Source: a virus. From it: a stretch of DNA of 26,937 bases. A program made the translations under genes and the position numbers. The DNA is taken from IMG/VR virus record IMGVR_UViG_3300005915_000093, positions 1 through 26,937 of that record; one strand, 5' to 3'. The notes under the pieces are model-generated. The model did not search any database and was not told the origin of the DNA. It worked only from the letters and a program-made list of their open reading frames with translations. Of the stretch, positions 1 through 26,937 are shown piece after piece (the first letter of the stretch is position 1; each line of letters starts with the position of its first letter).

Positions 1-3
1 CTC

Positions 4-123
4 CTACCACTCTATACAAAAGTGGCGACTAACAAGACCACAACCGGGTCGGGGAACCCTTAATCTTGAAAGCCGCCACCACTTCATAAATGTACCCCCG
101 AAAATCGTTGTTATATCTCTCAT
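4..123 (-). CDS. Small 39-residue ORF after the leftward late-type promoter
   Basis: This open frame starts at an ATG (123-121) about 16 bases downstream of the leftward promoter at 139-169. A GAGAGGG ribosome-binding site precedes it by about seven bases. It encodes a basic, Trp- and Arg-rich peptide (FMKWWRLSRLRVPR in the middle) with no domain I recognise. A second in-frame ATG lies at 87. The stop TAG at 6-4 is followed on the minus strand by GGAG at the very edge, which could be the ribosome-binding site of a gene outside the window. It may be a genuine small first gene or a leader peptide. The evidence is position and ribosome-binding site only. Confidence 0.4.
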   Translation of the reverse strand: MRDITTIFGGTFMKWWRLSRLRVPRPGCGLVSRHFCIEW

Positions 124-138
124 TCCCAGCCCTCTCTT

Positions 139-169
139 AGTACAAGACAAAAAGCACCCCAAATGTTCC
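139..169 (-). promoter_or_regulatory. Leftward late-type promoter, GGAAC-N15-TGTCTTGTACT
   Basis: Read on the minus strand, GGAAC (169-165) is followed by 15 bases and then TGTCTTGTACT (149-139). The sequence and spacing match the four plus-strand sites at 2582, 6384, 22244 and 24573. GGAAC is the usual -35 element of ECF sigma factors. It would drive the small ORF at 4-123 and genes beyond the left edge. Confidence 0.75.
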
Positions 170-187
170 TAGTAGGAATCATTCCTA
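166..187. promoter_or_regulatory. Overlapping palindromes on the -35 of the leftward promoter
   Basis: TTCCTAGTAGGAA (166-178) and TAGGAATCATTCCTA (173-187) are perfect palindromes with single-base centres, and they overlap each other. They cover and lie just upstream of the GGAAC element at 165-169, where an operator would sit. As RNA they could form alternative hairpins, so a role in ending transcription from the 244-2071 operon is also possible. Confidence 0.45.
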
Positions 188-195
188 TTAAGGGA

Positions 196-235
196 TAAGG
201 GGCATCCCCAAGGAGAGCCTCAGAAACGCCCCTTA
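196..235 (-). terminator. Stem-loop after the leftward operon, possible terminator
   Basis: TAAGGGGC (196-203) pairs with GCCCCTTA (228-235) across a 24-base loop, immediately downstream of the minus-strand stop codon at 244. There is no T-run after the stem on the minus strand, so this is at best a weak or factor-dependent terminator. Confidence 0.35.
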
Positions 236-243
236 ACGGCATC

Positions 244-465
244 TTAGTGTGTAACCCTACATAGGGCTTCATCAAACACAGTGCTGAGTATCTTGGATAT
301 CTGGTAGACCTCTAGGCCGACATCTATCATTGCACCCAACATTAGACGGGCAATAAGCCCCCTGTCTATAACCTCACTATCAGGGTCCATATCACTAAGC
401 ATGTACTTTAACGCACCAGCATGTAGCTCTAGTATCCTTACAGTGTCTTCGCTTAACTCTTTCAT
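244..465 (-). CDS. Small protein of unknown function (73 aa)
   Basis: I do not recognise this protein. It is acidic at the N-terminus and largely helical by eye (SEDTVRILELHAGALKYML), with a Gly/Met-rich middle and no membrane segment or cysteine cluster. The ATG at 465 is chosen over the GTG three bases upstream because GGAGA lies seven bases before it. The start overlaps the end of the previous gene (stop TAG at 470-468), which suggests translational coupling. It is the last gene of the leftward operon that starts near 2071. Confidence 0.65.
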   Translation of the reverse strand: MKELSEDTVRILELHAGALKYMLSDMDPDSEVIDRGLIARLMLGAMIDVGLEVYQISKILSTVFDEALCRVTH

Positions 466-467
466 CA

Positions 468-623
468 CTATGTCTCCAAGGTGTCGGGAATGGTACTGTT
501 ATCAATTGCATACATCATAGCACAAAATCTCTCGAACTCAGCTTCTACCCCTAGCTGGTGGTAGTATTCCTCGTCGAGACCACTAGGTTCAGCGTAGCTC
601 TCGTCGTAATGGTCCTTACACAT
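468..623 (-). CDS. Small acidic protein (51 aa)
   Basis: This 51-residue frame begins ATG TGT AAG at 623 and ends TAG at 470-468. It is preceded by a good GAGGAGGG ribosome-binding site located inside the end of the previous gene, whose stop is at 616, so the two overlap by eight bases. The product is rich in Tyr, Glu and Asp (EEYYHQLGVEAEFERF). I recognise no family. It lies between two other small genes in the same direction and fills what would otherwise be a gap, which supports it as a real gene. Confidence 0.6.
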   Translation of the reverse strand: MCKDHYDESYAEPSGLDEEYYHQLGVEAEFERFCAMMYAIDNSTIPDTLET

Positions 624-849
624 AGTATCCCTCCTCGTCAAATATAGTCATAGCCTTGTTATAGTTCCTGATGTTCTCGCAACACAACATAGCCTTACCG
701 TCCTTGTCAAATCTAGCAACTATGTATCCTAACCCGTTCTCAGCCAGTACCAGAACATCCTCTCCTATGTTCATGGTAGCAATGAGGGTGGCTCCCCTCT
801 TGTTGATTAGCTCGCCTACCGCAAACTCTCCACTGTTTAGATTTTTCAT
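616..849 (-). CDS. Small protein of unknown function (77 aa)
   Basis: A perfect AGGAGGT ribosome-binding site lies five bases before the ATG at 849. The protein alternates short beta-like stretches (GEFAVGELI, GATLIATMNI, DVLVLAENG, GYIVARFD), which suggests a small beta-barrel or SH3-like fold, but this is only an impression. It has two adjacent cysteines (MLCCEN). No catalytic motif is visible. It follows the Rad52-like gene in the same leftward operon, so a link with recombination or replication is possible but unproved. Confidence 0.65.
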   Translation of the reverse strand: MKNLNSGEFAVGELINKRGATLIATMNIGEDVLVLAENGLGYIVARFDKDGKAMLCCENIRNYNKAMTIFDEEGYYV

Positions 850-893
850 TCTGACCTCCTATTAGTAGTATATGTACCCCGTCAAGGCCTGTC

Positions 894-1637
894 TTAACCC
901 CTGTTCTTGGCAACCTGCTTTTTGTAGTAAACCCGTACTAGGGCTATACCTTCAGCGAAGTCCTCATATGTCCAATCCTTAAGATGCTTGGCCATGAGGT
1001 CATTATCGACTAGGGCATGTACCTCTACATCTCCGGGGTTGATGCCGAAGGTCTGTGCAGTCGTGTCCAAACCCTTATTATAATTGGCTTTCATGTCCTC
1101 TAGGGACAGTCTAGGCTCCGTAGGCTCTGTAGGTGGGGCAACAGGTGTTTCTGCCTTAACGGGCTTCTCAGGTGCCTTCTCGTCGAACTTGGCCTTCATC
1201 TCGTTAACGTAGGGGCTACTGTCGAACTTCCCAAGGAAAACGTCAGCAGAAAGTCCCACATCAGACATACCCTTTGTAAGAGCATCTGTCATGGCTTTCT
1301 TGGGTGCTTCCTTATCGAAAAACTCCCCACTTCTGTTCTTGACAACAAATGGAGCCATTCCCCGTATTGGACCCCATGTAGACCACTCGCTGTCTTCCTT
1401 GATGCCAATGGTGATATCACATACTGCATAGGAGCCATATGTAGGTGCTTCTATGATGGAATGGTCACACACATACTTCCACCCCACACCCACGGGGCCA
1501 AATTCTTCAGTCATCCTCTGTCGTTGCCATTGGGCGCATATGGTGGTCAGGCTGAACCCACCCCCCATACTTACCTTCTTGGTGAACTTGGGGTCGGTTT
1601 CACAAAGATTATCCCAGTGTCTCATATTGTCGCTCAT
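894..1637 (-). CDS. Rad52/Sak-like single-strand DNA annealing protein (putative)
   Basis: Proteins of this type coat single-stranded DNA and anneal complementary strands during phage recombination. The call rests on a pattern I associate with phage Rad52-superfamily proteins: an N-terminal WDNLCETDPKFTKKV stretch, QRMTEEFGPVGVGWKY near residues 40-55, and KKAMTDALTKGMSDVGLSAD near 113-132 followed by VFLGKF. Residues about 145-190 are a Pro/Glu-rich linker, followed by a shorter C-terminal helical region. I chose ATG 1637 over the further upstream 1685 because it overlaps the previous stop as ATGA and has TAGGAG before it. The neighbouring PD-(D/E)XK-like gene fits a recombination pair of nuclease plus annealing protein. 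The exact family is uncertain. Confidence 0.6.
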   Translation of the reverse strand: MSDNMRHWDNLCETDPKFTKKVSMGGGFSLTTICAQWQRQRMTEEFGPVGVGWKYVCDHSIIEAPTYGSYAVCDITIGIKEDSEWSTWGPIRGMAPFVVKNRSGEFFDKEAPKKAMTDALTKGMSDVGLSADVFLGKFDSSPYVNEMKAKFDEKAPEKPVKAETPVAPPTEPTEPRLSLEDMKANYNKGLDTTAQTFGINPGDVEVHALVDNDLMAKHLKDWTYEDFAEGIALVRVYYKKQVAKNRG

Positions 1638-2071
1638 TCCTTTTCTCCTAACGGTTTGAATAGGTCTATCCCTATGTGTAAGCAAGGTTCTATATCTTGC
1701 TTGTCGCCCCTGAAGTTTTGAAGCTGCATCCTTACTGTGTCTTTCCTAACCATGCTCCTGTCTATTGTGACATAACCTGTACGGTCTGTCCACTCTACCA
1801 CCACAACAAATGGAACCCCTAGAAGTTCCCCATACTCTAAGCACTTCTTTACCTTAGCTAGGCTTATCATGTAGGTATCATAGGTGGTGGACTCACAAGT
1901 CCTGTTCTTCATCTCCACCAAGGAAACCGCCCTGTTTGCCCTGAAGCCAAAGTAGTCAGCCCCATACTTCATCCCTACCTTATATAGCTTGCAATAACAA
2001 GCTCCCTCTACCTTAGCCCTCAGACGCTCTTCATTTACAGCGTCACTCTTATCCTCGTAAATAGGTCTCAT
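1634..2071 (-). CDS. PD-(D/E)XK nuclease-like protein (putative, 145 aa)
   Basis: Counting from ATG 2071, the sequence shows D39 in YGADYFGF and E53-M-K55 in SLVEMKNR, which matches the D-x(n)-E-x-K core of PD-(D/E)XK nucleases. A following beta-strand (GVPFVVVVEW) also fits that fold. Such proteins cut or trim DNA, and many phages encode one next to an annealing protein, as here. The ATG at 2071 is preferred to the TTG at 2077 because GGGAG lies six bases before it. It is the first gene of the leftward operon and overlaps the annealing-protein gene by four bases. It could instead be a Holliday-junction resolvase-like or inactive family member. Confidence 0.6.
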   Translation of the reverse strand: MRPIYEDKSDAVNEERLRAKVEGACYCKLYKVGMKYGADYFGFRANRAVSLVEMKNRTCESTTYDTYMISLAKVKKCLEYGELLGVPFVVVVEWTDRTGYVTIDRSMVRKDTVRMQLQNFRGDKQDIEPCLHIGIDLFKPLGEKE

Positions 2072-2142
2072 TATCAACTCCCTCTAGTATATATACTTCA
2101 ATAGTAACCTCAACTGTAGCACCAAGTAACCCTTACCTCTAT

Positions 2143-2170
2143 AGTATATCCTCAAATTCTATCCTGTCAA
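2143..2170 (-). promoter_or_regulatory. Leftward sigma70-like promoter
   Basis: On the minus strand TTGACA (2170-2165) is a perfect -35 consensus, followed after 16 bases by TATACT (2148-2143), five of six matches to -10. It lies about 70 bases upstream of the ATG at 2071 and would drive the leftward operon with host RNA polymerase. This suggests early expression. Confidence 0.75.
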
Positions 2171-2220
2171 GTTTCGGTTGGCTCAACCCTCGGCTATTTT
2201 GCCTCCCGCAGGTCAGTGGG

Positions 2221-2421
2221 TTGCTATCGGGTGGGGTTCCTTTAACCCCCCGTTCACCCGTCCCACTTTGTCAAAGAACTTTGGCCTCTCAGCCATCTGC
2301 ACTATATAGAAGCAAGAACCTTGCCAAACTATACAAAGTGCCACAAACGACCATATACCGTACTATACCCAAAACAGGTACAGATAGTAGGGCTTGCAAA
2401 TTGCATGACGGTGTGGCATAA
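2221..2421 (+). pseudogene. Possible remnant of a helix-turn-helix protein
   Basis: The frame contains LAKLYKVPQTTIYRTI near residues 34-49. This matches a helix-turn-helix of the resolvase or Sigma-D type (LAK...V..TTIYR.I). There is no ATG, no ribosome-binding site before the TTG at 2221, and the upstream part reads as non-coding Pro/Ser-rich sequence. The frame's end also overlaps the rightward promoter at 2394-2422. A decayed regulator is one reading and chance is the other. Confidence 0.2.
2228..2260. other. GC-rich nested stem-loop
   Basis: An outer stem CGGGT (2228-2232) / ACCCG (2256-2260) encloses an inner stem GGGGTT (2233-2238) / AACCCC (2244-2249) with a five-base loop and a bulge on the 3' side. 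It has no T-run on either side. Its role is unknown: transcript insulation, a small RNA or a packaging or replication element are all open. Confidence 0.4.
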
Positions 2422-2422
2422 T
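2394..2422 (+). promoter_or_regulatory. Rightward sigma70-like promoter with extended -10
   Basis: TTGCAA (2394-2399, four of six matches) is followed after 17 bases by CATAAT (2417-2422, five of six), preceded by the TG of an extended -10 (2414-2415). The start point would be near 2430, inside the dyad repeats. It points to the gene at 2651, giving the rightward operon a host-type promoter in addition to the late one at 2582-2612. Confidence 0.5.
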
Positions 2423-2423
2423 G

Positions 2424-2489
2424 CAACAATACAAATGTTGTAAACAAAAGGGAGCCGTACAATATAGATGTTGTTTACAGTAGCAACAT
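2424..2489. promoter_or_regulatory. Cluster of dyad repeats, candidate operator
   Basis: CAACA/TGTTG half-sites recur: CAACA 2424-2428 with TGTTG 2436-2440, and ATGTTG 2468-2473 with CAACAT 2484-2489. A second inverted pair is TGTAAACAA (2439-2447) and TTGTTTACA (2471-2479). The cluster begins two bases after the -10 of the rightward promoter, where a bound repressor would block initiation. No repressor gene is visible in the window. Confidence 0.5.
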
Positions 2490-2542
2490 GGTCCCCCTAC
2501 ATAAGCCCCACTTAGTCCCCATTTATAAGGAGGTATTCTAGG

Positions 2543-2559
2543 TGTGCCAAAATGGCACA
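2543..2559. promoter_or_regulatory. Perfect palindrome upstream of the first late promoter
   Basis: TGTGCCA-AAA-TGGCACA is a 7-base inverted repeat with a 3-base centre, 22 bases upstream of the GGAAC element at 2582. It could be an activator or repressor site for that promoter, or an RNA hairpin in transcripts from 2394-2422. Confidence 0.4.
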
Positions 2560-2581
2560 GTTACCTAAGGCTCTTACCATG

Positions 2582-2612
2582 GGAACTTTTTACCCCCATT
2601 CTGTCTTGTATA
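2582..2612 (+). promoter_or_regulatory. Late ECF-type promoter 1, GGAAC-N15-TGTCTTGTATA
   Basis: GGAAC at 2582-2586 is followed by exactly 15 bases and TGTCTTGTATA at 2602-2612. The first G of an extended GGGAAC is at 2581. It lies 38 bases before the ATG at 2651 and would drive the operon holding the nuclease and terminase genes. Confidence 0.8.
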
Positions 2613-2650
2613 GGTAGGAAGGTAACAATATCACAACCAGATAGGATGTT

Positions 2651-2830
2651 ATGGCAAAATCGAGGAAAGCCAAGAATAGGTACCTACCCCAACAGATGGG
2701 TAAATTCATTGAGTTAAAGGACCGGCTTGACGTGGTACGGTTTAAGCGTATATTCCAAATAGAGAGGTTGAGAGAACAACAACGTAGGCAAAAGGAGATT
2801 GAAGATAATGAAAAAGCCCAACCTGAGTAA
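2651..2830 (+). CDS. Small basic coiled-coil-like protein (59 aa)
   Basis: This is the first gene after the rightward promoters. It starts ATG GCA AAA at 2651 with AGGA upstream and ends TAA at 2828-2830, giving 59 residues. The product is very rich in Lys, Arg, Gln and Glu, and residues about 17-55 are likely one long helix (RLREQQRRQKEIEDNEK). I recognise no family. A small basic helical protein at the head of a packaging operon could bind nucleic acid, but that is inference. Its end overlaps the start of the lipoprotein gene by 23 bases. Confidence 0.65.
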   Translation: MAKSRKAKNRYLPQQMGKFIELKDRLDVVRFKRIFQIERLREQQRRQKEIEDNEKAQPE

Positions 2831-3233
2831 GAAGTGTGTATTGTGCATAGTAGTTGTGATTATGTTGGCAGTAGCCCCACTACTATGTGGGTGTAGTAAT
2901 CCTACAGAGCCTATAGATATGTCCCAATATTATATAAGGTATACTGTTGAAACAGATGACAATGCTCTTGTAACTATATACAAGGATGGGGAACTATATG
3001 AATATAGTTTTGAAGATGGCTTAGGCACACTTGGCTTTAATCCAACAAGTACAGATACGGCTTATATAAGTGTGGTGTTTTGGAATGATTCACCTGATAG
3101 TCTTTGTTTTAGTGGCACTTCAGTTAAGGTTCAATTATGTCCCAAATATTTGGGTGGGCGGTTTTTGTTATTTTACGAAAATGATATGAGTCCACAAGGT
3201 AATATTGCGTTTTCTTGGAATGGAGAGTTTTAA
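2808..3233 (+). CDS. Predicted lipoprotein (141 aa)
   Basis: From ATG 2808 the protein has a lysine-rich start, a hydrophobic stretch (residues 10-27) and a lipobox L26-C27-G28-C29, so it should be lipidated at C29 and anchored in a membrane. The mature part is beta-rich and acidic (YIRYTVETDD, LVTIYKDGELYEYSFEDG). The ATG at 2808 is preferred to the TTG at 2799 because AAGGAG at 2792-2797 is too close to the latter. The gene looks more AT-rich than its neighbours, which fits recent acquisition. Phage lipoproteins in such positions often block superinfection; that role is inferred here, not shown. Confidence 0.75.
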   Translation: MKKPNLSKKCVLCIVVVIMLAVAPLLCGCSNPTEPIDMSQYYIRYTVETDDNALVTIYKDGELYEYSFEDGLGTLGFNPTSTDTAYISVVFWNDSPDSLCFSGTSVKVQLCPKYLGGRFLLFYENDMSPQGNIAFSWNGEF

Positions 3234-3676
3234 TGCCTAATCCAATTAATGAAGACCCTGTAATGGCGGCTAGGGGCGTTGCTGAATATAGGGCCATGCT
3301 TGGGGATGCTGAAGTTCAGGCTGCTTTGGAACTGAACCTTACTGGGTCCACGCCGGGGTCAACCCTGCCAGATACCTTAATAGTATTTAGAACTGAGGAT
3401 AATGACTACGCCCATGCTGATTACTATGGAACTGATATACCAACACTTGCAGATAGTATGTCAAGATTTGGTATTAGCTTAATACCTGACGGTAGGGATA
3501 TAGGAGTATATTCTATTGATATCCCCGGCAATATAACAGTAAGCCTATCCGCGCTTAAGGCTGAGTTTATCCGTATATCAAACATGATGAATGAGTCTTG
3601 TGACCCTTCCTTGGCTAAGGGGCTTGGTATGGGGATGGAAACGTGGATTAGTACCCTAGTAGGCACAGATGCTTAA
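3233..3676 (+). CDS. Chimeric protein: portal-gene fragment joined to an unknown domain (147 aa)
   Basis: Residues 6-45 (NEDPVMAARGVAEYRAML onward to LTGSTPGSTL) copy residues 35-71 of the portal protein encoded at 6972, then continue with portal PGSTL from 28 codons further on. The remaining 100 residues (IVFRTEDNDYAHADYYG to the end) match nothing I recognise. The natural start is ATG 3233, which overlaps the lipoprotein stop as TAATG and has GGAGAG seven bases upstream. The open frame is intact and flanked by tight overlaps with both neighbours, so it appears translated. The function is unknown; the portal-like part could let it interact with head proteins or simply supply a start. Confidence 0.7.
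   Translation: MPNPINEDPVMAARGVAEYRAMLGDAEVQAALELNLTGSTPGSTLPDTLIVFRTEDNDYAHADYYGTDIPTLADSMSRFGISLIPDGRDIGVYSIDIPGNITVSLSALKAEFIRISNMMNESCDPSLAKGLGMGMETWISTLVGTDA
3248..3366 (+). repeat. Duplicated portal-gene segment with internal deletion (derived copy)
   Basis: Bases 3248-3357 align without gaps to 7074-7183, with about 13 mismatches in 110 by eye, mostly silent or conservative. At CCGGG (3353-3357) the match jumps to 7263-7276, where CCGGGGTCAACCCT is identical for 14 bases. The skipped piece is 84 bases, in frame, and is bounded by CCGGG at both ends. Confidence 0.85.
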
Positions 3677-4079
3677 GTCTATTGAGGAACGCCTGTTTGT
3701 AGAACAAGCCCTTAACCTAGACACTTATGCTAAGTCTGAAGACGACCTTCAAGTAGGCTGTGCCAAACTACTGGATGGCTTGGGTCTATTATGGATGCAT
3801 GTACCCAATGAGGGTAGGCGGTCTGGAAGGTATGGCGCTGGCCTCAAACGCAAGGGTATGAAGAAGGGTGCCCCTGATATCCTCATATTTGAATGGGTAC
3901 AGCATAGGTTCGGCGTTGCTATTGAATTGAAATATGGTAGTAACAAAACCAGTAGTGAGCAGGATGAATGGCTACAGGCTCTTATAGATAGGGGCTGGTA
4001 CGCCGTGGTGTGTAGTAGTATGAAGGAAGTAGTCAACGTATTGCGACTTAATGGATTCTTACCTTTGGAGGCAAAGTAA
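3669..4079 (+). CDS. VRR-NUC domain nuclease
   Basis: The whole protein matches the VRR-NUC branch of PD-(D/E)XK nucleases: SEDDLQVGCAKLL near residues 23-35, HVPNEGRRS (44-52), the metal-binding GAPDILIFE with D70, and IELKYG with E86 and K88, then SSEQDEWLQALIDRGW. These enzymes cut structured or single-stranded DNA, and phages commonly place one near the terminase genes. Such nucleases are thought to help clean branched DNA before packaging, though this is family knowledge. The gene overlaps its upstream neighbour by eight bases and abuts the next gene as TAATG, so it belongs to the packaging operon. Confidence 0.9.
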   Translation: MLKSIEERLFVEQALNLDTYAKSEDDLQVGCAKLLDGLGLLWMHVPNEGRRSGRYGAGLKRKGMKKGAPDILIFEWVQHRFGVAIELKYGSNKTSSEQDEWLQALIDRGWYAVVCSSMKEVVNVLRLNGFLPLEAK

Positions 4080-4330
4080 TGTTGTCAGTAGAAACGGGTC
4101 ATGTAAAGGGCTGTAAGGCTCTGGAAGCTGTAAGGAACCACGAGGTACTGATGCCATATTCAAGCATGGCAGAGATAGAGTTTAAGACCTTCCCCGGAGA
4201 CGAATCTCGTAAGTGGATAGTATATCGTTGCCTAGATGTAGCGTGTGATGGCAAGCTGTATATATCTTCAAACGGGGCTAGGGATGCCGCTTATGAGCAT
4301 CTTCACGATAGGGAACACAATGGGGGGTAA
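4079..4330 (+). CDS. Small protein of unknown function (83 aa)
   Basis: The start ATG at 4079 overlaps the stop of the nuclease gene (TAATG), with TTGGAGG just before it. The protein has two cysteines (GCKAL, DVACDGK), a short beta-like stretch (KWIVYRCLDVACDGKLYISS) and a His/Glu-rich acidic end (YEHLHDREHNGG). I recognise no family. Sitting between a VRR-NUC nuclease and the small terminase, it may take part in packaging or DNA processing, but nothing in the sequence shows this directly. Confidence 0.7.
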   Translation: MLSVETGHVKGCKALEAVRNHEVLMPYSSMAEIEFKTFPGDESRKWIVYRCLDVACDGKLYISSNGARDAAYEHLHDREHNGG

Positions 4331-4332
4331 AG

Positions 4333-4797
4333 ATGTCAAAGGCTAGAAAGACACTATCTGCTAAGGCTAAGAAGCGTAGGATAGATGTAGCCCAGTTACT
4401 TCTAAGGGGTTACTCATACAGGGAAATGGCGGCTCTTTACGGGGTTAGCCATGTTACTATATGTAATGATGTTAAGGCTATACTAGAACTATGGGCCGAA
4501 GAGACTAAGCCTGAGGAACGGCATAATTGGAAACTAAAGGAGCTTAGAAAACTTGACAGTATGGAACGTGGTCTTGCTATTCCTTCAGAGAGTGGGGACG
4601 TACCATCTGTTGATAAGAGACTTAAGCTTATGGAGCGTAGGGCAAGGTTACTAGGATTGGATGCCCCCATCAAGTTAGCTATCAGTTCATTTGATATAGA
4701 TGAGGCCATTAAAGCAGAGCTGGAATTACTGGCGACTGGTGATACTAATATCGTTGAGGCTGACTTTGAACTCTTACCAGAAGGTGATGGCGAATGA
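4333..4797 (+). CDS. Terminase small subunit (putative)
   Basis: The small terminase recognises the packaging site and hands DNA to the large subunit. Residues 27-48 form a clear helix-turn-helix (YSYREMAALYGVSHVTICNDV). They are followed by a long helical region with KELRKLDSMERGL and DKRLKLMERRARLLGLDAP (about 74-112), typical of phage small terminases, and an acidic tail. It begins two bases after the previous stop, with a GGGGGG-rich ribosome-binding site, and lies directly before the large terminase. Length (154 aa) is usual. The helix-turn-helix could also let it regulate transcription. Confidence 0.8.
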   Translation: MSKARKTLSAKAKKRRIDVAQLLLRGYSYREMAALYGVSHVTICNDVKAILELWAEETKPEERHNWKLKELRKLDSMERGLAIPSESGDVPSVDKRLKLMERRARLLGLDAPIKLAISSFDIDEAIKAELELLATGDTNIVEADFELLPEGDGE

Positions 4798-4857
4798 ACT
4801 ACATCAAGCTAGAACAATTCTGCAATGTATTTAATGACTTCTTCTTAGGAGGACTAC

Positions 4858-6342
4858 ATGGCATCATGGAGGGACTGGCCGGAACAGGACCGCATGAGGC
4901 TCCTGACGGAGCTAAAGGAACGGAATAGAGCTAAATACCTTAATAAGTTTACCCCTGAGTGGTTTCTTAATGAGTGCCTAGACCTAGACGGAATCTCTTT
5001 GGCAAGCTACCAGAGGGAAATGGTTCACGATGTCTTTGAAACAGACAGGGCTTGTTGGAGAGCGCCCCGTGGTGCAGGTAAGTCTGCCGGGGCTGCTATT
5101 GCTATATGGGCATTTATCCTCAAGCATCACATGGCTGGACATGAATGGAAGGTTGCAACCACAGCTTCAGTCTTCAGACAACTATCCCGATTCCTGTGGC
5201 CAGAGGTACATAAGTGGGGTAGGCGCATTAAGTGGGATGTCTTAGGGCTTAATAAGCACGAGTTTGAAATCTTGATGACTGAGATTAAGGGTCCAACGGG
5301 AACCGCCTTTGCAATGTCATCCAACGACCCTGACTTACTAGAGGGCGTACATGCCGACTACCTACTACTGGTACTAGACGAAGCCAAGGCAATCCCCCCT
5401 ATTATGTGGGATGCTTTAGAGGGAGCATTGGGTAGTGGTGAATGTCATGTGTTTGCGATATCAACCCCCGGCCCACCTTTAGGCAGGTTCTTTGATATAC
5501 ATAATCGTAAGAGAGGGCTAGATGACTGGACCCCTAAGAGGATTACCTTACAGGACTCTATTGCAGAGGGTAGGGTTAGTGCTGGCTGGGCTGAGCAAAG
5601 GCGCAAACAATATGGAGAAGGAAGTGCTGTGTATCGCAACTACGTCTTAGGTGAGTTCTCCACTGAGGAAGAGGGTGGGTTAATCCCCCTTGAGTGGATT
5701 GAGGCTGCTATGGCTAGATACCCCCAAATAAGGCCAGAACCTACCCAAGGCGGCATAGATGTAGCCGGAGAGGGTGATGACACTACCGTACTAGCTTATG
5801 GCTGTGTAGGGGGTGTAAATGGGCTTAAACAATGGGCTGGCATTAAGGAGCAGGAATTAGCCAATAATCTACTGGCTGCTTCCCAAGAGATAATGGTGCC
5901 ATATCCTAGTGAGAGGCTTAAGAAGTTTAACATAGACTCCATAGGTATAGGTGGCACTATATGTATGCTATTGGAACAGGCTAGGATGTCTGTCTTTAGA
6001 TTCTGTGGCAGTGCGTCTGGTGGCAACGAAGATGGTATAGAGTTTGCTAACCTAAGAGCCTTGGGCTATTGGAACCTTAGACAATTACTTAATCCTGAAT
6101 CAGATAATCCTATCTGGCTACCACCTGACGATGATTTAATGGGAGAGCTTACGTCATTAAAGACCGTGCCCGATGCTCATGGTAGGTTAAAGGTAGTAGA
6201 AAAGGCTAAGATAAAGACAAGCCTAGGTAGGTCTCCTGATAAGGCAGATGCAGTTATGTATTGCATGTGGGAAGTAACTGGTGGGGCTATTGGCTGGGAG
6301 GTTGTTAAGTCAACTGGTGGCATTGACATAGGGCTTATCTAA
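4858..6342 (+). CDS. terL: Terminase large subunit
   Basis: This is the motor ATPase and nuclease that packages DNA into the prohead. The ATPase domain shows Walker A at 69-76 (APRGAGKS), Walker B at 169-175 (LLLVLDE) and the coupling motif around S202-T203 (FAISTPG). The RNase H-like nuclease domain begins near D301 (GGIDVAGEGDDTT) and has candidate acidic residues D461 and D464 (SPDKADAV) near the end. Length (494 aa) is normal. An AGGAGG ribosome-binding site lies upstream of the ATG at 4858. It closes the packaging operon; the next 135 bases carry a late promoter. Confidence 0.95.
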   Translation: MASWRDWPEQDRMRLLTELKERNRAKYLNKFTPEWFLNECLDLDGISLASYQREMVHDVFETDRACWRAPRGAGKSAGAAIAIWAFILKHHMAGHEWKVATTASVFRQLSRFLWPEVHKWGRRIKWDVLGLNKHEFEILMTEIKGPTGTAFAMSSNDPDLLEGVHADYLLLVLDEAKAIPPIMWDALEGALGSGECHVFAISTPGPPLGRFFDIHNRKRGLDDWTPKRITLQDSIAEGRVSAGWAEQRRKQYGEGSAVYRNYVLGEFSTEEEGGLIPLEWIEAAMARYPQIRPEPTQGGIDVAGEGDDTTVLAYGCVGGVNGLKQWAGIKEQELANNLLAASQEIMVPYPSERLKKFNIDSIGIGGTICMLLEQARMSVFRFCGSASGGNEDGIEFANLRALGYWNLRQLLNPESDNPIWLPPDDDLMGELTSLKTVPDAHGRLKVVEKAKIKTSLGRSPDKADAVMYCMWEVTGGAIGWEVVKSTGGIDIGLI

Positions 6343-6383
6343 AGGGAAGGCCGGGAAGACCAAGAAGATAAGTACCCATTTTG

Positions 6384-6414
6384 GGAACATAAACACCCAT
6401 AATTGTCTTGTATA
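6384..6414 (+). promoter_or_regulatory. Late ECF-type promoter 2, GGAAC-N15-TGTCTTGTATA
   Basis: GGAAC at 6384-6388, 15 bases, then TGTCTTGTATA at 6404-6414: identical in both boxes to the site at 2582-2612. It lies between the large terminase and the membrane-protein gene at 6478 and would drive the long head-tail operon. Confidence 0.8.
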
Positions 6415-6432
6415 TGTTAGGGGGATGCTAAC

Positions 6433-6447
6433 GGGGTATATTGCCCC
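6433..6447 (+). other. Leader hairpin after late promoter 2
   Basis: GGGG (6433-6436) and CCCC (6444-6447) can pair around a seven-base loop about 20 bases after the promoter's -10 box. It is followed by ACTTTTC. It could protect the 5' end of the late message or act as a weak attenuator. Confidence 0.35.
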
Positions 6448-6477
6448 ACTTTTCTATACACTTGGGATAGGAGCAAT

Positions 6478-6720
6478 ATGCTTAATTCGATAAAGACATG
6501 GTGGCCAATAATAGTAACTGTACTTGCAGTGGCTTTTGCCTTGGGTGCTAACGCTAAATCTATTTCAGATAATTCTTGTGATATTAGGGAAAACAACGTA
6601 TTTATCCTAGAAAATACCGATGAGATTAGTGATGTAACTGCTACACTTGTCCGTATAGAAACAGATGTAGAGTGGGTAAGATATATGTTGGAACATGAAA
6701 TCTATGGAGAGGGTGAATAG
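6478..6720 (+). CDS. Small membrane protein with a C-terminal coiled coil (holin-like, 80 aa)
   Basis: One hydrophobic helix at residues 8-25 (WWPIIVTVLAVAFALGAN) is followed by an acidic, heptad-like segment (TDEISDVTATLVRIETDVEWVRYML). This one-helix-plus-coiled-coil layout resembles phage holin-associated or XhlA-like proteins, but the charge order differs and the homology is not certain. The end of the helix (ANAKS) could also be read as a signal-peptidase site. It is the first gene after late promoter 2 and overlaps the next gene, another membrane protein, by one base. GGATAGGAG precedes the ATG at 6478. A role in lysis or in DNA entry is possible. Confidence 0.65.
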   Translation: MLNSIKTWWPIIVTVLAVAFALGANAKSISDNSCDIRENNVFILENTDEISDVTATLVRIETDVEWVRYMLEHEIYGEGE

Positions 6721-6968
6721 TGGCAGATAAGAAAAAGGGAACCCTACCGGCCACGGAAAAGGTTAATCTCAAGTCTAAGCGGTTTATCATACTGGTAGCC
6801 CTTGACTTGCTTTGGGCTGGACTTCTAATATTCAACTCCCCAGTAGGTTTAGCCCTAGCCCCTTGGCTGGCTGGCATCAACGGTGTGTGGATACTTGGCG
6901 AAAGCTACCGACCCTCTGGCGTAGTTGAGGGTGTTGTAAGGAACATCCTAGGTACTGATGAGGAGTAA
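6720..6968 (+). CDS. Small membrane protein with two hydrophobic segments (82 aa)
   Basis: The gene starts with GTG at 6720 inside the previous stop (TAGTG), after GGAGAGG. A lysine-rich N-terminus leads into hydrophobic segments near residues 21-38 (RFIILVALDLLWAGLLIF) and 42-60 (VGLALAPWLAGINGVWILG), with a polar tail. That topology fits a small holin, and the neighbouring coiled-coil membrane protein could be its partner. However, the amidase lies 17 kb away, so the lysis role is inference only. A membrane protein needed for DNA ejection is the main alternative. Confidence 0.65.
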   Translation: MADKKKGTLPATEKVNLKSKRFIILVALDLLWAGLLIFNSPVGLALAPWLAGINGVWILGESYRPSGVVEGVVRNILGTDEE

Positions 6969-6971
6969 CAG

Positions 6972-9143
6972 ATGTCTTTAATGAATGATATGATAAAGCT
7001 TGCTGCTGCTAATAAAGTAGCAAAGCCTGAGGTATTAGATAGGGATTCATGGGGAAGCTTTAAGCTAACCACTAATGAAGACCCTGTAATAGCAGCTAGA
7101 GGCATTGCCGAATATAGGGCCATGCTTAGGGATGCCGAAGTTCTAGCTGCTTTGGAACTACGCCTTACTGGGTCCATGCCGGGCTTCCAGATTCTTGAGG
7201 CAGATAGTTCCGGCGAGGCTGCTGAGTCTGCAAGGCTTATAAGAAAGATTCTTAATGTAATACCGGGGTCAACCCTTGGTATCCTGAGGGACCAAGTATA
7301 TAGAGAGGCCATGATATCAGGCTTCGTTATTGCTGAAGAGGTCCAACAGGTAATGGATGACCCTGAGTTTGGCTCGATAATTGGGCTTAGCTCTATTAAG
7401 GTGAGGCCGTCTGATAACTTCAGCTTTGATACCGATAGACACGGCAATATAACGCAGGTTAATCAACTAACCACTGGCGCTAGTACACCAGTACCTATGG
7501 ACAGATGTATATATTACGCTCCATTCGGTACTCCCTTCAACCCTTATGGCAGGTCTGCTCTCTATGCGGCATACAACGCATGGAAGCTTAAGACCCACCT
7601 ATTTAGGTCGTTCGGTGTATTCATGGACTCTAATGCTTCAGGTGTTAGGGTTGGCAAGATAAAGAAGGCTGACTTCGCAGAGCTTAGGGATAGGGTACAG
7701 ACCATTCTTGAAAGAATGAGTTCTAATCCTTCTGTAACCCTCCCTGACACTGTAGACCTAGACCTTAAGATTCCTAACGGTGCGGCTGGTAAGCATTATA
7801 TAGATGCTATTCGTGAAATCTGTAATAAGGAAATCAGGAAGGCTATACTATATGATGAGAGTATAAATGCCGAAGGTCTACACACTGGTTCCTATGCTAG
7901 TAGAGAAATGTCTAAGGGCATTGTGGATGAGGTACTATCGGCTTACGGCGCGGCATACGCTGAGATTCTGAATGAGCAACTTATTAAAAGGCTCTTGAAG
8001 TGGAATGGTATGGAAGATTACCCAGCCCCGACGCTGGTATCTATTCCCGCCGTAATTCGTAACGAGGACCCCGCCCCTATACTAGCAGCCCTTGCTTCAG
8101 CGTACCAGTCTGGTGTCCTCACAGAGAAGATACCCGCTCAGGTACAGAACGACATTATTAAGGTTATGGTAGAGGGTATTGGCACAAACTGGCCCGACGA
8201 GCTTGAGAAAGATGATAGTAATGCTATTTCGGCTCATGCATGTAGCCATACTATAGAGCTATCGGCCCCTGCTGGTAGGTCCAAGGCTGATATGATGAAG
8301 TACCGCAAAGAGGTTAAGGTAGCTGAGGCTGATGCCCTTGTAAGTTGGGAAGAAGCCATTGCTAAAGTAAGGCCCATTATGGAGACTGCTATAGGCAGGG
8401 TTCTATTCGATAGTAACGGCCAGTGGAGACCTGACATCATGGTTAATGGTGTACCTAAGTTGGGTATTATCAGGCAGAGGCTTGGAGAGGTATCACATAG
8501 GGGTGGAACTGAACTCAGGAAAACACTTAGGGTGATAGCAGAAGACTCCCGTAAACAGGGCGTTAGCCAAGCAGAAAGAATGGTCCCAAAGAAGGCCAGT
8601 ATCATACAGAGAAAGAGTGTGGCTCCTACGGCTGCTGAAGAGATACTAAGTCAAGATGTTTATATGGCCCTTAACGGGTTTTATGACGAGCTTGATAGAA
8701 GCATGTTCTATATAGTGAGGAACTCGGCACTTAATCAGGTGTCTCCTGACCTTACTGCTATGGACATTGAGACAGAGCTTGATAAGGCGTTTGGGGAGAA
8801 TAAATCAACCATACTACTTGCAGGAGTAATGGCAGGTGCCTATGTCATAGGTCAGAGAGAAGTATTTGACCCTAGCGTTATTGTAGGATTTAAGTATGAT
8901 GCTACGTTTGATGATGGAACCTGTGAGATATGTGACGCTTGGCATGATACATTCATAAAGGCTGATGACCCAAGTATGCCGGGGCTGCCTATGCACCCCA
9001 AATGTAGATGTGTTAAAATTCCGGTATATGCAGGTGAAGAGCCTAGTGGATGGTTAAGCGGTGGCGAGTGGGCTACCGTGGATGACACTGGTGGGATTGC
9101 GTCAAGTTTTCCCACACCTAACGGATATGGTGGAGGAGCATAA
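6972..9143 (+). CDS. Portal protein (DUF935, Mu gp29-like) fused to a MuF-like minor head domain
   Basis: The portal forms the ring through which DNA enters and leaves the capsid. Residues about 35-400 match the DUF935 portal family of Mu-like phages (YRAMLRDAEVLAALELRLTG, GFVIAEEVQ, LFRSFGVFMDSNASG, SYASREMSKGIVDEV). The C-terminal part ends with the MuF signature: CEIC at 651-654, H675-P and C678-R-C680. MuF proteins are minor head proteins that may be ejected with DNA. Here the two usually separate proteins are one 723-residue chain. AGGAG lies before ATG 6972. Its residues 35-71 are duplicated in the gene at 3233. Confidence 0.9.
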   Translation: MSLMNDMIKLAAANKVAKPEVLDRDSWGSFKLTTNEDPVIAARGIAEYRAMLRDAEVLAALELRLTGSMPGFQILEADSSGEAAESARLIRKILNVIPGSTLGILRDQVYREAMISGFVIAEEVQQVMDDPEFGSIIGLSSIKVRPSDNFSFDTDRHGNITQVNQLTTGASTPVPMDRCIYYAPFGTPFNPYGRSALYAAYNAWKLKTHLFRSFGVFMDSNASGVRVGKIKKADFAELRDRVQTILERMSSNPSVTLPDTVDLDLKIPNGAAGKHYIDAIREICNKEIRKAILYDESINAEGLHTGSYASREMSKGIVDEVLSAYGAAYAEILNEQLIKRLLKWNGMEDYPAPTLVSIPAVIRNEDPAPILAALASAYQSGVLTEKIPAQVQNDIIKVMVEGIGTNWPDELEKDDSNAISAHACSHTIELSAPAGRSKADMMKYRKEVKVAEADALVSWEEAIAKVRPIMETAIGRVLFDSNGQWRPDIMVNGVPKLGIIRQRLGEVSHRGGTELRKTLRVIAEDSRKQGVSQAERMVPKKASIIQRKSVAPTAAEEILSQDVYMALNGFYDELDRSMFYIVRNSALNQVSPDLTAMDIETELDKAFGENKSTILLAGVMAGAYVIGQREVFDPSVIVGFKYDATFDDGTCEICDAWHDTFIKADDPSMPGLPMHPKCRCVKIPVYAGEEPSGWLSGGEWATVDDTGGIASSFPTPNGYGGGA
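7074..7276 (+). repeat. Source segment of the portal duplication
   Basis: Bases 7074-7183 and 7263-7276 inside the portal gene correspond to 3248-3366 in the chimeric gene. The 84 bases between the two CCGGG runs (7179-7183 and 7263-7267) are absent from the copy. The portal reading frame is intact here, so this is the parental locus. Confidence 0.85.
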
Positions 9144-10420
9144 TGTCTAACGAACACGTTGCTATAATCTACGGCCCCGACAAGTTTAGCAAGTTCCGCA
9201 AGGAATGTAATGCCTTTGACGAGGGCATTGGTGCTACATGGGGCGAGGGGGATGACGGCAAGACACAGGCTCAGATGGTTCACTTCGATACTATGAAATG
9301 GTCTCCTAAAGAGGCTAAGCAGTGGCTTAAGATACATTTCTACAAGCCCATAGAGTTTTCTGAGGGAGAAAAGCCTGAGGCAACCTTTAAGGTATGCGAG
9401 CCGGGTACTTACAAAGCATCTACTGGCAAGCTTACTATTACCGCCTCAGACATAGATGATGCTATTGAAGCCTTTACAGAGGCTAAACTTAAGGGTGTAC
9501 TCCCTGCCCTGAAATATACCCATGCTTCTGGCACTAAGGCTATAGGTGCGGGTAAGATTACAGATATGTGGAAAGCCAGCGATGGTTGGCTAATGGCAAA
9601 GGCTGTTATCCTAGATACTGCTGTAAGGGATGGACTCAAGAAGGGTATCCTAACCGATATCTCCCTAGAGGGTGGTAGTTCATTCCCATATAGCAACAAG
9701 GACTATGGTCTAGTAATATCCGCACTAAGTATACTGGCCCCCGGAGAATTTCCTGCGGTTCCGGGCGCTAGTTTAACAGAAATAGCCGCAGGAGCAAGTG
9801 TTGAAAGGGTGGTAGTTATGATAAACCAACCTGAGGATACTATTGCGGCTGAGGCTCCTGTTGTAGAAGCCCCCGTTGAGGCTGCTGTTGAGGACGCCCC
9901 TGATGAGGCCCCTGTAGAGGCCCCTGAGGACGAACCTACTGAGCCTACGGTAGAAGACCGCATGGAAGCCCTCGAAGCCCGTATAGCCCTATTGGAAGAG
10001 TCTATGCTGGCTGTTGAAGACGAGACCCCTGAGGAGGTCATTGAACCTGAACCTGAACCTGAGCCTGAAGCTGTTGCTGAAGGCCCAACTAATGAAGCTA
10101 TCGAAGCTTCTATTACCGAAGTTGAAAAGAAACTTCAAGCTGGAAAACGCAAGTCTTTCAGAGAGCATATAAACGGTCTAGCAGACAATTCTGCCAAGCA
10201 GATAGTTCTGGCCGCCGCAAGTATGTTCACCGTAGTAGCCGAGCCAGAGGTTCTTCTTAGTGGAGAACAAGGCGACTCTGAGGAAGCTGCTGTTATTGAG
10301 GAACTGCCCATCGTTGATAGGCAGGAAAAAGCCATACATGATGTAATGGCAAGAGACCATGTGGATTTCGTCTCTGCAACCAATTCGGTTGTAAAAGAAA
10401 ATCCCGAACTTTTCTCTTAA
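9143..10420 (+). CDS. Prohead protease with C-terminal scaffold (Mu gpI/gpZ-like)
   Basis: Residues 1-225 look like a Mu I-type or XkdF-type prohead serine protease: KYTHASGTKAIGAGKIT carries H127 and ILTDISLEGGSS carries S174, the likely catalytic His-Ser pair. Residues about 227-330 are low-complexity, Glu/Pro/Ala-rich (EAPVEA and EPEPEPEP runs), with a coiled coil (MEALEARIALLEESML), as expected for a scaffold. The C-terminus is helical. M226 at 9818 follows a GGGTGG stretch and could start a separate scaffold protein, as in phage Mu. The gene overlaps the portal stop (TAATG) and precedes the decoration and capsid genes. Confidence 0.8.
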   Translation: MSNEHVAIIYGPDKFSKFRKECNAFDEGIGATWGEGDDGKTQAQMVHFDTMKWSPKEAKQWLKIHFYKPIEFSEGEKPEATFKVCEPGTYKASTGKLTITASDIDDAIEAFTEAKLKGVLPALKYTHASGTKAIGAGKITDMWKASDGWLMAKAVILDTAVRDGLKKGILTDISLEGGSSFPYSNKDYGLVISALSILAPGEFPAVPGASLTEIAAGASVERVVVMINQPEDTIAAEAPVVEAPVEAAVEDAPDEAPVEAPEDEPTEPTVEDRMEALEARIALLEESMLAVEDETPEEVIEPEPEPEPEAVAEGPTNEAIEASITEVEKKLQAGKRKSFREHINGLADNSAKQIVLAAASMFTVVAEPEVLLSGEQGDSEEAAVIEELPIVDRQEKAIHDVMARDHVDFVSATNSVVKENPELFS

Positions 10421-10431
10421 AGGAGTAAACA

Positions 10432-10818
10432 ATGCTTAGAGTACCTTCAATGTTTGCTCAGCTTCCGGGAGTAACTGCTTCCGCTGATATCTCTGCATAT
10501 CAGTATTGTAATGTGAAACTGGATGCTGCAACAACTTGCACCTTCGCGGGTGCTGGCGAGAGGGCTGTTGGGGTTGTCCTCAACGCACCGGAAAGTGGAG
10601 AAGCTGCTGACATTATGGTCAGTGGAGTCTGCATGATGGTCGTTGACGGTAATGCCGGTGGTATCTCCGTAGGTTCGTATCTTATATCTGACGCTGCTGG
10701 CAAGGGCGTTGCAACCACCACTGACACCCACCAGCTTGTTGGAATGGCCCTTGCGGCTTCCACGGCTGCGGGTGACATAATCCCAGTTGTCATTATGCAT
10801 GGCACTCTGGCTGGATAA
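10432..10818 (+). CDS. Capsid decoration protein (DUF2190-like, putative)
   Basis: Head decoration proteins bind the outside of the capsid shell and stabilise it. This 128-residue protein is Gly/Ala-rich and beta-rich, with repeated short strands (ERAVGVVLNAPESGEAADIMVSG, SVGSYLISDAAGKG, LVGMALAASTAAGDIIPVVI), the pattern of DUF2190-type capsid cement proteins. The size and the position directly before the major capsid gene agree. AAAGGAG precedes ATG 10432. It could instead be a head fibre protein, but the fold pattern and location favour decoration. Confidence 0.75.
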   Translation: MLRVPSMFAQLPGVTASADISAYQYCNVKLDAATTCTFAGAGERAVGVVLNAPESGEAADIMVSGVCMMVVDGNAGGISVGSYLISDAAGKGVATTTDTHQLVGMALAASTAAGDIIPVVIMHGTLAG

Positions 10819-10833
10819 GGAAAGGGTAAAACA

Positions 10834-11745
10834 ATGAGTATTACTGTAGACACTGCACAACTCAGAAAGCTTGTCCTTCCTGTATTCACCGGATACAGCA
10901 ACGATGACTATCTGGCGAGGGTTATTCTCCCTCAAATCAACGTCAAAGAGGCTCACGGCCAAGTGGCCCAGTTCTCCGCAGACGTGCTGAGACTTACTAA
11001 CTCCGCAGTAGGCGAGTTCGGGAAGGCTGTTGAGGTTTCCTCAGGGCTTTCTTGGGCCAACTACGACTGCATCGACCACTTCAAGTCCCAGTTTGTTCCT
11101 AGTACCTTTGAGCGTCAGTTTGACGCACCTATTTCCGCTGCACAGTGGGCGGCTGAGTCAATCGCTCAGTCCTTGCTTGTTGAGGAAGAGGCTGCTCTTG
11201 CTACTGCTCTTACCTACACCAACTTCTCCGCAGGTTGGTATGCAACTCCGGGCACCAAGTGGAACTCCGCTGGTGGAGACCCCGTTGCTGATGTAAATAC
11301 GGGTATGGCCAAGGTTAGGACTGCCACTGGCAGGTTCCCTAACGTACTGGTTGTGACCCCTGATGTACACCTTGTTCTCGTGGACTATGTTAGGGCCTCT
11401 TATTCGATTGCTACCTATGCGGGTCAGCCCTCGAATGAGCAGATGGCTGCTTTCTTCGGTGTAAAGAGCTACTACGTTGCTGGCGCTTCGTACAACTCCG
11501 CTATCGAAGGACAGACCGCAGTGCTGGCTAACATCTACGGTACTGAGATGTGCTGGCTGCTCTATGTGCCTGAGAAGGCCAGTCTGATGGCTCCTGCTTT
11601 CGGTTACACCATTGTAGCCAATAGCACGATGGATGCTGAGGTAAGTAAGAACCCTCGCGGTATCACTTACCTCGCAAGCTCTGAGTATCAGGCGAAGGTT
11701 CTGAACTATGACGCAGGGTACGCCCTGTACAACACCTTAGCCTAA
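10834..11745 (+). CDS. Major capsid protein
   Basis: This protein forms the head shell. The 303-residue length, the N-terminal FTGYSNDDYLARVILPQINV stretch, the SWANYDCIDH region, the NVLVVTPDVHLVLVDY strand and a C-terminal half with an HK97-fold-like alternation (GTEMCWLLYVPEKASLM, GYTIVANSTMD, ITYLASSEYQAKVLN) match phage capsid proteins of the Mu-like/T-like type. Codon use is more biased here than in neighbours, with more C-ending codons, as expected for the most abundant protein. AAGG lies upstream of the ATG at 10834. A strong stem-loop follows at 11761-11782. Confidence 0.9.
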   Translation: MSITVDTAQLRKLVLPVFTGYSNDDYLARVILPQINVKEAHGQVAQFSADVLRLTNSAVGEFGKAVEVSSGLSWANYDCIDHFKSQFVPSTFERQFDAPISAAQWAAESIAQSLLVEEEAALATALTYTNFSAGWYATPGTKWNSAGGDPVADVNTGMAKVRTATGRFPNVLVVTPDVHLVLVDYVRASYSIATYAGQPSNEQMAAFFGVKSYYVAGASYNSAIEGQTAVLANIYGTEMCWLLYVPEKASLMAPAFGYTIVANSTMDAEVSKNPRGITYLASSEYQAKVLNYDAGYALYNTLA

Positions 11746-11760
11746 GCTAAGACTGGTGAT

Positions 11761-11782
11761 GGGGAGGGCTTCGGCTCTCCCC
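11761..11782 (+). terminator. UUCG-capped stem-loop after the capsid gene
   Basis: GGGGAGGGC-TTCG-GCTCTCCCC forms a nine-base stem with one G-U pair and a stable UUCG loop, 15 bases after the capsid stop. It lacks a T-run, so it may act as a partial terminator or as a barrier that protects the capsid message from 3' decay and raises its level. Confidence 0.6.
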
Positions 11783-11806
11783 GGACCCTTTAGGAATGGA
11801 GTTAAT

Positions 11807-12601
11807 ATGGCTTATACGGATACTGCTTACTTACAGACTGTTAATTCTGCCCTAACGCAGAATACTTTACTATTGGTCAATGCCATTAGTGATGCCTCTT
11901 TGTATTTAGATGGTAGGCTTGAGGAGAAGTATAGTATTCCGCTGAGTACGCAAGCTACTGGTAGTCTGCTATTTACAGACAACCCGACAGATGGTCATAC
12001 CCTTCCTGTAGGTGACGTAACGTATAGGTTTAAGGATACTCCTGTTCAGGTCAATGATGTTACTAGGGGAGCTTCTGCAACCCTATCCGCTACCAACCTA
12101 ATCTTTGCAATAAACCAACGTGGTAGCAATTTCTATACAGGAACCAAGGTTAATGTTGATGTAGCTGCTGTATACGGTTCTTCTACTACCGTAAACCTTG
12201 TCGCAAGAAAAGCAGGTACTTGGGGTAACTTCCTTGCTTTAGATGCTGGAACTGCACCTGTTACCGTTACTGCCTTTAGTGGTGGCTCAGGTGACTATCC
12301 CGTGCTAGAACGTATATCTGCATGGCTTGCAGTATCTTACTCATTAGCTGGACAGGCTAAGTCTTCTTTATCAAGTGGTGGCGGGGGAACTGACTTCATA
12401 GATGCTATGACTAAGAATGCAGAGGCATGGATAGATATGCTACTGGATGGTAAGATGTCCATTATAGAGGCAGATGGTTCCATAGTAAGCCCTAAGAGCG
12501 GTTCTCTACCAACAAGTTCTACTCTTAATGCAACACCCTTTGCAGATATAGGAGACCCTATCTATTGGGAAGAGGATTCGTCCTTAGAGTGGAGTAGGTA
12601 A
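11807..12601 (+). CDS. Head-tail connector, gp36/DUF1320-like, with an inserted beta domain
   Basis: The N-terminus (AISDASLYLDGRLEEKYSIPL, residues 26-46) and C-terminal half (YPVLERISAWLAVSYSL, KNAEAWIDMLLDGKM) match gp36-type (DUF1320) connector proteins that join head and tail. Between them, residues about 50-160 form an extra beta-rich module (GDVTYRFKDTP, TLSATNLIFAINQRG, TVNLVARKAGTWGNFLAL) of a kind seen in other phage virion proteins. The start is ATG 11807 (MAYTD), with GGAATGGAG before it; the frame is open further upstream only because it reads through the stem-loop. The next gene overlaps by one base. Confidence 0.8.
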   Translation: MAYTDTAYLQTVNSALTQNTLLLVNAISDASLYLDGRLEEKYSIPLSTQATGSLLFTDNPTDGHTLPVGDVTYRFKDTPVQVNDVTRGASATLSATNLIFAINQRGSNFYTGTKVNVDVAAVYGSSTTVNLVARKAGTWGNFLALDAGTAPVTVTAFSGGSGDYPVLERISAWLAVSYSLAGQAKSSLSSGGGGTDFIDAMTKNAEAWIDMLLDGKMSIIEADGSIVSPKSGSLPTSSTLNATPFADIGDPIYWEEDSSLEWSR

Positions 12602-13059
12602 TGGGAGTGCGCCTCAAGCTTACACCTGAGAGCCAAGCCACGATACGGTATTGGATGAAGGAAATGGCTCCTGAGTTTAAGTCAGAGGTTATTACCCCTT
12701 GGGTGAACGAACTGGGGCGTAAGTGGAAAGAACAGATGGAGGGTGCCTTCGTTGAAGAGGCCACCCCTCAGGGACCACCTTGGAAGGCCCTCACAGCTAG
12801 GTATGCGGCGTGGAAGATGCGACACGGCTATCCTGACCTTATAGGCACCCGTACCGGAGCCTTAAGCCGGTCTATGTATAAGACAATGACCCCGGCTAGA
12901 GCGACCGTAGAGGTGGGTTCTGGGGGCGTAGAATACGCTAAGTATTTCAATAGGGTAAGGTCATTCTTCCCATCTATGAGAAACGCTGAGAATGATGCCT
13001 ATGGGGTTTTTAACTCCAAGGTAAGAAGGTTTGCTAGGAAGGTCAATGGTGGAGCGTAA
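12601..13059 (+). CDS. Tail completion protein, Mu gpG-like (phage virion morphogenesis family)
   Basis: Proteins of this family finish the tail end or the neck before head-tail joining. The call rests on the typical order: PPWKALTARYAAWKMRHGYPDLIGTRTGALSRSM (near residues 59-92), then a beta-strand (ATVEVGSGGVEYAKYFN), and a basic, Arg/Phe-rich end. The 152-residue size is usual. It overlaps the connector gene by one base (TAATG) and is followed directly by the gp37-like gene, the order found in Mu-like phages. Confidence 0.8.
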   Translation: MGVRLKLTPESQATIRYWMKEMAPEFKSEVITPWVNELGRKWKEQMEGAFVEEATPQGPPWKALTARYAAWKMRHGYPDLIGTRTGALSRSMYKTMTPARATVEVGSGGVEYAKYFNRVRSFFPSMRNAENDAYGVFNSKVRRFARKVNGGA

Positions 13060-14207
13060 TGAATAAGTATCAGATAATCAGGGATGCTATAGTTAGCCAT
13101 CTTCAGGCCAATATAGACGATGCCTTCATAACTGGGGACATCTCGGCCTCTACAAATATACAGGATTATGATACCGCTATAGCAGTCTTCTTTGCTGGCT
13201 TTGAACACCTTGAAGACCGAAGCGAACCCGGCCATCCTTCCCGTGATGCCGAGTATTGGATAAGTGTGGTATGCAGAGCCTCTAATGACAGGAACCAGTC
13301 TGATGCTATAGATGACCGTGTATCTGAGATAGAAGACCTATGTAATGCACCGGGGCACGGGTTCCCAGTCTTTAGCGTTACTGGGGTAGAGCGGTCAACC
13401 GCAGTCAGGGCCAATAAGAACTTCGATGACGCAGCGGGTATTAATGCAACCATAGTAGTAACTGTAAGAATACATGAGGATGAAATTGAGCTAGTACCTG
13501 ACCCTAGGCTTACTACGCTTACCTTTATGGCAATGGCTGGATTAGCTTCTTGTATACAGCTACAGCCCAATACTATCTTCGACTACTACCTACCAGACGG
13601 TACGGTCCAGAGCGGGGTTAATAGCCCCGTATACACCCCTGCTAAGGGTACTGGGGATAAATACATCTATGCTATAATGGATGATGGTCACGAGGTTAGT
13701 GAGCTAACCCATATTGCGGCTACTAATACCCTCCCTACGTTTATGGTTTACATATCTGACCTTATACACATGAGGCCGTCTACTATGTTTTCCCTCGCCT
13801 ACCAAGCTGTAGTTGGTGATGTTGATGACCTTAGGAACGTAGTAGCGCCTACTACTTCAAGGGTCTATATACATGCTGGTTACAATTTCTCTTGTCTATA
13901 TGGTTCTGTTTCACGCTGGGTAATGCAAGCAACTGAAGTCTTACTATACAACTGTCGCCGGGTGTATGGTTCCTTACAGTTTGCCACAGATGCCCCAACC
14001 AGCAAGGTTACTCTGAGTGCATGTACAGACATGAGCGCAGATAATGTGTCACAGACTATTATAAATTACGATAACTGCAACGCTAACGTCTTTGCGAGGA
14101 CATTCCTTGTAAACACGGTAAAGCGTAGCCAACTGACGGCTAGTGCTGAAACGTCCGTACTGTCGTTAATAGCAAAGGGCTGTACCTTTACCTTTGCACC
14201 TGAATAA
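13059..14207 (+). CDS. gp37-like (DUF1834) tail terminator fused to a C-terminal repeat-like domain
   Basis: Residues 1-148 match Mu gp37-type neck proteins: MNKYQIIRDAIVSHLQANI, FFAGFEHLEDRSEPG, EYWISVVCRASNDRNQ, ATIVVTVRIHEDEI. A normal gp37 ends about there. The next 230 residues are extra: a beta-sandwich-like portion (FDYYLPDGTVQSGVNSPVYTP, GDKYIYAIMDDGHEVSELTHI) and then irregular repeats (MRPSTMFSLAYQAVVGDVDDL, LYNCRRVYGSLQF, KVTLSACTDMSADNVSQTII) resembling the leucine-rich-like surface domains of phage structural proteins. The fusion would display a binding domain at the neck. Overlaps with both neighbours are tight. Confidence 0.7.
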   Translation: MNKYQIIRDAIVSHLQANIDDAFITGDISASTNIQDYDTAIAVFFAGFEHLEDRSEPGHPSRDAEYWISVVCRASNDRNQSDAIDDRVSEIEDLCNAPGHGFPVFSVTGVERSTAVRANKNFDDAAGINATIVVTVRIHEDEIELVPDPRLTTLTFMAMAGLASCIQLQPNTIFDYYLPDGTVQSGVNSPVYTPAKGTGDKYIYAIMDDGHEVSELTHIAATNTLPTFMVYISDLIHMRPSTMFSLAYQAVVGDVDDLRNVVAPTTSRVYIHAGYNFSCLYGSVSRWVMQATEVLLYNCRRVYGSLQFATDAPTSKVTLSACTDMSADNVSQTIINYDNCNANVFARTFLVNTVKRSQLTASAETSVLSLIAKGCTFTFAPE

Positions 14208-14216
14208 GGAGTACAT

Positions 14217-14420
14217 ATGAGTAGAAGTAAAAAGTCTCCCGATGACATCACCCTGCGTTATGTGGGTGGATGCGGTGCTAGAATTTGGAAGGGTGGATGG
14301 ATACGGGTTAAGCCCGGACAGGTCTGCACGTTCCCCTCTAGCCAAGAAGAAACTAGGCTTGCAACTGGCATATGGGAGCATGTCGAGAAGCCTAAACCCG
14401 TTATAGAGGAGAGTGACTAA
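14217..14420 (+). CDS. Small head-tail region protein (67 aa)
   Basis: The gene begins after AAGGAG at ATG 14217 and ends overlapping the next gene (TAATG). The short protein has a beta-like core (ITLRYVGGCGARIWKGGWIRVKPGQVCTFPSSQEE) and an acidic tail. Small proteins of this shape with a KPGQV...P...E...L pattern often lie between connector and tail tube genes in Mu-like and related phages, but I cannot name a family. A structural neck role is plausible from position alone. Confidence 0.7.
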   Translation: MSRSKKSPDDITLRYVGGCGARIWKGGWIRVKPGQVCTFPSSQEETRLATGIWEHVEKPKPVIEESD

Positions 14421-15427
14421 TGTCTTTTTACATTGGACAAAACGCTGTATTGGGTGTGGCACTACAGGACGAAGCCTCGGGCGAGACGTTTGGCCATGCA
14501 ATTTGTGGTACTTATGACTACATGAGGGTTAAGCCCGGCGGTTTTAAGTATGAAGTCCGTAATGCCAAAAACACCATAGATGAGCTAAATGTAGACCCTA
14601 GTCTTCTTTGCGTTGGTGGTCTCTACTACACATGGACCGCAGAACTAGTTATGAGTTATTCCTACAGGGAGAAGCTGTTCATGCTTGCCCTTGGGAGTAC
14701 GGATGACTATGTTGCTGGTCCACCAATGGTTCACGGGATTACCCCTGCGGATAAGATTCGTTTTGGTAGCATACAGTTAGTCTATACAGATGAAGCTGCA
14801 CAGGACGACCTTTGGATAACTGAAACCTTTAGTAATACTGCTATAACCTCACTATCTCTTAAGCAGGATGCCGAAGGCGAACTTACCCTTAGTGTGTCTG
14901 GCGTAGCAACTGCCATGACAAGGGCCACTGACTTTGCTGGCCAGTCAATAACCATAACTACTACTGAACCTGTATGCTGGGGAGTATTGACCCCATCACT
15001 TGATGGTACCACCACCTTTAGACTCGGTTCTATCAGCATGGACGTAGACATGCCTTCTACTGAGGGCGAGTTTGACATGGCTGCATCAACCCCTAATACC
15101 CTTGCGTTCTTGGGTAGAAGTGGTCCAAGGACCGTTAAGTATGGTGTGGACATAAGGATGGATGCTGGTGCTTATACGCTTGTCGGAGATACCTCCGGCG
15201 TTTGGGATGGGGCTAATAGCCTTGTTTGGAACAACGGCGCGGCTGGTGCCGACAACCGTATTTTCTCCCTAGTGTTTGGAGAGTCTTATGTAACCGGAGC
15301 TGGTAGAACTCCACCGGTCTGGGGCAGAGAAACAAGAACGCTTGATATAATGCCACTAGACGGAACCACTAGGGTTCTTACGGTTGCGTTCACCAACGCC
15401 CGTTCTGGCGTGATTGCGGTAACATAA
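14420..15427 (+). CDS. Major tail tube protein (putative)
   Basis: The tail tube is the inner channel of the tail. This 335-residue protein is beta-rich and Gly/Thr/Ser-rich, with long alternating strands (YYTWTAELVMSYSYREKLFML, ITSLSLKQDAEGELTLSVSG, TFRLGSISMDVDM), typical of siphovirus tail tube proteins. It follows the neck genes and precedes a chaperone-like gene and the tape measure, the standard order. There is no sheath gene nearby, which points to a non-contractile tail. The C-terminal third (residues about 255-335) may be an added surface domain, since many tube proteins are shorter. Confidence 0.75.
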   Translation: MSFYIGQNAVLGVALQDEASGETFGHAICGTYDYMRVKPGGFKYEVRNAKNTIDELNVDPSLLCVGGLYYTWTAELVMSYSYREKLFMLALGSTDDYVAGPPMVHGITPADKIRFGSIQLVYTDEAAQDDLWITETFSNTAITSLSLKQDAEGELTLSVSGVATAMTRATDFAGQSITITTTEPVCWGVLTPSLDGTTTFRLGSISMDVDMPSTEGEFDMAASTPNTLAFLGRSGPRTVKYGVDIRMDAGAYTLVGDTSGVWDGANSLVWNNGAAGADNRIFSLVFGESYVTGAGRTPPVWGRETRTLDIMPLDGTTRVLTVAFTNARSGVIAVT

Positions 15428-15428
15428 G

Positions 15429-16016
15429 ATGAGTAAAGTTGCCGATGACATACTGAAGAAGTCTCGGCAAATCGTGGAGTTCCCGTGCCTTGGTGTAAAA
15501 ATTGAGGTACGGGCGCTCCGTACTAGAGAAATGTTAGAGGCTGGGATATTACCCCTTGCTAAGATTAGGCCCGATGAGGTGGATGATGATACTGATGCCT
15601 CTGTACAGGACATATTAAGGGTAGCAAGGGAGCTTCTAATGGCATGTGCTGTTGTGCCTAGGATATATCCAAGTGAGGATTATAGGTCAAGACAGCGTGG
15701 CAATGTATGTATAGATGATATCCCTGAAGAGGATGTTCTGGTTGCTTATAGGGTGATAGTTAATATAAGTGACACAAGGTTTTATGGGGTAGACAATACC
15801 GCCTTCGACCCCGATGCTAACCCCAAGCTTATGGAAGGGCAAATGAAGATGGCTGGCTTAATAGATGGCATAGCCCGTAGATACCACATTTCCCCCGTAG
15901 ACATTATGGGTTGGTCCTCACAAGACCTTTCTATGGTATGGTCGATGATAGAGGTTTCTGAGGCTGAGCGTAGCAAGGATGTAGAGCGTAGCAAGGATGT
16001 AGATAATGGGGAATAA
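15429..16016 (+). CDS. Tail assembly chaperone-like protein (putative, 195 aa)
   Basis: It lies exactly between the tail tube and tape measure genes, where the tail assembly chaperone normally sits. The N-terminal part (VEFPCLGVKIEVRALRTREML) is beta-rich as in many chaperones, followed by helices (VQDILRVARELLMACAVVPRIY, LIDGIARRYHISPVDIMGW). No second ORF or clear slippery heptamer for the usual frameshift is visible; the tape measure gene starts 11 bases before this stop. The C-terminus carries a duplicated ERSKDV hexapeptide from an 18-base tandem repeat. Confidence 0.65.
   Translation: MSKVADDILKKSRQIVEFPCLGVKIEVRALRTREMLEAGILPLAKIRPDEVDDDTDASVQDILRVARELLMACAVVPRIYPSEDYRSRQRGNVCIDDIPEEDVLVAYRVIVNISDTRFYGVDNTAFDPDANPKLMEGQMKMAGLIDGIARRYHISPVDIMGWSSQDLSMVWSMIEVSEAERSKDVERSKDVDNGE
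15966..16001 (+). repeat. 18-base exact tandem duplication before the tape measure start
   Basis: GAGCGTAGCAAGGATGTA occurs twice in a row (15966-15983 and 15984-16001). In frame it encodes ERSKDV twice. Each unit contains AAGGA, and the second copy puts AAGGA eight bases before the tape measure ATG at 16006. Confidence 0.95.
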
Positions 16017-17838
16017 CAAAATAAAGCTTATTGCAGAGCTTCAGGATGACCTTAGTGGTCCCCTGAGCAATGCTACTGGTGGTCTTGGAGGGTTTAGTAA
16101 GGCTGCTGGTATGGCCGGTGGAGCCGCACTTGCCCTAGGTGCCGCTGTTTTAGGTGCTGCTAAGAAGTATGGCGACATGGCTGCTGAGATAAGGGACACC
16201 GCTGCAACACTTAATGTGACTACGGATACACTTCAGGCTCTAAACTATCAGTTTGAACAAACCGGTGGTGGGGCTGATACCTTTGCTAACTCTATGCGTG
16301 GGGTCACTAACTTCATGCGTATCGCTGGCGCTGGTGGTGCTGAGCAGACTAGGATGCTTGATAACCTAGGCTTGAGTTATGAGCAGTTAGCCGCAATGTC
16401 CCCCGATGACCAATTCTATACCATTACCGAAGCCTTAGAGGCCATGACGGATGAACAGAAGAAAGCAGAGACCGCTGCTGGATTCTTCGGTACTCGCTAT
16501 TCCCAACAGGTTCTTGGTACGCTTAGACAGACTGAGGGTACCCTTAGGGATGCTTCTGCTGCCTTCCAAGAGACAGGGCTTGGTATACCTGAGGAAGACA
16601 TAGCTTCCCTAAGTGCCTTCTCCGATAAGTGGAAGGAACTAGAGACCAAGTTTAACGTAATGATGGCAGAGGCCATCACTCCAATGCTACCTGCCATAGA
16701 GGGTATTGCAACCGCCCTAATGGACGCTGCCGAAGAGGCTCTTCCTGCCCTTATCGCTGGTGTAGAAGACTCTATCCCAATAATACTGTTAATGGTTGAT
16801 GCACTTAATGAGGCCATAAAGGGTTGGGGTCTATTACTTGGTCTGGGTGATGCACAAGAGTTTAAGAGGATTGATGACCAGTTAAACGACCTTGCTGATT
16901 CCCTTGCACAGGGTGTTGCATCTGGTTTTATAACAGCCGGGGAAGCTGCTACAATATTGGGAGAAAATTATACACTTCTAGCCTCCGATGCCAATTTAAG
17001 CCGTGACCAACAGATTGCTCTTGCCGAAACCGTAGCTGAATTAGGCTCTGTATTTTTAGGGGCTGCATTTGGTATAGATATGTTCACCAGAAAGCTTAAC
17101 CTAATGGTACCTGACCTAGACCTCATTGACGAGACCCTACTTGAGACTGGTGATGCCGGTGAAAGTATGGGTACTGGTGTAGCAGGTGGTTCAGAAAAGG
17201 CCGCTGCTGCCGTGGATGCTCTTAAACAAAGCCTACTGGACCTTAAAGTTAAGATGCTTGAACTGTCAGAACAGGGTGCTAAAGACCTCATTAAGGATGC
17301 ACCTGATATCGGAAAGAGCATGGCTGGCGAGGCCGAAAAGGTTGCTGAAGTAAAGGCTAATGCCATACAGAACGAGATATCTATGCAGGAGCGTCTTAAC
17401 GGTATGATGATGCAGGGCGCTCAGAACATGGCTGGCATCCTTCTAAAGGGTGGCAAGGGCTGGGAAAAGCAGATGCTTGTCGCTATTGCAAAGATGGCAC
17501 TACAGATGATATCTATGCAGGTTGGCGGGCCTCTAGGGACCGTAGCTGGCTTCATAGGTGGCCTATTCCAAACTGGTGGTGTTGTAAGAACTGCCCAGTC
17601 GGGAACAACTGTGCCTGATTCTGGATTGTATGGAGATAGGCACCCTTACATGCTAGAGCGTGGAGAGAGGGTTATTCCTAGGGAGCAAGCACAGATGCGT
17701 GATGCAGGAAGGGCAACAGCTTCTAACATAAACCTAACCTTTGCACCAACCTTTTCCTCGGCCAGTAAGGCAGAAATGCTTAGTTCCGCAGATATCATAG
17801 TTCAAGCACTTAGAGAGAGAGGCATAAACATTGGGTAA
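16006..17838 (+). CDS. Tape measure protein
   Basis: The tape measure sets tail length and is ejected with DNA. The call rests on the N-terminal Gly/Ala-rich pattern (GGLGGFSKAAGMAGGAALALGAAVLGAAKKY), the DTAATLNVTTDTLQALNYQFEQTG segment common in these proteins, long helical stretches, hydrophobic segments near residues 245-280 and 340-350, and the characteristic end with GGVVRTAQSG, HPYMLERGERVIPREQA. At 610 residues it predicts a short tail, roughly 90 nm using about 0.15 nm per residue. It overlaps the previous gene by 11 bases and the next by eight. Confidence 0.85.
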   Translation: MGNNKIKLIAELQDDLSGPLSNATGGLGGFSKAAGMAGGAALALGAAVLGAAKKYGDMAAEIRDTAATLNVTTDTLQALNYQFEQTGGGADTFANSMRGVTNFMRIAGAGGAEQTRMLDNLGLSYEQLAAMSPDDQFYTITEALEAMTDEQKKAETAAGFFGTRYSQQVLGTLRQTEGTLRDASAAFQETGLGIPEEDIASLSAFSDKWKELETKFNVMMAEAITPMLPAIEGIATALMDAAEEALPALIAGVEDSIPIILLMVDALNEAIKGWGLLLGLGDAQEFKRIDDQLNDLADSLAQGVASGFITAGEAATILGENYTLLASDANLSRDQQIALAETVAELGSVFLGAAFGIDMFTRKLNLMVPDLDLIDETLLETGDAGESMGTGVAGGSEKAAAAVDALKQSLLDLKVKMLELSEQGAKDLIKDAPDIGKSMAGEAEKVAEVKANAIQNEISMQERLNGMMMQGAQNMAGILLKGGKGWEKQMLVAIAKMALQMISMQVGGPLGTVAGFIGGLFQTGGVVRTAQSGTTVPDSGLYGDRHPYMLERGERVIPREQAQMRDAGRATASNINLTFAPTFSSASKAEMLSSADIIVQALRERGINIG

Positions 17839-19549
17839 TATATCAACGACCTTAACTTGTGAGATAGTGACCCATCCAGACTACCCCCCTAGACGGCATC
17901 TTACCCTCCCTATCAAGGCAAGGGTCCAGACAAGGCTGCGTAGTATCGAGGAGCGGGTAGAGCTTTTTGATGGCAGTATTGATATTATAAAATATGGCGA
18001 ACCCATGCTAGACCTCGTCCTTGAGGTTCCTCAGTGCGCCCTTTCTGCGGACGACATCAGGCTTCTTGAGGAAATACAGGCAAGGAACATCCCCGTCATG
18101 GTTTACAGTGGTGCTGTTGGGGGTACCCTATTTACGGCCTCTCTGTCGTCTTATGATAGCCTAAGAAACCATGATTACACTATTGAAAATGGCGACTGGA
18201 ACGCCACGTCCGTAAAGCTACTAGAAGTGCGTGGTGATGCTTCTACTGGATGGAACCTTGCTTCCATACCCCGCCCTGTTGATGGTACACATGCAATTTT
18301 CAAAAGGTCTATTGCCCACGAAGATGCTAATGGGTTTAGTTATGACTTCCCTTTAGGTAAGGCATACTACGCCTATGGGAACCTACTCAATAAGTTAGTT
18401 GACAGCACCTTTTCTGATGTAGGAGCCGTAGGCACCGAATCTTGGGTACTTGATGCTGGGCTTACTGCCACCACAGCAGAAAACTCTTGGATAGGAGAAA
18501 GTGTAGATACCCTTATCATAGAAAATGCCGGTGGCGGGGCTGGCCTGCCCTACGAGGTCAATAGTATATTGTGCGAAGACATTCAGGCTGGCTATAACTA
18601 TGTTGCGGCTGTAGGCTATTCTTCTAATGGAACCATATTGGCAGAAGTCGGTTGGTATACTGCTGCGGATGCCCTAATAAGCACCGAAACTATTCAGGCC
18701 ACCACAGTAGGTAGCGGGGTTGGCTGGGTAACTATCAATGCACCGGCTACTGCTACTAAGGCCAGAATGGTGCTTACGCAGGTCACTGGTACCGTAGCTA
18801 CCTTCTCCTGCCCGTGCCTCATGACTAGCTTCTCTACTGCTGTAGATGCAGACCTTAGTAGTGCCGGGGTGCTCTTAACGCGCGAGGCCCTAATAGCTCA
18901 AGCCGGTGGGTCTTTCCTGTCGTTTAACATCCCAGAAACCACTGTTACCAAGGGTACCGAAACGGTTACTGTACTCTATGGATATGGCCTCCCAAACTGG
19001 GAAGTTGGAGCTGGGGATGACGAAACATCCAGAAACACCTTCCTTTGCCTAGAAAACACAGACATCGGCGACACCCTTCACTGTGGGCTGTATTATGATG
19101 GAAGCGACAACAGGTTCTTTGTTGGGGCTGATGCGACATATGAAGCTAGGGTTTTGGCCCATTCCATAGGTGACGTTTGGTTCTTCGCTTTGCACTGGGG
19201 CCATGGGACCACTGGTGCTGAAATTACAGTTTACAACCTCACCGCCGGTACCAATGACTCCAAAGAAATAACTTCTGGGGTAGCGGAAATTTACAATAAG
19301 CTATATATCGGCCACATGCCAGACCATAGACATGCCTTTAACGGGCTTATCGGGGGGGTAAACATAGCGACCATAGCGGACTCAGACTTAAGTAACTTCT
19401 TTGACAGGATGACTAACCCAGACCTTATAGACCTATTCGCCATGACTAACGGAAGGTACTACACGATAGAGAATACACTAACCCCTTCCCCTTGGGAACG
19501 CCGAAAATATAGTGGCAACATTTCTCTAAAACAGGTTGGAAGAGTATAA
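17831..19549 (+). CDS. Tail protein with carbohydrate-binding-like and lectin-like modules
   Basis: It starts with TTG at 17831, eight bases after AGAGAGG. Residues 1-150 (PPRRHLTLPIKARVQTRL, LDLVLEVPQCALSADDIRLLEE) resemble a distal-tail or baseplate-connecting protein. Residues about 190-340 are a beta-sandwich with aromatic strands (YVAAVGYSSNGTILAEVGWY, ATKARMVLTQVTGTVATF), like a carbohydrate-binding module. Residues about 345-525 look like a concanavalin/LamG-type module (LHCGLYYDGSDNRFFVGAD, WFFALHWGHGTTGAEITVY, LYIGHMPDHRHAFNGLIGGV). The C-terminal stretch returns to a tail-type strand. It probably sits at the tail tip and may bind host surface sugars. Confidence 0.7.
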   Translation: MGNISTTLTCEIVTHPDYPPRRHLTLPIKARVQTRLRSIEERVELFDGSIDIIKYGEPMLDLVLEVPQCALSADDIRLLEEIQARNIPVMVYSGAVGGTLFTASLSSYDSLRNHDYTIENGDWNATSVKLLEVRGDASTGWNLASIPRPVDGTHAIFKRSIAHEDANGFSYDFPLGKAYYAYGNLLNKLVDSTFSDVGAVGTESWVLDAGLTATTAENSWIGESVDTLIIENAGGGAGLPYEVNSILCEDIQAGYNYVAAVGYSSNGTILAEVGWYTAADALISTETIQATTVGSGVGWVTINAPATATKARMVLTQVTGTVATFSCPCLMTSFSTAVDADLSSAGVLLTREALIAQAGGSFLSFNIPETTVTKGTETVTVLYGYGLPNWEVGAGDDETSRNTFLCLENTDIGDTLHCGLYYDGSDNRFFVGADATYEARVLAHSIGDVWFFALHWGHGTTGAEITVYNLTAGTNDSKEITSGVAEIYNKLYIGHMPDHRHAFNGLIGGVNIATIADSDLSNFFDRMTNPDLIDLFAMTNGRYYTIENTLTPSPWERRKYSGNISLKQVGRV

Positions 19550-22236
19550 TGGCAGTAACCTATCCGTTCCACCCTAGGCTCCTGAGGGCTGGGTGGCAAC
19601 AGCACGGGGGGTACGAAAAAGATGCACCAAGGCCGGTCATAACTGATTATCCCTATAAAGCACAGGGCCTTATCACTGCTGGTACGCTTACGAATAAATG
19701 GCTAGTATTCATGCCGAAGGGTTCAGCGCCAGCAGATTCTACGTGGGGAGACTCGGCCCCGTGCGTCCCAAATGGGTCAAACAGTTATACGCTTGCCATA
19801 TATGTAACTGCTATCTCTGCTGGCACAGCAGATGTTTTGATTAAATCTTCTGACGCTGATATAAACCCAACTGACGGAGGCGACCTTTTTGACCTATGGG
19901 ATGGGACGGTTGGTACACCAGACCCTATAGGAACATATGAGCTTGCCTTGGGGTGGAACTTTATTGATTTTAGCTTGCTAATCTACACTGATGCGGCTGG
20001 ACTTACGAACATAGTTACTCACGGGCTTATGATAGGCTTTGACGAAACTTCAGCAACCATAACCAATGGGGATGCCAAGCTAGAAATTGGCCTCATGCTT
20101 ATGTTCAGGCACTACGAGTTTGGTCTTAATGACATTGTCAGCGATTACCCTTGGACATTAGACCCACAAATAGACAGACCAACTATTGACGATAGGATTT
20201 ACAGCGAACTAAAGAACAAGCTGTCCACTGACAGCTCCCTATATTCTGAGATAGAGCTTTCATGGGAAGCAGATGGGGGAGACGTTATTGACGTGACACC
20301 CCTTCTTGGTGGGTCCTTTCTTAATGGTTCAGTCAACATAGAAGAACCGTGGAGCCTAGGGTCACAGAAGTCATCTATAAGGTGCAACATACCGTCTACT
20401 GTCGTTACAGAGCTTCTAGCAGACCGCGCGGAAGCAGGGATTATACTACCAAGCAACCTAGCTAATGCTACGCTATATGGCAAGCTATACTCTAACAACG
20501 GAATCATTTGCAGGAACTCACAAACCGCACTATCCTACGGAACAGGGGATGTCACCTCTGCTTCTATCAAGGGCGACTTCATAGAGCTAGGCTTTGAAAG
20601 CGCTCTATCTAAGCTTTCAGGTGTGCCTTTTTGGAACAACTATGTATGGCCCTTCCCCACAGTGGGTTCGCCCGGGACTGGCGTTGGCTGGGCTGCTAAC
20701 CCCGGAATATTGTATATAACATTTCATTGTCTGACTGCATCGACTCCCTTCTTTAGAATGCAGGCCCTCTACCCAGCAGACTGGGTGTGGCTGGCGAAAA
20801 GATATGCCCATATGTTTGTTGGGGTTGATGTTGACGAAATGCAAACTGGCTGGGACGGTGGCCTTTATGGCGAAGTCGTACAATGGGGCTTCAAGATGTA
20901 TGGATTATTTTCTGCGATAACATCAGACGGCAAGTCTTTGATATACCATCCGGCAGTTTATAGGCCGTCCATGAGGGTACACTATCTTGACCTTGACACT
21001 GAAACCACAGACGGGGCCAAGATAAGCCCACAAACCGCCGAGGGTTCTGGCGGGATAAAGATAGTGGGTACTGATACCTCTGCCTTGGACTGGGAAACCA
21101 TAATCCCAGCGGCGCCAGAATATATCGCTGATGCGTCGGATATCAAAGAGATATCCCCCGTTAACACCAGCGGAGTGTGTCCCCTGACGGCTTTCAATAG
21201 CCTTATGGTGCGGGAATCCCTAGCCCGGCAGTATGCTCAATATATGGGGCCTGATGTTCTAAAGCTGGTCTTTGGCCTTGGCAAAGTAGGCGCACTATAT
21301 AATGTGGGGGACCAGATTATCCTTACTTCTGAGCGGTATTGGCCCGGAACCACCAAGACATTTATGGTTTCCCACACCAACAAGAAGGCGGGTGGCACTA
21401 AGGCCGACATAGAAGCCGTAAAGTTTTCTAACTGGCAGGCAGGCCACTCTACCTTCCTGAAGCCGGGGCCGCTTGCCCTCTATCGTGGAGCTTACGATGG
21501 CGACGAAGGCAACACAGTCACTAATAGGACATGGCGAGACGATGGCGAGGAATGGGGCGCCCTTACACAGTCTGGCGCAAATACCATTCATTTTGACGAT
21601 ACTCAGGGTTCTTGGCAGGGCACTGGCTGGTCGATAGAAAATGCCTACACTGGGAGCGAGGCTTTGTATATTAATAAACAGCCACCATACACGGCAAACC
21701 CTGCCGGAACAACCGAACTAGACATAGCTTTTGCCATACACCCTGCTTCTGGCTGGACATCTGGCATGGGTAGGGTTATTGTACACTGGGTTGATACAAC
21801 CACCAATAATGGGTTACTTGTCGTTGTTATGAATGGTGATACGGCAACACAATATGGCAGGAAAACACAGGTTCACGTTACTTGGACAACAGATTTCACA
21901 GACCCATTTAATACTTCATTGTGGGCAGCGGATTTTGTAACAATTTACAACGGTGGGGCTGGTATAACCACCGCAAATACAGATATTAATATGGCTATAT
22001 CTATTACTTTGGACGCAAGGTCTATGGACGTATACTCCAATGGGATTTTCCAAGGCACAGTCACTACAACCTCCAGACTAGATAATGTGTGGCGGTTGGC
22101 TTGGCGTGGGTATTATGGCGCAGCACATGCAACGGTGTCAAATAGCTTCCTTCAGGTTGATGGGCGGCTTCTTACTGACCCTAGGACTGTCAATGAAAGA
22201 ATAAATAGGAGTGGCCGTGACATATACTATCCGTAA
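19549..22236 (+). CDS. Large tail-tip or baseplate hub protein with C-terminal lectin-like domain
   Basis: This 895-residue protein is the last of the head-tail operon and overlaps its predecessor by one base. Residues about 30-200 form a beta-rich module, residues about 215-640 a tail hub-like part (SEIELSWEADGGDVIDVTPLL, SSIRCNIPSTVVTELLADRA, ARQYAQYMGPDVLKLVF, YNVGDQIILTSERYWPGTTKTFMV), and residues about 665-880 a lectin/LamG-like module (DDTQGSWQGTGWSIENAY, MAISITLDARSMDVYSNGIF). The hub part resembles baseplate proteins that sit below the tube and open for DNA release. Host-surface binding by the lectin module is inference. Confidence 0.7.
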   Translation: MAVTYPFHPRLLRAGWQQHGGYEKDAPRPVITDYPYKAQGLITAGTLTNKWLVFMPKGSAPADSTWGDSAPCVPNGSNSYTLAIYVTAISAGTADVLIKSSDADINPTDGGDLFDLWDGTVGTPDPIGTYELALGWNFIDFSLLIYTDAAGLTNIVTHGLMIGFDETSATITNGDAKLEIGLMLMFRHYEFGLNDIVSDYPWTLDPQIDRPTIDDRIYSELKNKLSTDSSLYSEIELSWEADGGDVIDVTPLLGGSFLNGSVNIEEPWSLGSQKSSIRCNIPSTVVTELLADRAEAGIILPSNLANATLYGKLYSNNGIICRNSQTALSYGTGDVTSASIKGDFIELGFESALSKLSGVPFWNNYVWPFPTVGSPGTGVGWAANPGILYITFHCLTASTPFFRMQALYPADWVWLAKRYAHMFVGVDVDEMQTGWDGGLYGEVVQWGFKMYGLFSAITSDGKSLIYHPAVYRPSMRVHYLDLDTETTDGAKISPQTAEGSGGIKIVGTDTSALDWETIIPAAPEYIADASDIKEISPVNTSGVCPLTAFNSLMVRESLARQYAQYMGPDVLKLVFGLGKVGALYNVGDQIILTSERYWPGTTKTFMVSHTNKKAGGTKADIEAVKFSNWQAGHSTFLKPGPLALYRGAYDGDEGNTVTNRTWRDDGEEWGALTQSGANTIHFDDTQGSWQGTGWSIENAYTGSEALYINKQPPYTANPAGTTELDIAFAIHPASGWTSGMGRVIVHWVDTTTNNGLLVVVMNGDTATQYGRKTQVHVTWTTDFTDPFNTSLWAADFVTIYNGGAGITTANTDINMAISITLDARSMDVYSNGIFQGTVTTTSRLDNVWRLAWRGYYGAAHATVSNSFLQVDGRLLTDPRTVNERINRSGRDIYYP

Positions 22237-22243
22237 ACTACGG

Positions 22244-22274
22244 GGAACACTTTGGCTGGTTTTAGTCTTGTTAC
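22244..22274 (+). promoter_or_regulatory. Late ECF-type promoter 3, GGAAC-N15-AGTCTTGTTAC
   Basis: GGAAC at 22244-22248 (GGGGAAC in full), 15 bases, then AGTCTTGTTAC at 22264-22274. The downstream box keeps GTCTTGT and departs at the ends, so it may be weaker. It stands eight bases after the tail operon and would drive the accessory structural genes. Confidence 0.7.
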
Positions 22275-22278
22275 TAAT

Positions 22279-22322
22279 AGGGCTATAGCCCTAACCGTGG
22301 CAATAACGCCACACTAATAGTG
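22279..22322 (+). other. Run of three stem-loops in the leader of the accessory structural genes
   Basis: Directly after late promoter 3 come AGGGCTATAGCCCT (22279-22292, perfect palindrome), GTGGC-AATAAC-GCCAC (22297-22312) and CAC-TAATA-GTG (22312-22322). Together they fold most of the leader before the start codon. They may protect the message or act as a small regulatory RNA element; the first also resembles an operator. Confidence 0.5.
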
Positions 22323-22351
22323 CGAGCATGATGGATGGATGGTGGATAATC

Positions 22352-23461
22352 ATGCAGAAGAACCAATTCTATGGAAGTGTTGGTGGTAGTATTCCTAAGG
22401 TTAGCTCTGGTGGAGCGCCCTCAACTACCGATGTTTATAAGGTAGAGGTCACTAAGGCTGGCCCATCTGGTACGGCTGAAATTACCGTAACAAACACTGC
22501 TGGGACTGATAACCTAGCGGCTAATACTATAGCCACTGGGGTTGCAGAAGCCCTAGGTACCAAGAGTGGTACTTTTACGGCCGTCTTTGAGTATCTTCAC
22601 CTAGGGGACTTTTGGACTATCCAACAGTATGCCACTGGTGAGATTGAAGAGCCTATAGCTGGTACTGGTAATTATCGTGGTACAGTAATACCTATTTCCG
22701 TAAATGAAAGTGGCGAGCTTGTAGTATCTGCTGAGCTAGAAGTTGGCGATATCGAAATCGGTGCCGTAGAGCTTAAGAATGCCGCTACAGATGATAGGTG
22801 TCTTATAGGTGATGCTAATACAGCCCGTGCCGCAACTGACCATGTGCTTGTTGTACAGGGTTTGGACGCTGCTGGCAATGTATTGGATACTGCTTCTTTA
22901 GCCCTTGAATCTGGTGGTAACCTCGATACCATAGCTGGCGATACTACCTCTATAGACGGCAAGATTACTGCATGTGATACCGGCTCTATTGCGGGTACGG
23001 TGACGGCGAATGCAGGAACGGGCCTCGACCAGATAGAGACCAAACTCAACACCTCTAACGGTCATCTATCCACTATAGCCGGTAGTGTCTCTGGTACGGA
23101 GATGCAGGTTGATGTAGTAAGTTCTAGCCTTGACTCCAAGATTCCAGCCCCCATGACGGCTGGTAATGCCTTTGCACAGCTTGATGCTCCGGGTTCCAGC
23201 TCTTCCTACTCCTGTGGAAGCGTGTACACTGTGCATGTTCTTCAGGTTGTGGTAGCGACTATCAACACGGACGTTGAGGTCTTCCTTGAGGGGTCCATTG
23301 ATGATACTGACTGGTACACCTTGGGGAATGCCACCTACACCACCGATGGCGTAAAGCACATTACTGTTTCTGATGCCGGTGCCCTTTACACAAGGATTCG
23401 CTTGGGTTCTGAGCATGGTGGTACTGACGTTACTATAGACGGTACCTATGTTGGTAAATAA
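22352..23461 (+). CDS. Accessory virion structural protein (fibre-like, putative)
   Basis: I chose ATG 22352 because GGTGG lies six bases before it; the frame is open from ATG 22328 (eight more residues, weak ribosome-binding site). The 369-residue protein is Gly/Thr/Ala-rich and beta-rich. The first 110 residues (TDVYKVEVTKAGPSGTAEITV, GTFTAVFEYLHLGDFWTIQQY) form one module. A repetitive middle (GDIEIGAVELKN, DTIAGDTTSIDGKITA, SIAGTVTA) is fibre-like, and the end (EVFLEGSIDDTDWYTLGNATY) looks like a discoidin-type or binding domain. Such proteins are common virion fibres or decoration proteins. It has its own late promoter. Confidence 0.65.
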   Translation: MQKNQFYGSVGGSIPKVSSGGAPSTTDVYKVEVTKAGPSGTAEITVTNTAGTDNLAANTIATGVAEALGTKSGTFTAVFEYLHLGDFWTIQQYATGEIEEPIAGTGNYRGTVIPISVNESGELVVSAELEVGDIEIGAVELKNAATDDRCLIGDANTARAATDHVLVVQGLDAAGNVLDTASLALESGGNLDTIAGDTTSIDGKITACDTGSIAGTVTANAGTGLDQIETKLNTSNGHLSTIAGSVSGTEMQVDVVSSSLDSKIPAPMTAGNAFAQLDAPGSSSSYSCGSVYTVHVLQVVVATINTDVEVFLEGSIDDTDWYTLGNATYTTDGVKHITVSDAGALYTRIRLGSEHGGTDVTIDGTYVGK

Positions 23462-23536
23462 CTGAGGTAATAGCCATGAAGTGTGGGTCTGTGGACCTTC
23501 GTCACATCCTCTAACGAGCATGGCATTGCCCTTCCC

Positions 23537-23560
23537 GACTATAACAATATCGTTGTAGTC
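23537..23560 (+). other. Stem-loop between the two accessory structural genes
   Basis: GACTATAAC (23537-23545) pairs with GTTGTAGTC (23552-23560), nine pairs including one G-U, around a six-base loop, 26 bases before the next ATG. No T-run follows. It may be an RNA-processing or stabilising element in the 125-base gap between the genes. Confidence 0.45.
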
Positions 23561-23586
23561 AAACAATTAGACGTGAGGAGTCTAAA

Positions 23587-24012
23587 ATGAGTGTATGGTA
23601 CGGTTCAAACAAGCCCAAGACCACGGTGAAAATCGCGGCAATGGATGCTACGGCTGCAACCAATGCATCTGATATCTTGTCAACACTTCCGGGGCTTACT
23701 GTAAACGGTGGGGTAATTGCGGATGCCGCAGCTATTCCTGCCAATACTTCGGCCCAGTATCAGATTATCACTGCGGCTGCTGAGACTAACTCCTTGGCAA
23801 TACCAGCCACAAGGGGACTGGTTATTTCCTTGATGTGTGAAGTCTATGCAGTTGGTGATAGGGTTGTTACGGTTGCGAGTGCCATTAATCAGGCTACTAA
23901 CACCACTATGACCTTCGGTGCTGTGGGTGACTGGATTACCCTAGTGTCAATCGACATCGGTGGAGTTTTGTATTGGCGGATTTTAGCCAATGACGGCGTA
24001 GCCCTGACCTAA
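23587..24012 (+). CDS. Small virion surface protein (putative, 141 aa)
   Basis: GTGAGGAG lies before ATG 23587. The Ala/Thr-rich protein has alternating beta-strands and ends in a pattern (TMTFGAVGDWITLVSIDIGGVLYWRILANDGVALT) that I associate with C-terminal, trimer-forming domains of phage fibre or decoration proteins. Cysteine is almost absent. It follows the fibre-like protein under the same late promoter and is followed by a strong terminator at 24020-24045. It could decorate the head or tail. I cannot assign a family name. Confidence 0.65.
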   Translation: MSVWYGSNKPKTTVKIAAMDATAATNASDILSTLPGLTVNGGVIADAAAIPANTSAQYQIITAAAETNSLAIPATRGLVISLMCEVYAVGDRVVTVASAINQATNTTMTFGAVGDWITLVSIDIGGVLYWRILANDGVALT

Positions 24013-24019
24013 ACCGACC

Positions 24020-24045
24020 GAGGGGCTGGCTTCGGCTGGCCCCTC
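24020..24045 (+). terminator. UUCG-capped terminator after the accessory structural genes
   Basis: GAGGGGCTGGC-TTCG-GCTGGCCCCTC gives an 11-base stem (two G-U pairs) with a UUCG loop, followed by CTTCTTTAAG. It separates the structural genes from the lysis genes. The weak T-tract suggests partial read-through into the amidase gene. Confidence 0.7.
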
Positions 24046-24062
24046 CTTCTTTAAGGAGATGT

Positions 24063-24569
24063 ATGCGGTCGATAGACCTGTTAGTAATACATCATAGTGA
24101 AACCCTTGGGGGGAATATTGACTTCCTAAGATATTGCCATGTAACGCCTCCCCCTAAAGGTAATGGGTGGATGGACGTGGGATATCATTACACAATAGCC
24201 AATGGTAAAAAGCATTATGCTTGGGAAGCCGCTGGGGATGGTTATGTTGAAGAGGGTAGGCCAGAGAAGAATGTAGGCGCACACGCAAGGGGTTTTAACG
24301 AGCATTCTATAGGGATATGCCTTATAGGAGACTTTGAAAACACATACCCTACTAATCTTCAGTTAGCATCGTTGGTAGAGCTTCTTATTAAGCTTTGTCT
24401 AAAGTACGACATAGACCCGATGAAGGGCATTAGAACCCACGGTGAGTTAATGGAGACCAAATGCCCCGGCAAGAACCTACAACACCTTATACCTACCGTA
24501 AGGCAAGCCGTGCGTCTTAGGATAGCCCACCAGAAACGGATTAATAAGGCCATCGAAGGCTTAGGATAG
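24063..24569 (+). CDS. N-acetylmuramoyl-L-alanine amidase (T7 lysozyme-like endolysin)
   Basis: This enzyme cuts the bond between MurNAc and L-Ala of peptidoglycan to lyse the cell. It is a single amidase_2 domain of 168 residues with the expected zinc ligands and catalytic residues: H10/H11 (VIHHSET), Y41 (DVGYHYTI), H126 (RTHGE) and K133-C134 (TKCPG). GAHARGFNEHSIGICLIGDF is the conserved core strand. There is no signal peptide, so it needs a holin to reach the wall. AAGGAG precedes ATG 24063. The lysis-region genes follow under late promoter 4. Confidence 0.93.
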   Translation: MRSIDLLVIHHSETLGGNIDFLRYCHVTPPPKGNGWMDVGYHYTIANGKKHYAWEAAGDGYVEEGRPEKNVGAHARGFNEHSIGICLIGDFENTYPTNLQLASLVELLIKLCLKYDIDPMKGIRTHGELMETKCPGKNLQHLIPTVRQAVRLRIAHQKRINKAIEGLG

Positions 24570-24572
24570 CAA

Positions 24573-24603
24573 GGAACATCTTAAGGCAAAAATGGCTTGT
24601 ATA
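24573..24603 (+). promoter_or_regulatory. Late ECF-type promoter 4, GGAAC-N15-TGGCTTGTATA
   Basis: GGAAC at 24573-24577, 15 bases, then TGGCTTGTATA at 24593-24603 (one mismatch to sites 1 and 2). It begins four bases after the amidase stop and would drive the small genes and membrane protein that follow. Confidence 0.75.
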
Positions 24604-24620
24604 TAGTATCCCCCCAAGTA

Positions 24621-24639
24621 GCCCGCAAGGGCAGTTTTT
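24621..24639 (+). terminator. Small GCAA-loop hairpin with T-run, attenuator candidate
   Basis: GCCC-GCAA-GGGC (24621-24632) followed by AGTTTTTG lies about 20 bases after the box of late promoter 4. It has the form of a weak intrinsic terminator, which could make expression of the downstream genes partly regulated. The four-pair stem is short, so read-through is expected. Confidence 0.4.
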
Positions 24640-24657
24640 GTCTGAAAGAGAGATACT

Positions 24658-24792
24658 ATGGAGCAAGCTAAGGCAGAGGACCGACAGGACTACAAAAAAA
24701 CTAACAGGTGCCCCGACTGTGGCGGTCCCATTAAGCGAGAGGGTGGTTGCATGTCGTGTGCTTACGAATGTGGCTGGTGCTTATGCGGGTAA
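24658..24792 (+). CDS. 44-residue zinc-ribbon protein resembling the ribonucleotide reductase tail
   Basis: The frame ATG GAG CAA ... TAA has GAGAG before it and encodes 44 residues. The C-terminal half is cysteine-rich: C18-P-D-C21, C31-M-S-C34, C38-G-W-C41-L-C43. The pattern CPDCGGPIKREGGC...CGW matches the zinc-binding end of class II ribonucleotide reductases (CP.CG.......GC..C..CGW.). Ribbons with two CxxC pairs bind one zinc and mediate protein or redox contacts. Whether this small protein works with a host reductase or binds nucleic acid is unknown. The next frame begins ten bases before this stop. Confidence 0.7.
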   Translation: MEQAKAEDRQDYKKTNRCPDCGGPIKREGGCMSCAYECGWCLCG

Positions 24793-25028
24793 AGGCCATC
24801 AAGTGCTTAGTGTACAGCAGGGTAGTCGGCTATTTTACTCCCGTAAACAACTGGCACAGGGGAAAGAGGGCGGAGTTTAATGACAGAGAACTTCATTCGC
24901 AAGGGAAAGACCTATCTGATAGTGGTTTTAATGCTAGTAACAGTAGTGATGTTGAGGTGCCTGTGCGAGAAGAACCAGCCATCATCGGAGGGTTTGGTAG
25001 AATCCATTACGTCGCTAGTGCAGAATGA
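24783..25028 (+). CDS. Small protein with class III ribonucleotide reductase (NrdD) C-terminal motif
   Basis: From ATG 24783 the frame encodes 81 residues. Residues 9-35 (LVYSRVVGYFTPVNNW, then HRGKRAEFNDR) match the end of anaerobic ribonucleotide reductase NrdD, where (Y/R)(S/R)RV.GY.....NW..GK..EF..R carries the glycine that becomes a glycyl radical; G16 would be that glycine. The rest is Ser/Asn-rich and acidic. The start has no clear ribosome-binding site and overlaps the zinc-ribbon stop, so coupling or a -1 frameshift is possible. Its 3' half overlaps the next gene in another frame by 149 bases. Confidence 0.65.
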   Translation: MRVKAIKCLVYSRVVGYFTPVNNWHRGKRAEFNDRELHSQGKDLSDSGFNASNSSDVEVPVREEPAIIGGFGRIHYVASAE

Positions 25029-25536
25029 CTTTACTCCCGCTGAAATAATAGACCATCCAATCATACCAGACAGTGTTGACATACCCAATGAAGATATAAT
25101 CGAAGCCACCCTTACGGGGCATGGCCATGTATCTGTATGTGATACGGTATTGCCAGTCTTAGTAGAGTATGTAAAGCCTTTAGACACCACTCCGTTCGTT
25201 AAAGTAACCGTGGGGGATTCGACGGTAGTATTTGAAGAGCTTAAGTATTACGACTCTCAGGAAGGGCTATTAGAAGCCCCTCACTGGCGCGTAGGTATTG
25301 GGGCGTGTCTTATACACGAAACCATAGAACCTTCGCTCACGGGGCTGTATTACCCCTTAAAAACAGGCTCAGTATCTATAGGGATTGGTGTGGGTGTTGG
25401 CAATGCTTGGGTAGCCCCCATGATAAGGGTAGCACATGACATTACTAAACACTCCCATGTTGGAGCAGGTATAGGCCATCGGTTCTTCGAGGATGAGGGG
25501 TTGCACATAGAGGCAGGCATTGAGTTCGACCTATAA
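24880..25536 (+). CDS. Membrane-anchored protein in the lysis region (218 aa)
   Basis: A GGAG sequence lies four bases before ATG 24880, in TTTAATG. A basic N-terminus (FIRKGK) leads into one transmembrane helix (residues 12-27, YLIVVLMLVTVVML), followed by an outside or periplasmic part with a linker (about 30-85) and a glycine-rich beta region (WRVGIGACLIHE, VSIGIGVGVGNAWVAPMIRVAHD, GAGIGHRFFEDEGLHIEAGIEFDL). The end resembles a short beta-barrel or beta-sheet hairpin. Location after the endolysin and the single anchor suggest a spanin-like or lysis-accessory role, but no lipobox or coiled coil is visible. Confidence 0.75.
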   Translation: MTENFIRKGKTYLIVVLMLVTVVMLRCLCEKNQPSSEGLVESITSLVQNDFTPAEIIDHPIIPDSVDIPNEDIIEATLTGHGHVSVCDTVLPVLVEYVKPLDTTPFVKVTVGDSTVVFEELKYYDSQEGLLEAPHWRVGIGACLIHETIEPSLTGLYYPLKTGSVSIGIGVGVGNAWVAPMIRVAHDITKHSHVGAGIGHRFFEDEGLHIEAGIEFDL

Positions 25537-25572
25537 GACAGGCATCACCCCTGTAATAGGCTAAACAAACAG

Positions 25573-25610
25573 AAAAGGGGTCTAGGAAGCTCGTAACTCC
25601 CCGGACCCCT
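25573..25610 (-). terminator. Terminator for the leftward gene cluster at 25630-26937
   Basis: On the minus strand AGGGGTC (25610-25604) pairs with GACCCCT (25582-25576), followed by TTTTCTGTTT. It is 20 bases beyond the stop of the 25630 gene and should end transcription of the leftward cluster. On the plus strand the same stem lacks a T-run. Confidence 0.65.
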
Positions 25611-25629
25611 ACTTCTATATACCCCGAAA

Positions 25630-25851
25630 CTAACTTGGCGTTGTAGGCCCCTCTATGGGGCTTTTTTGACAGGCTTCAAGCAATGCGTCTGCCCACGTCC
25701 ACCCCTTGCCCATAACAACAAGGATATTTCCATCAAGCTTCCCCACTATCCTATCGTAGAACTTGCCCTCTACTGTAGTGGAGAATATCAGTCCCTTACC
25801 AAGTAGGGCTTCCCCAAGTAGCTTGGCTTCGTCTTTAGTCAAATCATCCAT
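25630..25851 (-). CDS. Small protein of unknown function (73 aa)
   Basis: AGGAATAG precedes the ATG at 25851. The protein has an acidic helical start (DDLTKDEAKLLGEALLGKG), a beta-like middle (FSTTVEGKFYDRIVGKLDGNILVVMGKG) and one cysteine near the end. I recognise no family. The end of its coding region overlaps the rightward terminator at 25647-25667, so its final residues (CQKSPIEGPTTPS) are partly shaped by that stem. It is the last gene of the leftward cluster headed by the sigma factor. Confidence 0.65.
   Translation of the reverse strand: MDDLTKDEAKLLGEALLGKGLIFSTTVEGKFYDRIVGKLDGNILVVMGKGWTWADALLEACQKSPIEGPTTPS
25647..25667 (+). terminator. Intrinsic terminator of the rightward late genes
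   Basis: GCCCC (25647-25651) and GGGGC (25657-25661) form a compact stem with a five-base loop, followed by six T residues (25662-25667). It ends rightward transcription after the membrane-protein gene and lies inside the 3' end of the minus-strand gene at 25630. Confidence 0.8.
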
Positions 25852-25853
25852 AG

Positions 25854-26081
25854 CTATTCCTGTATCCCTGTTGTTGGCACATCTATGCCACCAAACATAG
25901 GCACTGAGGCCAATATACTTATTCCAGTAGAAAAGCTAGTAGGGTCATCACCATCTTCCTTAAGAACCGATACATTCATAACCGTAGTACCATATGTGTT
26001 CTCATATGTGTTAATAAGGTGGAACAGCTTCAGTTCGAGGTTCCTTGCTGCCTTAATGTTGGGGTGGTCTAATCTTCCCAT
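25854..26081 (-). CDS. Small protein of unknown function (75 aa)
   Basis: The ATG at 26081 has AAGG about eight bases upstream, and the gene ends two bases before the next start region at 25851. The N-terminal half is helical (KAARNLELKLFHLINTYENTYG) and the C-terminal half beta-rich (VMNVSVLKEDGD, SFSTGISILASVP). The pattern is compatible with a small regulatory or anti-host protein, but no family is recognised. Confidence 0.65.
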   Translation of the reverse strand: MGRLDHPNIKAARNLELKLFHLINTYENTYGTTVMNVSVLKEDGDDPTSFSTGISILASVPMFGGIDVPTTGIQE

Positions 26082-26084
26082 CTT

Positions 26085-26192
26085 CTACGCCTTCCAAGCT
26101 AGGGTTAAATTAAGCCATACAATCCTGAAATAGTCTTCCAGACCTTCCGCCACCTGCGGCCACAGGGGTATAAATATAGCTATCAGGCTATT
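26085..26192 (-). CDS. Tiny hydrophobic protein (36 aa), possible gene
   Basis: An ATG at 26192 overlaps the stop of the 26188 gene (ATGAATAG) and the frame ends three bases before the next gene at 26081. The 36 residues are hydrophobic and Trp-rich (MNSLIAIFIPLWPQV, RIVWLNLTLAW), so it may be a small membrane peptide. It exactly fills the gap between two genes, with GGGTGG nearby as a weak ribosome-binding site. Filling the gap so precisely supports it, but it is too short to be sure. Confidence 0.45.
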   Translation of the reverse strand, partial: NSLIAIFIPLWPQVAEGLEDYFRIVWLNLTLAWKA

Positions 26193-26358
26193 CATCGTCA
26201 CCACCCATGGCTTCAGCCAACGAACTGAGGATGCAGTCCTTGCACGGCCTGTCTTCCTCACACATACCATCATATCTACACGGAGCCTTGTCAAGCATGA
26301 GCCTTCTGCCCTTTGGGTCTGATGTACGCTGAATTGCGTCCAGTAGCTTCTTATGCAT
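26188..26358 (-). CDS. Small cysteine-cluster protein (56 aa)
   Basis: I chose ATG 26358 over the longer open frame because it overlaps the previous stop (GATGCATAA) and has GGGG about eight bases upstream. The 56 residues carry C27, C33, C39 and C42 (PCRYDGMCEEDRPCKDC), a spacing able to bind zinc, followed by an acidic tail (EAMGGDDE). Small zinc-binding proteins in early phage clusters often bind host transcription or nucleic-acid proteins. Standing two genes below the sigma factor, it is a candidate regulator, which is inference. Confidence 0.6.
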   Translation of the reverse strand: MHKKLLDAIQRTSDPKGRRLMLDKAPCRYDGMCEEDRPCKDCILSSLAEAMGGDDE

Positions 26359-26581
26359 CAGGGTTTCCCCTTTTCTTACTGACCCCCAAGGACCAAGCTT
26401 TCTTGTGTAAATATGCCTTCGGATAATTCTTGCCTTGCCTTTCAAAGTATGCTAGGATATCTTCAATAGGTGCCTTGCCATAGTAACGCCGCATCACGGC
26501 ATCAAACTTAGGCTCCCATTCCGTGCTGGTCTTTTTCTTTTCCGCAACCTCAAGTTCGTCTATTATCATATCTTCACACAT
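26351..26581 (-). CDS. Small SANT/Myb-like helix-turn-helix protein (76 aa)
   Basis: After an acidic N-terminus, residues 22-67 (WEPKFDAVMRRYYGKAPIED, ILAYFERQG, YLHKKAWSLGVSKKRG) fit a SANT/Myb-like three-helix DNA-binding fold: W near the start, a hydrophobic core and a basic KKAWSLGV end helix. Many phage small proteins have this form. It starts at ATG 26581 with GAGG seven bases before it, three bases after the sigma factor's stop, so the two should be translated together. It could modify the sigma factor's target choice or act alone as a DNA-binding regulator. Confidence 0.65.
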   Translation of the reverse strand: MCEDMIIDELEVAEKKKTSTEWEPKFDAVMRRYYGKAPIEDILAYFERQGKNYPKAYLHKKAWSLGVSKKRGNPDA

Positions 26582-26583
26582 GA

Positions 26584-26937
26584 TTAAACCTCTATCCCTA
26601 TGTTGTTAATGGAGTCCTCAAGCAAGGCTCTCGCTCTGAATATCCTCGACCTAACCGTGCCTTCTGGTATCCCTTGCTTTTTAGCTATCTCTGCATCGGG
26701 ATAACCGTCTATACGTAGAAGCATTGTCTCTCTAAATACTATTGGAAGGCTTTCAACAGCATCATAGATAGCCTCTACCATATCATTTTCGCCATGGACA
26801 TCTGCGGGGTCTATTGCGGAGGGGTCTTCGATGTCATCATTACCATACGGGGTGCGCCAAATTGGCACACTCTTGCCTAGAACCCTGTCCCCTCTCCGGT
26901 CTTTAAGGTGGGCATTTTTCATTATAACGAACAGCCA
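26584..26937 (-). CDS. ECF-type RNA polymerase sigma factor, N-terminus beyond the window edge
   Basis: ECF sigma factors direct RNA polymerase to promoters with a GGAAC-like -35 box. The visible 117 residues run to the right edge with no stop, so the start lies outside; the ATG at 26922 has no ribosome-binding site and is not the true start. Right at the edge, WLFVIMKNAHLKDRRGDR matches the end of region 2 (W.f...rN...d..R). After an acidic linker, region 4 is clear: LPIVFRETMLLRIDGYPDAE, then IAKKQGIPEGTVRSRIFRAR, with GTVRSRIFRAR as the DNA-reading helix. Five promoter sites in this window fit it. It leads the leftward cluster. Confidence 0.88.
   Translation of the reverse strand, partial: WLFVIMKNAHLKDRRGDRVLGKSVPIWRTPYGNDDIEDPSAIDPADVHGENDMVEAIYDAVESLPIVFRETMLLRIDGYPDAEIAKKQGIPEGTVRSRIFRARALLEDSINNIGIEV

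Follow-up and report, generated by a model that had tools for sequence, protein, structure and literature searches.

The linear viral record of 26.9 kb analysed here in its entirety (the window) encodes terminase, portal, head and tail proteins as well as an amidase endolysin (Pfam, PHROG), together with a small gene, ORF2, for a stand-alone glycyl-radical domain (GRD) of NrdD, the oxygen-sensitive class III ribonucleotide reductase that produces dNTPs under anaerobic conditions. ORF2 is likely to serve as a trans-acting radical subunit that inserts into the NrdD of the host; docking, radical loading, rescue of the enzyme, the benefit to the phage and the role of the preceding zinc-ribbon gene (ORF1) are the parts of this proposal that we infer. 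A radical subunit for the host enzyme is the best explanation because the free GRD keeps the loop residues, occurs in viruses without the catalytic barrel and is a normal chain in split NrdD enzymes. The evidence also tilts, by a small measure, toward the broader reading of a two-chain class III reductase whose exchangeable radical subunit is widely carried alone by viruses of anaerobes and plugged into the host enzyme.

ORF2 (24783..25028, + strand) is an 81-aa frame that lies in the −1 frame relative to ORF1 (24658..24792, +). The two genes overlap by exactly 10 bases (24783–24792; ATGCGGGTAA), as a preliminary description had it, because the best ORF2 start is the ATG at 24783; an alternative TTG start at 24747 is also in the open-reading-frame list. 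The protein matches the end of the Pfam NRDD family (PF13597, positions 533–562 of 562) above the gathering score, with E-values of 2.2e-7 for the 81 aa and 3.6e-8 for the first 40 residues. The last residues of the NCBIfam NrdD model TIGR02487 match ORF2 as well (E 1.9e-6). These profiles uphold the preliminary assignment of ORF2 to the class III NrdD tail. Also borne out is the earlier statement that no catalytic reductase domain lies nearby: ORF2 is the sole NRDD match in the record, which holds no catalytic NrdD domain, and no complete class III reductase was found, for which one protein or record would have to provide both a catalytic barrel and its finger-loop cysteine(s).

The conserved part of ORF2 is the NrdD GRD KCLVYSRVVGYFTPVNNWHRGKRAEFNDREL (24804..24896, +). 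In a structural model, residues 1–40 form a strand, loop, strand and helix (pLDDT 78–93), and residues 41–81 are of low confidence. The corresponding tail (24894..25028, +) is probably not conserved and overlaps, in another frame, the start of ORF3. The working part of ORF2 is about 40 residues long and ends near 24896, because the codon-position GC of residues 41–81 fits the ORF3 frame and not the ORF2 frame. ORF3 itself (24880..25536, +; 218 aa), the next gene, is in the frame of ORF1, has an N-terminal hydrophobic stretch and matches no family in Pfam, PHROG or NCBIfam; it probably just lies next to the system without belonging to it. A search with the whole ORF2 sequence found no relatives, and Foldseek with the ORF2 model gave no meaningful match. 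Because nothing resembles the ORF2 tail, relatives can be recognised by the motif alone.

The candidate radical residue of ORF2 is Gly16 (codon 24828..24830, +), which sits in a [ST]R[VIM]xGY motif. A profile of the GRD family searched against the PDB found the NrdD of T. maritima (E 0.004) and placed G16 on Gly621, which is the known site of the radical and sits in a loop that reaches into the barrel (PMC4493059). In an alignment of 59 viral and cellular GRDs headed by ORF2, Y11, R13, G16, Y17, P20, W24, K28 and E31 are invariant; several of these columns are fixed by the search patterns, and G16 was free in patterns B and C, the two further patterns that left the glycine codon open. All 99 stubs retrieved with such Gly-free patterns have the glycine (99/99), preceded by V, C, T, S, A or I, which supports the candidate glycyl-radical glycine of the preliminary description. 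The pN/pS ratio over the GRD core is low (0.16), although the search patterns prescribe many of the residues and so pull this value downward.

The invariant glycine also bears on whether the viral domain could be a decoy or brake that occupies the host barrel or activase and blocks or retunes host NrdD, for example to halt host DNA synthesis or to exclude other phages. A competitor is expected to bind in the same way as a helper, and the two are not separable by sequence alone. We regard a decoy as unlikely, however, as a pure competitor would not need the glycine conserved in 99/99 stubs, the phage itself needs dNTPs, and the same subunit is used productively in cellular split NrdD.

Stand-alone GRDs are common in viruses. 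A degenerate motif pattern recovered at least 120 stretches from IMG/VR; among the matches listed, short ORFs account for about 100 and long NrdD genes for about 22. The distinct stand-alone viral GRD proteins that we collected number at least 149 (length quartiles 52, 62 and 80 aa); among 149 of them, 86 have no ribbon, 34 have half a ribbon and 29 have a full zinc ribbon fused in front. We also examined 50 whole GRD-carrying viral records of at least 25 kb, a length that is no proof of completeness, so that a viral catalytic gene could lie outside the record. All except one (49/50) have only the NRDD tail (positions ~504–562) and no catalytic NrdD, and only 4/50 match Fer4_12, the NrdG domain. 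The tail-only content of these records and the absence of an NrdG-type Fer4_12 match from 46/50 therefore indicate that the partner must come from the host. Two candidate stub carriers were rejected: MT835493 holds a full-length NrdD, and the match in Oceanotoga phage UFV02 lies inside an annotated 1758-nt NrdD gene.

Some viruses have two GRDs, which are identical copies 3.5 kb apart in L031 (7272–7436 and 10813–10977) and two different proteins in G018 (L043 and L068). One group of viral GRDs sits in a replication module between a Sak4-like annealing protein, which immediately precedes the GRD, and an SSB-like protein (L005, L026, L104, L108, L111, L187, L192 and L193; also L008).

The sole exception among the 50 records is a 122-kb virus (G001) with a catalytic NrdD of 1069 aa that has no GRD and ends after '..SICPIHGYIPGKHEFCPYPHTEKQLAKWGVEVEIDE'. 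A 52-aa GRD of the same stub type, with ggaggt in front, follows 65 nt downstream, apparently making one enzyme in two chains. The catalytic protein also has two long inserts that are intein-like in look. The adjacency of the two halves in G001 would fit the idea that stand-alone GRDs are remnants or 3' exons, that is, leftover or split pieces of a phage nrdD gene. Introns split nrdD in Jug phages, and intron- or intein-split nrdD genes are known in phages (PMC12363816). A remnant or exon is nonetheless highly improbable: 49/50 records have no other part of NrdD, and a group I intron would not fit into the 65 nt that separate the halves in G001. Furthermore, each GRD begins at a start of its own, the N-termini vary and include fused zinc ribbons, and the motif residues are fully conserved.

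The radical subunit is also a separate chain in cellular genomes. A scan of GTDB genomes for stub-type GRDs identified 81 loci; most belong to Chloroflexota, Spirochaetota and Micrarchaeota, and the remainder are isolated examples from other phyla. In 59/81 loci, the GRD is preceded on its own strand by a catalytic chain that stops short of it, and in 4/81 the two are fused. The spacing between catalytic chain and GRD ranges from an overlap to 369 nt, often with a change of frame. Split loci were verified on the DNA for stops between the parts; the split was not cleanly resolved in L225, L244 and L256. Almost all of 30 genomes searched whole have a catalytic match ending at 521–538 and a separate tail match. 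Among Spirochaetota, 62/120 genomes have NRDD and about 50 of the 62 show the split pattern, a count for which the stops were read on DNA only in a subset of loci. NrdD is clearly split in 6 of 9 Micrarchaeota, and it is rare in Chloroflexota (4/121), where two of the four are split.

The GRD and the catalytic gene can be far apart. A genome assembled as a single 2.78-Mb contig (G096) encodes a catalytic chain of 708 aa without GRD at 1.447 Mb, whereas its sole GRD gene lies at 0.919 Mb; at a distance of about 0.5 Mb, the GRD must therefore act in trans, if the enzyme works. Metagenome-assembled genomes may be mis-binned. In three genomes (G114, G163 and G189), the GRD chain runs on into a glutaredoxin-like domain, as read from the sequence. 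Such fusions of the separate GRD chain, with a CPYCPA or CPNCPP motif in the glutaredoxin-like part, are seen in some spirochaete genomes (L420, 3419–4000; L421, 3617–4171; L422, 3638–4102). This arrangement suggests the delivery of radical and reductant in one subunit.

Extra GRD copies were identified in prophage-like regions as well. In a spirochaete (L398), the extra GRD directly follows an endolysin-like ORF in a region with integrase, tail fibre and baseplate genes. In another region (L395), it accompanies an integrase, a tail protein and a reverse transcriptase. A third copy (L409) is near a terminase, and a fourth (L406) has a weak terminase match. Of the genomes with such copies, G077, G125 and G145 encode in addition a catalytic NrdD that lacks the GRD, next to which lies a GRD gene of their own; the NrdD of G071 is fragmented where its contig ends. 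The prophage and chromosomal GRDs of G145 agree in the core LVMPTEVYSRIVGYYRPVQNWNEGKKQE, but across four genomes the similarity of the prophage GRD to that of its own host is only slightly above its similarity to those of other hosts. Not all extra spirochaete copies are in prophages. Several are beside ordinary chromosomal genes (L399, L402, L403, L408, L400, L401 and L411), with neighbours such as biotin ligase, lactate dehydrogenase, leucyl-tRNA synthetase, an SNF2 helicase and a histidine kinase.

The preliminary description had suggested a replacement part for a host reductase, a function that gains much plausibility from split NrdD in cells and from the prophage-borne GRDs found there. 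Viral stand-alone GRDs are common and the subunit is separate in many bacteria and archaea; hence, what the phage provides is probably a spare piece of the host enzyme. The glycine of NrdD receives its radical from NrdG and is also the point at which oxygen cleaves the chain. ORF2, which has no catalytic barrel of its own, would dock into the barrel of host NrdD, and host NrdG would load the glycyl radical onto its YSRVVGY loop. Where the host NrdD is split, ORF2 would supplement or take over from the separate radical chain; where it is a single piece, ORF2 would stand in for a tail lost to oxygen cleavage at the glycine, much as GrcA/YfiD repairs pyruvate formate-lyase (PFL). The phage would gain a dNTP supply that is kept or restored during replication. 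ORF1, probably translationally coupled to ORF2, may steady the docked tail in the manner of the zinc site beside the GRD in ordinary NrdD. Two precedents bear on this mechanism: oxygen-cut PFL is repaired by GrcA (PMC3019208, PMC8683613), and a separate tail domain of the class II reductase NrdJ failed in trans (PMC5704485). The latter result is a warning for tail domains in general and counts against a trans-acting ORF2.

ORF1 encodes a 44-aa zinc ribbon of the CPDCGG..GGCMSC type (MEQAKAEDRQDYKKTNRCPDCGGPIKREGGCMSCAYECGWCLCG); its ribbon pattern matches once in the window and not at all in 100 shuffles. Among curated families, ORF1 best matches the end of NrdJ (its final 41 residues; NCBIfam PRK08665, E 1.9e-4), at 19.8 bits against a cut-off of 961 that was set for the full enzyme and is a weak test for a 44-aa protein. 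The PHROG NrdJ family matches with an E-value of 0.86. The first four cysteines (C-x2-C-x9-C-x2-C) are common to ORF1 and the cysteine-rich C-terminal domain of NrdJ, for which the published spacing is C-x2-C-x9-C-x2-C-x2-C-x5-C (positions in PMC5704485). ORF1 then departs from it with C-x3-C-x2-C-x1-C (in full, C-x2-C-x9-C-x2-C-x3-C-x2-C-x1-C), and differs further in standing alone and in its weak profile match. Thus, the earlier description of ORF1 as a small zinc ribbon of the NrdJ-tail type stands, and the link to NrdJ itself is weak, given the score below the cut-off and the altered cysteine spacing.

Ribbons of the ORF1 type are present in many short phage proteins. A scan for the NrdJ-type ribbon returned at least 119 stretches and, among the matches listed, 19 short complete ORFs, none of which has a GRD within 600 nt. 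Also among the matches listed, the nearest short stand-alone ribbon to ORF1 is L318 (ICPECGGQLRNEGGCMYCPECGYCVCGAD). Several short stand-alone phage proteins consist of one NrdJ-type ribbon (CPxCGG..GC..C..CG in L318, L288, L305, L353, L280 and others) or fuse the NrdJ-type ribbon to a C2H2-like finger (L289, L331, L378 and L391). The NrdJ-type ribbon is absent from all 274 other loci compared. The ORF1–ORF2 pairing thus recurs neither in those loci nor near the short ribbon ORFs, and a recurring cassette of class II and class III parts is not supported. We infer instead, by analogy with the fused ribbon–GRD proteins, that the zinc ribbon of ORF1 is coupled to ORF2, because GRD loci are without such a ribbon and short ribbons are without a GRD nearby.

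The preliminary description had also raised a −1 frameshift, in which ribosomes slip in the overlap to yield a ribbon–GRD fusion like the one-ORF proteins of other viruses. The overlap is in the right sense for such an event, and 29/149 collected viral GRDs do have a full ribbon fused in front. The overlap has no canonical slippery heptamer (X XXY YYZ), however, and any RNA structure there is not beyond chance (z 0.77). Furthermore, the ORF2 ATG is within the overlap, and the domain order is equally workable as two coupled proteins. A frameshift product is accordingly very unlikely, and coupling of two separate chains is the reading that we retain.

The gene preceding ORF1 is the Amidase_2 endolysin (24063..24569, +; Pfam PF01510, E 1.5e-18; PHROG amidase). 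This position raises the alternative that the GRD was recruited for something else, such as lysis control or regulation, and kept its radical motif by descent. The GRD beside an endolysin-like ORF in L398 and those beside ORFs that read as amidase-like in L016 and L053 point in the same direction. Recruitment is still improbable, since the motif is preserved to the last NrdD position and the neighbours elsewhere are mostly unrelated to lysis, with one group in the Sak4/SSB replication module. The window has no tRNA, and no Rfam match lies close to ORF1 or ORF2. No relatives of its 895-aa tail protein were found in IMG/VR. Elsewhere in the window, the N-terminus of a 153-aa ORF (3215–3676, +; NEDPVMAARGVAEYRAMLGDAEVQAALELNLTGS) closely resembles that of the portal protein at 6972 (6972–7150, +; NEDPVIAARGIAEYRAMLRDAEVLAALELRLTGS), so that the beginning of the portal gene is partly duplicated in this ORF. 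A small ORF at the right end (26584–26922, −) has a match in PHROG 1740, a family of phage sigma factors for RNA polymerase (E 3.4e-9).

The idea of spare parts for glycyl-radical enzymes is known; we found no description of an NrdD spare part, of split, two-chain class III reductases or of the viral GRDs in the body of open-access papers that was searched. A 2021 study considered spare parts proven only for PFL and speculated about those of other glycyl-radical enzymes (PMC8683613). A large ribonucleotide reductase phylogeny could not see the GRD subunits because sequences of fewer than 400 residues were removed (PMC9531940). Our analysis adds more than 100 candidate spare or separate NrdD radical subunits from viruses and cells, and the natural two-chain versions are directly assayable. 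If the proposal is correct, viruses of anaerobic microbes may support the dNTP supply by means of a small protein, about 50 residues long, in place of a 700-residue enzyme, and a glycyl-radical enzyme other than PFL would have a spare-part system.

Among known systems, GrcA resembles ORF2 in being a small protein that stands alone and duplicates the tail in which a glycyl-radical enzyme carries its radical. Its members include YfiD of E. coli and the phage-encoded Y06I of T4, spare parts for PFL (PMC8683613) that are expected to restore the oxygen-cut enzyme. GrcA is of the PFL type and about 14 kDa, whereas ORF2 is of the NrdD type with about 40 working residues; rescue is proven for GrcA and proposed for ORF2. 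An earlier phage GRD, T4 vs.6, also belongs to the PFL-type Gly_radical family (PMC1524935), in contrast to ORF2, whose best and only Pfam match is NRDD. The only stand-alone GRD found in 50,697 GenBank phage records is AJP62049 of the ANMV-1 virus (KP703175; 144 aa), annotated as an anaerobic ribonucleoside triphosphate reductase. It resembles ORF2 as a stand-alone viral GRD with zinc ribbon cysteines in front, but has ribbon and GRD in one ORF and a ribbon spacing unlike that of ORF1. The GRD chain of the split class III reductases of Spirochaetota, Chloroflexota and Micrarchaeota has the domain, size and motif of ORF2 and a gene separate from that of the catalytic chain. ORF2 differs from these cellular subunits in lying in a viral record without a catalytic chain, in its HTH or ribbon context, and in having WHRGK at the position of their WNxGK.
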